Both the position numbers and the translations under genes were made by a program. The notes under the pieces are model-generated. The model searched no databases. It saw nothing but the letters and a program-made list of their open reading frames with translations, and had not been told where the DNA came from. Shown here in pieces: positions 1 to 64,000 of a stretch of DNA of 64,000 nt. Position 1 is the stretch's first letter. Every line of letters begins with the position of its first letter. This stretch comes from a virus. The DNA lies in the IMG/VR virus record IMGVR_UViG_3300028372_000005, positions 1-64,000 of that record; one strand, 5' to 3'.

Positions 1-1
1 G

Positions 2-121
2 GGGCCGATCGATGATGACCGCATCTCGCCTGAAGTCCCGTCGACGACCGAGACGGTCTGGCAGGAGTGGATTGAAGTGAGCAATGACGCCGCTGCAGCG
101 TGGGAGGCGTACGGTGAGTGA
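2..121 (+). CDS. C-terminal end of a gene entering from the left
   Basis: An open frame runs in from the left edge and stops at TGA 119-121, giving at least 39 residues ending WEAYGE. The product is acidic and not recognised. Its last eight bases (GTGAGTGA) contain the GTG start of the next gene, the same overlap used between the next two genes, which supports it as a real gene end. Only the tail is in the window. Confidence 0.5.
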   Translation, partial: GPIDDDRISPEVPSTTETVWQEWIEVSNDAAAAWEAYGE

Positions 122-437
122 CGCAGGCTACGGCTACGGCTACAGCAACGGCACCGGCACCGGCTACGGCTACGGCCACGGCCTCGGCTATGGCTTCGGC
201 TACGGCTCCGGCTCCGGCCTCGGCTATGGCTTCGGCTACGGCTCCGGCTACATCATCGCCAAAATCGGCGGCCACGATGTCTGCGGACACACGCCGTTCG
301 CAGTCGTTTCAGTAGGCTGCGAGACCCACACCATCGACCACTGGAGGAATGACTGGAGAGAGATAGCACGCGAGCACAGCGCCGACGTCTCAAGAGAGGA
401 TGTTGAGAAGATACTCATGGAGGTAAGTTGTGAGTGA
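114..437 (+). CDS. Gly/Tyr-rich protein, paralogue 1
   Basis: About 107 residues. I chose GTG 114 over ATG 84 because it follows GGGAGG at suitable spacing and matches the start of its paralogue (MSD...). Residues about 5-45 are low complexity, almost only G, Y, S, T, F and H in alternating GYGYG steps. A compact C-terminal domain follows, with the conserved signatures HTPFAV, VGCETHTI and HWR..WREIA. The next gene has the same layout. Function unknown. The repeat part could be a flexible or self-associating tail, which is inference. Confidence 0.7.
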   Translation: MSDAGYGYGYSNGTGTGYGYGHGLGYGFGYGSGSGLGYGFGYGSGYIIAKIGGHDVCGHTPFAVVSVGCETHTIDHWRNDWREIAREHSADVSREDVEKILMEVSCE

Positions 438-819
438 CACAGGGAGCAACGGCTACGGCCACGGCTACGGCCACGGCACCGGCACCGGAAACGGCCACGG
501 CTACGGCGACGGCAACGGCAGCAGATACGGCTTCGGCTTCGGCGACGGCGACGGCTACGGCTACGGCTACGGATACGGCCACGGCACCATCATCGCCACG
601 ATCGCAGGATACGAGGTTCGCCGACACACGCCGTTCGCCGTCATCGCAGTAGGATGCGAAACCCACACAATCACCCACTGGAGGGAGCACTGGAGAGAAA
701 TCGCTGATGAGCACAACGTCGATGTTTCAGAAGAAGACATCAAAAAAGTATTCACTAAAATCAAAGGAGACCAATGTATCACAAGAGCAACTTTGGAAAA
801 TTCGCCCCCCGTGGCGTAG
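430..819 (+). CDS. Gly/Tyr-rich protein, paralogue 2
   Basis: A tandem paralogue of the preceding gene, overlapping it by eight bases (GTGAGTGA). GTG 430 follows GGAGG. An N-terminal GYGHGYG-type tract is followed by the same domain (HTPFAV, VGCETHTI, HWREHWREIA). The repeat tracts differ in order and composition while the C-terminal domains stay close, consistent with an old duplication followed by repeat turnover. The last 15 codons overlap the next gene in another frame and extend past where the paralogue stops. Function unknown. Confidence 0.68.
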   Translation: MSDTGSNGYGHGYGHGTGTGNGHGYGDGNGSRYGFGFGDGDGYGYGYGYGHGTIIATIAGYEVRRHTPFAVIAVGCETHTITHWREHWREIADEHNVDVSEEDIKKVFTKIKGDQCITRATLENSPPVA

Positions 820-1049
820 CAGACGTGGACGGCTACGTCCCAGAGCCCGACGACGATTGGCGCGACATGCGTTGGGATCTCGGCCCCGACGACCCCGACG
901 AAGAGGGTATCTCCGCCGCCGAGCGTAGAGATAGAACCAAATACTTAGACGAGGAGTGGTGGGTGGCCATGGTCGACAAGGCCAGCGTCGCCACCAAGAG
1001 AGCGCAGGCGCGTGTCGAAGAATGGAGGCGGCGGGAGTCCGGCCTTTGA
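774..1049 (+). CDS. Hypothetical acidic protein
   Basis: A 91-residue protein starting at ATG 774 behind AAAGGAG. It is rich in D, E, R and W (VDGYVPEPDDDWRDMRWDLG) with a charged helical C-terminus. No family recognised. It overlaps the end of the upstream Gly/Tyr-rich gene, and its stop overlaps the probable TTG start of the next gene, so it fits the same co-transcribed run. Confidence 0.6.
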   Translation: MYHKSNFGKFAPRGVADVDGYVPEPDDDWRDMRWDLGPDDPDEEGISAAERRDRTKYLDEEWWVAMVDKASVATKRAQARVEEWRRRESGL

Positions 1050-1669
1050 TCATCCTTCCCAAGCAGGCCTCAACAAACCAAAAACTGGGGGACGGAGTGT
1101 ACACCACCTACCGCGAGGTAGGGTGTACATGCCCCCAGAGCTGCGCACTTCTTGGAAACGGCTGCTACGCCCAGCACGGCAACGTGGCGCTTCATGCGCG
1201 CCGCGGCACCCAGTCGCCGGTCGACGGCGATATGCTGCTCGGATGGATGGAGTCTCAAATTCCGCCTGAGAGGCTCGTCAGACACCATGTGTCTGGGGAT
1301 CTCTTTCGAGACGACCAGCCCGACATGCCCTACATCGAAGCGTTGATGGAAGGGCACCGAAGGCGTAGCGACCTCGACGGCTGGCTGTACACACACGGGT
1401 GGCGCAAGCTGGACGCCCGACGGCTTAATTCATTAAGAAATCTCACGGTTAACGCGTCGGCCGACACGATGGACGAGGCGCTCGAGGCGCACAGGGCTGG
1501 CTGGCCTACGACGGTGGTGGTGGACCCAGACCAGGAGGGAGTCTACCTCAAGGAGGCAGACACACGCCTGGTCATATGCCCTCAACAGACCCACGACGTC
1601 AAATGCTCGGACTGCCAGCTGTGCTTGAAGTCCGAGAGAAAAGCCATCGTCGGCTTTCGAATGCACTGA
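1046..1669 (+). CDS. Cysteine-rich gp88-like protein (possible radical-SAM-like fold)
   Basis: About 207 residues from TTG 1046, which overlaps the upstream TGA and follows GGGAG. ATG 1022 is an alternative; earlier codons look like out-of-frame translation. The N-terminus LPKQASTNQKLGDGVYTTY, the cluster CTCPQSC...CYAQ and a C-terminal CSDCQLC resemble a phage family often labelled gp88-like or DUF7227. The clustered cysteines suggest a metal or Fe-S site, and a radical-SAM-like barrel is inference. Biochemical role unknown. Confidence 0.6.
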   Translation: MIILPKQASTNQKLGDGVYTTYREVGCTCPQSCALLGNGCYAQHGNVALHARRGTQSPVDGDMLLGWMESQIPPERLVRHHVSGDLFRDDQPDMPYIEALMEGHRRRSDLDGWLYTHGWRKLDARRLNSLRNLTVNASADTMDEALEAHRAGWPTTVVVDPDQEGVYLKEADTRLVICPQQTHDVKCSDCQLCLKSERKAIVGFRMH

Positions 1670-1734
1670 AATAACCCTTGCAAAAGCGGGTGTGGGTCCA
1701 CTACGGTGGGCTCATACCCCTTACTGGAGCTTGT

Positions 1735-3426
1735 ATGAAGCAGTATTTGGAACTGATGCAACGCATCCTCGACGAGGGTGTTCAAAAGAAAGATCGCACC
1801 GGCACCGGCACCCGGAGCATCCACGGTGTGCAGCTCACCCATGACCTGTCGGAGGGTTTTCCGGCCGTGACCACCAAAAAACTTTGGTTCAAAGGGGTTG
1901 TTGAAGAGTTTCTTTGGATGGTAGTTCGGGGATCTACCGACGTAAAAGAGCTCGAAGACAGAGGGGTGGGAATTTGGTCAAACTGGCGAGGTGATGACGG
2001 CGATATAGGGCCGGGGTACGGGAAGCAATTTCGCCATCATACGCCTGCGCAAAAATTCGTTCGGGTCGAACCAAGAGTGGTAAAGACAGCGAAGCGGGTG
2101 ACTAAGCACTTCTCCCTCATTGACCCCGAAGAGCGCGGTGAAGATGCGCTTATTGGAGAAACCTTACCATCTAAATCCCACGGAGAGTTCAGAGTGCTTC
2201 GCTCATACAGAAAAGGCGGTCGAAGCATGGTTGATGTTCAGTTTTTAGATACGGGCTACGTCGCAAAAGAAGTCCGAAGGGAGAGAGTTCAAGAGGGCGG
2301 AATCAAGGACCGCTATGCACCTTCTGTGTGGGGTGTGGGCCACATGGGTGATATGCTGCTGGATAAATCCGTTCCTATTCAGGCTCACTTTTACTCCATC
2401 TGGCAATCCATGCTGGAGCGGTGCTACAACCCAAGCCATCCAGCCTATGAAAATTATGGAGGCGATGGAATTTTTGTGTGCAACAGGTGGCTCAATTTCA
2501 CCAATTTTTTTAATGACCTTAAAAGGCTGCCTAATTGGCATCTCAAGAAAAACGATTGGGATGGCTATCAGTTAGACAAAGACTACTACTCTTCAAACTG
2601 CTACTCACCAAAAACGTGCGTCTGGCTATCGAAAGCACACAACGTGCTATACAGGGGCGACACGCGTAAGTTTGTCGCTACCATGCCATCAGGTCAAAAA
2701 GTCGAGCGCATAAATAGATATGCTTTTGCCAGGAATCACGACTTAAACCCTGCAAATATATGGCATGTGCTTCAAGGGAATAGGCAGACCCACAAAGGGT
2801 ATCGGTTTGAGTATGCGTCCGAAGATACAAATTGGCGCTATGCTTTGCCGTATGACCAAGTTGAGTCGGTTATCGAGGGGCTCAAAAACAACCCTCAGTC
2901 AAGACGTCACATCATCAGCCTTTGGAACGGCCCCGAGATGAACCTGACGACACTGCCTTGTTGTCATGGGAACATTGTTCAGTTTCTGACGCGACCGCGA
3001 CCGATGTCCAGGGTGGCGACGGAGGTTAAGGCCACTGGAGGGAGCTGCGACGGTGAAAAACTCGTCGTGGAGTCAGCCAAAAAGCGCGGTATCCCCACCC
3101 ACGTCCTCGACTGCATCATGCACCAGCGATCCGCAGACTGGTTGCTAGGAGTACCCTGGAATATCGCATTCTATGCCATATTTACCCATGTGGTATCACA
3201 GCTAACCAACATGACTCCCGGCACCCTGACGATGAACTTCGGCGACGCGCACCTGTACAACAATCACCTCGACAAGGCTCGCGAGCAACTCAGCCGGGAG
3301 CCGCACGCGCTGTGCGAGCTTGTTCTAAATTCTGGAATACGGAACATCGACGACTTCACCTTCGACGACATCGAGCTCGTCGGCTACGAACATCACCCCG
3401 CTATCAAAGCAGAGGTTGCTGTATGA
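1735..3426 (+). CDS. thyA: Thymidylate synthase with in-frame endonuclease-like insertion
   Basis: Converts dUMP to dTMP using methylene-tetrahydrofolate. The start at ATG 1735 follows GGAG and gives an E. coli-like N-terminus (MKQYLELMQRILDEG). All catalytic signatures are present: the RTGTGT loop, YGKQFR, the nucleophile region LPCCHG, QRSADWLLGVPWNI and HLYNNH. The protein is 563 residues, about 270 longer than usual. The extra residues lie between YGKQFRHH and YDQVESVIEGLKNNP and carry a homing-endonuclease-like module (separate entry). The reading frame is unbroken throughout. Whether the insert is spliced out, processed or tolerated as a loop cannot be decided here. It overlaps the next gene by ATGA. 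Confidence 0.93.
   Translation: MKQYLELMQRILDEGVQKKDRTGTGTRSIHGVQLTHDLSEGFPAVTTKKLWFKGVVEEFLWMVVRGSTDVKELEDRGVGIWSNWRGDDGDIGPGYGKQFRHHTPAQKFVRVEPRVVKTAKRVTKHFSLIDPEERGEDALIGETLPSKSHGEFRVLRSYRKGGRSMVDVQFLDTGYVAKEVRRERVQEGGIKDRYAPSVWGVGHMGDMLLDKSVPIQAHFYSIWQSMLERCYNPSHPAYENYGGDGIFVCNRWLNFTNFFNDLKRLPNWHLKKNDWDGYQLDKDYYSSNCYSPKTCVWLSKAHNVLYRGDTRKFVATMPSGQKVERINRYAFARNHDLNPANIWHVLQGNRQTHKGYRFEYASEDTNWRYALPYDQVESVIEGLKNNPQSRRHIISLWNGPEMNLTTLPCCHGNIVQFLTRPRPMSRVATEVKATGGSCDGEKLVVESAKKRGIPTHVLDCIMHQRSADWLLGVPWNIAFYAIFTHVVSQLTNMTPGTLTMNFGDAHLYNNHLDKAREQLSREPHALCELVLNSGIRNIDDFTFDDIELVGYEHHPAIKAEVAV
2041..2835 (+). mobile_element. In-frame HNH/NUMOD-type homing endonuclease module inside thyA
   Basis: About 265 codons interrupt ThyA after YGKQFRHH (boundaries plus or minus 20 bases). 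The insert holds a signature seen in phage homing endonucleases (MLERCYNPSHPAYENYGG, VCNRW, then LDKDYY...YSPKTCVW). It ends in a NUMOD/IENR1-like DNA-binding segment (FARNHDLNPANIWHVLQG, HKGYRFEY). Its base composition is visibly more AT-rich than the flanking exons, which suggests recent arrival. It lacks intein hallmarks: no Cys or Ser at the junction and no C-terminal His-Asn. It may therefore be an intron with a read-through ORF, or a domain insertion. Confidence 0.75.
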
Positions 3427-3641
3427 TGATTCACGTCAGCAATATTCAAGCACCGTGTTGCGGCGAACATATCCCGCAGCGCATCATCCACGACGGGCGT
3501 GAAACCTCCAACCTGGCCGGCTTCGACCTCGACTGGAACAACGAGGCGTTTGTTTGCCTCTCCTGCCCTGAGTGTGGCCGGGAGTTCGAGGGTGAAATCA
3601 GCGTCGGTTATTCATGTGAATTCGAGCCGGTTCAAAAATGA
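3423..3641 (+). CDS. Small zinc-ribbon protein
   Basis: A 72-residue protein starting at ATG 3423, which overlaps the thyA stop (ATGA). It has an N-terminal PCCGEHIP and a C-terminal CLSCPECG, which together could bind one zinc ion. The remainder is acidic. No specific family recognised. Translational coupling to thyA is likely from the overlap. Confidence 0.65.
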   Translation: MMIHVSNIQAPCCGEHIPQRIIHDGRETSNLAGFDLDWNNEAFVCLSCPECGREFEGEISVGYSCEFEPVQK

Positions 3642-4153
3642 CTGACGTCATAGACATCAACTGGACCCCATCCGAACGAGCGGCCCGGGCCTGGCTCAAA
3701 GGACAAGACCTCGAGCCCTTGATGGTCAAGAGCGCGGCCGGCAAGCGCATATGGATGACTCCACATTCGCGGCCGCCACATACGCCAAGAGGTTTCGCGA
3801 ATTGCGCAAGGAGGCCGCACTTGAGATTATGGACCACGTTCACGAGTCTGCTGAATCCCCAACGCATCTTGCTCGCCTTATGCGCCGGACGGCTATCGAG
3901 AAGCACGGCCGCAAGGTCACACCACAACTCATTCACCATCGGCTCGCCAAGGAGTACTATGACGAAAACTAAAGCCACCATCGACCCACACTCGGCGTAC
4001 TGGTACGCTGAGGTCAAATCATGCCCCTTTTGTGGTGAGCGACACTACCACTGCCTGGGGCGCAAAAAAGATGAGCCCAACCTCTCGCGTCGCCGGCCGA
4101 CGTGCGGTGAGGGTAACTACGACCTGGAGCTGGAGGATGCGTGCACGAACTGA
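3638..4153 (+). CDS. Long ORF of uncertain extent (N-terminal part looks real)
   Basis: This frame overlaps the preceding stop (ATGA) and begins with about 40 convincing residues (MTDVIDINWTPSERAARAWL...AAGKRIW). It then turns into Ser/Arg/Pro-rich residues typical of a shadow frame, exactly where another frame (3751-3972) becomes protein-like. It becomes sensible again after 3959. Either a frameshift at about 3750 fuses the first segment to the 3751 ORF, or three short genes overlap. The full 171-residue product is unlikely. Confidence 0.35.
   Translation: MTDVIDINWTPSERAARAWLKGQDLEPLMVKSAAGKRIWMTPHSRPPHTPRGFANCARRPHLRLWTTFTSLLNPQRILLALCAGRLSRSTAARSHHNSFTIGSPRSTMTKTKATIDPHSAYWYAEVKSCPFCGERHYHCLGRKKDEPNLSRRRPTCGEGNYDLELEDACTN
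3751..3972 (+). CDS. Hypothetical helical protein
   Basis: A 73-residue ORF from ATG 3751 with normal composition, predicted to be mainly helical (RFRELRKEAALEIMDHVHES, IEKHGRKVTPQLIHHRLAKE). The C-terminal half has the look of a small DNA-binding or winged-helix fragment, but no family was identified. It may be the downstream half of a protein that begins at 3638 if a frameshift is present. Confidence 0.55.
   Translation: MDDSTFAAATYAKRFRELRKEAALEIMDHVHESAESPTHLARLMRRTAIEKHGRKVTPQLIHHRLAKEYYDEN
3959..4153 (+). CDS. Small Cys/His-rich protein
   Basis: A 64-residue protein from ATG 3959, overlapping the end of the 3751 ORF. It contains SCPFCGERHYHC and a later CGEG, a probable zinc knuckle of the type common in phage restriction-alleviation-like or zinc-finger small proteins. 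The stop overlaps the GTG start of the dNMP kinase gene. Function unknown. Confidence 0.6.
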   Translation: MTKTKATIDPHSAYWYAEVKSCPFCGERHYHCLGRKKDEPNLSRRRPTCGEGNYDLELEDACTN

Positions 4154-4680
4154 TTGGTTTTGTAGGATTCAAGCAATCGGGCAAATCGACCGCGGCAAAA
4201 TACCTGGCCCAGAAACACGGCTACAATGTCATGGCGTTTGCGTACAGCCTGAAGGAGGCTGCGAAGGTCATCTTCGACCTCACCGACGAACAGGTCTATG
4301 ACCGGGATGCCAAAGAGACTGTAGACCCTCGCTGGGACAAGACTCCCAGGCGACTGCTGCAGCTGCTCGGCGGCGAAGTCGGGCGCGCCATCGACAAAGA
4401 TGTGTGGATTAAATCGCTGTTAGCTCGCATGGGTAACACCTACAGAGTGACCGTCGAAGACTGTCGTCACCCCAACGAGGCCGAGGCCATCCGGGAGCAA
4501 GGCGGGCTTGTGGTCGGCATCTGGCGTGGCGAGGTCGTGCCTGACCCGAGCCCCGACTTGCATGCCAGCGAGCGCAATATGCTCGACCACTGGGACGCCA
4601 TGGTCGACGTCACTATCGACAACAACGGCACCTTGAAGGAGCTCTATGAAAGACTCGACGAAGTTATTTTCGACACTTAG
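4141..4680 (+). CDS. Deoxynucleoside monophosphate kinase (T4 gp1-like)
   Basis: A 179-residue P-loop kinase starting at GTG 4141. The Walker A motif GFKQSGKST lies at residues 9-17. LLQLLGGEVGRAIDKDVW and TVEDCRHPNEAEAI match the phage deoxynucleotide monophosphate kinase family, which phosphorylates dNMPs to dNDPs. Its position just downstream of thyA and upstream of mazG fits a precursor-supply role. The end overlaps the next gene by 35 bases. Confidence 0.85.
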   Translation: MHELIGFVGFKQSGKSTAAKYLAQKHGYNVMAFAYSLKEAAKVIFDLTDEQVYDRDAKETVDPRWDKTPRRLLQLLGGEVGRAIDKDVWIKSLLARMGNTYRVTVEDCRHPNEAEAIREQGGLVVGIWRGEVVPDPSPDLHASERNMLDHWDAMVDVTIDNNGTLKELYERLDEVIFDT

Positions 4681-5635
4681 TAAAGTCTGGGCCGGCGAGG
4701 CCAACCCGACCTGGGACGATCTGCACGCGGTCTTTCGTGCCGGCCTGGTCAAAGCTCCTCCGGGTACGGGCAAGCCCGAGCTGACACCCAACGGGCGCAG
4801 GAAGTTCGCGCGGTACGAACTCGCGCGCGCCCGACTCCTGTACGGCAACGGCATGCCGTACGAGACGATCGACGAAGGCCTCCTGCCAGAAATCATGGAG
4901 CTGCCGTTCGTCAAGCCCGAAGAGGGCTACCTCCTGATCGACTCGATGAAATCATCGGAGCGCCTGTTCGGCCCGGTCGCCGAGGTCGCGGCCGAGGAAG
5001 TGATCGAGCGGATTCCTCACATGCGCGACGCGGCGTTGGAGATGACTCGCATTGGGATGAAGGAGGCCCCGACCGACTGGGGCGAGTCGCCGCTGAAGAG
5101 CTTCGGGGCGAAATTCTTCAGGAAGCTCAAAGCATCCGAAGATCCTCTTGCAGATATCGCTGATGGGCTCGCTGATGGGAGTCTCGAGATCACAAGTCAT
5201 AGCTTCGAGCCTGGTGAGGGTTCGACCCTCAAGACCGACCCCATCAAGGTGGGCATCTACGAGGATGCGCTCGTCCACACCGTCTCGAGTCACGAATGCA
5301 AAAAGGAGAGCATTGTGGTCAATTCATCCGAAGTGCGCGCCAAGCTCGTCGACTTCATTCTGGGGGACTGGAAGTGTGTCTACCCGAGGCAAAAACCGAC
5401 CCAAATGTGGTCGCTCGACATCGGCGCCGGGATGCTAATCTGCGTGCTCCAATGGGAGAGCGGTGGGCAGTGGAGTGGCTTCGTCGACTTCGACAACAGT
5501 CAGATCCGATCGCACCGGTCTTCTGACAAGTTCGACGAGCCGCACGAGGCTGCCCGGCACGCCATCGAGCTCGCCAGGGCGACCATCACGCCGGAAGCTG
5601 ATGTGCTGGGCGGGTTGGAGTACACTGACCTATGA
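4646..5635 (+). CDS. Hypothetical protein, 329 residues
   Basis: ATG 4646 follows GAAGGAG, and the gene overlaps the kinase by 35 bases. The N-terminal third (RKFARYELARARLLYGNG) is helical and basic. The middle is acidic, and the C-terminal part (residues about 225-329) looks like a small alpha-beta domain. No catalytic motif recognised. The overlap with its neighbours suggests co-expression with the nucleotide-pool genes. Confidence 0.65.
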   Translation: MKDSTKLFSTLSKVWAGEANPTWDDLHAVFRAGLVKAPPGTGKPELTPNGRRKFARYELARARLLYGNGMPYETIDEGLLPEIMELPFVKPEEGYLLIDSMKSSERLFGPVAEVAAEEVIERIPHMRDAALEMTRIGMKEAPTDWGESPLKSFGAKFFRKLKASEDPLADIADGLADGSLEITSHSFEPGEGSTLKTDPIKVGIYEDALVHTVSSHECKKESIVVNSSEVRAKLVDFILGDWKCVYPRQKPTQMWSLDIGAGMLICVLQWESGGQWSGFVDFDNSQIRSHRSSDKFDEPHEAARHAIELARATITPEADVLGGLEYTDL

Positions 5636-5847
5636 ACGCACATTTCACCAACAACGGCATGCGGTCTACCTGGAAGCCCACCGAGGAGCTGGACATCCTG
5701 CCTTCGGTGGGCGACGAGCTGCACATCGAGCTCGAAGCTCCTGTTGATCACGACGTAAGCGTACGCCACATCAAGGTGTGGCGGCGCGTCATCGACTACG
5801 ACGAAAAATTTATTGACATACACTTTCACTTTATGGACGAACAATGA
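5632..5847 (+). CDS. Hypothetical small protein
   Basis: A 71-residue protein overlapping both neighbours by four bases (ATGA). It is predicted to be mostly beta strands (DELHIELEAPVDHDVSVRHIKVWRRVI). No family recognised. The coupling places it in the same operon as mazG. Confidence 0.6.
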   Translation: MNAHFTNNGMRSTWKPTEELDILPSVGDELHIELEAPVDHDVSVRHIKVWRRVIDYDEKFIDIHFHFMDEQ

Positions 5848-6173
5848 ATTTTGACGACTATCAGAACGCAGCATCTAAGACTGCGGTGTACCCAAACCAG
5901 GGCGACAACCTCACCTATCCCGCGTTGGGCTTAGCCGGCGAAGCCGGCGAGGTGGCCGAGAAGGTCAAGAAGATCATTCGGGATGATGGAGGTGAGCTCA
6001 CTCCGTCGAGAATTTCTTCTCTCGAGAAGGAATTGGGCGACGTGCTTTGGTACGTGGCCGCGATGTGCCACGAGATTGGCGTGACGATGGAGCAAGTTGC
6101 GATGAAGAACGTGGTCAAGCTCCAGGACAGGGTAGCCCGTGGGGCTATTAAGGGTAGTGGGGACGACCGATGA
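5844..6173 (+). CDS. mazG: MazG-like nucleotide pyrophosphohydrolase
   Basis: A 109-residue protein with the metal-binding helix motifs of MazG: GEAGEVAEKVKK (residues about 32-43) and EKELGDVLWYVAAM (about 64-77). The family hydrolyses NTPs or dNTPs to monophosphates. Phage copies are linked to dNTP sanitation or to modulating the stringent response; which applies here is not visible. It overlaps both neighbours by ATGA. Confidence 0.9.
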   Translation: MNFDDYQNAASKTAVYPNQGDNLTYPALGLAGEAGEVAEKVKKIIRDDGGELTPSRISSLEKELGDVLWYVAAMCHEIGVTMEQVAMKNVVKLQDRVARGAIKGSGDDR

Positions 6174-6424
6174 ATTTCAAAGCACGCATGCAAATCTCAG
6201 AAAACTGGCCCAAGTCCGACATTATTGTCGCCAATGGCCTTGTTGTCGAGCAGCACTACAACCCCAAGCAAGCCTACGGGCCCGTGCCGGTCATGGTTGG
6301 CTGGAGCATCGACCAACTCCAGAAGTGGATTGACCAGGACTACACCGGATACCATCCGGAAAATTACTACGAGATGTTCGTGGGCGGAGAGCGTATTTCC
6401 AATATCAAGCGGAAGCTGTTGTGA
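6170..6424 (+). CDS. Hypothetical small protein
   Basis: An 84-residue protein starting at ATG 6170, overlapping the mazG stop. It is rich in aromatic residues (NWPKSDIIVANGLVVEQHYNP, WIDQDYTGYHPENYYEMF). No family recognised. Confidence 0.6.
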   Translation: MNFKARMQISENWPKSDIIVANGLVVEQHYNPKQAYGPVPVMVGWSIDQLQKWIDQDYTGYHPENYYEMFVGGERISNIKRKLL

Positions 6425-6525
6425 AAATCATCTTCCTCGAACACGCCCCTGACAACGGGTGGGGCGATCAGATCGGCTTCGGCCGGGATGATGATAATTG
6501 GGTGCTCGAGCGCGCCATAATATAA
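6421..6525 (+). CDS. Very small protein
   Basis: A 34-codon frame from GTG 6421, which overlaps the upstream TGA, to TAA 6525. The product begins MKIIFLEHAPDNGW and ends VLERAII. The overlap style matches genuine neighbours. Function unknown. Confidence 0.45.
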   Translation: MKIIFLEHAPDNGWGDQIGFGRDDDNWVLERAII

Positions 6526-6777
6526 ACCTTACACCTGGGAGGCCCCAACCCCCGTACTTAGAGCGCCATCAAGCCGAGGCGCCATGATATCAAGTAGAAA
6601 GCTAGGCCATATATTTAGATGGACGGCCGAAGACGTCACAGACGCTATACCGAGCCCCGGGGGAGTGATCTCTCGGGGCTAAATATTGTGCCCATATGCG
6701 GCATAATGAAGATGCACGCCAGATCGCTGGCGTGTGAATTGTATTCGTGAATACCCATCACCCACAAGGATCCACCT
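6526..6777. promoter_or_regulatory. Intergenic block with hairpin and probable promoter
   Basis: 252 bases without a convincing gene. AGCCCCG at about 6654 can pair with CGGGGCT at about 6674, a possible terminator or leader hairpin. The block ends the first operon and precedes ATG 6778, which follows AAGGATCC. A 43-codon ORF at 6619 is Arg-rich at its start and I do not trust it. Confidence 0.35.
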
Positions 6778-7089
6778 ATGGAACTCAAAGCACCTGATTA
6801 TATCGACGCAGAGTACATCGAGATTGACATCGACTGGATGGCTGAAGGCGAGCATGGAAGCGCGACTCTCGAGCAGCCGGCCGATTGCCCCGAGGTCTGG
6901 GTCGACAGCATCGAAGTCTACGCCAACGACGGAGAAATCAAAGACGAAGAGATCATCAAGCGCATCCTCGAGGACTTCGGCGAAGAGATCGAAGAGGAGG
7001 CCTGGGAGATGGCCGAAGAAGCGCGAAGAGAGCACGAGAGCATCACGAGGATGTCCGGCCGTGACCGATCGAGGTACATGGATCTATGA
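6778..7089 (+). CDS. Hypothetical highly acidic protein
   Basis: A 103-residue protein starting at ATG 6778. It is very acidic (EDFGEEIEEEAWEMAEEARR) and helical in the second half. A nucleic-acid-mimicking role is possible for such charge but nothing specific supports it. It overlaps the next gene by ATGA. Confidence 0.62.
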   Translation: MELKAPDYIDAEYIEIDIDWMAEGEHGSATLEQPADCPEVWVDSIEVYANDGEIKDEEIIKRILEDFGEEIEEEAWEMAEEARREHESITRMSGRDRSRYMDL

Positions 7090-7298
7090 AAATATCTGAC
7101 TGTTGTGCGGCTCCAGTGAGGGTTGGAGGCGAAGGCCTCACCCACTGGTATGTGTGCACGAAGTGTTCGAAACCCTGCGAGGGTGAAGACCTGGATAACG
7201 CCATCACCGCTGCAGTCTACGACTGGATTAATGACTACGTCAGCATCGAGCTCACCTACCTGAAGTACGATGCACCCGAGGAGATCAATGGCACTTAA
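7086..7298 (+). CDS. Small zinc-ribbon protein
   Basis: A 70-residue protein with an N-terminal CCAAPV and VCTKCSKPC, a typical phage zinc ribbon, followed by a helical tail. It overlaps the next gene, whose ATG lies at 7288. Function unknown. Confidence 0.65.
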   Translation: MKISDCCAAPVRVGGEGLTHWYVCTKCSKPCEGEDLDNAITAAVYDWINDYVSIELTYLKYDAPEEINGT

Positions 7299-8250
7299 CG
7301 ACGAACGTATCGTCACGCTTAACTGCGGCCTCGGACGCGACTCGATCGCTATGATTTGTCTGTGTGTCGAGGGGGCCCTGTGGTCCGAGGACTACGGGGT
7401 GATTCGCCCCGAGGACCTCGACTGCGTGGTGTTCTCGAACACCGGCAACGAGTGGCCGGGGACCTACAAGCATATCCTGGACGTCGGGCGCATCTGTCGC
7501 GACCACGACATCCGGTTCCTCGTCCTGGAGAAGGGCATCGCCGCGAACGACAACGACGTAGAAACCTGGGAAGATGTGGAGTGGCGCGCAGAATACGGCG
7601 CCTACCACTACCGGCCGGCCCTGATGGACGACTTCCAGTCCAGAGCCACGGTGGCGTCTTTGGGGAAAGGCGACTGCACCGATAACCATAAGATCCAGCC
7701 GATCCGCCGGATGATGAACGACATCAGCACCGTGCGGTGGGGGCTCAATAACCGCCAGTGGTCCTACCGGGTCAAGTCCGGGGAACGCGAGCCCCATATC
7801 AATATCGTCGGCATTGCGGCCGACGAGACCACACGCATCCCCGACGAGGAGATGGGGCCTCTGTACTGCACCGAGGCGTACCCGCTGGCGGAGATGGGGC
7901 TCGACAAGGCCGATGAGACGCCGATTCTCGAGCGCTGGAATCTAAATTCCGTAAGGAAATCAGGGTGTTACATGTGCCCGTACCAACCCGCCGGATGGTA
8001 CTGGGCGCTTCGGGAGACCCACCCGGGGCTGTACGCCGACGCCGTCGAATATGAGAGGGTGGCCTTGGAAAGGAACCCGCGCATGGCCGCCACCGGCTTC
8101 AAACACAAGGGCGAGCCGATGACGATTCCCGAGGTCGTGGAACGCTGGAGATCTAGGAATCCCGACGCCGGCATCGACGAGGTGCTCGACAAGAGCTATT
8201 CACGCTGCACCAAAGAGGTGCGCAAAGAACAGAAGAAGGAGTTTTCGTGA
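7288..8250 (+). CDS. PP-loop ATPase (PAPS reductase/DndC-like) with cysteine pair
   Basis: About 320 residues from ATG 7288. The PP-loop NCGLGRDS lies at residues 12-19. VFSNTGNEWP and a central KIQPIRR fit the PAPS reductase/ATP-pyrophosphatase fold common in phages. A C-terminal CYMCPYQP may bind metal or an Fe-S cluster. The family activates substrates by adenylation, for example in sulfur transfer. The actual substrate is unknown, and DNA or RNA thiolation is only one possibility. ATG 7270 upstream is an unlikely alternative. Confidence 0.75.
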   Translation: MALNDERIVTLNCGLGRDSIAMICLCVEGALWSEDYGVIRPEDLDCVVFSNTGNEWPGTYKHILDVGRICRDHDIRFLVLEKGIAANDNDVETWEDVEWRAEYGAYHYRPALMDDFQSRATVASLGKGDCTDNHKIQPIRRMMNDISTVRWGLNNRQWSYRVKSGEREPHINIVGIAADETTRIPDEEMGPLYCTEAYPLAEMGLDKADETPILERWNLNSVRKSGCYMCPYQPAGWYWALRETHPGLYADAVEYERVALERNPRMAATGFKHKGEPMTIPEVVERWRSRNPDAGIDEVLDKSYSRCTKEVRKEQKKEFS

Positions 8251-8462
8251 ACCTCGAAGACATGGCACAGATCCTGCGAGAGCATGACTACACCGTCATC
8301 GAACCGACCGACACCCAGACTGAAGAGGAGCTCATCAAGCAGGCCAAGATCACACATTTGGAGACCGGGGTCATGATAGCGACCGCCGAGAAGATGGGCG
8401 AGGCGCTCGGCATCTCGACGATAAGAGCCCACAAATGGTGTTTGGATAAGGAGGTTTACTGA
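8247..8462 (+). CDS. Hypothetical small protein
   Basis: A 71-residue protein from GTG 8247, overlapping the upstream gene by four bases. Residues about 45-65 (ATAEKMGEALGISTIRAHKW) have helix-turn-helix character. A small regulator is possible but unproven. Confidence 0.6.
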   Translation: MNLEDMAQILREHDYTVIEPTDTQTEEELIKQAKITHLETGVMIATAEKMGEALGISTIRAHKWCLDKEVY

Positions 8463-8596
8463 TGAATATCAAGTACGACAACACCATCGAAAAGATCGAC
8501 TACGACAAGATTGAGACCATCGACAAGCGCGGCCGTTACGACTGCGATGGCTGGTGCGTCCTCCAGGGTTTTGAGGGCGAGGATCTAGAGATTTGA
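8462..8596 (+). CDS. Very small protein
   Basis: A 44-residue ORF from ATG 8462, immediately downstream of GAGG, to TGA 8596. It is rich in Asp, Lys and Ile and ends GFEGEDLEI. No family recognised. Its stop overlaps the TTG start of the next, decayed, gene. Confidence 0.5.
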   Translation: MNIKYDNTIEKIDYDKIETIDKRGRYDCDGWCVLQGFEGEDLEI

Positions 8597-8897
8597 AACC
8601 ACAACATATTGAGATCACCACGCGCCGCGCTCGCAAGCAATACAGATGCTACGAGTGCGGCTTTTCCATTGGTATCAACGATAGTTATGTCTAACACAAA
8701 GGCATCTGGGACGATGGGTGGGAGTGCTACCGGTTGTGCGTCGAGTGCGACTCGTTGACTCAGGACTACGGTAGCATCGTGGACGTGGTGCTCGAGGGTG
8801 GGTGGGGTACCCATGGTCAAATTCGCTTCATGCCAACATCGATCGACTCACTGACATCATCGAGGGACTTTTGGATGAAATGGACCAAGAAGAATGA
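8593..8897 (+). pseudogene. Zinc-finger protein gene broken by a stop and a frameshift
   Basis: From TTG 8593 the frame reads a CYECG half-finger and hits TAA at 8692-8694. It then continues in the same frame as HKGIWDDGWECYRLCVECDS, the expected second half of this zinc-finger family. After about 8805 the sensible frame changes to one reading NIDRLTDIIEGLLDEMDQ and stopping at 8897. So one ochre codon and one frameshift separate three pieces of a single ancestral gene. Sequencing error is an alternative. Confidence 0.55.
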
Positions 8898-9173
8898 CCA
8901 CTGCTACGAGGCCGACACACTGCATGGCATCACTTTTGAGATTTATCGCGACAAGATTCCCCGCTGCGATGCGCTCGGCCGAGGAAAAGCTCGAGTCTGG
9001 GGGCATACACTGCTTCGAGATGGTGGTGCTGAACCTGCTCAGTTTCATCCGTCCTGACGTCGAGGGCCACAACCTGGCAGACCGAAGAGACGGAGGTCGG
9101 GGATCACCCGGGTGACCGCCTCGACTACCTCGAGCCAGATCAATTACTCGAGTGGCTCAAGGAGATTTTATGA
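8875..9173 (+). pseudogene. Frame-shifted hypothetical gene remnant
   Basis: ATG 8875 opens a frame (MKWTKKNDHCYEADTLHG) that loses protein-like character near 8965. Another frame then reads AEEKLESGGIHCFEMVVLNL to about 9065, and a third reads GDRLDYLEPDQLLEWLKEIL to TGA 9173. Three adjacent, non-overlapping good segments in three frames suggest one gene with two indels, or several tiny overlapping genes. Confidence 0.4.
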
Positions 9174-9424
9174 TTGAAAACAAGCACAGAAACAGCCTCG
9201 TCGTTTATAAAAAATCGAACGATGAAAAATTCAAAATAGTCATCCGCACTTTCCCAGAAAGTGAAAAAGCAAAAACTTTGTGGGTATGGACTGATTCTGG
9301 ATGGTCGAAGTTTTACGAATCGTTAGACGTAAAAACTCGCAGAGAGCAAGGAGGGGCTCCGAGAGAAAATTTTGAAGAGGACATAAAATCTATCACGGGT
9401 GTCATCGACATTTTTTTCTCGTGA
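9170..9424 (+). CDS. Hypothetical AT-rich-coded protein
   Basis: An 84-residue protein from ATG 9170 behind CAAGGAG. Codon use is clearly more AT-rich than in most genes here (many AAA, GAA, TTT), which suggests separate origin. The product is Lys-rich with WVWTDSGWSKFYES in the middle. It is the last + strand gene before the intergenic block. No family recognised. Confidence 0.6.
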   Translation: MIENKHRNSLVVYKKSNDEKFKIVIRTFPESEKAKTLWVWTDSGWSKFYESLDVKTRREQGGAPRENFEEDIKSITGVIDIFFS

Positions 9425-9471
9425 AATACACTATGTAAGCATACCGGCCGCTCAGTTAACTTCAAATGAAA

Positions 9472-9498
9472 GGAGGCGCTGCGCGGCCTCTTTTTTTT
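9472..9498 (+). terminator. Rho-independent terminator
   Basis: GAGGC and GCCTC arms enclose a GC-rich loop and are followed by eight T residues. It ends the + strand gene run finishing at 9424. Confidence 0.75.
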
Positions 9499-9504
9499 GC
9501 AGGA

Positions 9505-9850
9505 GGGGTCTGAATGGTGAGGGTAGACACTTCAAACTGTCTAGTAGACACTTTGTTTTTGGGCAAGTGTCTACCCCTAAGCCATTGAAAACACTAGGAA
9601 ACCCATCATTAGTAGACAGTTAGACACTTCCCCCAGAGAGTCTTGAGATAGTAAACTGCATAAGAATTACCACAAGTAGAAAAAGTATATTATTTATATT
9701 GTGTAGTAGGTGGTGGTATATAGGTAGAGTGGTAGAGTATGGGCAAAGTGTCGAAGTGTCTACCATTTCCGAAAAACCCAATGATATCAATGGTTTAGGG
9801 GTAGACACTTAGGGTTTTTGGGAATTTTCGAAGTGTCTACACCTGTCTAA
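9505..9850. repeat. Iteron-like repeat block, candidate replication origin
   Basis: A 10-bp motif GTAGACACTT occurs six times exactly, in both orientations: 9523(+), 9544(+), 9565(-), 9754(-), 9801(+) and 9831(-). Degenerate copies lie at 9612, 9620 and 9746. The first three start exactly 21 bases apart, two helical turns. Between the two groups, about 9640-9720, is a very AT-rich tract, a plausible unwinding element. No gene is credible here. The block lies directly beside the primase-helicase gene. An operator array for a repressor is the main alternative. Confidence 0.6.
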
Positions 9851-9858
9851 AATAAAAA

Positions 9859-9885
9859 AAACCGCCCAGAAAATCTGAGCGGTTT
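9859..9885 (-). terminator. Rho-independent terminator of the primase-helicase gene
   Basis: Read on the minus strand, a perfect 7-bp stem (AAACCGC/GCGGTTT) is followed by a long U tract, 20 bases after the stop of the minus-strand gene. Confidence 0.85.
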
Positions 9886-9904
9886 GAGTGACCAATAAAT
9901 TTCA

Positions 9905-12481
9905 TCAGAACACCACATCTCCTGCGTAATCAAGGTTGGTCAGAGAAACTTTTTCTCCCGGTTGGTCAACATTCCACCACAATCCTCGGTCGTCTCTGAA
10001 TTTTCCTTTCTTCCATTTGATTTTCACGAATGGCTGAACGGATATTTTTTTCCAGTGGTTCCAGAACGCCTTTCCAGATCGAAGGTCTTTTCCTTTTGTG
10101 GCCCACAGGTCTCCAACGGTTTGTTTGAGGGTATCGATCGGGATATGCACCTTGTCCGTCTCAGGATCCAAGCCACGAGCACTGATGAGCTCACAGATGG
10201 CGTCGTAGGTTCGGTGGGCGTCCTTAGCCTCCTCGTCCACGTCACCCTTCCTGGAGGCGATGAGGCTCATGAGTTCATCGGCGTTCTCGAACTTGGTCAT
10301 GATGTCTTCGTCCCAGGCGGGAAATCTCGAGTTTTTATCGATCGAAGATTTCGGCTCTTCGAGAAATCTTGCCTTGATGTCTGCGATGATTTGCTCGTGG
10401 TGTCGGACCAAAAAGACGCTGAACCATTTCTTGAAGTCGAAGTCGTGCTTCTTGGGTCCGATCTTGATGACGACAGATCTCGAGGCCAAATCAGTCGACA
10501 GCTCGGGGGTGTTCGCCGACATGAACCAGGTGAAGTAGTTCGGGATGGTCGCGTCGCCCTCATACATTCTCTTGCCTGAGATTTCGTCGCGAGTGATGGC
10601 TGCTTCCAGTCCGCCGCGGTCGAGCATTTTTTTCATGTTGTCGATGAAGAGCACACGTTTTTTCATCGAGCCCGGAGTCAGCAGTCGTTGGGTGACCTGA
10701 TTCCACTCCTCGTCCTCCTGCACCTGAATCGAGCCGTCGTAAATCTTGGCGATGGCTTCGATGGTCGTCGACTTGCCGACGCCTCGGCCGTGGTCGGTCG
10801 TAAGCACGAAAGCTGGGCGCTGGCCGGGCGGGCCTCCCCAGAAGGGGGTGAGCACCGCCGATTCGAGGAGTTGGCGGTCGAGCTCGGTCTCGGGGTTGAG
10901 CTTGGAGATGAACTCTTCGAGATACCGCCCATCTCCTGGCTCGACGTCGGCCGTGTAGATGGTGTTCGGCAGTGGCGGGTGGTGGGGGATGGTCTTGTAG
11001 CTCGTGTAATTGTGCTTGGATTGGTCTTTCAGCGCGCTCAAGAGTTCGCCGAAGTTGGCGGCGCGGGTTTTCTCTCCGTCCAGCCAGACCTGGGAGTCGG
11101 ACCAGACGACGTTGGTGGTCAGCTGGAGCCAGGAGCTCAGGTCAGTAGAGTTTTCGATGAAGTTGATGGCCTTGTCTGGTGCGGCGACATCTCCCCAGTG
11201 CGGGCCCTGCGCGGCCAGGTAGGGTCCGATCATACGCGGCCATTCGTCGACGAGGTTGTGGATGGTGTCAATGATCTCGCGCATCTGCACTTTGTGCTTG
11301 GAGGTCTTCGTTTTTCCCTCCTCGGTCGTTCTGCTGACTGTGTAGTAGTTTCGAACTTTGCTGTCGTCGTACCACTGGCGGGTGACCGCGAGGCTGGTCT
11401 CGGGCTCAAACTCGAAGATGTCTCGCGGGTGGACGCCGGGACGACCAAGGAACTTCTTGACGTTAAACGACGCCTCTTCGAGGAAGTCGGCGATGTCCTT
11501 GCCGTTGTTTTCCGGCAGTAGGTCGATGTTCGGGTTCGACTCGGGCCACAGCACCCGGATGTCGTTGTGCGGCATATTGAGTGCGAGCTGGTGGGCTTTT
11601 TTTGCGCCCGGCTCGTCCATGTCCGGCACGATGATGACCTGCTTGTCGTGCAGGCAGTACAGGTCGGTGACCCCGGCGCCGCCCTGCAGGTAGGTGGTGA
11701 CGATGGCCTCGTACTTCGACTCGTCCTCGCCGGCAAAAAAGGCGTCGCCCTTGCATTTGTTGAGCGCTTTTTGGAGGGCGTGCATGCATTTTTCACCCTC
11801 GACGATGTAGACCGTCTGCTGGCCTGCGGCCGCCAGCTCGCTCAGCTTGTACAGCGGGCGCCTGTGGTTTCTGGTGATCCCCATCCCCGTCTGCCACTCG
11901 GTGCCGTCGAAGTGCATCGGGCGCACGAACTTGCCGTCGGGCAGATCCCACCGGGCCGTGGCGAAGCCGTGGAGCTTGCCGTTGTACTCGCAGGCGACCG
12001 TGTCGATGGAGGTGGCCTGGTCGAAAAATAAGGCCTCCCACCCACCCTTGTCGCGCTTTCGCATCATGCCCTGGACCTGCCGACCGTTGTACTCGATCCA
12101 CTCGACGGGAGGCAGGGTCTTCTCGGTGGTCTGGGGGCGGATGACCTCGACCGGCTCGGGGCGCTTTTGGGGCACATGGGTCGAGTACCCAGTACTCTCG
12201 CCCGATCCATACTTTGCCTTGAGCTCCCCGATTGCGTCCTCGACACTCAAGCCTCGCTCGACCATCCACAGGTCGATGATGGTACCGGTGGCGTCCTCGT
12301 CGGGGATGCCGGCCGGGTTGTGGCACTTGTACCGGATGACACCGTCGGCGTCGGTCCAGATCGACAGGTGGTCGCTGCCTGCGTGCATAGGGCACGGGTT
12401 GTTGCGCGAGTTGTGGGTATGGTAGCCGAGATCCTCGAAGGGAGCCTGGAGCGTCTTGATAGTGTCAAGTTCGTCATGCAT
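9905..12481 (-). CDS. DNA primase-helicase (zinc finger, TOPRIM and helicase domains)
   Basis: About 858 residues. I place the start at 12481 (MHDELDTIK); the frame stays open upstream but reads antisense to another gene. Residues 30-54 (CPMH...KCH) resemble a CHC2-type primase zinc finger. A TOPRIM-like region follows (TVYIVEGEKC, then VIIVPDMDEPG). The C-terminal half is an ATPase with Walker A GRGVGKST near residue 567 and Walker B RVLFIDN, resembling D5/SF3-type phage helicases. It would unwind the origin and prime synthesis. It is the only long minus-strand gene in the left half and sits beside the iteron block. Confidence 0.88.
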   Translation of the reverse strand: MHDELDTIKTLQAPFEDLGYHTHNSRNNPCPMHAGSDHLSIWTDADGVIRYKCHNPAGIPDEDATGTIIDLWMVERGLSVEDAIGELKAKYGSGESTGYSTHVPQKRPEPVEVIRPQTTEKTLPPVEWIEYNGRQVQGMMRKRDKGGWEALFFDQATSIDTVACEYNGKLHGFATARWDLPDGKFVRPMHFDGTEWQTGMGITRNHRRPLYKLSELAAAGQQTVYIVEGEKCMHALQKALNKCKGDAFFAGEDESKYEAIVTTYLQGGAGVTDLYCLHDKQVIIVPDMDEPGAKKAHQLALNMPHNDIRVLWPESNPNIDLLPENNGKDIADFLEEASFNVKKFLGRPGVHPRDIFEFEPETSLAVTRQWYDDSKVRNYYTVSRTTEEGKTKTSKHKVQMREIIDTIHNLVDEWPRMIGPYLAAQGPHWGDVAAPDKAINFIENSTDLSSWLQLTTNVVWSDSQVWLDGEKTRAANFGELLSALKDQSKHNYTSYKTIPHHPPLPNTIYTADVEPGDGRYLEEFISKLNPETELDRQLLESAVLTPFWGGPPGQRPAFVLTTDHGRGVGKSTTIEAIAKIYDGSIQVQEDEEWNQVTQRLLTPGSMKKRVLFIDNMKKMLDRGGLEAAITRDEISGKRMYEGDATIPNYFTWFMSANTPELSTDLASRSVVIKIGPKKHDFDFKKWFSVFLVRHHEQIIADIKARFLEEPKSSIDKNSRFPAWDEDIMTKFENADELMSLIASRKGDVDEEAKDAHRTYDAICELISARGLDPETDKVHIPIDTLKQTVGDLWATKGKDLRSGKAFWNHWKKISVQPFVKIKWKKGKFRDDRGLWWNVDQPGEKVSLTNLDYAGDVVF

Positions 12482-12766
12482 TGGCAGGATGTTGGCCTTA
12501 TGGGGGATGGGGAATGGTCGCGTTTGTAGCACCTCGAAATGCGCCGAGTCAATGATGGTATCATCTATGAGGCGTGCAAAAAAAACACTTGACGTCCGGC
12601 ACGCACATACACTACATAAAGGAAGGTCCCAACATAAGCGTAGTGTAAAAGCGATGTTTTTCGCATTGTGGGAGTTCGAGAAAATTTTGTTTTGATGTGG
12701 GTTTAGAGGTATGTGCTCGCCCCCCCTTCCAGACTCACGATCAAAATCCACGATTAAAGCGGTTAG
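12482..12766. promoter_or_regulatory. Divergent promoter region
   Basis: 285 bases lie between the divergent primase-helicase and the 12767 gene. A + strand candidate is TTGACG at 12589 with TACATA at 12613 (18-base spacing). AT-rich tracts follow. The minus-strand promoter is not obvious. No credible gene seen. Confidence 0.4.
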
Positions 12767-13318
12767 TTGACCGAAAAAATGATACTTGAAAAATTTTCTG
12801 ACACTGTGGCCGCACTCACCCCATTTTTTGTGGGCGCCTCGTTCCGTGAGGAAGTCCTCTACCACCACAAAGAGGTGAAATATCACCAGGTGGCCTGGAT
12901 GAAGGCTCACGAGGAAATGAAAAAATTCGTCAGCGACGACCCCGATGTCGATCTGATTCCGGCCAATCTCACCCAGCGCATCGTCACCCCGTGCACCTTC
13001 CTGGCGATCCACAGCGTCGCCGTCGCGCGCATGCTGGGCGTGCAGATCCGTTGGCGAGACGACGACGAACCGGTGGTGGGCAACGCCATGCAGTTCGACA
13101 AGATTCTGATCGACCACCTGTTCAGTGGCGCCCCACTCGATGTCGACGAATACGGCGAGTACCTGTCGGGATACATCCAGATGGCCCGCCGCGCCGAGGA
13201 CATGGTCAACCACTCGATCGATTTCTGGCACAACTTGTGCCAAGAGCAGGTGATTTTGACCTGCGTGCACGGCGTCGACCCCGAGATTTTGGCCGGCGTG
13301 GACGGGGAGGCGAATTGA
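12767..13318 (+). CDS. Hypothetical helical protein
   Basis: 183 residues from TTG 12767, or 179 from ATG 12779; no strong ribosome site decides. It is mostly helical and acidic (EEVLYHHKEVKYHQVAWMKA, HSIDFWHNLCQEQV). It is the first gene rightward of the divergent control region. No motif recognised. Confidence 0.65.
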   Translation: MTEKMILEKFSDTVAALTPFFVGASFREEVLYHHKEVKYHQVAWMKAHEEMKKFVSDDPDVDLIPANLTQRIVTPCTFLAIHSVAVARMLGVQIRWRDDDEPVVGNAMQFDKILIDHLFSGAPLDVDEYGEYLSGYIQMARRAEDMVNHSIDFWHNLCQEQVILTCVHGVDPEILAGVDGEAN

Positions 13319-13357
13319 GCATCCTGAGACAGATGGTCGGGAGCATCAAAGAGGCGA

Positions 13358-13501
13358 TTGACCGACACTGACACGCTCGATGCGATGGTCGAGTCGGGGT
13401 TACTCGAGAGCTGGTCGCGCGACCCGTATGACGGCGGGCCCCGTGGCGCGAGACTCACCGAGCTCGGCGATCTGGTCTTAGAATACCTGGAGTCCCGGTG
13501 A
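13358..13501 (+). CDS. Small hypothetical protein
   Basis: A 47-residue ORF from TTG 13358 to TGA 13501 (MTDTDTLDAMVESGLLES...LEYLESR). It has winged-helix-like flavour (GARLTELGDLVLEYL). Its stop overlaps the GTG of the next gene. An 18-codon ORF at 13315-13371 could be a leader between it and the upstream gene. Confidence 0.45.
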   Translation: MTDTDTLDAMVESGLLESWSRDPYDGGPRGARLTELGDLVLEYLESR

Positions 13502-13818
13502 GCTTTCTGTCACCAGACATAAACTGGATCGACGAGGAGTCGACGACCCGCCGCCTCACCGAGGAAATCCTCGACCAGATCGGCCCGCCGGTCTCGCTTG
13601 TCGAGGTGGTGCGGCGTCACCTTTATGCCCATGCCGAGAGATACCTGCGCGAACACGCCGACGACCTCGAGGCGCCGGTGCGAATCTGGCGTGTGCACGA
13701 TGGTCAGACCATGAAGATCCAGGTCGGCGGTGAGATACCCAAAGGCGAGTTCATCAGCTGCGACGTCATCGACCACGACGGCTTAGAAAAACTCAAGCAA
13801 ATAGCGAGGCAGTATTGA
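13498..13818 (+). CDS. Hypothetical protein
   Basis: A 106-residue protein from GTG 13498, overlapping the upstream stop. It begins SFLSPDINWIDEESTTRRL, contains a helical middle and a beta C-terminus. No family recognised. It overlaps the next TTG-started gene by four bases. Confidence 0.6.
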   Translation: MSFLSPDINWIDEESTTRRLTEEILDQIGPPVSLVEVVRRHLYAHAERYLREHADDLEAPVRIWRVHDGQTMKIQVGGEIPKGEFISCDVIDHDGLEKLKQIARQY

Positions 13819-14033
13819 AACTCATCACCAAAACCCAGTGGGTCGGCCACGACGCCGACGACACCGAGATCGAACAGCCGGACACGGACGACGACACGAT
13901 CATCCGTATGGCCCACATCGACACCGAGATTCACGACGAAGGCGTGCGCGTGGTGACCGTATGGTATGCCTATCCGGCGATCAAGACTCCATCGAATACG
14001 GCATTCGCCAGGCCTCTCGGGGAGCCGTCATGA
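13815..14033 (+). CDS. Hypothetical small acidic protein
   Basis: A 72-residue protein from TTG 13815. It has an Asp-rich stretch (DDTEIEQPDTDDDTIIR) followed by predicted beta strands. Not recognised. Confidence 0.55.
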   Translation: MKLITKTQWVGHDADDTEIEQPDTDDDTIIRMAHIDTEIHDEGVRVVTVWYAYPAIKTPSNTAFARPLGEPS

Positions 14034-14293
14034 GCTACAAATTCGAAACCTACAAGGGTTGGGAGATTGTCTGGGTGGCCGGTGACCGATGCTACGCCGA
14101 AAATATCCACGGCGATGTGATCAATCACGACGTGGTCAGGGCCAAGTTCGATTGGGCCCGCAGAAAGATATGCGAGCGCATCGACGAGGAGGGCCAGATG
14201 GAGCCCGTCGACCTGCACGAAGAGATCCTGACTCTCAGAGATGAAAATAAAAAACTTGAATCCAAATTGGATGTAATGCGAGGATTGTTATGA
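14030..14293 (+). CDS. Hypothetical small protein with coiled-coil tail
   Basis: An 87-residue protein from ATG 14030, overlapping the upstream stop. Residues about 5-30 are beta-rich (FETYKGWEIVWVAGDRCYAE). The C-terminus is a short predicted coiled coil (EILTLRDENKKLESKLDVM). The stop overlaps the next start. Confidence 0.6.
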   Translation: MSYKFETYKGWEIVWVAGDRCYAENIHGDVINHDVVRAKFDWARRKICERIDEEGQMEPVDLHEEILTLRDENKKLESKLDVMRGLL

Positions 14294-16626
14294 ATGACGC
14301 ACAAAAAGCATTCGCCGAGGCGATGATCGACCAGAAGGCCGCGCCCGTCGTACGCCACACGATCCGTTCGATGACCGCTTCATTTGGCTCGCTGCACGAC
14401 GCGGCCGACACACTCAGTCGTATCGGGTACGACGGCAACTTCGGCTACCAGCGGACGCAAGAGCCGATGGGGCACAAGATCGCCGTCAAAAACAAGGATA
14501 TCGATGCGTGGTGCGCCCAGCAAAGCCTCGACGAGTCCATGGAGGCGGCCGGTCAGCAACGACGCGACGCCGCCGAACAGGGCGAGGAGCTCAAAGCCCA
14601 GGGCCGGGCACTGCATCACATCGAGACCCTGCTCACCGAGCATCCGCTGTGCAACCGCCACGGCCGCCCGATGGACGAGATCGGCGCACGTCCGCACCTG
14701 GTGCTCGAGGAGGTGCTCGACGAGATTTATGAAAAAAACCATCGCTGCATGTCGGAGGAGGCGCACACCAAGCTGCTCGAGATTGGCCTCGACGCCATCG
14801 GGGATGAGTCGCGTGGGATGAGTGTGAACGGTCTGGTCGACCTGTTGGTGAGGGCCGTCGAAGGCATCGAGCAAGTCAGCACCGCCGAGTCCAATGAGAA
14901 CGCCGTCGAGATGTATAAGATCCGCGACATCCTCGACCCGAAGGCCGAATTCAAGGACGGGTCGCTCGAGGCTCTCGCGAAGCACGTCATGAGCAAGCTC
15001 AAGCAGTCCTGCAAAAACATGAACAGGGTTATCGGCACGCTCAATGGCCACAGCATTCGCACCACCATCAACGATGTGGTCGCCAACGTCGACACGATCG
15101 ATCCGGTCGACGGTGTCGAGTCGATACTCGACGACCTCGAAAAAAGCTTCGACTTCCACGAGCGCGATGCCAAATATTGGCAGACATTGGTCGCCACCAT
15201 GCGAAATGTGCCGTTCTGGGGCGAGAAGATCGACGAGAACCCGACCGCGACGGATGTGATGCGTGTGTTTGACAACGTGCGTGAAAAGCTCGACGTGCTC
15301 ACCGACGGCGCCGCGAAATGGGCCGATCTGATGTGCGCGCTGGACGGGGTCGAGTTGTGGTCACGTGACACCACGGTCGATGCCGTGATGGATACCTTTG
15401 AGGCGCTCGCCGGTCAGGCCAGTGCGTCGTCGGAGGTCGCCACCAAAATCCAAGACATCGCCACCACCAACCTGTTGTGCGATGACTCTCACAGCACCGA
15501 CTTCTACCTCAGCCGCATCGCCGATTCGCTTCAAGAAGCGGCCTGGGAGCGAAGCGAGCTCACCCACAAGGGCCTCGAGCATGCCAAATTCGGCAGTCAC
15601 GCCGAGATCGTCGGCGGGATGCGCGATGAATTCTTAAATCTGGACAATTTCGACAAGTGGTGCCAGGAAATCCTCGGCGAGGCGTACAGCTCCAAATACA
15701 ACCCACCCCATGACGAGCTGCGACGCGTCGGCCAGAAGATCGTCCAACAGCTCCAGTTCGCCCAGGACTTCAAGGCCAACGCCGCGATGCTGCTGCGGGA
15801 TGCCAAAAACCCGCTGCACGAAGCCTGGCAGACCGCGGCGAAGGGTCTGAGCACCCAGACCGAGGCCGCCCAGACCTACCGCCGGATGTACTCGGAGCTT
15901 CGAGACGCCCTGATGGAGAAATTCCCGGTGTCGGTCGACCGCGAGCTCACCGAGCCGGTCACGATGGGCGAACTCAATGAGCTCAAGGGCCAGATTTTGA
16001 GCCTGCCACCGCTGGACGTCGACGATGCGCTGGTCGATAGGCTTCAAAGGACGATCACCCGGCTTCGGAGAGCCCACGACGCCGGCCGCGTCGACAACCT
16101 GAAGCTCCAGGACGAACTCGAAGCCTGCCGTCTCGAGCTTCAGGCCCTCGACGGCGCCGAGCAGGCCTACCGAACACACTACGTCGAGCTAATCAATCAG
16201 CTCATGGAGATCGACGAGGTGCTCGCCGATAAAATCGATCGCGACGAGCACCCGGCAGCGAGCGACAATGAGCATCATGTGGTGCTCGGCCACCTCAAAG
16301 GCGCCAACGGGCTGTCGACCTTCGGCGGCTGGGATCCGAGCACCCGCCAGCGTTGGCGAGATGGCGCATCGGCCGAAGGGATCTTCGTCGAGTCCGAGCA
16401 TCATGTGGTGCTCGGCCACCTCAAAGAGGTCAATCTCTGGTGCTTCCAGCGAGGCATCGAGGACTGGGTCAGCTTCTACCACAACGGCAAGCAGGTCGAC
16501 CTGTATTTCCAAGAGGAATTCTTAGGGTGCTACAACACCCTGAGCCGAACCTTCAAGGTCACCGACGACCCGTCGGTCACCGACGACACCGCCAAGGAAC
16601 TGATCGCATTCCTCGAGGACCTATGA
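14290..16626 (+). CDS. Large helical protein, 778 residues, with internal repeat
   Basis: It starts at ATG 14290, overlapping the previous stop. Long predicted helices and coiled coils (QQRRDAAEQGEELKAQGRAL; ITRLRRAHDAGRVDNLKLQD) dominate. Near the C-terminus the segment EHHVVLGHLK occurs twice, encoded by an exact 31-bp direct repeat. The last 60 residues (WVSFYHNGKQVDLYFQEEF) form a small beta domain. No enzyme motif seen. It lies among small unknown genes rather than with the structural cluster. Confidence 0.65.
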   Translation: MNDAQKAFAEAMIDQKAAPVVRHTIRSMTASFGSLHDAADTLSRIGYDGNFGYQRTQEPMGHKIAVKNKDIDAWCAQQSLDESMEAAGQQRRDAAEQGEELKAQGRALHHIETLLTEHPLCNRHGRPMDEIGARPHLVLEEVLDEIYEKNHRCMSEEAHTKLLEIGLDAIGDESRGMSVNGLVDLLVRAVEGIEQVSTAESNENAVEMYKIRDILDPKAEFKDGSLEALAKHVMSKLKQSCKNMNRVIGTLNGHSIRTTINDVVANVDTIDPVDGVESILDDLEKSFDFHERDAKYWQTLVATMRNVPFWGEKIDENPTATDVMRVFDNVREKLDVLTDGAAKWADLMCALDGVELWSRDTTVDAVMDTFEALAGQASASSEVATKIQDIATTNLLCDDSHSTDFYLSRIADSLQEAAWERSELTHKGLEHAKFGSHAEIVGGMRDEFLNLDNFDKWCQEILGEAYSSKYNPPHDELRRVGQKIVQQLQFAQDFKANAAMLLRDAKNPLHEAWQTAAKGLSTQTEAAQTYRRMYSELRDALMEKFPVSVDRELTEPVTMGELNELKGQILSLPPLDVDDALVDRLQRTITRLRRAHDAGRVDNLKLQDELEACRLELQALDGAEQAYRTHYVELINQLMEIDEVLADKIDRDEHPAASDNEHHVVLGHLKGANGLSTFGGWDPSTRQRWRDGASAEGIFVESEHHVVLGHLKEVNLWCFQRGIEDWVSFYHNGKQVDLYFQEEFLGCYNTLSRTFKVTDDPSVTDDTAKELIAFLEDL
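16270..16426 (+). repeat. Exact 31-bp direct repeat inside a coding region
   Basis: The same 31 bases, coding for EHHVVLGHLK, occur at 16270-16300 and 16396-16426, 126 bases apart and in the same frame. Identity at the DNA level implies a recent internal duplication or gene conversion. Confidence 0.9.
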
Positions 16627-16994
16627 AAAACGCCACCCACTGGATCGACAAGCTAGAAGCCAACGGGTGGACACCGACTCGCATCGCCAAAGCCTGCGGC
16701 GCCTACGTCCACGAGATCGAACGGCGCCGCAGGCGGGGCACGACCATCCCGCTCAAGTACATCCGTCAGCTCGAGGCATGCACAAAGTGCGAGCGCGTCT
16801 GGTACGTCGCCTACATGATCTTGCCCGGCCGTTGGCTGGTCGACAGCCTGCATTTTGACAAGGCTGCGGCCGCCCGGGCGTGCGGCGCACTCAAGGACGA
16901 CGAGCTGCCGGCGAGCGTCATCGAGACTGCACCCGCGCCCTGGTTCGCCGGCCAGAGCATTCAGGAACACGATATTGAGAGGAATGAACTATGA
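16623..16994 (+). CDS. Hypothetical protein with helix-turn-helix-like N-terminus
   Basis: A 123-residue protein from ATG 16623, overlapping the upstream stop. Residues about 5-40 (WIDKLEANGWTPTRIAKACG, then HEIERRRRRG) resemble a small DNA-binding helix-turn-helix. A CTKC pair follows near residue 54. A regulatory role is inference. Confidence 0.55.
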   Translation: MKNATHWIDKLEANGWTPTRIAKACGAYVHEIERRRRRGTTIPLKYIRQLEACTKCERVWYVAYMILPGRWLVDSLHFDKAAAARACGALKDDELPASVIETAPAPWFAGQSIQEHDIERNEL

Positions 16995-17419
16995 TGATGC
17001 TCGACAACAGATTGGTTTGCTGCCCGAGATGTGGGCAAGACGATTTCTTTGAGGAGGAGAGGTGGGACGTGCGGGGCCTTCATCGCCACGACGATGGAAA
17101 AACCCACTGCACGAGAAAAAAACTGCTCGGGTCGCGGTATGTTTGCAGGGTGTGCGGCCACACATCCGAACTCAAGGATTTGATGAATCCGGCAACCTTC
17201 CTGTCCAAGGAGGATATTCTTTACTGGATGCGCGAGCACGGCTGGTCGTGGGGCGGCCCCATGAATAAAGGCGCCGTCTACCTCCACGGGGATTGGCGCG
17301 AAACGGTGCAGATAGAAAAAGCCGACGCCAACCAGACTGTTCGCAATCTCGCCAAGGTCCTCGGCCGGCGGGTCGACGATCTGGTCGAAGAAATCAAGGA
17401 GCACAGCCGTGGATCATAA
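16991..17419 (+). CDS. Zinc-ribbon protein
   Basis: A 142-residue protein from ATG 16991. CCPRCG near residue 10 and CRVCG near residue 52 form a two-CxxC zinc ribbon, followed by an acidic helical C-terminus ending in a basic tail. No specific family recognised. Confidence 0.6.
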   Translation: MMMLDNRLVCCPRCGQDDFFEEERWDVRGLHRHDDGKTHCTRKKLLGSRYVCRVCGHTSELKDLMNPATFLSKEDILYWMREHGWSWGGPMNKGAVYLHGDWRETVQIEKADANQTVRNLAKVLGRRVDDLVEEIKEHSRGS

Positions 17420-17792
17420 CTACTTGTTCATCACCCCCGACGGCGACATCATCCAGGTTCCCCGGCCGCTGCAGAAGCTCTACGCCATGATGTGTGGCTG
17501 CGGCGACCCGGCCAGTGTGTGGCGGCTCATCAAAGAGTATGTGTTCAATCCACACGAATTCAGCACCCGCGAGTCGGCCTACCATCTGGCGTTTGCCTAC
17601 ATGCTCAATTACGCAGATCTGACCGAGCACGGCACATCCATCAATGGCGCCTGGGTCCGCCACGCCATCGCGGACGACGTGAAAGCATTCCTGGAGGAAT
17701 TCTCGGCCGAGGAGCTCGCGATGCACGCCACCATGAACGACAGCTGGGGCCGCGGCTGGCTCGAGGAGGTCAACAGGGGGATTTTTGAGTAA
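17409..17792 (+). CDS. Hypothetical protein
   Basis: A 127-residue protein from GTG 17409, overlapping the previous gene by 11 bases. It is helical and neutral (ESAYHLAFAYMLNYADLTEH, FLEEFSAEELAMHATM). Not recognised. Confidence 0.58.
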   Translation: MDHNYLFITPDGDIIQVPRPLQKLYAMMCGCGDPASVWRLIKEYVFNPHEFSTRESAYHLAFAYMLNYADLTEHGTSINGAWVRHAIADDVKAFLEEFSAEELAMHATMNDSWGRGWLEEVNRGIFE

Positions 17793-17976
17793 TCTGTGGA
17801 TGCCTCCCTTTATCTTCTACATCATCTCGCTGGTCATGCTGGCCGGTGCGATGATCGATGCTCGCACCACCGTGCTCGAGAAGTACGTCATCCGGGCGCG
17901 CATCCGCGTCGAGAAGGCTGCGCTTCTGAGTCTTTTGTTATCTTCGCTGACCATTTTTTTGCTGGTGATCCGATGA
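17785..17976 (+). CDS. Small membrane protein, two transmembrane segments
   Basis: A 63-residue protein from TTG 17785. Hydrophobic segments at about residues 8-24 (PFIFYIISLVMLAGAMI) and 46-62 (LLSLLLSSLTIFLLVI) flank a basic loop (RARIRVEK), the shape of a helical hairpin in the inner membrane. Phages use such small proteins as holins, exclusion factors or antidefence membrane proteins. None can be assigned here, and no lysis genes are adjacent. Confidence 0.55.
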   Translation: MSNLWMPPFIFYIISLVMLAGAMIDARTTVLEKYVIRARIRVEKAALLSLLLSSLTIFLLVIR

Positions 17977-18209
17977 GCTGGATATCCGTAAATGACAAAT
18001 TGCCTGGCGGGCGTGAGAATGTGCTCGTAGCCTATCAATACGGCGGCGGGGCCGAACCAAGGGTCGGCCACATTAGTAGTGAGCCGATGATCGGGAACCG
18101 TCGAAAAACGTTCTGGTATATTCGCGGCGCCGTCGATGGCATGTGGGCTCGCAAAGAGCTCGATAAGATCTCTCACTGGATGCCCATCCCGGAGATGCCC
18201 GATGAGTAA
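17973..18209 (+). CDS. DUF551-like small protein
   Basis: A 78-residue protein from ATG 17973. WISVNDKLPGG at the start and ISHWMPIPEMP at the end match the DUF551 family often found in phages. The function of that family is unknown. It overlaps neighbours on both sides. Confidence 0.8.
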   Translation: MSWISVNDKLPGGRENVLVAYQYGGGAEPRVGHISSEPMIGNRRKTFWYIRGAVDGMWARKELDKISHWMPIPEMPDE

Positions 18210-18342
18210 TGAAACCGAAGTGATGTGTAAGGAATGGACCTACAGGAGATTAACGATGGCAGATTTCACGTTCAACCACGACCCTGAGAAGGGCCCGTCC
18301 GTAGCTTTTTCAGCAACCCTTGTAGGGGTGATGACACAATGA
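18202..18342 (+). CDS. Small hypothetical protein
   Basis: 46 residues from ATG 18202. A later ATG at 18256 follows a better AGGAG and would give 28 residues. Not recognised. It overlaps the next gene start by four bases. Confidence 0.4.
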   Translation: MSNETEVMCKEWTYRRLTMADFTFNHDPEKGPSVAFSATLVGVMTQ

Positions 18343-18707
18343 ACCTCAAAGAATGGATGCACCAGGCCACGCTCGGCGACATCGCCGACTGGCTCGACGG
18401 TACGGCGTGGGACGTCGAGCGCAAAGAGGAGTGGGTGGGCATCATGGCGCCTGGCTACATCCGCAATCTCTTGCACGGCCATCCTGCCAGAAAGCTCGGC
18501 GAGGCCGAGCTGTCAGGTATTTTTCGCTGCGCGAACCTCACCACACTGCTCGAGGCGGCCGCCGAGACACTGGGGTGCCCGACGCATCAAAATAAGCCGC
18601 GCCAAGGAGCTCTAATTGCCTATTCTTCCATTGACAGGCGGCGCCCGGCCGTCCTATTCATGACCCATCGCGTTATTTTATTGGCTCTGAGATCATTCTT
18701 GAAATGA
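18339..18707 (+). CDS. Hypothetical protein
   Basis: A 122-residue protein from ATG 18339, overlapping the upstream TGA. The first 80 residues are helical (MNLKEWMHQATLGDIADWLD). The C-terminal 35 residues are basic and hydrophobic and may extend beyond the natural end if a frameshift is present. Not recognised. Confidence 0.5.
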   Translation: MNLKEWMHQATLGDIADWLDGTAWDVERKEEWVGIMAPGYIRNLLHGHPARKLGEAELSGIFRCANLTTLLEAAAETLGCPTHQNKPRQGALIAYSSIDRRRPAVLFMTHRVILLALRSFLK

Positions 18708-18726
18708 TTTCCACCATGGACACAAT

Positions 18727-18999
18727 ATGAGTAAAGCGAAAAAATACACGTATCTCAGACTGTCTGGAAAGGGCTCTCGTGAGTCAGCCATAGAGGCTGG
18801 TTTTAATACCGGCTGCCCCGGAGGTCATGCTCTTGAGCTCTATGAGGCCGCCTTGTCGGTTCAAGACAAGACACTCGACGAACTCTTGGAGAGCGCACGA
18901 GAAGCTGAAGCTGAATTGAAAGAACAGCAACAAAAGACAAACGACCTGAGGCGCAAAGTGAGAGCGCGTCGAATTGTTCAGAAAGTGGAGTCAGAATGA
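18727..18999 (+). CDS. Coiled-coil small protein
   Basis: A 90-residue protein from ATG 18727. Its C-terminal half is a predicted coiled coil (LLESAREAEAELKEQQQKTN). The N-terminal half includes GSRESAIEAGFNTGC, which resembles a small DNA-binding helix pair. Codons are more AT-rich than in the flanking genes. Confidence 0.55.
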   Translation: MSKAKKYTYLRLSGKGSRESAIEAGFNTGCPGGHALELYEAALSVQDKTLDELLESAREAEAELKEQQQKTNDLRRKVRARRIVQKVESE

Positions 19000-19481
19000 A
19001 TATTTCAGACATTAAAGAAACCATCCAAAAGGTGCGCGACAACGTCGCCGCGGCCGACGAGGACACCAAGATTCTGAACTGGCACTCCCAGCGCGACTGG
19101 GACGGCTTCGGCGAGGACATCTATGCGGTGTACAGCGCCGACAAGGAGACCAACCGCAACAAGGTCGTCGGAGGCTTGAAGTCCAAGCCCACCGCCCAGC
19201 TCATCGAGCAGGCCGGCCGCATGGGCGTGAAGCTGTGCGACATGCTCGATGAATCTCTGGAAGCCTTCCAAGATCTTCGAGCCGTCGTGAAGCGCACCAA
19301 GGCGCTCGCCGAGGACGGCAACATCGGCGGCATTCAGGACCTGCTCGGAGTGCAGGGGCCGTCGCCGACGCTCGACTTCCATGAGCGGTTGCTCGAGATC
19401 TTCAACTACACCGAGAACGAGAAGGCGCTCGAGTCGCTCGATGTGCTCATCAAGGCCACCGAGGTGCCGGATGAATCTTAA
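18996..19481 (+). CDS. Hypothetical helical protein
   Basis: A 161-residue acidic helical protein from ATG 18996 that overlaps both neighbours. It contains NWHSQRDWDGFGEDIYAVYS near residue 28 and amphipathic helices after it. No motif recognised. Confidence 0.6.
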   Translation: MNISDIKETIQKVRDNVAAADEDTKILNWHSQRDWDGFGEDIYAVYSADKETNRNKVVGGLKSKPTAQLIEQAGRMGVKLCDMLDESLEAFQDLRAVVKRTKALAEDGNIGGIQDLLGVQGPSPTLDFHERLLEIFNYTENEKALESLDVLIKATEVPDES

Positions 19482-19686
19482 AAACGTAACCATGACCATC
19501 GAAAACGAATACTTCTCGGGCGTGCTCGAGATCGACTATGCAGACCTTGAGATCTCTCGCAACCACGGCATCGCGAACAACGCCGGCGAGATGCTCACCA
19601 AGATGACATGCCAGGCGACCATCGACAGCTTCGAGGTCGTTCAAACCAACGCACTTACTGGAGAGGGAGTCGCCGATGGCCAATGA
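19471..19686 (+). CDS. Hypothetical small protein
   Basis: A 71-residue protein from ATG 19471, overlapping the upstream gene by 11 bases. It is predicted to be beta-rich (VTMTIENEYFSGVLEIDYAD). Not recognised. Confidence 0.52.
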   Translation: MNLKNVTMTIENEYFSGVLEIDYADLEISRNHGIANNAGEMLTKMTCQATIDSFEVVQTNALTGEGVADGQ

Positions 19687-19942
19687 AGTAACCATTGACG
19701 GCGTGCGCTACGTGCCCGCCCCCGACGAACACGAGAGCATCCTCGACAGGGTAGAGCTCGCCGTCCAGCGCGAGCTCGTCAGCTTGTTCTGGGGTGAGGT
19801 CAACACCCCCAAAGAACTCGAGGAGATTCTCGCCGACAACAAAATCCGGGTCAACATCACCGACGCCCCCGAGCTGCACAACATCCACAATCCGACCATC
19901 GAGACGGTGGCAAGAGCGGTGATGGGGAGGATTCAAGGATGA
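19676..19942 (+). CDS. Hypothetical small protein
   Basis: An 88-residue protein from ATG 19676 with GGAG upstream. It begins ANEVTIDGVRYVPAPDE, a pattern seen at the start of many short phage proteins. Not assigned. It overlaps the HAD gene by ATGA. Confidence 0.55.
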   Translation: MANEVTIDGVRYVPAPDEHESILDRVELAVQRELVSLFWGEVNTPKELEEILADNKIRVNITDAPELHNIHNPTIETVARAVMGRIQG

Positions 19943-20448
19943 AAAAGGCTCTCTTTTTGGACCTCGACGGCACCATTCGTTATTCGAAGAATGGTGAGTT
20001 CATCAATTCGCCGAATGATATCGCCATCTTCGATGACGTCGCCGACAAGCTCAAGCAATATGATGACCACCTACTGCTCGGGGTCACCAATCAGGGCGGG
20101 GTGGCCTACGGATACAAGACGTGCGAGGGGGTTGAAGAGGAGGTCGATGTGACCTTCCATCTCTTGAGAGATCAAGGGGTTGAGCTCGACCACGTTGTCT
20201 ACGCGCCATTCCACCCCGACGCGGACCACGAAGTTTTCGGGGTGCGCTCGTTTTCGAGAAAGCCCGACATCGGCATGCTTGTGCTGGCGTGCAACTGGGT
20301 GATGCAATCAAAGGGAGTTATCGTCGACCTCGACCACTCCCTGATGGTCGGCGATCGCCCCGAAGACCAGGAATGTGCCCGACGGGCTGGGGTTGACTTC
20401 ATGTGGGCGCACGAATTTTTCAATAGAGAGGCCCCCGATGAAGCGTAG
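19939..20448 (+). CDS. HAD-superfamily phosphatase (PNKP 3'-phosphatase/GmhB-like)
   Basis: A 169-residue protein with all HAD motifs: LDLDGTIR at residues 7-14 (nucleophile D8), VTNQGG at about 49-54, the lysine in SRKPDIGM, and MVGDRPEDQECARRAGV. The order and NQGG signature match polynucleotide 3'-phosphatase and histidinol/heptose-bisphosphate phosphatase relatives. In a phage a nucleic-acid 3'-end repair role is the more likely one, by inference. No kinase domain is fused. Confidence 0.8.
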   Translation: MKKALFLDLDGTIRYSKNGEFINSPNDIAIFDDVADKLKQYDDHLLLGVTNQGGVAYGYKTCEGVEEEVDVTFHLLRDQGVELDHVVYAPFHPDADHEVFGVRSFSRKPDIGMLVLACNWVMQSKGVIVDLDHSLMVGDRPEDQECARRAGVDFMWAHEFFNREAPDEA

Positions 20449-20845
20449 CGCCACCACCAAAACACTCGATCTCGTACGCGACCTCGCGGATGTGGAGCAT
20501 CTCATCCAGTCGATCTTGTCGACTGAGATGAGTCGCATCGCCCCCTACCAAGAGGATTGGTGGGAGCGGCGGGCGAATGCCGTCCTCGAGCAGTTGGGCG
20601 AGATTCGGCGCAAAGCCGACCAGATCAAGTTCGACGCCCTCGACCGCGGCCCCTACCAGGACGTCATCGATATTGAGATTGATGGCCGCGACCGATTCAG
20701 CATCGCCTGCTGTGAGCGCCCCTGGCTCGGACCCGATGGGATGGCGGGTGGATACTTTGAAGTCGAGCTCAACCCGTCGAATATCCCCACTCATGCATGC
20801 TGCGAGGTGTGCGGTCAGCGATATATCCTCAAGCAAGGTGTGTGA
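20438..20845 (+). CDS. Hypothetical protein with C-terminal cysteines
   Basis: A 135-residue protein from ATG 20438, overlapping the HAD gene by 11 bases. The first half is helical (LADVEHLIQSILSTEMSRI). The C-terminus carries CCEVCGQRY, a partial zinc site. Not recognised. Confidence 0.55.
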   Translation: MKRSATTKTLDLVRDLADVEHLIQSILSTEMSRIAPYQEDWWERRANAVLEQLGEIRRKADQIKFDALDRGPYQDVIDIEIDGRDRFSIACCERPWLGPDGMAGGYFEVELNPSNIPTHACCEVCGQRYILKQGV

Positions 20846-20904
20846 TGAATCTTTCGCAAGCCCTCGAGGGTGATCATCGCTACCGAAGGAGAGCGCATGA
20901 TTGA
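20845..20904 (+). CDS. Possible 19-residue leader peptide
   Basis: ATG 20845 overlaps the previous stop and TGA 20904 overlaps the next start. The peptide is basic (ALEGDHRYRRRAHD). It may simply couple translation between genes. Weak evidence. Confidence 0.25.
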   Translation: MNLSQALEGDHRYRRRAHD

Positions 20905-21439
20905 CCTCCAACCCCTACTCGACGAACACGACATCGAGATTCGCTCGAAAGCCGACGGCCCGAAGGACATCTGGTGGCACCGGCTCGCATTCTGGGTCGG
21001 CCGCAAGTTCACGGACGGGTTCGACACCCGGTTTGCCACGGCGCTTGGCCGGACGGTGTATTTGCCCAAAAACATCGATCCAGACAGCACACGAGCTTAC
21101 GCCCTTTTGCGCCACGAAGTCGTCCACGTCCTGCAGTGGCTCAAATGGGGCTGGTGGTACAACCTGAGCCATGCGCTCATCTTTCCGATGTTTGTGACGA
21201 TGCGCGCCTGGTGGGAGTTTGGCGGCTACACCCAGAATGCCCTTCTTGAGCACGAGCGCTGGGGCGACTCCCCCAGGTGGGCCATCAAGCGCGCCAAATT
21301 CGTCGACTGGATGGTCGACGTCTTCTGCACCAAGACCTACGGTTGGATGCTCCCCAGCGAGACGCTGGTGCGCCATTTGTGGAACAAACGCCTCGACGCC
21401 ATCGAGCAGGGCGATATCGAAGGTTTTTCCTACCTGTAA
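20897..21439 (+). CDS. HExxH metallopeptidase-like protein
   Basis: 180 residues from ATG 20897 behind AAGGAGA. LRHEVVHVLQW at about residues 71-81 is a zincin HExxH motif (H73, E74, H77). A hydrophobic aromatic stretch (WWYNLSHALIFPMFVTMRAWW) follows, with a downstream glutamate in LLEHERWGD that could be a third ligand. It resembles small phage or bacterial domain-of-unknown-function zincins. The substrate is unknown. Membrane association is possible. Confidence 0.65.
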   Translation: MIDLQPLLDEHDIEIRSKADGPKDIWWHRLAFWVGRKFTDGFDTRFATALGRTVYLPKNIDPDSTRAYALLRHEVVHVLQWLKWGWWYNLSHALIFPMFVTMRAWWEFGGYTQNALLEHERWGDSPRWAIKRAKFVDWMVDVFCTKTYGWMLPSETLVRHLWNKRLDAIEQGDIEGFSYL

Positions 21440-21488
21440 AATATGCTAGCCTGCCGGCGAATTCCTATTTTCCAACGTGACAAGGACC

Positions 21489-21857
21489 ATGAGCAAACGA
21501 CTGACGTCTCACAATGTCAACGGCAACTCCCACCAGACGGTGATTCGGCCCGTCGAAGAATCCAAGACCGCTGGCGGCGCCCCCAGCCAGTACAAGGTGT
21601 ACGGTGCCGAGGAAAAATACGCCATCCAAACCATCGACTTCCAGGACTGCTCGGTCGAGGAGTTCGGGGTGGTCGGTGTGACCAACGAGGTGCTCATCGC
21701 CATCGTGATGGACCGACTGGAGAGCTTTCAGCAGGGGGCGACCCCCTGCGACGAGAACAAAGATGCGCTCGCCAACCTGAAGGATGCGCTGTTTTTTCTG
21801 CAGTCGCGCACCAAAGACCGCATTCGCCGCCAGGTGATTGACACTCAGGAGGCGTGA
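21489..21857 (+). CDS. Acb2/Tad1-hairpin-like protein, possible cyclic-nucleotide sponge
   Basis: 122 residues from ATG 21489 behind AAGGA (GTG 21477 is an alternative). The C-terminal helical hairpin, residues about 64-116 (TNEVLIAIVMDRLESFQQG, CDEN, LKDALFFLQSRTKDR), matches the signature I recall for the Acb2 family. That signature is NE.L..i..DRL..fq.g, then C..N and L..Rt..R. Acb2 binds CBASS cyclic oligonucleotides and blocks effector activation. The first 50 residues are variable. Family membership rests on memory of the motif, and ligand binding is inference. Confidence 0.65.
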   Translation: MSKRLTSHNVNGNSHQTVIRPVEESKTAGGAPSQYKVYGAEEKYAIQTIDFQDCSVEEFGVVGVTNEVLIAIVMDRLESFQQGATPCDENKDALANLKDALFFLQSRTKDRIRRQVIDTQEA

Positions 21858-21923
21858 GTGATCGACACATTAGGGCTGCGCCACCATATCGTCTATTTCA
21901 ATAACTGCGGCCGAGAGGCCTGA
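21858..21923 (+). CDS. Possible 21-residue peptide
   Basis: GTG 21858 follows CAGGAGG and directly abuts the upstream stop; TGA is at 21921-21923. The product reads MIDTLGLRHHIVYFNNCG then REA. The ribosome site is good but the length makes the call uncertain. Confidence 0.3.
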   Translation: MIDTLGLRHHIVYFNNCGREA

Positions 21924-21935
21924 CCGGAGAAAGAT

Positions 21936-22235
21936 ATGAACCTCAAGCCAACCAACGACGTCGTCATCTTTGAGCCTATCGAGCACGACGACCAGACCAA
22001 GTCGGGCATCTACATGGGCCCCTCGGCCGGCAAAGAAGAGCCGGACTTCGGCCGAGTGGTCGCCTGCGGACCAGGCTTCCAGCGCAAAGACGGCACCCGC
22101 GAGCCCATGGCGGTCGAGGTGGGTGACACCATCGTCGTCGCCAAACACTCGGCCACCCCGGTCGAGATCGAGAGCGAAGACCTCGCGTTCATCGAAGCCA
22201 CGCGGATTCTTGCGGTGGTGGAGGACGAGTGTTGA
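21936..22235 (+). CDS. groES: GroES-like co-chaperonin
   Basis: A 99-residue protein from ATG 21936 behind GGAGA. It has the Cpn10 beta-barrel pattern: LKPTNDVVIFEPIE at the start, SGIYMG in the mobile-loop region, GRVVACGPG, and VEVGDTIVVAKHS. Phage GroES homologues such as T4 gp31 replace host GroES to fold large phage proteins, often the capsid protein. No GroEL gene is seen in the window, so it would work with host GroEL. Confidence 0.88.
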   Translation: MNLKPTNDVVIFEPIEHDDQTKSGIYMGPSAGKEEPDFGRVVACGPGFQRKDGTREPMAVEVGDTIVVAKHSATPVEIESEDLAFIEATRILAVVEDEC

Positions 22236-22492
22236 CTTCTCCCCCACCTACGAACCTGCCTGAAAAAAGAACGGTCTGGGTGCTGACCATCGGGGGCGGG
22301 CCTGACGGAGCAAAAATGCGCGTCGGGTTCTCATCGAAGGCTCTCCTCGAGCGCTGGAAGGAGAGAAACATCCAGCAAGGCGCGTCCTGGCAGGACACCG
22401 ATGGCAGCACTCACCCCACCATCTGGGTGTGCGGCGACCCCTACGAATGGGTATTCCCCGAAGAGATCACCATGTTTGACTTGCAGGTGTGA
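22229..22492 (+). CDS. Hypothetical small protein
   Basis: An 87-residue protein from GTG 22229, overlapping groES. It begins LTSPPPTNLPEKRTVWVLTI and ends with WVCGDPYEWVFPEEITMF. Beta-rich by eye. Not recognised. Confidence 0.5.
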   Translation: MLTSPPPTNLPEKRTVWVLTIGGGPDGAKMRVGFSSKALLERWKERNIQQGASWQDTDGSTHPTIWVCGDPYEWVFPEEITMFDLQV

Positions 22493-22539
22493 TCTAGGCG
22501 GGCTATATGTCGAACAGCCAACCAACATGTGAGGAAGAT

Positions 22540-22725
22540 ATGACATATAGCGTCAAAGAAGTTGCTCAGATGGTCGACCGCTCGGAGTACACCGTCAGGA
22601 AATGGCTCCGGGAAAAATACATCAAAGGGGCCAAGGTGGGGACGTGCTGGCGCATCAGCGCCCACGACCTCAACGCCTGGTGGCAGGAAAAGGGCGGAGA
22701 CAAGCTGGTCGAGGAGGTCGCGTGA
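22540..22725 (+). CDS. Helix-turn-helix DNA-binding protein (excisionase/MerR-like)
   Basis: 61 residues from ATG 22540 behind GAGGAAG. Codon 22507 would add 11 residues. YSVKEVAQMVDRSEYTVRKW, then GTCWRISAHDLNAWW, is the classic winged-helix excisionase/HTH_17 pattern. Such proteins bind DNA as regulators or recombination directionality factors. No integrase is in the window, so a regulator is more likely. Confidence 0.8.
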   Translation: MTYSVKEVAQMVDRSEYTVRKWLREKYIKGAKVGTCWRISAHDLNAWWQEKGGDKLVEEVA

Positions 22726-23018
22726 AAGAAGAGCTCGAGCTTCGCAAACGAGAAATTGCCGACATTGAGTACCAGCTTGCAGATCCCGACAAAACTGATC
22801 GAAATGGTCGCCGCCTCACCCCTGAGGAGTACCGTCAGTGGCGAAAAAAGGCTCTTGGCGCCCTTCGTGCAAAAAAAGACGAGGCCTTCGAACTCAAGAC
22901 CCAGCTTCGGCAGCGTGCCGCCACAGGCGCCTTCGAGCTGTTCGAGCGCCTTCGAGGCGATGGCGTCGAGTTCACCGATGAAGAGTGGGAGGTCGCTTGT
23001 GCCCTACAAGACACATGA
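22722..23018 (+). CDS. Coiled-coil protein
   Basis: A 98-residue highly charged protein from GTG 22722, overlapping the regulator gene stop by four bases. Helical throughout (KEELELRKREIADIEYQLAD, RAKKDEAFELKTQLRQRAAT). Not assigned. Translational coupling suggests a partner of the upstream DNA-binding protein, by inference. Confidence 0.58.
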   Translation: MKEELELRKREIADIEYQLADPDKTDRNGRRLTPEEYRQWRKKALGALRAKKDEAFELKTQLRQRAATGAFELFERLRGDGVEFTDEEWEVACALQDT

Positions 23019-23190
23019 CCGAGTGTACACGACCGGCGACGACCTGCCGGACATCGAGCCATCTGAGATGCTTCGACTCAAGAATCTTGCCTCCCAGGAA
23101 TTCTTTGAGCGGCAGTCCCTTCATCACTCCGGGCTCCTGGAAGAAGCTGAAAGCCTATGGACCCGCAATCGGTATTTTCGTCGAAGATGA
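22999..23190 (+). CDS. Hypothetical small protein
   Basis: A 63-residue protein from GTG 22999 behind GGGAGG. It includes SEMLRLKNLASQEFFERQSL, a helical segment, and a basic C-terminus (RNRYFRRR). Not recognised. Confidence 0.5.
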   Translation: MPYKTHDRVYTTGDDLPDIEPSEMLRLKNLASQEFFERQSLHHSGLLEEAESLWTRNRYFRRR

Positions 23191-23345
23191 ATCAAACCTC
23201 TATATCGTGCGTGGAAGCGACGGTCATGAGTGGCTGTCCGATCGAGATGCACCTGCACACCGACACCGAGGTGATGTTGGTGGGGGATTGTTCACCTCCG
23301 ACTGGCAGGTTCTTGAAGGTGACGACTGCCGACGGCGACGTGTGA
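23187..23345 (+). CDS. Hypothetical small protein
   Basis: 52 residues from ATG 23187, overlapping the upstream TGA. ATG 23157 in the same frame would add 10. It reads VMSGCPIEMHLHTDTEVMLV in the middle. Not recognised. Confidence 0.4.
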   Translation: MNQTSISCVEATVMSGCPIEMHLHTDTEVMLVGDCSPPTGRFLKVTTADGDV

Positions 23346-23366
23346 GTTCGTCTGCACGAGATTGAT

Positions 23367-23465
23367 GTGGCGGTCAATTGGTGGCGCGTCACCGGCTGGA
23401 TCGTCGCTCTGGAAGCCGGCGGGGTTATCTACTCCTATTTTGACAGGACCGAGCCCGTGTACTAG
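23367..23465 (+). CDS. Possible 32-residue protein
   Basis: GTG 23367 to TAG 23465 gives a Trp-rich peptide (NWWRVTGWIVALEAGGVIYS). The start is uncertain and there is no clear ribosome site. Included because the composition looks protein-like. Confidence 0.35.
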   Translation: MAVNWWRVTGWIVALEAGGVIYSYFDRTEPVY

Positions 23466-23498
23466 ACATCTGTCAAACCTACTTTGACAGGAGCGAGC

Positions 23499-23771
23499 AT
23501 GGTCTCCCACACCCCGTCCGACCTCGAAAAGATTATCGACGACCGCAGACGCCAGCTCTTCCACCTCAGGCGCCTGGACGACACGTTTTTCGAATTCGAG
23601 TGGTTTGCGCAGACCACCGACCTCGGCACCGATCTGTATGTCGGCTTTGGCGACGACGGGGCGCGTGTCCTCGTCGGCCTGGACGGTGACGAGTGGTACG
23701 CCGCCGCTACCGACGACTGCGAGGCGCGCTCCCATTCGATCACCGACGCGGTGCGTCAGGTGGCCCGATAA
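23499..23771 (+). CDS. Hypothetical protein
   Basis: 90 residues from ATG 23499 behind CAGGAG. It begins with a basic helix (SDLEKIIDDRRRQLFHLRRL) and continues with beta strands rich in aromatic and acidic residues (FGDDGARVLVGLDGDEWYAA). Not recognised. Confidence 0.58.
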   Translation: MVSHTPSDLEKIIDDRRRQLFHLRRLDDTFFEFEWFAQTTDLGTDLYVGFGDDGARVLVGLDGDEWYAAATDDCEARSHSITDAVRQVAR

Positions 23772-23839
23772 TTTTCGACATCCCCCACCTTGTGCGATAG
23801 CATCAAGCCAGTCAGACTGATTCTGCTCAGGATAGCTCT

Positions 23840-24160
23840 ATGCACGGCTTGTTGAAACTCGCAAATGACGACGACGCCTTCCAGGAACTCTTGCGTCGCC
23901 ATGTTCTGCCAGTGGTTGAAGGATCCAACGGCAACATGGCGTCGTATTTCAAGGGCGGCGATTCGATGATGGACCAGCTTTTAAGCCAGGTCGCCACTAC
24001 CGGGCGTATCCCGCCTGAATCCCACCGCGAGCTGCGCAAGCTCAAACTCAAATACAACAACGTCCCCGACCAGCAGCTTTTGTCCAAGGCGCGCGGATCG
24101 ACTGACGAGCGCACCCTCCAGATCGTGCGTGAGATCATGGAGGCGGAGGACGGGCAATGA
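23840..24160 (+). CDS. Tagged protein (M-x-G-L-L-K-x-A leader), helical
   Basis: A 106-residue protein starting MHGLLKLA, the shared leader found on 13 proteins in this window. The rest is helical and acidic to neutral (AFQELLRRHVLPVVEG, HRELRKLKLKYNNVPD). It opens a three-gene tagged operon (23840-25376), each pair overlapping by ATGA. A weak promoter-like TCGACA..CGATAGCA lies at about 23777. Function unknown. Confidence 0.68.
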   Translation: MHGLLKLANDDDAFQELLRRHVLPVVEGSNGNMASYFKGGDSMMDQLLSQVATTGRIPPESHRELRKLKLKYNNVPDQQLLSKARGSTDERTLQIVREIMEAEDGQ

Positions 24161-24864
24161 ACGGACTTTTGAAGACAGCGTCGGCAACCTCCATGCGCAT
24201 CCCATCCGCAGGTCCACCTCCTGGGGCTGGAGGTAGCGGCGAAAAGGAAGAGAAGTCGTTTGCCGACAAGGCCAGTGACGTCTGGGACAACCACGGCGGC
24301 AAAATCACGGCCGGTGTCGGCCTGCTTGCGGCCGGCGGCCTTGCTAAACACAAAGGCTGGATTGGCGGCAAGAAAGGCCCGAAGCCTCAACCCAAGCAGC
24401 AACAACCCAAGCAGAACACAGCCAAGCAGAACACAGCCAAGCAGACGTCGACCGATCCCCGGGACAACGACTCCTTTATGGATCGCCTCAAATCGAAGGC
24501 GACTGGCAAAAAGACGCCCGGCCAGGCCGCGCACATCGAGCAAGAGTCGGCCAAGCCGGTCGCGGCCGAAAGCGTGGGGTCGAACCTCGACAAGAGCCTG
24601 ACCCCCGACGTGTCGGATGCCGACCACAAGGCCATCAACCAGGCCGCGGCCGAAGAAACCAACAGTATCTTGGCCGGCAACGAAAACAGTGGTCTCAGCC
24701 GCGCGAGCGAAAAGTCGAATGCCAAGCAGCTTCCGGACGGCCCGGATAACACCCCGCTATGGAAAGACCCCGACGGCCAACTAAGACACCCCGACGAGAG
24801 CTCGAGAGCTCCTAATCGAGACCGGATGTCTGAGCTGTGGAATCAGGGGGATAAATCCAAGTGA
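24157..24864 (+). CDS. Tagged Gln/Pro-rich protein with glycine-rich segment
   Basis: 235 residues starting MNGLLKTA. After a Pro/Gly-rich linker comes a short hydrophobic glycine-rich stretch (ITAGVGLLAAGGLAKHKGW, residues about 47-65), then a disordered Gln/Asn/Lys-rich tract with QNTAK repeats. The C-terminus is acidic. The layout of leader, membrane-active stretch and disorder recurs in the tagged proteins near 46 kb. It could be an ejected virion protein, by inference. Confidence 0.65.
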   Translation: MNGLLKTASATSMRIPSAGPPPGAGGSGEKEEKSFADKASDVWDNHGGKITAGVGLLAAGGLAKHKGWIGGKKGPKPQPKQQQPKQNTAKQNTAKQTSTDPRDNDSFMDRLKSKATGKKTPGQAAHIEQESAKPVAAESVGSNLDKSLTPDVSDADHKAINQAAAEETNSILAGNENSGLSRASEKSNAKQLPDGPDNTPLWKDPDGQLRHPDESSRAPNRDRMSELWNQGDKSK

Positions 24865-25376
24865 ACGGACTCCTCAAACTCGCCGACGTCGACAAGAGCT
24901 CGACGATGATTGCGCTGTACCCGCCCGAGGCGTGGTGCGACAAGCTGTATCCGCACGCGTCCGACGAGGCGTGGGAAGACGGCTTGCACATGACGCTGTT
25001 GTACCTTGGAAAGCTCCCCCAGGGCGACGTCGATGAATTGGTGCGCCAGGTGATGAAGGCGGCCGGCGAGCTCGAACCCATCGAAATGGTGATGAACGGG
25101 TCCGGCTGCTTCATGAACGACCAGACCGTGCGCCTGGTGATGCCCAATGGTGTGGGTCTGAGCAAATGGCGCCACAAGGTCTTCGAGGCCTGCGAATACC
25201 TGATGGATCCACCCACCCACGGATTTATTCCGCACATCACTCTGGAGTACCACGACGGTGAGCTCCCGGTGGGCTGGGAGCAGGCCGCCGACCAGACGTT
25301 CCCAGAATGGGTCTGCGATACGCTGTATGTGGTGCGCGGAAATGAGGTCGTCGGCGAGTGCCCGGTAGGGCCTTGA
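24861..25376 (+). CDS. Tagged 2H phosphoesterase (LigT/Acb1-like fold)
   Basis: 171 residues starting MNGLLKLA. Two H-x-T motifs, H43-M-T45 in HMTLLYLG and H125-I-T127 in PHITLEY, are the paired catalytic motifs of the 2H phosphoesterase family. That family includes LigT, 2',5'-oligoadenylate phosphodiesterases and the anti-CBASS nuclease Acb1. The fold assignment is strong and the substrate is unknown. With an Acb2-like gene 3 kb upstream, degradation of a cyclic-nucleotide alarm signal is an attractive inference. The leader implies it is sorted like the other tagged proteins. Confidence 0.8.
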   Translation: MNGLLKLADVDKSSTMIALYPPEAWCDKLYPHASDEAWEDGLHMTLLYLGKLPQGDVDELVRQVMKAAGELEPIEMVMNGSGCFMNDQTVRLVMPNGVGLSKWRHKVFEACEYLMDPPTHGFIPHITLEYHDGELPVGWEQAADQTFPEWVCDTLYVVRGNEVVGECPVGP

Positions 25377-25408
25377 CCCCCCTTTTGGCGCCTGTTAAAA
25401 AAGGCGTC

Positions 25409-25774
25409 ATGCGAAAAACCTACACACAGCGCATCAATCTCGACGATTTTGGGGAGTACGTCGCTCGCCACCACGGCGTGCGCATGTACAAAACGTGCAG
25501 GCTCTACCGGCGCCCCCTGCGCCTGGTGTTGTACACCGACATCAAGAGCGGTGAGTTTCGTATCAGCGGGCACATCCTCATCGACGCCATCCGCGACTTC
25601 GCCGGACTCGGCGGGATGGCGATTCGAGACATCGGCGTCAACGAGGGCGAGATCGTCGTCGAGATCGCCCACAGCCTCGACGAAGAGTGGGAGCCCACCC
25701 GTCGCGACATCATCGCCATGATAGTCCTTCTTATCATCACCCTCTCCAGCTTACTTGCGGTTTTTTATGCATGA
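25409..25774 (+). CDS. Hypothetical protein with C-terminal transmembrane helix
   Basis: 121 residues from ATG 25409; the frame extends upstream but without a better start. The first 95 residues look like an alpha-beta domain (LRLVLYTDIKSGEFRISGHI). Residues about 100-120 (IIAMIVLLIITLSSLLAVF) form a single C-terminal membrane anchor, so the soluble domain would face the cytoplasm. Not recognised. Confidence 0.55.
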   Translation: MRKTYTQRINLDDFGEYVARHHGVRMYKTCRLYRRPLRLVLYTDIKSGEFRISGHILIDAIRDFAGLGGMAIRDIGVNEGEIVVEIAHSLDEEWEPTRRDIIAMIVLLIITLSSLLAVFYA

Positions 25775-26288
25775 TTCCTGGCTCCAGACCTACACCGGCG
25801 TGCAGTTCTATCCCTTTCGGGCAACCCCCGAGATGATCAATATCGAGGACATCGCCCACCAGCTCGCCTACCAGACGCGCTACCGCGGGGCGCTCGAGGA
25901 CTACTATTCGATCGCGGAACATTGCGTGCTGGGGTCTCAAGTGATTGATCCCAATTATGCGCTCGAGTTCCTCTTGCATGACGCCGAAGAGGCGTACCTG
26001 GGCGACATGTCGGCCCCCATCAAGCGGTTCATGCCGGACTTCGCACGGCTCGGCGACGAAATCCGAGACGTTATTTTCAACAAGTATGGCCTCACGGCCG
26101 GGGTCTCCGAGGCGGTCCACCAGCTCGACCTAGCCATCTGCATCACTGAAAAAACCGACGGATTCGCCGACTCGCTCGACTGGGGATGGGAAAATACTGT
26201 TGACAAGCTCGAGCTGGTGCCGCAATACTGGTCACCCCAAGAGTCAGAAGACCTATTTTTATCCCGTTTTGAGGAGCTAACATCATGA
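25767..26288 (+). CDS. HD-domain phosphohydrolase (5'-deoxynucleotidase-like)
   Basis: 173 residues from ATG 25767, overlapping the upstream stop; TTG 25755 is an alternative. The HD-type metal site is visible: H31, H52 in IAEHC, and H71-D72 in LLHDAEEAYLGD. It is closest in pattern to YfbR-type 5'-deoxynucleotidases that convert dNMPs to deoxynucleosides. That would fit nucleotide-pool control; exact substrate unknown. Confidence 0.78.
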   Translation: MHDSWLQTYTGVQFYPFRATPEMINIEDIAHQLAYQTRYRGALEDYYSIAEHCVLGSQVIDPNYALEFLLHDAEEAYLGDMSAPIKRFMPDFARLGDEIRDVIFNKYGLTAGVSEAVHQLDLAICITEKTDGFADSLDWGWENTVDKLELVPQYWSPQESEDLFLSRFEELTS

Positions 26289-26506
26289 GCACCAGTTACG
26301 ACGAAGCACTGCAGGCCCTTCAGGAAGCCGCCACCTCCGGCGATGTCGACGCGGCTTATACCGGTACCAACAACGCCGCCACCGTGCGTGTGCGCAAGGC
26401 TTTCCAGACGGCCAAAGATGCACTGCACGAAGCGAAAAAAGAGGTGCAGGCGATCAAGAAGGGCGATCAGATTGGGCTCGACGTCCGCCAGTATTTCGGC
26501 GAATAG
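26285..26506 (+). CDS. Hypothetical small helical protein
   Basis: A 73-residue helical protein from ATG 26285, overlapping the HD gene stop. It is Ala/Lys-rich (VRVRKAFQTAKDALHEAKKE). Last gene of this operon before the RNA genes. Not recognised. Confidence 0.58.
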   Translation: MSTSYDEALQALQEAATSGDVDAAYTGTNNAATVRVRKAFQTAKDALHEAKKEVQAIKKGDQIGLDVRQYFGE

Positions 26507-26525
26507 TAATTTCGTCGAGCAGCAC

Positions 26526-26545
26526 AGCGGGGCTCACGCCCCGCT
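26526..26545 (+). terminator. GC-rich hairpin before tmRNA
   Basis: A perfect 8-bp stem (AGCGGGGC/GCCCCGCT) with a TCAC loop lies four bases upstream of the tmRNA. There is no U tract. It may be a weak terminator or a processing element for the tmRNA 5' end. Confidence 0.45.
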
Positions 26546-26549
26546 TCAA

Positions 26550-26968
26550 GGGGCCGTACTGGTTTCGACGTGAGTCCAGAAGCTCCTGCTACACGCCGCG
26601 GAGTCTATCCGCGTTACCAATGGACACAAGTCCTAGTTGACGAAACTAACGACGACAATGTCATCTATGCTGACTTCAGTCAGTATGGTGGCGCCAAAAC
26701 GGTCGCAGCAGCAGCATAAGTCGGCCGCGGCGGTTCAAACCCGCCCGCTCCCGCGATGTTTGCCGGTCGGTTGACCGGGAGTGAACGACAGACCGGATAA
26801 GTCTCGAGCGGAGAGCCTCTAAGCCAACCTCGAGAACGAAACAAAGAGACGAGGCACACCGAGAGCCCCTGCCTGTGGGGAACCTCTCGGTTACACAATC
26901 ACAGGACAGCGTGGACACGCAGGATGTGAAAGACATCGCACACGCGGGTTCGACTCCCGCCGGCTCCA
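26550..26968 (+). ncRNA. ssrA: tmRNA (transfer-messenger RNA)
   Basis: About 419 nt. The 5' end GGGGCCG pairs with CGGCTCC at 26961-26967, followed by discriminator A. The TTCGAC box after the 5' arm and the T-arm CGGGTTCGACTCCCG are canonical. CCA is not encoded. Downstream of TAGTT the tag frame begins at GAC 26639, reads DETNDDNVIYADF and ends KTVAAAA at TAA 26717-26719, a 26-residue tag. tmRNA rescues stalled ribosomes and tags incomplete peptides for proteolysis. A phage copy may keep translation running late in infection. An Asp resume codon and this length are unusual. Confidence 0.9.
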
Positions 26969-27019
26969 CTTTTTGTTTTGACGCACAGGGAAGATGCTAG
27001 ATCAAATAGAACTCAGTGA

Positions 27020-27139
27020 CGGAGAGAGTATAGATACGGCTCGGGCCACATCGAGATGTCGGTGACCGAGGGCTATCCGGCCGCCGAGTTTTTCGAGCCT
27101 GGTGAGACCTACAAAGTGACCTTCGAGAAGGTCAAGTAG
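27020..27139 (+). pseudogene. C-terminal gene fragment between tmRNA and tRNA
   Basis: An open frame from 27020 to TAG 27139, with an internal ATG at 27056, reads GHIEMSVTEGYPAAEFFEPG and then ETYKVTFEKVK. It looks like the end of a beta-rich protein but has no proper start. It may be a relic displaced when the RNA genes were acquired. Confidence 0.35.
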
Positions 27140-27206
27140 ATCAATTTAGGCGAGCAGCAGCGCCACAGTTGTAGCCCGCACCCCTCGGGTCTGCTGCAGG
27201 GGACAA

Positions 27207-27280
27207 ACACCCGTAGCTCAGTTGGTCAGAGCGTCGGCTTGTGGTGCCGAAGGTCGTGGGTTCGATACCCACCAGATACC
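27207..27280 (+). tRNA. tRNA-His (GTG) with defective acceptor stem
   Basis: The D arm (GCTC/GAGC), anticodon arm (TCGGC/GCCGA, loop TTGTGGT, anticodon GTG) and T arm (GTGGG/CCCAC, loop TTCGATA) are intact. The discriminator position is C, as expected for tRNA-His. The acceptor arms ACACCCG and CAGATAC leave only three Watson-Crick pairs and four A-C mismatches. No G-1 or CCA is encoded. It is a tRNA by core structure, but charging by HisRS is doubtful unless it is edited or altered. Confidence 0.65.
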
Positions 27281-27282
27281 CT

Positions 27283-27408
27283 ATGAAATTCGACAAAAGC
27301 CAGCTCAATCAGACGTTTCTCGAGATGCTCAAGAATACTTCTAGCAAGAGATCCGCCGCTGTATTTGCAGACCACCTGAAGCGAAGAATTCACGAACCTT
27401 CACCCTAG
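27283..27408 (+). CDS. Small hypothetical protein
   Basis: A 41-residue ORF from ATG 27283, three bases after the tRNA, to TAG 27408. It has a basic helical sequence (KFDKSQLNQTFLEMLKNTSS). There is no clear ribosome site because the tRNA occupies the upstream region, so it may be a displaced gene end. Confidence 0.35.
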   Translation: MKFDKSQLNQTFLEMLKNTSSKRSAAVFADHLKRRIHEPSP

Positions 27409-27430
27409 AGTGCACCGAGACGAAAAAATT

Positions 27431-27631
27431 ATGATCAATCTCAACGACATCACCCGTCTCATGAAAAAAACCGGCACGATGGGCACCAAGAAAGACCCAC
27501 TGCCGATCCATCCCGACCTGTACGACGAAGCCAAGCGCGCCGGCCTGGTCGACGGCAGCGGCCGCATCCACACCCCGGCCGCGCTCATCCACATCACCCC
27601 CGACGAAGACGCGCTCGAGTACATCCCGTAA
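27431..27631 (+). CDS. Hypothetical small protein
   Basis: 66 residues from ATG 27431; GTG 27410 in frame would add seven. It reads LNDITRLMKKTGTMGTKKD, then a proline-containing acidic tail. Not recognised. Confidence 0.48.
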   Translation: MINLNDITRLMKKTGTMGTKKDPLPIHPDLYDEAKRAGLVDGSGRIHTPAALIHITPDEDALEYIP

Positions 27632-27701
27632 ATTTTCGGATTCGGCCGACGTGGTGTTAAAGTGGTCGTGTGAACCTGTGGATTCCATCTGGGAGAATTT
27701 C

Positions 27702-27968
27702 ATGCAAGGCTTGATGAAGATTGCCAAAGAGCAAAAAACTGGCCCCGTCGGGTCGTCGGGCGTCAAGAAGACCAAACAGCGGCGCACCGACAAACGTACG
27801 CGCGAAAAGCTTCAAAAGAACATCGGTGGCCACCCCGGCCCCAATGGTCGGTACATCAGCGGGAAGTACTCGCTCAAAAATCCGCCGAAGTCCACCAAGA
27901 CCAAGCAGCGCGTGGTCAACGGGCTGAAGGCCGACCATATGATCCAACCCAAGGACTCGAAGAAATAA
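27702..27968 (+). CDS. Tagged basic protein (M-Q-G-L-M-K-I-A leader)
   Basis: 88 residues from ATG 27702 behind GGGAG. The leader MQGLMKIA is followed by a strongly basic, probably disordered chain (KKTKQRRTDKRTREKLQKN, KPP...). It resembles a small nucleic-acid-binding internal-head-type protein in composition. The downstream terminator at 28003 would end its transcript. Confidence 0.65.
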   Translation: MQGLMKIAKEQKTGPVGSSGVKKTKQRRTDKRTREKLQKNIGGHPGPNGRYISGKYSLKNPPKSTKTKQRVVNGLKADHMIQPKDSKK

Positions 27969-27971
27969 TCC

Positions 27972-28000
27972 TTGACACGTTGGCAAGATGTTCGATACAC
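27972..28000 (+). promoter_or_regulatory. Promoter, sigma-70-like
   Basis: TTGACA at 27972 is followed after 17 bases by ATACAC within TTCGATACAC. The predicted start is about 28006, inside the left arm of the downstream hairpin. The TTCGATACAC element recurs upstream of the RNA polymerase gene. Confidence 0.6.
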
Positions 28001-28002
28001 CA

Positions 28003-28034
28003 TGACCTCACGTTTCTCGTGGGGTCATTTTTTT
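28003..28034 (+). terminator. Rho-independent terminator overlapping a promoter start site
   Basis: A perfect 10-bp stem including one G-T pair (TGACCTCACG/CGTGGGGTCA), loop TTTCT, and seven T residues reach the ATG at 28035. Transcripts from upstream carry the whole hairpin. Transcripts started at the embedded promoter would lack most of the left arm. Confidence 0.85.
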
Positions 28035-28508
28035 ATGGACAAAGACTCGCTGTACTGGTTGATCCAGACCGAGCTCGCGCTCGAGGATGTGCTCGAGATG
28101 GTCCGCAATGACTTCGCGACCGCGTGGTCGGGCAAGCAGGCAGAAGAAGATCCGCAGATTGCGTCGAGCGCGAGATTCTTGCTGTTTTCACTGGCCCATT
28201 TTTGCTACAACACCGGCCTAGAGAAGCAGCTCGAGGGCGCTGATGTGAGCTGGCCTGCGTCGACGCTCGACCTGAGCCGAGAGGCGATGCGATGCCTTCA
28301 GATGGGGCTCAATGACGAGCTCACAGACCTCCATGAGGCCATCCACGCCGTCGCAGGCGTGGCCATACGCACCCTGGACACCCTGGCGGACCAAGATGCT
28401 TACGGAGTTCTACAAGAAGCACATAAAATCGCGTCTGGACAGGCTTCTGGGGGAGACGGTGTACCGAAGGACGCTCAACAAGGCGTTTCAGGTTCTTCTG
28501 ACCCATGA
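28035..28508 (+). CDS. Hypothetical helical protein
   Basis: About 157 residues from ATG 28035, immediately after the terminator. I prefer it to ATG 27972 upstream, which lies in the promoter. It is helical and acidic (LYWLIQTELALEDVLEMVRN). The last 35 residues overlap the next ORF and are Gly/Ser-rich, so the true end may be earlier. Not recognised. Confidence 0.5.
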   Translation: MDKDSLYWLIQTELALEDVLEMVRNDFATAWSGKQAEEDPQIASSARFLLFSLAHFCYNTGLEKQLEGADVSWPASTLDLSREAMRCLQMGLNDELTDLHEAIHAVAGVAIRTLDTLADQDAYGVLQEAHKIASGQASGGDGVPKDAQQGVSGSSDP

Positions 28509-28749
28509 AAGGGGCGTCTACCGAGCCCGAATCGAGCTCTACACCCTCGAAACAGGCCGAAAACGCCCCTCGGTCGACCATTTTGGCGTCGTGTGGTTCG
28601 AGCCGCCCTTTCCGGGCAGAAATGGGCCGATTTTGGCCCGTGATTGCGAAAAAGTGACCCATTTGAGCCAAATTTTGGACATTTTGCGCGTCGGGATGGC
28701 CCTGGATCCGATTTCGGACCCAAAACGGCTAAAAAACGGCTCATTTTAG
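28396..28749 (+). CDS. Hypothetical basic protein
   Basis: 117 residues from ATG 28396 with good composition (FYKKHIKSRLDRLLGETVYR, FQVLLTHERGVYRARIEL). It overlaps the previous ORF by 113 bases, so one of the two has a wrong boundary or a frameshift exists. Not recognised. Confidence 0.5.
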   Translation: MLTEFYKKHIKSRLDRLLGETVYRRTLNKAFQVLLTHERGVYRARIELYTLETGRKRPSVDHFGVVWFEPPFPGRNGPILARDCEKVTHLSQILDILRVGMALDPISDPKRLKNGSF

Positions 28750-28761
28750 GGAATAATAACC

Positions 28762-29091
28762 ATGATTCCACATAACCAACGCCGCGCTCCTGCTCAGCAC
28801 CTCACAAACCTGATGCGCGAGAAGCGCACCTCGGTCGAGAGGCTGGCAAACAAAGCGATGGTGACTCAATTTCATGTGGAGTATATGCGAAATTTTGCCA
28901 CGAAGTGGCACCAGGTCGCATACCTCGGCCGCGTCCTCGATCGTCTCGAGGTGCCGGCCACCATTCAATACGACTCGCGAGTCGAGTTCAAGCTGCCCGT
29001 CGACGACGAGCTACACCGGATGCTTAAGGAGCGCGCCGGCAAGAAAAGCTTGAACAGCACTATCATTTCTATTTTGGAGCAAGAACCATGA
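28762..29091 (+). CDS. Probable small DNA-binding protein (C-terminal RHH-like)
   Basis: 109 residues from ATG 28762. Residues about 13-35 (HLTNLMREKRTSVERLANKA) resemble a helix-turn-helix. The C-terminus (VEFKLPVDDELHRMLKERAG) resembles a ribbon-helix-helix strand-helix pair. A transcriptional regulator of the downstream replication module is plausible. Confidence 0.55.
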   Translation: MIPHNQRRAPAQHLTNLMREKRTSVERLANKAMVTQFHVEYMRNFATKWHQVAYLGRVLDRLEVPATIQYDSRVEFKLPVDDELHRMLKERAGKKSLNSTIISILEQEP

Positions 29092-30254
29092 TTTTCGATT
29101 GTCTTTCAGATGAAGCCAAGCAACGCGTCGCAGACCTCGCTGAACGTCTGCGACTCCCCAAAGAAGTCGTCGTCGCCAAAGTGGCCGAGCTCGCGCTTAC
29201 CAGCGATGCCACCCTGGTGGATTCCAACCAACTGGTCGCGGTCGACAGCCGTGGCTTCTTTGCCTACAGCAAAAACAAGCGCCCCTCGCCGAAGCTCTGC
29301 AGCGGCGGCTTCACCGAGCCCGACCAGGCGCCCAAGCCGCCAAAGACCAAGACTGCTGGCAAGAAGCCCAAAAAGCAGAAGGGTTACTCCAAGCCCTCCG
29401 ACGTCCCCACCAAAGCCGAGCTCGAGGCGCGAAAAGCCAAAGAGGCCGAGCAGGACGATGTCGACGACATCCTGGAGGATGGCGGCGATTCGGAGGAGTC
29501 GGCGACTGATGAAGCCACCCCCAGCGAGGTCGAGCAATTCAACTGGGATAAAAACGTCAAGGGTCTCGGCCAGAAAAAGATCGACGAACTCCTGCCGATC
29601 CTTGCCAAGGCCGACATCACCACCCTCGAAGAGGCCTACGCCTTCGAAGGGTACGGCGCTGTCGACGGCGTCGGCGAGGGCACCATCAAGAACATCCAGG
29701 CCGCGCTCGCCGAGGCGCTGGGTGTCCAGCAAGATCGTGGTGATGTGGAGCAAGGTTCTGAAGACCCCGACGTCGACACCACCAACAAGGTCGACGACAT
29801 CCTCGACGAGGCCGAAGAGGAAGCGACTCCGACGATGCTCGACGAGATGCGCGAGATCGAATGCACCCGAGACGGTGTGGTCGAGGGCGTCAAGCTGTTC
29901 ATGCGCGCGGCCGACGTCACGCGAAACGACCTGGTCAAGGAAATGATCCGCGAGGTCGGCTTCGATCCCGAGGACGACACCACCTACGGCGTTGCTCTCG
30001 ATTGGATGGCAGGCAACCTGCCCATCCAGGAATCCCAGATCGGCGCGATTCTGGCGGCCGGAGAGAAGCTCGGCGAAGAGCGCGAAAGCATCGAGCGCAC
30101 CCGCCCCGAAGCCCTGTTCGCCAAGCCGCTGCGCGACCTGACGGTCGCCGAGGCGGATCACTACCTCGACGAGCTCCAGGAAGAGCAGGGCGGCGACGAG
30201 GTCTCCGACCTCAACGAGGAAATTGGAGAAGACTTCTTTGCGGTCGACGAGTGA
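29088..30254 (+). CDS. Acidic protein with helix-hairpin-helix region
   Basis: 388 residues from ATG 29088, overlapping the upstream stop. An N-terminal helical region and a Lys/Pro-rich linker precede a tandem HhH-like region (residues about 160-210: VKGLGQKKIDELLPILAKAD, then VDGVGEGTIKNIQAAL). A very acidic C-terminus follows. HhH motifs bind DNA non-specifically. Its position directly ahead of the polymerase gene suggests a replication accessory role, which is inference. Confidence 0.62.
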   Translation: MIFDCLSDEAKQRVADLAERLRLPKEVVVAKVAELALTSDATLVDSNQLVAVDSRGFFAYSKNKRPSPKLCSGGFTEPDQAPKPPKTKTAGKKPKKQKGYSKPSDVPTKAELEARKAKEAEQDDVDDILEDGGDSEESATDEATPSEVEQFNWDKNVKGLGQKKIDELLPILAKADITTLEEAYAFEGYGAVDGVGEGTIKNIQAALAEALGVQQDRGDVEQGSEDPDVDTTNKVDDILDEAEEEATPTMLDEMREIECTRDGVVEGVKLFMRAADVTRNDLVKEMIREVGFDPEDDTTYGVALDWMAGNLPIQESQIGAILAAGEKLGEERESIERTRPEALFAKPLRDLTVAEADHYLDELQEEQGGDEVSDLNEEIGEDFFAVDE

Positions 30255-30541
30255 TGTATCGCCTGCGCCTAAAGCGTGAGATTCAGCGCTGGCTGCCCAA
30301 ATTTGGGCGCCAGGCGGTGCGCCATGTCCTCGGTGGGTACGACCTATCCACCGAGGGCGGGTGTCTGGAGGCAAGAGAGGCGCTTGTGCGCTATTTTGAG
30401 CCCCCACCCACCCCTATGGTGCATCGCCTGCTGAACCTCTGCGCGCACCGCGATACGCCTCACCCGTCTGTTTTTTCGTACAATACCCGCCGAAAAGCAC
30501 AGATGCTCATCGACGACATCTCATCTGGCAATCTTTTATGA
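30254..30541 (+). CDS. Hypothetical basic protein
   Basis: A 95-residue Arg-rich protein from ATG 30254, overlapping the upstream TGA. It has helical segments (LKREIQRWLPKFGRQAVRHV). Not recognised. It overlaps the next small gene by four bases. Confidence 0.52.
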   Translation: MYRLRLKREIQRWLPKFGRQAVRHVLGGYDLSTEGGCLEAREALVRYFEPPPTPMVHRLLNLCAHRDTPHPSVFSYNTRRKAQMLIDDISSGNLL

Positions 30542-30657
30542 AGAAGGTGAGCCTTTATTTGTCCAGAGAATTCTACGAGCGCCTTTGTCGTGAGGCCGAC
30601 CAACGCGACATGACCCTGGCAGAATATATCCGAGCCCTTCTCTACGAGCGATTATGA
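30538..30657 (+). CDS. Small ribbon-helix-helix protein
   Basis: 39 residues from ATG 30538 to TGA 30657, between overlapping neighbours. KKVSLYLSREFYERLCREAD, then MTLAEYIRALLYERL, fits the beta-strand, helix, helix pattern of Arc/CopG DNA-binding proteins. It is probably a dimeric regulator coupled to dnaE. Confidence 0.6.
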   Translation: MKKVSLYLSREFYERLCREADQRDMTLAEYIRALLYERL

Positions 30658-33600
30658 TTCACCTGCACGCACACACACGATTTTCGGTGAGCGATGGACT
30701 CGCAAGCCCCGACGAGTTGGCTCAGGCCGCAACAGGCGGCGTGCTGGCAATCACTGATCACAATACCCTCGGGGGCGCAGTCAAGCATCAGATCGCCTGC
30801 GACAGGCATGGAGTCACGCCTGTATTTGGCGTCGACCTCGACGTCCTCGACCAAAATCGACTCACCCTCCTCGCCCAGAACAAAACGGGCTACAAAAACC
30901 TGATCGAGCTCATTCGCCTGGAGCGTCGCGGCTGGGACGATCTGGACCGACACTCCGAAGGCATCATTGCGATGTCCGGCGACCTCAAAGGCGCGATCCC
31001 CCAGTCAGTCTTGAGCGAGGACGTCGAGGCGCTTCGTGCCCACACCTCAAAGCTTCGCGTCATCTACGGTGATCGTTTCTATCTGGAAAAAATAAACCAC
31101 GGACTGCCCGAGCAAGAAAAGGTGTGCGCCTTTTTGGACAAACTCTCTCGCAACACCGGCATCCCGGCCGTCACGACCAACGACGTCCACTACCTGAAGC
31201 CGGAGGATGCTGTCGCGCACGCAGTTATGATCTGCGACAAACTCAACCGGTCGCTGACGCCAGCACGCATTGAGGACATTCGGATTAACGGCGCCTGGAT
31301 GACCGATCTGGAGTGCCCCATCGCTCGCGAGATCGCCCAGCGGTGCCATTTCAGGCTCGAGGTCGACCCCGACAAACCCTACCTGCCAGCCTTCACCAAC
31401 CTCGAGGGGTTTGATACCGAAGAGGAATTTCTGTGGCATCTGGCCAGAAAAGGCCTGAGCGATCGACTGGATGGGGTGCTCGACGCCGAGTACACCGATC
31501 GCCTCACCCATGAGTATCAGATCATTTGCGACATGGGGTTTGCCGGCTACTTCCTGATCGTCTGGGACTTCATCAAGCAGGCCAGAATCCAGGGCATTCC
31601 GGTGGGGCCGGGTCGCGGATCTGGCGGCGGCAGTCTGGTGTCATACTGCTTAAACATCACCGACTTCGACCCGCTCGAGTATGGTCTTTTGTTCGAGCGA
31701 TTTTTGAACCCAGAACGTGTCTCGATGCCCGACTTCGACATCGACTTTTGCATCGAGCGGCGCGATGAAATCTTCTCTCATGTACGCCGCGTCTACGGCA
31801 AAGACAACGTCGCAGGGATTGGCACCTACGGCGAGAACCGACCCCGGAGCGCCTGGGACAACACCGGGCGCATCTTCGGGGTGAAGGCAGCCAGGCGCCA
31901 ACGCATCGCCAATCAGTACCTGCCCGAGTCCGCCGACTCCAAGACGCTCAAAGATATCCTGGACGGAGATGACCTCGAGGCTCTTTTCAAAGATCGGCCG
32001 CAGTACCGGCAGGTGTTCGAGCTCGCCGAACGAATCGAGGGCACGTTTCGAAACAAGGGCAAGCACGCCGGCGGTGTCATCATCGCCGACGATCGCCTGA
32101 CCAACTACGCCCCCATCCGCGCCGACGACGAAGGCGTGTTCGACCACGTCGTCGAATTCCAGATGGAGGATGCCGAGAAGATCGGCCTGGTCAAATTCGA
32201 CTTTCTGGGTCTGGCCGAACTCACAGTTCTCGAGCGCGTCTCCAAGCAGGTCGGCATCGACGTGCACGACATTCCGCTCGATGACGCTAAGACCTTCGAG
32301 CTCATCGGCAGCGGCAATACGCTCGGCACTTTTCAGATGGGCTCGACCGGCTTCCAGGAGCTGATGTCGAAGATGAAGCCCTGGATGTTCAGCCACATCA
32401 TCGCCGCGGTGGCGCTTTATCGCCCGGGCCCCAAAAACGCCGGCATGCTCGACAAGTTTGTCGATCGCATGCACGGCCGCGAGGAGGTGGACTACCTGCA
32501 CGACGCGCTCGAGCCCATCCTAAACGATACCTACGGCGTGATTCTGTACCAGGAGCAGATCATGCACATCGCTCAGCAGCTCGCCGACTACACACTCGGC
32601 GGCGCCGACATTCTTCGCCGCGGCATCGGAAAAAAGAAGCGCAAGGTGATCGAGGCTGAGAAGCCCAAATTCATCGACGGCGTCGAAGAGCACGGCGTTG
32701 ATCGCGAGATCGGCGAGGAGCTGTGGGATCAGATCGAAACCTTTGCCGAGTACGGTTTTAATAAGTGCTTGGTCGGCGACACTCAGCTGGAAAGAGCCGG
32801 GGCCAATCAACACAGCGGGCGCTACTTGACCGTGAAAGAGCTGTATGACGCCCAATCCGAGCGGATGGACAACGGCCGGTATGCGCCGTACGCGCAAAAA
32901 ATACGGGCGGGCAGGATGCGGATTCTACAGTACTGCCCCGATGGGCGCATCCGGCCTGGCAATGTGGTCAAGGTGCACGAAAACGGCACCAGGGAAGTAT
33001 TCGAAGTGCTTTTATCGGATGGAAGGTCGGTCGAGGCTACCGCAAATCACCGCTTCTTAACCGACCAGGGATACGAGGAGGTCCAAAACATAGAAGTGGG
33101 CGATCTACTGATCGTGCGTAGCAACAAAGAGGGGTATCAAAAACAGGGGATTGACACCTCGAGAGCAAAAGGGATGAGCTACCAAACCTCAACACCCGGG
33201 TTTGACGCTGGAGAGAACAACCCCTCTTATATCGATGGTAGAACTCGGGCGCTCAAAGAAGCCCAGGAGAGGGCACTAGCACGCTCAGGCTGGGGGTGTG
33301 AGTTTTGCGCCTGCGAGGACGATGGCAGGTTTGAATTCGCCCACCTGAGGCCTCTTGAGCATTTTGATTTTGACTTTGTGACCTACAACAGTACCGACAA
33401 CATTGCGCACCTGTGCAACTCGTGCCACAAGAAGCTCGACTATGAAAAAGGCGAGCGAAGACCAGCCTGGTCAAAGGGCAAGCCGTCGACCACCTCTGAG
33501 GTGGTTAGCATCCGGTGTGTGGGCGAAAAGATGACGTACGACGTGGAGATGGCCGACCCATACCACAATTTCATGGCGAACGGCATTGTCAGTCACAACT

Positions 33601-34556
33601 CACATTCCACCGGCTACGGGCTTCTTGCCTACTGGACGGCTTACTTCAAGGCGCACTTCCCGGCCGCCTTCTTAGCCGCCCAGATGCACGTGCGCCGAAA
33701 CGATTTTGACAAGCTTTCCGACTTCATCCACAACGCACGCGAGATGGGCATCGAGGTCAAAGACGCCGACGTACGCCACTCGCCGGCGGAGTTCTGGGGC
33801 GACGACAGCAGGATCTGGGCGGGCATCAACACCATCAAGGGGTTCAATGACGAGACGGCTACTGTCATCGCTGATGCCGAGTTCGACAGCCTGATGAGCC
33901 TGCTCGAGACCATCGACCTCAAGCCCAGCGAATTGTCGATGCTCGCTGAAGCCGGCGCGCTCGACGACCTGCTCGGCATCACGTCGATGAGCGAGGCTTG
34001 CCAGAAGCGCGCCGACATCGTCGAGCAGGCCAAGGCGCTCATCAAAAATGCGTCGAAGTATGCGCACACCCACGGGCAGGCGGCGATGTTCTCGCTCAAG
34101 TCGGTCGGGATGAGCGTCAGCTGGGGGGTGTCGCCACCCTGGTCTCCCTTCGAACTTCTCGAGCTTGAGCGCCAACGCCTGGGGCGCTACCGCACCGACC
34201 ACCCCTCGCGAATTGCGCGCATGAAATACTATAAAAAAACCGCGACCATCGAGATGTGGCAGCAAAAAGGCGAGCCGCAGCCCGAGGACCACGAATTCAA
34301 TAAACGAACATTTTGCCTTGTCGTAGTGGTGTTCGATGTGCATAAAATCATCAACTCGAATGATGAGGAGATGGCGTTTTTGCGCGTCGAGGATGAGACC
34401 GGCGAGTACGACGTGACCGTATTTTCGGACCAGTGTGACATCAAGGCCTTCGAGGCCGCCACCGGCCCGCAACTCATTAAAGTTCAGCCCAACTTCTACA
34501 ACGGGAAGTGGGGCTTGGTTTTCAGACGTATGACACCCATGGAGGAATTGCTTTGA
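30654..34556 (+). CDS. dnaE: DNA polymerase III alpha subunit (DnaE type) containing an intein
   Basis: 1300 residues, about 1022 after removal of a 278-residue intein. The N-terminal PHP domain is clear (HLHAHTRFSVSDG, AITDHNT). The catalytic aspartates of the C-family polymerase are D360 and D362 in PDFDIDF, and D516 in VKFDFLGL. YQEQIMHIAQ and the extein GFNK/SHSTGYGLLAYWTAYF match DnaE. A C-terminal OB-like region (VVVFDVHKII...FLRVEDETGEYDVTVF) follows. It is the phage replicase. Proofreading probably comes from the DnaQ proteins just downstream. Confidence 0.95.
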   Translation: MIHLHAHTRFSVSDGLASPDELAQAATGGVLAITDHNTLGGAVKHQIACDRHGVTPVFGVDLDVLDQNRLTLLAQNKTGYKNLIELIRLERRGWDDLDRHSEGIIAMSGDLKGAIPQSVLSEDVEALRAHTSKLRVIYGDRFYLEKINHGLPEQEKVCAFLDKLSRNTGIPAVTTNDVHYLKPEDAVAHAVMICDKLNRSLTPARIEDIRINGAWMTDLECPIAREIAQRCHFRLEVDPDKPYLPAFTNLEGFDTEEEFLWHLARKGLSDRLDGVLDAEYTDRLTHEYQIICDMGFAGYFLIVWDFIKQARIQGIPVGPGRGSGGGSLVSYCLNITDFDPLEYGLLFERFLNPERVSMPDFDIDFCIERRDEIFSHVRRVYGKDNVAGIGTYGENRPRSAWDNTGRIFGVKAARRQRIANQYLPESADSKTLKDILDGDDLEALFKDRPQYRQVFELAERIEGTFRNKGKHAGGVIIADDRLTNYAPIRADDEGVFDHVVEFQMEDAEKIGLVKFDFLGLAELTVLERVSKQVGIDVHDIPLDDAKTFELIGSGNTLGTFQMGSTGFQELMSKMKPWMFSHIIAAVALYRPGPKNAGMLDKFVDRMHGREEVDYLHDALEPILNDTYGVILYQEQIMHIAQQLADYTLGGADILRRGIGKKKRKVIEAEKPKFIDGVEEHGVDREIGEELWDQIETFAEYGFNKCLVGDTQLERAGANQHSGRYLTVKELYDAQSERMDNGRYAPYAQKIRAGRMRILQYCPDGRIRPGNVVKVHENGTREVFEVLLSDGRSVEATANHRFLTDQGYEEVQNIEVGDLLIVRSNKEGYQKQGIDTSRAKGMSYQTSTPGFDAGENNPSYIDGRTRALKEAQERALARSGWGCEFCACEDDGRFEFAHLRPLEHFDFDFVTYNSTDNIAHLCNSCHKKLDYEKGERRPAWSKGKPSTTSEVVSIRCVGEKMTYDVEMADPYHNFMANGIVSHNSHSTGYGLLAYWTAYFKAHFPAAFLAAQMHVRRNDFDKLSDFIHNAREMGIEVKDADVRHSPAEFWGDDSRIWAGINTIKGFNDETATVIADAEFDSLMSLLETIDLKPSELSMLAEAGALDDLLGITSMSEACQKRADIVEQAKALIKNASKYAHTHGQAAMFSLKSVGMSVSWGVSPPWSPFELLELERQRLGRYRTDHPSRIARMKYYKKTATIEMWQQKGEPQPEDHEFNKRTFCLVVVVFDVHKIINSNDEEMAFLRVEDETGEYDVTVFSDQCDIKAFEAATGPQLIKVQPNFYNGKWGLVFRRMTPMEELL
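32766..33599 (+). mobile_element. Intein with HNH endonuclease in DnaE
   Basis: In-frame 278-residue insert at the conserved GFNK/S site. It starts with Cys (CLVGDTQLE), has a block B-like EATANHRFLT, and ends MANGIVSHN directly before Ser. These are the hallmarks of a self-splicing intein with nucleophiles Cys1 and Ser+1. The middle carries an HNH homing endonuclease (CEFCACED...FAHLRPL...CNSCHKKLD). DnaE and related polymerases are known intein hot spots. Confidence 0.93.
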
Positions 34557-35158
34557 TTTTAACCCCTGACAATATCGACGAAGAATATGTGCCGCGCATT
34601 GTGATCGCCGAGACATTTGTCGGCGATCGCCTCGAGCTGCACGCCTCAAGCTCCAGCATCATTGAGTCCTCGCACGACGACGAGGCGAGCTACCGCGTCT
34701 CGGTGGAGGCCGACTTCGAATTCGAGGAGATCGACGCGTTCAAAGAGGGCGCCTCTCCCCACATCAAGGATTATGCGTCCGGCCGAGAGCTCGACGAGGT
34801 CGTGTTCGTGTTCACCCGCATTGTGCCCGGCCGGGAATACGATATTTTGTTCCCGATCTTTGTCCTCGAAGACATTCTCGAGCCAGACTACTTTTTGGGG
34901 GCTGTCGAGGTCTTCGCGGGATGCCAGGCATCTAAGATTACTAAGGTGACGGGTATCGAAGGCCCCAACCTGATACAAACACCCAACGGGCTCGGAAAAG
35001 CGCTTATGCAGGGTGATGATCAGATGGCCAGTCACTGGCGAGGTCGTATTCGAAAAAACGCCACGCCGCTCGTAAAGCCCGACTACTACTCCGAATGGGA
35101 GGCGCGCCTGGGATCGTGCGAGACCCTTGAGGAAAAGGAGATGTCGTGGGGTATCTGA
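34553..35158 (+). CDS. Hypothetical acidic protein
   Basis: About 201 residues from TTG 34553, seven bases after GGAGG and overlapping the dnaE stop. It has alternating beta strands (YRVSVEADFEFEEIDAF, DEVVFVFTRIVPGREYDILF). Not recognised. Its place between the polymerase and the exonucleases suggests a replication-linked role. Confidence 0.55.
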   Translation: MILTPDNIDEEYVPRIVIAETFVGDRLELHASSSSIIESSHDDEASYRVSVEADFEFEEIDAFKEGASPHIKDYASGRELDEVVFVFTRIVPGREYDILFPIFVLEDILEPDYFLGAVEVFAGCQASKITKVTGIEGPNLIQTPNGLGKALMQGDDQMASHWRGRIRKNATPLVKPDYYSEWEARLGSCETLEEKEMSWGI

Positions 35159-36039
35159 CCAATTATGTACTCGTCGAGGGCCTGATTCGACGCACCATCT
35201 ACGAGCAGGTCAAGGGCGACGGTCCGCCATCGGAGCCGTTTTCGATAGTGCTCAAGGCGAGTGCCCACGCCGAGAAGTATCTCGATCGGGCGCGCGAGTA
35301 TGTGAGGGCGCGCATGATGCGCGAGCATGGCCTTCTGGTGACCATCAACCGCGTCGATGTTGTCCTGGGTGAAGCCGACCCGGACCCGGACGCCTTCGAG
35401 TGCATCGAGCGCCACGAGTTCGACTGGAATGCGCAGTGGTATACCCAGAAGATCGTGGCGATCGATGTGGAGACCACCGGCTTCGACCTCGACAAAGACC
35501 GCATCACCGAGGTGGGGTGGGCGAAATACAACCCCAAGACCAAAAAGTTCGGCGCTCCCAAAGCGCAGGTCATCGACCCAGAAACCTCCATCCCCCAGGA
35601 GCTCATTGAGCGCCAGATTGGCCCGAAGCCAGACGAGCTCGACGGCGCACCCACCTTCTGCGAATTCGCCGAAGAGTTGGCTGAAGAGCTCGACGGCGCC
35701 ATTATGGTCATTCAGAACCGCGGGTTCGACACAGGATTTTTGCAAAAGGCATTCAACCGCTGTGCGCACATCAACTTCACGCTCGGGCCCTCCGCGTGCA
35801 CCAAAGAGATCGCAAAACACCTGGGGTGGGACTACGAGACCAAGCTCGAGAAGCTCGCTGAGCACTACGGCATCGAGCTGTTCAACTACCACCGCGCCGG
35901 CCACGACGCGAAGTGCTGCGGCGATCTGTTTCTGGCCATGGCCCGGTGGATGATCCGCGAAGACAAGTGGTCCAAGAACATGACCCTCCGCGGATTTGTT
36001 GGTTTCTTCGACACCCAGAGGTGGCCCAACGATGACTGA
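35146..36039 (+). CDS. DnaQ-family 3'-5' exonuclease 1
   Basis: 297 residues from GTG 35146. After about 100 N-terminal residues of unknown role come the DEDDh motifs: VAIDVETTGFD, TGFLQ in the ExoII region, and HRAGHDAKCC (ExoIII). It would proofread for the phage DnaE, whose PHP domain is not clearly an active exonuclease. It overlaps the second exonuclease gene. Confidence 0.85.
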   Translation: MGYLTNYVLVEGLIRRTIYEQVKGDGPPSEPFSIVLKASAHAEKYLDRAREYVRARMMREHGLLVTINRVDVVLGEADPDPDAFECIERHEFDWNAQWYTQKIVAIDVETTGFDLDKDRITEVGWAKYNPKTKKFGAPKAQVIDPETSIPQELIERQIGPKPDELDGAPTFCEFAEELAEELDGAIMVIQNRGFDTGFLQKAFNRCAHINFTLGPSACTKEIAKHLGWDYETKLEKLAEHYGIELFNYHRAGHDAKCCGDLFLAMARWMIREDKWSKNMTLRGFVGFFDTQRWPNDD

Positions 36040-36694
36040 ACCACTGAGGCTGGCGATGTTCGACCTGGAGACCACCGGTCTGTACGCAGACTCGTGTGAC
36101 ATCACCGAGGTCGGCATCGTCGAATACGACATCAACGGCCGTGAGCTAGACCGCCACAACTGGTTGGTCGCGATCGGCTATAAGCTGCCACAACACATCG
36201 TCGAGATTACTGGCATCACCGACAAGATGCTGCGCGAGCAAGGCCAGCCCTGGAACAAGGTGGCATCTGCTGCTTGGCGCGTGCTTCGCGAGTGCAATGT
36301 GTGGGCGGCCTACAATATCGACTTCGATATTGGGTTTTTGAGAGAGCACCTCAAGCCCGTTATTCGCGAATACGCCGAGCCTCGATTGATCGATCCGATC
36401 GAGCTGGTTAAGCGTTGGCTCCCCAAGAACAAAAAAGGCCCCATCAAGAGCCGCAGCAACAAGGCGGTGGCCGAGTTCTTGGGGGTCGACCTGACCAACG
36501 CCCACCGGGCGACTGAAGACGCCGCTGCGAGCGGCGAATCGTTATTTAAGCTCCTTGAGCTCTTTGAGGTCACCCTCAAAGACTACCTGCTTGGGCGGCC
36601 GTTGCCGCTCGGGCCACACCTTCGGCAGGAAGACCCATTTGAGGCCTTGTACCTGGCTCGACCCTCGTGCTATGAGTACCAATCCGACTTCTAG
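36032..36694 (+). CDS. DnaQ-family 3'-5' exonuclease 2
   Basis: 220 residues from ATG 36032. Exo I is [20 protein letters not shown], Exo [14 protein letters not shown], and Exo [14 protein letters not shown], all intact. It is a shorter relative of the preceding gene but clearly divergent. Two adjacent exonucleases suggest division of labour, for example proofreading and DNA degradation. Confidence 0.88.
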
Positions 36695-36711
36695 ACTACG
36701 GAGATAAGACC

Positions 36712-37254
36712 ATGAGCGTAAATAAAGCAATTATTATTGGAAATCTCGGCGCCGACCCGGAAGTGCGCCACACGCAATCGGGCACTGCCGTCGCCAACCT
36801 GAGCATCGCCACCAACGAGAAGTGGACCGACAAGAGCGGCACCAAGCAAGAGAAGACCGAGTGGCACCGCGTCGTCGTCTTCGGCAAGACGGCCGAGAAC
36901 TGCCAGAAGTACTTGAGCAAGGGACGCCAGGTCTACGTCGAAGGTCGCATCCAGACCAACGAGTGGACCGACAACGACGGCAACACCAAGTACACCACCG
37001 AAATCGTCGCCCAGAACGTCACCTTCCTGTCTGGCGGCAATAGCAACGGCGGCGGTGGAGGCAACAGCGCTCCGAGCCAGCACCAACAGCGCCCGCAGGC
37101 GAACAATCAGCAGCAGGGTGGAGGCTACCAGCAGGGTCAGCAGCAGGGTGGCGGCTACCAGCAGAACAACCAGCAGGGTCAGCAGCAACGCCCTCCGCAG
37201 AACAACCAGCAGCAGGGGCAACAGTCGTTCAACGACGATGATATCCCATTCTAG
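36712..37254 (+). CDS. ssb: Single-stranded DNA-binding protein
   Basis: 180 residues from ATG 36712 behind GGAG. The OB-fold begins [20 protein letters not shown], and [20 protein letters not shown] is typical. A Gln/Gly/Asn-rich linker with GGGYQQ repeats precedes the conserved acidic tip DDDIPF, which recruits partner proteins. Ends at a strong terminator. Confidence 0.97.
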
Positions 37255-37269
37255 CCCATAACCGGCATC

Positions 37270-37289
37270 GCGGGGCCTTCGGGCCCCGC
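37270..37289 (+). terminator. Terminator hairpin after ssb
   Basis: A perfect 8-bp stem GCGGGGCC/GGCCCCGC closed by a TTCG tetraloop, 15 bases after the ssb stop. The U tract is weak. Confidence 0.7.
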
Positions 37290-37400
37290 ACCCTCTCGCT
37301 GTTGGATGTATGATGTGGGTTTTTCCCGCCGTCTTTTTTTGCTGATGCGCAAGGCACGACGCACAAATCGCATGCTCGCCTCAAAGATCTCGATCTGTCG

Positions 37401-37625
37401 GTGGGTGAAGAATTGCGTCGCCTGGGTTTTGATGGTCGAATAGTGGTCGACGTCATGAACGAGTCGGCCTCATTCGAAGCTCGTCAGCCGTATTGGGTGT
37501 ATGTGGGCCCGGTGCTCCTTGGTACCTACCCCGACCTCGATCAGCTCGACGAGACGTTTCATCATCTGATCAAGCGATCGTGCTATGAACAAAAAAGCCA
37601 ACGTCCCGGTGTACCGCCGTGGTGA
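37401..37625 (+). CDS. Hypothetical small protein
   Basis: 74 residues from GTG 37401. It reads GRIVVDVMNESASFEARQPY and ends in a basic tail that overlaps the next gene. Beta-rich core. Not recognised. About 110 non-coding bases precede it. Confidence 0.48.
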   Translation: MGEELRRLGFDGRIVVDVMNESASFEARQPYWVYVGPVLLGTYPDLDQLDETFHHLIKRSCYEQKSQRPGVPPW

Positions 37626-37899
37626 TTCTCGGAATCTGACCTACAGCCCGCAAAACAACGTCCGCCAGGACAGCCCGCGGGAGAGCAACGTTGTTGAGGA
37701 CGTCCTCTATCCCGTAGCTGGCGGGCTGGCCGGCGCGCTTGTAGGAGCGGGCTTGGCCGCGGCCGCCATGGGGCCCGAGCCCGAGCCGGGTCGAACCTAC
37801 GACGAAGAAAAACTATTTCTGCCCGGAGCGGCCGGCGCCTACATCGGCTACAACGCGGGCAAGGCACTGGCCAAATCAAATGATTTTGACGGATTCTGA
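37585..37899 (+). CDS. Glycine-zipper protein
   Basis: 104 residues from ATG 37585. Residues about 43-62 (YPVAGGLAGALVGAGLAAAA) and 82-95 (GAAGAYIGYNAGKA) are small-residue-rich hydrophobic segments, the glycine-zipper pattern of membrane-inserting proteins. It lacks the M-x-G-L tag found on similar proteins near 46 kb. Function unknown. Confidence 0.58.
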   Translation: MNKKANVPVYRRGDSRNLTYSPQNNVRQDSPRESNVVEDVLYPVAGGLAGALVGAGLAAAAMGPEPEPGRTYDEEKLFLPGAAGAYIGYNAGKALAKSNDFDGF

Positions 37900-38470
37900 C
37901 ATCGAGCGCGAGCTCGCCGAGGGCGCACTCCAGATCGACCCCCTCGACAACCCCGACCTCCAAATCCAACCCGCCAGCGTCGATCTTCGGCTTGGCGGGT
38001 CTTTTTTGATCCAGAACCCAAGCTACAAGTATCTGAGTATCGACGGGGAGCACGGCCCGCCCGAGCAGGGCTTGCAAGACGAGATGTTCGCGATCGAGCG
38101 TGACGAACACTTCGACCTCCTGCCTGGCAAATTCGCGCTCGCCGAGACCTTCGAGCGCATCTGCATCCCGCCACATCTGTGCGCGCAGGTCGAGGGGCGA
38201 AGCTCGGTCGGCCGGCTTGGGGTGATGATCCACATCACGGCCGGTTACATCGATCCTGGATTCGAGGGCAAAATAACCCTCGAGCTGTACAACGCCGGTG
38301 GTGTCACGGTTCGCCTGCCCATCAAACATCGCATTTGCCAGCTCGTCCTGCACGCCACACAATCGAAGGCCCGCCGTCCGTACGGCTCAAGACCCGAAAG
38401 CAAATACCAGAACCAGAATGGCGTTACCGCCAGTAAAAAGGAGATTCTAAGTGTCCGTTCTTCCGATTGA
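37880..38470 (+). CDS. dcd: dCTP deaminase (dUTPase superfamily)
   Basis: 196 residues from ATG 37880, overlapping upstream. PASVDLRLGG, QVEGRSSVGRLG, TAGYIDPGFEGKITLEL and HRICQLVL match the dCTP deaminase/dUTPase trimer fold, with the active-site glutamate in TLEL as in Dcd. It would produce dUTP for the dTMP pathway leading to ThyA. It may be bifunctional, releasing dUMP directly. Confidence 0.88.
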   Translation: MILTDSDIERELAEGALQIDPLDNPDLQIQPASVDLRLGGSFLIQNPSYKYLSIDGEHGPPEQGLQDEMFAIERDEHFDLLPGKFALAETFERICIPPHLCAQVEGRSSVGRLGVMIHITAGYIDPGFEGKITLELYNAGGVTVRLPIKHRICQLVLHATQSKARRPYGSRPESKYQNQNGVTASKKEILSVRSSD

Positions 38471-40463
38471 AAAATATGAACCGCTCAAGCTCCCCGAAGA
38501 CTTTGTTGCCGATTACTCGGAGCGAACTCCACCATGGGGCTTTGGCCCGCTGAGCTGGGTGACCTACAAACGCACCTACTCGAGGACCAAAACCCCCTCC
38601 TGGCTTCGAGGCGACGCCGAGGCCGACGGCGAGCCGGAGGACTGGTGGGAGACCTGCCGCCGCGTCATCGAGGGGATGCTCAATGTCCAGATGATTCACT
38701 GCAAGGAGCGAAGCCTGCCGTGGAACGACGGCAAGGCCATCCGCCACGGCAAGCGCGCCTACGACCGCCTGTTCAACTTCAAGTGGACCCCTCCCGGTCG
38801 CGGCCTGTGGATGATGGGGACCGACTTCATGTTCACCCGTACCGGAGCCGCTCTTAATAATTGTGGCTTTACGTCGACCAAGAATATCAGCGAAGAGGGC
38901 AAATTTGCCGAGCCCTTCGGGTGGATGTTCGAGAATTCGATGCTCGGCGTCGGCGTCGGTTTCGACACCAAGGGCATCGGCGCGCGCACGATTGTGCGAC
39001 CGGCACTCGAGCCGACCGAGGTTCATGTGGTCGAGGACAGCCGAGAAGGGTGGCGCTCAGCGCTCGAGCGGGTCCTGAACGCCTTTGTTGGCGAAGACAC
39101 GATGCCAAACGGGTGGGATTTCTCCGAGGTGCGCCCCAAGGGGGCTCCCATCAAATCCTTCGGGGGCGTCGCCAGCGGGCCAGGGCCTCTCAAAAAAGCC
39201 ATCGAGACACTCGAGGGGCTCTACGAGTCGTATGTCGGTAAGTCGGTCGACGCTCAGCTTATTGTCGACACGATGAACATCGCTGGCAGGTGTGTGGTCG
39301 CCGGGGGCGTGCGCCGAACCGCCCAGATCGCATTTGGCGATGAGCACGACGAGCAATTCCTCGATCTCAAGCAGGATTTTGAGAAGCTCGGCGAGTACAG
39401 GTGGGCGTCGAACAACTCCATCAACGCCGAGGTGGGGATGGATTACTCAGGGCCCGGCCGACGCACGTCCATCAACGGCGAACCGGGCTACCTGTGGCTG
39501 AAAAACGCCCAGGCCTTCGGGCGCATGAAAGACGCTCCAAACTGGGACGACGAGCAGGCCGAGGGGTCAAATCCTTGCGTCGAACAAACACTTTGGGACA
39601 AAGAGCTCTGTTGCCTGGTCGAGACCTTTCCTGCTCATCACGACTCGATCAATGACTACAAAGAGACGCTCAAATGCGCCTATCAGTACGCCAAGACGGT
39701 CACTCTGGTGAAGACGCACGACGAAAAGACCAACGCCGTGATGCTCAAAAATCGCCGGATCGGTTGCTCAATGACCGGTATTGTGCAGGCGATCAACAAG
39801 CACGGATATCGCGAATTCTTCGAGATGTGCGACCAGGGATACGACCGCGTTCAAGAGCTCGACAAACAGTATTCAGATTGGTTGTGCATTCCACGCTCCA
39901 TCAAGACCACAAGCGTCAAGCCTAGCGGCACCGTCTCTCTCCTCGCCGGGGCTACGCCGGGCGTTCACTGGGACCACGCACCCTACTACATCCGACGGAT
40001 TCGAGTACGCGATACCCATGAGCTCGTCGACCTGTGTCGCGATGCCGGATACCCTGTCGAGCCCTGCCAGTCGACCCCCAACACCACGGTCATCGAGTTC
40101 CCCGTTCAAGTCCCCCACCTCGAGCGCACAAAGTTCGACGTGAGCGTGCGAGAAAAGGTTGACCTCGCCGCCCAGATGCAGCATTACTGGTCCGACAACC
40201 AGGTCAGCTGCACCGCCGAGTTCGACCCGGAGACTGAGGGCGACGAAATCCCGAGGTTGCTAGAGGCGTACGAGACGCGACTCAAGGGCATCTCCTTTCT
40301 TCCGTCGGTGGATTCGGGGTACGCCCAGATGCCCTACGAGGCCATCTCCCAGGAGGAGTACGAGCGCCGCGCTCGATCCGTCAAGCCGCTCGAGGGCATG
40401 GTGAATCACGACCAGGAGGACAAATTTTGCAGCGGGGTGGCCTGTAAGGTAGAGTTTGAGTAA
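38451..40463 (+). CDS. nrdJ: Adenosylcobalamin-dependent ribonucleotide reductase (class II)
   Basis: 670 residues from GTG 38451. It resembles monomeric ribonucleoside-triphosphate reductase. NNCGF, SNPCVEQ (C376 and E378 as radical-site residues) and VKPSGTVSLLAGATPGVHW are the conserved active-site signatures. C-terminal cysteines (CSGVAC) would relay reducing power. The B12-dependent class needs no oxygen or small subunit, but the host must supply cobalamin. It supplies dNTPs together with dcd, thyA and dNMP kinase. Confidence 0.94.
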   Translation: MSVLPIEKYEPLKLPEDFVADYSERTPPWGFGPLSWVTYKRTYSRTKTPSWLRGDAEADGEPEDWWETCRRVIEGMLNVQMIHCKERSLPWNDGKAIRHGKRAYDRLFNFKWTPPGRGLWMMGTDFMFTRTGAALNNCGFTSTKNISEEGKFAEPFGWMFENSMLGVGVGFDTKGIGARTIVRPALEPTEVHVVEDSREGWRSALERVLNAFVGEDTMPNGWDFSEVRPKGAPIKSFGGVASGPGPLKKAIETLEGLYESYVGKSVDAQLIVDTMNIAGRCVVAGGVRRTAQIAFGDEHDEQFLDLKQDFEKLGEYRWASNNSINAEVGMDYSGPGRRTSINGEPGYLWLKNAQAFGRMKDAPNWDDEQAEGSNPCVEQTLWDKELCCLVETFPAHHDSINDYKETLKCAYQYAKTVTLVKTHDEKTNAVMLKNRRIGCSMTGIVQAINKHGYREFFEMCDQGYDRVQELDKQYSDWLCIPRSIKTTSVKPSGTVSLLAGATPGVHWDHAPYYIRRIRVRDTHELVDLCRDAGYPVEPCQSTPNTTVIEFPVQVPHLERTKFDVSVREKVDLAAQMQHYWSDNQVSCTAEFDPETEGDEIPRLLEAYETRLKGISFLPSVDSGYAQMPYEAISQEEYERRARSVKPLEGMVNHDQEDKFCSGVACKVEFE

Positions 40464-40487
40464 ATCACGGACTTCTGGAGGACGGTT

Positions 40488-40733
40488 ATGCAGGGATTGA
40501 TGAAGATCGCCGAATGGGATACTTACGACAAACTCGATCTCCACCACAGCGGGGTGTCGGATGATGTCGCTAGAAACAACCAACCCAAGCCAGGAAAGAG
40601 CTGGCAGAAAAAGCAAGAGCTGATTCGCGCCAAGGATCACGCGAACGGAAACTACCGCCCCAAGCCTGGCAAGAAAAAAGGCCTCAAAGGCAAGGCAAAG
40701 GGACTTCTCAACAAGCTTCGGGGCAAAGGATGA
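40488..40733 (+). CDS. Tagged basic protein (M-Q-G-L-M-K-I-A leader)
   Basis: 81 residues from ATG 40488 behind TGGAGG. The leader MQGLMKIA is followed by a basic, Lys/Gly-rich chain (KPGKKKGLKGKAKGLLNKLR). Composition resembles the tagged protein at 27702. It directly follows the reductase gene and precedes the virion module. Confidence 0.66.
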   Translation: MQGLMKIAEWDTYDKLDLHHSGVSDDVARNNQPKPGKSWQKKQELIRAKDHANGNYRPKPGKKKGLKGKAKGLLNKLRGKG

Positions 40734-40930
40734 CCCCCTACGGTGAGCGCCGAGAGGAGAACTACTTCTGCGACGAGCCTGGATCGAAGCACTACCGCCG
40801 CATGCAGCGCGGCCGCGCTCGACGCAAAGAGCGCGGTCGACTCCGGGAGCTCACCAAGGATGCCAACTCCCACCACCGCGCCCTGTACTACGACGAAGAG
40901 CCGTCTGAACACCCGGACATAATCTTCTAG
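40730..40930 (+). CDS. Small Arg-rich protein
   Basis: 66 residues from ATG 40730, overlapping upstream. Highly basic middle (RRMQRGRARRKERGRLRE) and acidic C-terminus. Likely nucleic-acid associated, by composition only. Confidence 0.55.
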   Translation: MTPYGERREENYFCDEPGSKHYRRMQRGRARRKERGRLRELTKDANSHHRALYYDEEPSEHPDIIF

Positions 40931-40939
40931 CTGCTCAGC

Positions 40940-40974
40940 CCCCACGCCACCTGCCGGCGTGGGGTATTTTTTTT
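40940..40974 (+). terminator. Rho-independent terminator
   Basis: A 9-bp perfect stem CCCCACGCC/GGCGTGGGG, seven-base loop, and a run of eight T residues. It separates the precursor module from the virion module. Confidence 0.9.
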
Positions 40975-41073
40975 ACTTCCGTCCAAACCCACCCCAAAAT
41001 TTGCGCGTCTCTGTGCGGTGTCCTACCGTGAGGGGGGTACTTTTGTTTTGAATGGTTATGTGTGAGACAGCCC

Positions 41074-41244
41074 ATGGAAAAGCTCGGCGTCCAGACTTCG
41101 CTGCCGGCCGACAAGACGGCCTCAAACGACCCTCGCTGCCCAACGTGCGGCGAGAAGATCACGCAGCACGGCGCCGTACACACCTGCATCCAATGCGGAA
41201 CGGAGCCATTCGAAGATGAAGTATCTCAACCCGAAGACGATTGA
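41074..41244 (+). CDS. Small zinc-ribbon protein ahead of portal genes
   Basis: 56 residues from ATG 41074; GTG 41062 is an alternative. It begins EKLGVQTSLPADKTA and contains CPTCGEK...CIQCGTEPFE, a two-CxxC zinc ribbon. Similar short proteins sit near portal genes in several phage genomes, as far as I recall. Role unknown. Confidence 0.65.
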   Translation: MEKLGVQTSLPADKTASNDPRCPTCGEKITQHGAVHTCIQCGTEPFEDEVSQPEDD

Positions 41245-41578
41245 CGTGATGTCGGTAGAACTGATCTCCAGAGGGTACGACGGTGAGGAAAAAATCACCC
41301 GACGCGTCCCTCTGGGGCTGTTTATCCTGGGCGTCACTGACGAATCTTTTGTCAAAGCTATCGAAAAATACGGACTCGCCCCCCGCTTATTGGGCGCTGC
41401 GTCCCTGGCCGATGGTCGGTCCTGGATTCAGAAGAGACCCCAGACAATCTCGGCCGGCGTGGTGTTTGAGACCGCCGACGAGTGCTGCGCACATCTGAAG
41501 TGTGGGGTGACGTGGGAAGACATCAATGAAGGCCTGACTTTGGTCCCCGGAGAGACACATGAAGACCTGGAAGTTTGA
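41216..41578 (+). CDS. Hypothetical protein
   Basis: 120 residues from ATG 41216, overlapping both neighbours. It reads VELISRGYDGEEKITRRVPL, beta-rich, with a helical C-terminus. Not recognised. Confidence 0.55.
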   Translation: MKYLNPKTIDVMSVELISRGYDGEEKITRRVPLGLFILGVTDESFVKAIEKYGLAPRLLGAASLADGRSWIQKRPQTISAGVVFETADECCAHLKCGVTWEDINEGLTLVPGETHEDLEV

Positions 41579-42575
41579 AAAACGAGCCGGCTTGATCCTC
41601 GACCAGCAAGACGACCCGGGCGCCGGATTTCAGCTCAAGATTGCTTCCTTCTGGCCAGGCGACCTCGAGCGCCCCTCTTTTGGCACCGATGCCGAGTCGC
41701 GCCACTGCGTGGCCCACCTGTCAGACGGGCACGCCAAGATCGCACGTTACCCGATCGACACCCCGACCAACGCGCTCGCCAGCGCGATGTATTTTGTCGC
41801 CTACGGCCAGGACTCCATCGAGAAGCAGGCGCACGTACCCATCGCAAAAGGCATCAAAAATGCGCTGGTGGTCCACGACCTGACCCTCCCGGATGGGTTT
41901 TCTGCGCATATCAAAGAGGCGTCACAGTCCACACCCGACGAGGCTTTTGCCGATGACCGGGGCGACCTGCCGGTGACGACACCGGCACAGTGCACGGAGT
42001 CGGTGGCGGTGTTCGATAAGTACGCGTCTGCGTACGCCGCCGACGATCGCATGGTGGTCGCCCGAAAGCTCCAGTTTGCCGCCGACCGGCATGGGCTGGA
42101 CGTCGATCTTCCCTACGCATCCGAGCGCCTGTCGAAAACGGCGTCGGAGGCGATCGATCGGCGCATCGAGGTGATGAGACCGCTGGAAAACCACCCCGGC
42201 CGCGCCAAGTACCTCCAGGAGATGACCAAGCTTCGCACACGTCTGTCCAAAATGAGCGATTATCGCTCGCTGGTTAAAACTGCCGCCGACCTCGAGATGG
42301 CCGACCGAGATGCCAACATGCACACCCAGTGGGGCGGCTGGTTCCCCGACCCGGTCGATTCGCTGCTGGTGCCGATGTACGAGGGCGATGTGTTCGACCA
42401 GTTCGACAAACAAGCGACAATCGACTGGAGCAAGGTCGATTTTGAGGGGCTTAAAGGCACGTTCGACGACGGCGTCATCGAGAAAATCGCTTCGGACCCG
42501 GAGACCATCGTCCCGAGTCTGCCTCATGCTGAACAAAACATCATCACACAATACGCCCAAGAGCAGATGTCATGA
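41559..42575 (+). CDS. Hypothetical virion-module protein, 338 residues
   Basis: ATG 41559 follows GAGACAC and overlaps the previous gene. The N-terminal 120 residues form an alpha-beta region (SRHCVAHLSDGHAKIARYPI). Further on is an unusual internal segment YRSLVKTAADLEMADRD, similar to the shared leader but not at the N-terminus. Nothing enzymatic recognised. Its position suggests a head-assembly or portal-associated protein. Confidence 0.58.
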   Translation: MKTWKFEKRAGLILDQQDDPGAGFQLKIASFWPGDLERPSFGTDAESRHCVAHLSDGHAKIARYPIDTPTNALASAMYFVAYGQDSIEKQAHVPIAKGIKNALVVHDLTLPDGFSAHIKEASQSTPDEAFADDRGDLPVTTPAQCTESVAVFDKYASAYAADDRMVVARKLQFAADRHGLDVDLPYASERLSKTASEAIDRRIEVMRPLENHPGRAKYLQEMTKLRTRLSKMSDYRSLVKTAADLEMADRDANMHTQWGGWFPDPVDSLLVPMYEGDVFDQFDKQATIDWSKVDFEGLKGTFDDGVIEKIASDPETIVPSLPHAEQNIITQYAQEQMS

Positions 42576-43738
42576 CTGATTACAAACCCGACCCATCTCA
42601 AGCAACCGTCGGCCCCTTCGCCGGCGGCGCCCACAACTGGGATATGGCCTACGACGACCCGCATTTGCCCCGCGGGGTCGTCGGCGGGGACTTTGACGAC
42701 CAAGAACCCATTGCTAGTGCAGACGGCCCAAGCGACTTCGGCAAGGAGGCCGACTACGGTAGCATGCACGTCGACGATGGCCCGCCGGGCGACTACAGCC
42801 CGAGCCGGTCGGTGCCGGACATGGAGGAGGGGCATGTCATTCCCGACCGCCCCACCGACATCAATATCCATTCGGCGCCCGATACCGAGTCGATGATCGC
42901 CGATCGCGTCCAGCAGCTCGCCCGCGGCGGTGAGGTGCAGGTCAACCAGGACGAGGGCGAGATCGTCCGCGAGGAGGCCAAAAAAACCCAGGCCGAGCAC
43001 GAGGCGTTCAAATCAAGCCCCACCCAGGTGTGGGTCGACCGCGACGAGCTCGAGCAAAAAGGACACAACGCCTCGTCGCACACTATCGACAGCTATGCCA
43101 AATCGATGCCCAAGTCGGCCAGCGACGCTATCGAGTCGCTAGTCAACGAGGAGATCAATCCCATCGACGTGATGGTGGTTCTGACCCAGCGCTTCGGCCC
43201 TGAGTGGTACGACTGGGAGTACGAGACGATTCTGGAGGAGTGCCACCGCGCCGGCGCCGACGTGCCGGGCATCAACCAGAGCAAAATAGGCGCGCTCAAG
43301 GTGCTCAAAAACACCGAGAAATTCTGGAGTGCGCCCAAGGTCTTCGAGAAGGTGTGTTTGTCATTCGCCAGCAGAGTGGTCGATTTTTTCAGCATCCAAG
43401 AGCCCAGGATGCACGAAATCGCGGCGACAATTGCGCTGGTGGATCGCTACCTCGCCGAGAACGACTTCAGCGACGCGGTCAAAAATTACGTCGCCGCCGC
43501 GGCAGTTCGCGACGGGTTCATTCTGCTGCCGCCGTCGCTGCAGTTTGCGAACCTTGCCTTTTCCCGTCAGCTCGTCTCCACGATGGGCGATGAGGCGATG
43601 GACCGCCAGTCACGACTGATGAGCGCACTCGAGGACGAAGACCCCGAGGCACTCACCCCGGAAGACGTCATCCAATACATGCGCATGACGCGTTGTGAGC
43701 AACATGTGCACTCAAAAATCAACGAACTTCGTAGGTAA
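42572..43738 (+). CDS. Hypothetical virion-module protein, 388 residues
   Basis: It starts at ATG 42572, overlapping upstream, and ends two bases before the portal gene. The first 100 residues are Pro/Asp/Gly-rich and probably disordered. Residues from about 170 are helical (ASDAIESLVNEEINPIDVMV, EYETILEECHRAGADVPG). It could be an adaptor or scaffold-like protein; no family recognised. Confidence 0.58.
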   Translation: MTDYKPDPSQATVGPFAGGAHNWDMAYDDPHLPRGVVGGDFDDQEPIASADGPSDFGKEADYGSMHVDDGPPGDYSPSRSVPDMEEGHVIPDRPTDINIHSAPDTESMIADRVQQLARGGEVQVNQDEGEIVREEAKKTQAEHEAFKSSPTQVWVDRDELEQKGHNASSHTIDSYAKSMPKSASDAIESLVNEEINPIDVMVVLTQRFGPEWYDWEYETILEECHRAGADVPGINQSKIGALKVLKNTEKFWSAPKVFEKVCLSFASRVVDFFSIQEPRMHEIAATIALVDRYLAENDFSDAVKNYVAAAAVRDGFILLPPSLQFANLAFSRQLVSTMGDEAMDRQSRLMSALEDEDPEALTPEDVIQYMRMTRCEQHVHSKINELRR

Positions 43739-43740
43739 TC

Positions 43741-45981
43741 ATGGCGAACGCGCTCAGCCCAATGTCGCTCGGCCGGACCGAGTATCCAGATCCGTTTCTG
43801 GACGTCGCTTCGACGAAACTGCCGAAGTCTCGCCAGAAGCTTCTGGAGATGTGCTTTTTATTCGCGACCACCCACCCTCAGATTTCCCCGATCGTCAAAA
43901 AGCTGGCGAAGTACCCGATCACGCGCGTCATCGTCAACACCGAGAACAGCCAGGATTCGCTTCGAGAGAAGTGGGAGGATGCGCTCGAAAAAGAGCTCAA
44001 CATCTACGAGGCGAGCGAGTCGGTGGGGCTCGATTTTTTCGGGTACGGCAACTGCTTTGTGACCATCCACAAGCCGTTCAAGCGGTTCTATACATGCAAG
44101 GCGTGCGAGTACCCGAACCGGGCCGGCACGTTCATGTACCACCTCAAGCGCGATCAGATTCACGGCACCTGCCCCAAATGCAAGGCTGAGTCGACTTTTG
44201 AGCCGCGCGACGACAACGTCGCAAAGCTCGAGGAAATCTCAGTGGTTCGCCTGCAGCCTCAGAAGATGCGCATCGAGCGCAACGACCTGACTGGTCAGAA
44301 GTGGTTTTTTTACGACCCGTCGCACGCGCTCAAGCGCGCCGTTAAGGGGGCAAAGCCCAACCGCGACCTCATCGACACGACGCCCTGGCACTATGTCGAA
44401 GCAGCGATCAAGGGCAAGCGCATCAAATTCAAGCCCGGCCAGGTGCTCCATCTGTCGGAGCCATCCCTGTCCGGCCGCGGCATGGCGTGGGGCAACCCCA
44501 TTATTATGGCCGCTCTCAAGGACGCCTATCTCAACCAGGTATACAAAAAGGCCGACGAGTCACTCGCCAACGAGCGCTCCATTCCGGCGCGCTTCGTCTT
44601 TCCGCAGGCAACAAGCCAGGACCCGCTTCGCACCATCTCACTGGCCAGATTCTCAGGCTTTTTACAGAATTCGCTCCAGCAGTGGCGACGCGACAAAAAC
44701 GCGGTCATGCCCGCCCCCTTCCCGGTGGGCGTGGCCGAGGTGGGTGGTGATTCAAACCGCTTCACCACCGCGCAGCTTCGCGAGCTCGCCATCAAAGAGA
44801 TTATTGGATCTACCGGCGTCCCCGAGGGCTTTTTGGCCGACGGCATGACCTGGTCGGGCGGGTCGGTGCAGCTTCGGATGCTCGAGAACATGCTCATGTC
44901 GTATCTGCGGGCGCTCAATCGCCTGGTGTGGTTTGTGGTCGACCATACCTCGAGCATTATGGGGTGGCCAAAGGTCAAGTGCGAGTACAAGCCGTTCAGG
45001 ATGGCCGACGACGTCCAGATGCTCCAGATCCTCATCCAGCTCGGCCAGATGAAGGTCGTCAGCTGGAAAGAGGTGCTCGACCGGATGGATCTGACCTGGG
45101 ACGACCAGCACAACCAGGTCAAAGACGAGACCGACAAGATGCAGGAAGTCCACATTCAGGAGCAGATGCTCAACGCTCGCGCGGCGCTGCAGGCCGCCGA
45201 CATCCAGACCGAGACGCAGATGCGCGGCGAGGCCTGGGGAGCTTTGTCCCAGGAGATGTTCCAGGACGATAGCGCGATGGTCTCGCACTTCAAAGGCGAA
45301 GGCGACTACCGGCAGCTCGACGAGCAGCAGGAGGCCGAGGCCGAGCAAGAGCAGCAGGCGCAGTCCGAGATGGAGCAGCGCCAGCAGCAGACCGAGATGC
45401 GCCTCGACGACGCCAAGGCGCAGAAATACCAGGCCGAGGCCGAACAAAAAGGCGTCCACGCCGACATGGCGGCCGACTCGCTCGAGCAAAAAGTACCCCA
45501 GGTCGTTCAAGCGTACGTCGACGATCTGATGCAGATGCCGCCCAAAGAGCGTGGCAGTGAGCTCGAGATGCTCGCCCAGCAATCGCCCAGGCTCGCCCAG
45601 GCCGTCGAAGAGAGGCTCGCCGAGATGGAGCAGCGCCACGAAGCGCAGACCGAACGGCCGATGCAGCGCGAGAAGGAAGAGGGCGCCGAGCAGGCGCAGC
45701 AGCAACAACAGGAGGAGATGGAGCCTCAGCCGCAGACGCCGTCCGAGTTCGACACGTATTTGAGGAATGAATCGAAAAATGCCAAGGAGTACGCCGAGAA
45801 GCTCCAGATGTTGCCTCGAGGCATTCGACTCCCGGTCTTTGATTATGTGCGAAAAACAGACCCGGAATTTTCGGTTCTGATCACCCAACACTTGGGGCTT
45901 GTCGGTGGGCGCGAGGCGCCGTCGACAGGATCGGTCGATATGCGGCCGATGCCCCAACAAAAACCACCCCGACGAGGATAA
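43741..45981 (+). CDS. Portal protein
   Basis: 746 residues from ATG 43741. The N-terminal and middle parts have portal character (RQKLLEMCFLFATTHPQISP, VLHLSEPSLSGRGMAWGNP, EIIGSTGVPEGFLADGMTW). A zinc ribbon is inserted at about residues 118-145 (CKACEY...GTCPKCK). The last 250 residues are a Gln/Glu-rich coiled coil, longer than usual. The portal forms the DNA entry and exit ring at the capsid vertex and docks the terminase. The assignment is from pattern and context. Confidence 0.78.
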   Translation: MANALSPMSLGRTEYPDPFLDVASTKLPKSRQKLLEMCFLFATTHPQISPIVKKLAKYPITRVIVNTENSQDSLREKWEDALEKELNIYEASESVGLDFFGYGNCFVTIHKPFKRFYTCKACEYPNRAGTFMYHLKRDQIHGTCPKCKAESTFEPRDDNVAKLEEISVVRLQPQKMRIERNDLTGQKWFFYDPSHALKRAVKGAKPNRDLIDTTPWHYVEAAIKGKRIKFKPGQVLHLSEPSLSGRGMAWGNPIIMAALKDAYLNQVYKKADESLANERSIPARFVFPQATSQDPLRTISLARFSGFLQNSLQQWRRDKNAVMPAPFPVGVAEVGGDSNRFTTAQLRELAIKEIIGSTGVPEGFLADGMTWSGGSVQLRMLENMLMSYLRALNRLVWFVVDHTSSIMGWPKVKCEYKPFRMADDVQMLQILIQLGQMKVVSWKEVLDRMDLTWDDQHNQVKDETDKMQEVHIQEQMLNARAALQAADIQTETQMRGEAWGALSQEMFQDDSAMVSHFKGEGDYRQLDEQQEAEAEQEQQAQSEMEQRQQQTEMRLDDAKAQKYQAEAEQKGVHADMAADSLEQKVPQVVQAYVDDLMQMPPKERGSELEMLAQQSPRLAQAVEERLAEMEQRHEAQTERPMQREKEEGAEQAQQQQQEEMEPQPQTPSEFDTYLRNESKNAKEYAEKLQMLPRGIRLPVFDYVRKTDPEFSVLITQHLGLVGGREAPSTGSVDMRPMPQQKPPRRG

Positions 45982-45984
45982 GCG

Positions 45985-46311
45985 ATGGACGGATTTTCAC
46001 AGGGAAAGGCGAGCCCAATGGGCGACCCCATGGCCAAGATGCTTCAGGGCATGGGCGGCATGCAGGACTGGATGGAGGGCGATATCGAGGTGCACGTCGA
46101 CACCTTCGAGATCGACGTGCGTCGCAAAGACGATCCTGACATTGAGCGATACCGCGCGCTCATTCAAGAAATCACCGCTTCAGACACCAAGCTCGTCGAT
46201 GACGAGACGAAGAGCTGGCTGAAGTCGACATTATTTGTGGTTTTGCGCTGGATTGAGAAGATAGAGACCGCCCCGACTGACGACAAAGACGTCGATGACC
46301 TGGAGTTTTGA
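45985..46311 (+). CDS. Hypothetical virion-module protein
   Basis: 108 residues from ATG 45985. Met/Gly-rich start (PMGDPMAKMLQGMGGM), then an acidic alpha-beta region (DIEVHVDTFEIDVRRKDDPD). Located immediately after the portal gene. Not recognised. Confidence 0.58.
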   Translation: MDGFSQGKASPMGDPMAKMLQGMGGMQDWMEGDIEVHVDTFEIDVRRKDDPDIERYRALIQEITASDTKLVDDETKSWLKSTLFVVLRWIEKIETAPTDDKDVDDLEF

Positions 46312-46312
46312 G

Positions 46313-46675
46313 ATGCAAGGACTGATAAAGACCGCAGATGCGACCAAGCCGGCCACGCCGAGCAACCCGCATGTATCAGGGCCCAAGAATGCCCCGAAGA
46401 GCTCGACGGTGAGCAATTCGGCCAAACCTACAGGGAAAGTGAAGGGCCTGAACAACCGCAAAATCTCATCTCCGAAATCCAGCACGTCGACCAAGGCGAA
46501 GAATTTCGCCCACAACACCAAAAACCGCGCCAACAAAGTGGTAGGCGCGGTCGGCAAGAAGTGGAGCGGCCTGGGCACGAAGAGCAAGATTGGCGTTGCC
46601 GGTACCGCCGCAGTCGGCGCGGCCGGACTCGGCGCGCTCGCAGGAAAGCTTACTGATGACGACAAGGACGACTGA
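46313..46675 (+). CDS. Tagged Ser/Lys-rich protein with glycine-zipper end
   Basis: 120 residues from ATG 46313. The leader MQGLIKTA is followed by a Ser/Thr/Pro/Lys-rich disordered tract. A C-terminal hydrophobic glycine/alanine segment follows (IGVAGTAAVGAAGLGALAG, residues about 95-113). It opens a tagged run of seven further genes up to 50017. A membrane-active ejected protein is a reasonable guess. Confidence 0.66.
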   Translation: MQGLIKTADATKPATPSNPHVSGPKNAPKSSTVSNSAKPTGKVKGLNNRKISSPKSSTSTKAKNFAHNTKNRANKVVGAVGKKWSGLGTKSKIGVAGTAAVGAAGLGALAGKLTDDDKDD

Positions 46676-47043
46676 TGAAAGGCCTGATGAAATGCGCCGA
46701 AGCGAGCTGGATGCACGCCACGTTCGATTCGCCGATCCCCAAAAACCGCGATGAGCGCATCGACCACAACATCCCGTCGGTCATAGGCGCTGGAATTGGC
46801 GGTCTTGCGGGTGCGGGTCTCGGAGCGCTCGCGGGCCGAAAGGGGTATGCCGACAGCGCCGGCAAAGCTGTGCTTATAGGCGGCTCGACCGGCGCCGCCC
46901 TGGGCGCGACGGCGGGCCACATCTTCGGCAACAAGAAAATCCTCGACCGCCGAGACGCCGAAGGCCGGCCGTCGACGAGCGCCGAAGAAGACGAGCAGAA
47001 ATTCAAGGACTGGTCGGGGCGTGAATACGGGAAGGTGGGCTAA
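46675..47043 (+). CDS. Tagged glycine-zipper protein
   Basis: 122 residues from ATG 46675, overlapping the previous stop by one base. The leader MKGLMKCA is followed by two glycine-zipper segments (IGAGIGGLAGAGLGALAG and AVLIGGSTGAALGATAG) and a charged C-terminus. Such zippers pack as membrane-spanning helical pairs. Function unknown. Confidence 0.66.
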   Translation: MKGLMKCAEASWMHATFDSPIPKNRDERIDHNIPSVIGAGIGGLAGAGLGALAGRKGYADSAGKAVLIGGSTGAALGATAGHIFGNKKILDRRDAEGRPSTSAEEDEQKFKDWSGREYGKVG

Positions 47044-47342
47044 TGCAGGGACTACTGAAGACAGCTGGGCAGGGTGAAGAATCGTTCTGGGATCGCCACG
47101 GCGACAAGGTGCTCTACGGGGGCGCCATCCTCGGTGCCGGCGCAGGACTTGGTGCGCTCGCGCACAACAGTATGAAGAATGAGGCGGTCCACAATGCCAA
47201 GAGGAAGCGCAACATCTCCGACCTCGAGGCGGACACGAAGGCGCTCGAGCAAAACACATCCAAGCGCACGGACCCTCGGCGTCTTTCGACTCCAGAAGGG
47301 TTTGATCAATTCATGGCAAGCGACGAGACATTCATCCTATGA
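47043..47342 (+). CDS. Tagged glycine-zipper/coiled-coil protein
   Basis: 99 residues from ATG 47043. The leader MQGLLKTA is followed by one glycine-zipper segment (YGGAILGAGAGLGALAHNS) and a helical charged region (ISDLEADTKALEQNTSK). Overlaps the next gene by four bases. Confidence 0.64.
   Translation: MQGLLKTAGQGEESFWDRHGDKVLYGGAILGAGAGLGALAHNSMKNEAVHNAKRKRNISDLEADTKALEQNTSKRTDPRRLSTPEGFDQFMASDETFIL

Positions 47343-64000: not shown

What the first reader, a model, noticed from the sequence alone, without database searches (positions are those of the whole stretch)
9505..9850. Iteron array flanking an AT-rich tract beside the primase-helicase
Six exact copies of GTAGACACTT in both orientations plus three degenerate copies. 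The first three are spaced exactly 21 bp, and the array surrounds an AT-rich core at about 9640-9720. Both sides are closed by terminators. The adjacent gene encodes a primase-helicase. This is the architecture of an iteron replication origin.
Basis: partly seen in the sequence, partly recalled or inferred. Interest (0 to 1): 0.74.

Follow-up and report, generated by a model that had tools for sequence, protein, structure and literature searches.

The report
Phage replication origin beside its primase-helicase
A short stretch of repeated DNA words around the most AT-rich spot of this phage looks like the place where its own primase-helicase opens the DNA to start copying, and the same repeated word lies at the tested replication origin of a small E. 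coli phage parasite.

Summary
Six exact GTAGACACTT copies lie at 9523-9840, none elsewhere in the 64,358-base phage record. They flank the lowest-GC 80 bases of the window (9643-9722, 27.5% against 57.9%). The array sits between convergent gene ends; the right-hand terminator is strong, the left weaker. It lies about 65 bp beyond the 3' end of a divergent TOPRIM/DUF5906 primase-helicase.

This is the anatomy of P4- and PICI-type origins. The origin region of E. coli PICI EcCICFT073, whose deletion reduced plasmid colonies in print, carries the same GTAGACA word in the same place. Phage P4's type 1 repeat is TGTTCACC against TGTCTACC here, also just 3' of its primase-helicase with a terminator between. 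SCCmec Cch2 needs AAGTG, contained in AAGTGTCTAC.

Viral contigs gave 86 GTAGACA arrays against 5 for a reversed control; 26 of 48 with six or more copies lie within 500 bp of a D5/VapE helicase gene, 21 at its 3' end.

Best reading: initiator-binding origin of this phage. Binding and replication are untested; structure models failed; skew gives no support; the record may be a fragment. A new member of a known kind.

The parts
9523..9532 (+). iteron 1, exact GTAGACACTT
9535..9544 (-). degenerate iteron (2 mismatches)
9544..9553 (+). iteron 2, exact
9565..9574 (-). iteron 3, exact, inverted
9612..9621 (+). iteron 4, 1 mismatch (GTAGACAGTT; the GTAGACAG form is also seen in EcCICFT073)
9620..9629 (+). 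iteron 5, 1 mismatch (TTAGACACTT)
9643..9722 (.). AT-rich core, 27.5% GC, lowest 80-bp stretch of the window; proposed DNA unwinding element
9724..9737 (+). two GTAGAG half-iterons; GTAGAGAGT variants also occur in L008 and L100
9746..9755 (-). degenerate iteron (2 mismatches)
9754..9763 (-). iteron 6, exact, inverted
9801..9810 (+). iteron 7, exact
9831..9840 (-). iteron 8, exact, inverted
9446..9498 (+). terminator-like hairpin and T run that closes the left transcription unit
   Evidence: z -2.2; not listed
9849..9885 (-). intrinsic terminator of the primase-helicase gene, between gene and array (compare P4 talpha)
9905..12481 (-). primase-helicase (TOPRIM primase part, DUF5906 AAA+ helicase), proposed initiator; start at the ATG 12481 inferred, open frame runs to 13270

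Best explanation
The 9523-9840 array is the initiator-binding origin of replication of this phage, of the P4/PICI type. The adjacent self-loading primase-helicase binds GTAGACACTT iterons in two sets on either side of the AT-rich core, assembles there as oligomers, melts the core and starts unwinding and priming; the phage's own Pol III-type polymerase then extends. Shown here: the repeats, the core, the place 3' of the helicase gene, the insulated convergent-gene context, and the same iteron word at the same place in a published PICI replicon and beside many D5/VapE helicase genes. Inferred: that this helicase binds these repeats, and that replication starts here.
For: Exact array absent elsewhere in the record. 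Lowest-GC stretch of the window as core. Same GTAGACA word 3' of pri-rep in EcCICFT073; in print rep is needed and ori deletion reduced colonies, and two iteron sets always flank an AT-rich region. P4 type 1 repeat TGTTCACC, crr 3' of alpha with a terminator between. SCCmec Cch2, a D5-type helicase, binds repeats downstream of its gene by its C-terminal domain and needs AAGTG for helicase activity. 86 viral stretches against 5 for the reversed pattern; of 48 with 6 or more copies, 26 have a D5/VapE gene within 500 bp, 21 at its 3' end, 0-59 bp away. Genes chosen by protein and not by motif: a 7-mer repeated 4 or more times in the 3' 500 bp of 14 of 25, in the 5' 500 bp of 2 of 25, against 12.3% of random segments of 16 of those loci.
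Against: The window's helicase is very divergent: DUF5906 just under its cut-off, D5_N and Pox_D5 not detected, profile match only over the AAA+ core (prob 56%), not found by the D5/VapE models built here. No reliable structure (pLDDT 36.5 and 40.3), so no origin-binding domain was seen. GC skew has no turning point at 9.7 kb. The record is linear without end repeats and may be a fragment, so another origin could lie outside it. No relative of the phage was found, so conservation of this array could not be tested. Of the 25 protein-chosen genes only 3 have GTAGACA arrays, all E. coli. 38 of 86 stretches have 3-5 copies and only 1 of these 38 has a helicase within 500 bp.
Confidence: 0.8

Rival explanations
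1. The array is a cis-acting initiator-binding region like P4's crr, needed for replication or its control, but the start point lies elsewhere in the genome.
For: In P4 the cluster 3' of alpha is crr; the annotated origin with further type 1 repeats lies about 4.5 kb away. The record may be incomplete.
Against: No second cluster in the record. The array holds its own AT-rich core, the lowest-GC stretch of the window. In PICIs the single 3' cluster is the origin.
Confidence: 0.1
2. The repeats are operators for a transcription regulator.
For: Short inverted and direct repeats are typical of operators (established knowledge, no call).
Against: Both flanking genes end at the array with terminator-like hairpins facing it. 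The only promoter-like site found lies before the array, at chance level (1 found, 1.4 expected). The same word sits at origins and beside replicative helicases.
Confidence: 0.05
3. A packaging or partition site, not an origin.
For: A lineage of low-GC contigs has three-copy GTAGACA arrays without a D5/VapE helicase nearby, in L015 near a small-terminase-like gene.
Against: The window array is 47 kb from the terminase-like gene at 56676 and next to the primase-helicase. Those three-copy arrays span 53 bp, unlike the window's.
Confidence: 0.04

Closest known systems
Gram-negative PICI origin (EcCICFT073 pri-rep-ori, PMC6092414; passages and section 11 read)
   Same: GTAGACA iterons in both orientations, two sets around an AT-rich stretch, directly 3' of the primase/helicase gene.
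   Different: PICIs are small integrated satellites; this is a 64-kb phage record with its own Pol III alpha, RNA polymerase and terminase ATPase. The helicases are very distant, and the window iteron is GTAGACACTT against GTAGACAG there.
Phage P4 crr and ori (record X51522)
   Same: 8-bp repeats TGTTCACC against TGTCTACC, crr 3' of the alpha primase-helicase with a terminator between.
   Different: Two central bases differ; P4 has crr and a separate origin, the window one cluster.
SCCmec Cch2 downstream repeats (PMC7581432; passages read)
   Same: D5-type helicase binds repeats downstream of its gene with its C-terminal domain; AAGTG word shared.
   Different: Three 5-nt iterons, and the priming protein (CCPol-MP) is separate from the helicase.
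Repeats 3' of VapE/D5 genes in named phages (Pd_22F, FutureBee, CHPC1282, Javan392, Scapp)
   Same: Short repeats 3' of the helicase gene.
   Different: Other words: GTCAACA, TGCAACA, CGGTAAC, GGTAACA, AAAAGTG.

Membership tests
P4/PICI-type (D5-family) iteron origin | several short iterons in both orientations, clustered | tested here: met
P4/PICI-type (D5-family) iteron origin | two iteron sets flanking an AT-rich region | tested here: met
   4 copies left, 3 right of the AT-rich minimum. 51 of 57 examined arrays with 5 or more copies score so, a lenient criterion
P4/PICI-type (D5-family) iteron origin | directly 3' of the primase-helicase gene | tested here: met
   gene ends at 9905, last iteron at 9840
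P4/PICI-type (D5-family) iteron origin | iteron word of a tested member | tested here: met
   GTAGACA in EcCICFT073; the P4 word differs at two bases
P4/PICI-type (D5-family) iteron origin | neighbour is a D5/SF3-type helicase | tested here: inconclusive
   DUF5906 27.5 of 27.6 bits, hhalign to D5 set E 1e-4 over the AAA+ core; D5_N not found; D5/VapE models miss it
P4/PICI-type (D5-family) iteron origin | C-terminal origin-binding winged helix in the helicase | tested here: inconclusive
   models pLDDT 36.5 and 40.3; Pox_D5 domain not detected
P4/PICI-type (D5-family) iteron origin | supports autonomous replication with its initiator | not testable with these tools
   needs an experiment
PICI (the element) | small integrated satellite without its own replication polymerase and terminase set | tested here: not met
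   64-kb record with Pol III alpha, RNA polymerase, ribonucleotide reductase and terminase ATPase genes

The most novel reading that the evidence does not exclude
GTAGACAC is one iteron 'word' used by D5- and VapE-type replicative helicases across distant phages and satellites (from enterobacterial satellites to elements in Firmicutes, Bacteroidia and alphaproteobacterial assemblies, and this phage), so that satellites and phages can share or steal each other's initiators, and this word with its P4-like sister GTGAACA predicts origins in many unmapped phage genomes.
Probability: 0.35. Interest if true: 0.75.

Novelty: new member of a known kind. Interest (0 to 1): 0.5.

Why it matters
[quoted passage not shown] More generally, iterons just 3' of D5/VapE primase-helicase genes look like a rule by which origins of many phages can be predicted from sequence, and shared iteron words raise the question of initiator theft between satellites and phages.

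Tried and rejected
Relatives of the window's primase-helicase: none in viral contigs or genome contigs; in annotated phages three weak matches over one stretch, annotated as TOPRIM or DnaB-like proteins. DNA similarity of the region: none in phages or plasmids. Relatives of the polymerase and of the 778-aa protein at 14290: none. Structure prediction of the whole primase-helicase alone and of its last 439 residues with 17 distant rows: pLDDT 36.5 and 40.3, not used for any fold search. GC skew: no turning point at the array.

Of the eight loci of the first pattern scan, L009, L010, L013 and L014 show only inverted pairs of the word near the match and were set aside as possible hairpins; L012 has a three-copy cluster and no helicase. 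A first count of helicase association mixed in those loci and left out six loci; redid it on all 86. One search drops arrays under 5 copies (so L102, with 4, is not in it) and its two-set criterion is lenient. One of the five reversed-pattern control loci, L152, itself lies about 0.9 kb 3' of a D5 gene, so the control is not wholly free of origins. The weight matrix was built only from GTAGACA sites of 25 chosen loci, so its window ranking is descriptive, not independent proof. A scan for direct pairs of the exact 10-mer gave 21 stretches; one search took 20 of them (L054 left out, covered) and found a D5/VapE gene in 2 of 20 (L208, L213) and no relative of the window helicase. No paper naming GTAGACAC or GTGTCTAC as an iteron was seen: (1,416 papers hold one of the words, 40 listed, none of the 40 titles on this subject). 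Figures and most subscription journals are not held, so the iteron letters in Fig. 2 of PMC6092414 were not seen; they were read from the CFT073 sequence.

Full report
Observation. The window is bases 1-64000 of a 64,358-base virus record. Six exact GTAGACACTT copies lie at 9523-9840 in both orientations and nowhere else in the record. Two one-mismatch copies and two more with two mismatches lie among them. 9643-9722 is the lowest-GC 80-base stretch of the whole window, 27.5% against 57.9%. The left reading frame ends at 9424 and the right gene, on the minus strand, ends at 9905. Between each gene and the array stands a terminator-like hairpin, strong on the right, weaker on the left. The array therefore lies between two convergent, terminated units. 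The only promoter-like site of the kilobase lies before the array and is at chance level.

The neighbour. The minus-strand gene encodes a primase-helicase: phrog_239 DNA primase/helicase E 7.5e-14, DUF5906 27.5 bits against a cut-off of 27.6. A comparison with an alignment of 19 D5-family helicases matches the AAA+ core only, E 1e-4, probability 56%. The Walker and sensor motifs are visible in the translation (my reading). The likely start is the ATG at 12481; the open frame reaches 13270. Pfam or PHROG scans of 20 window proteins showed one other helicase, SNF2-like, at 47339, and no DnaB-type helicase; most small proteins were not scanned. The record also encodes a Pol III alpha.

The same word at published origins. 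PMC6092414 (passages, section 11) reports that in Gram-negative PICIs the origin lies immediately 3' of the initiator gene, always with two iteron sets flanking an AT-rich region, that EcCICFT073 rep-ori plasmids give colonies, that a rep deletion does not, and that an ori deletion reduces them. The iteron letters are in a figure that is not held. I read the region from the CFT073 chromosome: 3' of the primase gene (L099:22242-23996) lie CTGTCTACC and GGTAGACAG repeats around an AT-rich stretch. Relatives in other E. coli strains have GTAGACA (L100, L102) or GTGAACA (L101, and phage record L103) at the same place. The P4 record annotates type 1 repeats whose letters are mostly TGTTCACC, in crr directly 3' of alpha with a terminator between, and again at its origin. 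In SCCmec, the D5-type helicase Cch2 binds repeats just downstream of its gene through its C-terminal domain and needs the iteron AAGTG for helicase activity (PMC7581432, passages); the window word read on the other strand is AAGTGTCTAC.

How widespread. The pattern GTAGACACN{0,4}GTAGACAN{8,38}TGTCTAC gives 86 stretches in viral contigs, its letter-reversed control 5, the P4-like GTGAACA version 23, and in the genome collection 43. The 86 fall into 18 DNA lineages. 48 of the 86 have six or more copies, and 26 of these 48 have a D5/VapE helicase within 500 bp by models built from these loci: 21 at the 3' end (0-59 bp), 5 at the 5' end. Of the other 38, one does; 33 of the 86 form one lineage, with arrays of three copies over 53 bp, without a helicase nearby. 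By lineage 10 of 18 have one. Among the 43 genome stretches 6 do, all at the 3' end, in Oceanobacillus, Cytobacillus, Kluyvera, Bacteroidia and Phreatobacter assemblies; among the 23 GTGAACA stretches 16 have one within 5 kb.

Selection by protein, not by motif. I took 25 D5/VapE genes (16 D5-type: 4 on E. coli chromosomes, counting EcCICFT073, and 12 in phage records; 9 VapE-type in phage records) and looked at both flanks: a 7-mer repeated four or more times stands in the 3' 500 bp of 14 of 25 (9 of 16 and 5 of 9) and in the 5' 500 bp of 2 of 25. Random 500-bp segments of the 16 D5 loci do so in 12.3% of 3,200 draws, arrays included. The words differ by clade: GTAGACA in 3 of 25, GTGAACA in 2 of 25, otherwise GTCAACA, TGCAACA, GGTAACA, CGGTAAC, AAAAGTG and others. 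So iterons 3' of this helicase type are common, while the particular word of the window is one of several. Why the window shares it with E. coli satellites, by descent, exchange or convergence, is open.

Against. The window's helicase is too divergent for the models made here, both structure predictions failed, and no relative of the phage was found, so conservation of this very array could not be tested. GC skew does not turn at 9.7 kb. The record is linear with no end repeat found, and its fused RNA polymerase is closest to phage records of about 180 kb; it may be a fragment, and an origin could exist outside it.

Mechanism. Shown: anatomy, uniqueness, context, shared word with a published origin. 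Inferred from D5-family biology: the helicase binds the iterons on both sides of the core, loads itself, melts the AT-rich stretch, primes with its TOPRIM part, and hands over to the phage polymerase. The main alternative within the same idea is a crr-like cis region with the start point elsewhere. An operator or a packaging site is unlikely by position.

Verdict. It is a new member of the P4/PICI kind of origin in an unusual carrier.

Noticed in passing
window 50086-56679 +: A single 2197-aa reading frame holds both beta- and beta'-type RNA polymerase domains, with the NADFDGD motif; the best matches in annotated phages are records of about 180 kb (Vibrio phages D69, D181, D148; Salmonella phage Arash) at about 28-32% identity.
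   Followed up: partly
window 26550-26971 +: A complete tmRNA gene on a phage (Rfam RF00023, 100 bits; ARAGORN tag DETNDDNVIYADFSQYGGAKTVAAAA), with a tRNA match at 27213-27273.
   Followed up: no
window 30654-34556 + and 1678-3426 +: DNA polymerase III alpha interrupted by an intein with HNH domain, and a thymidylate synthase interrupted by an HNH-bearing stretch.
   Followed up: no
window 84-819: Two neighbouring reading frames with glycine/tyrosine repeats (GYGYGHG...) and similar tails; the only other 10-mer repeated six times within 350 bp in the window lies here.
   Followed up: no
L015, L018, L019 and 30 further loci: A lineage of 33 viral contigs with three-copy GTAGACA arrays over 53 bp, in L015 near a small-terminase-like gene, and no D5/VapE helicase in reach.
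   Followed up: partly
L105, L108, L113, L116, L117, L120, L125, L141 and other Chloroflexi loci: Short GTAGACA clusters, several per genome, in Anaerolineales/Chloroflexi assemblies without a D5/VapE helicase in the fetched loci; their nature is unknown.
   Followed up: no
L101 and L103 against L007, L100: Relatives of one primase family carry either GTGAACA or GTAGACA iterons 3' of the gene: a natural pair for finding the residues that read the two central bases.
   Followed up: partly
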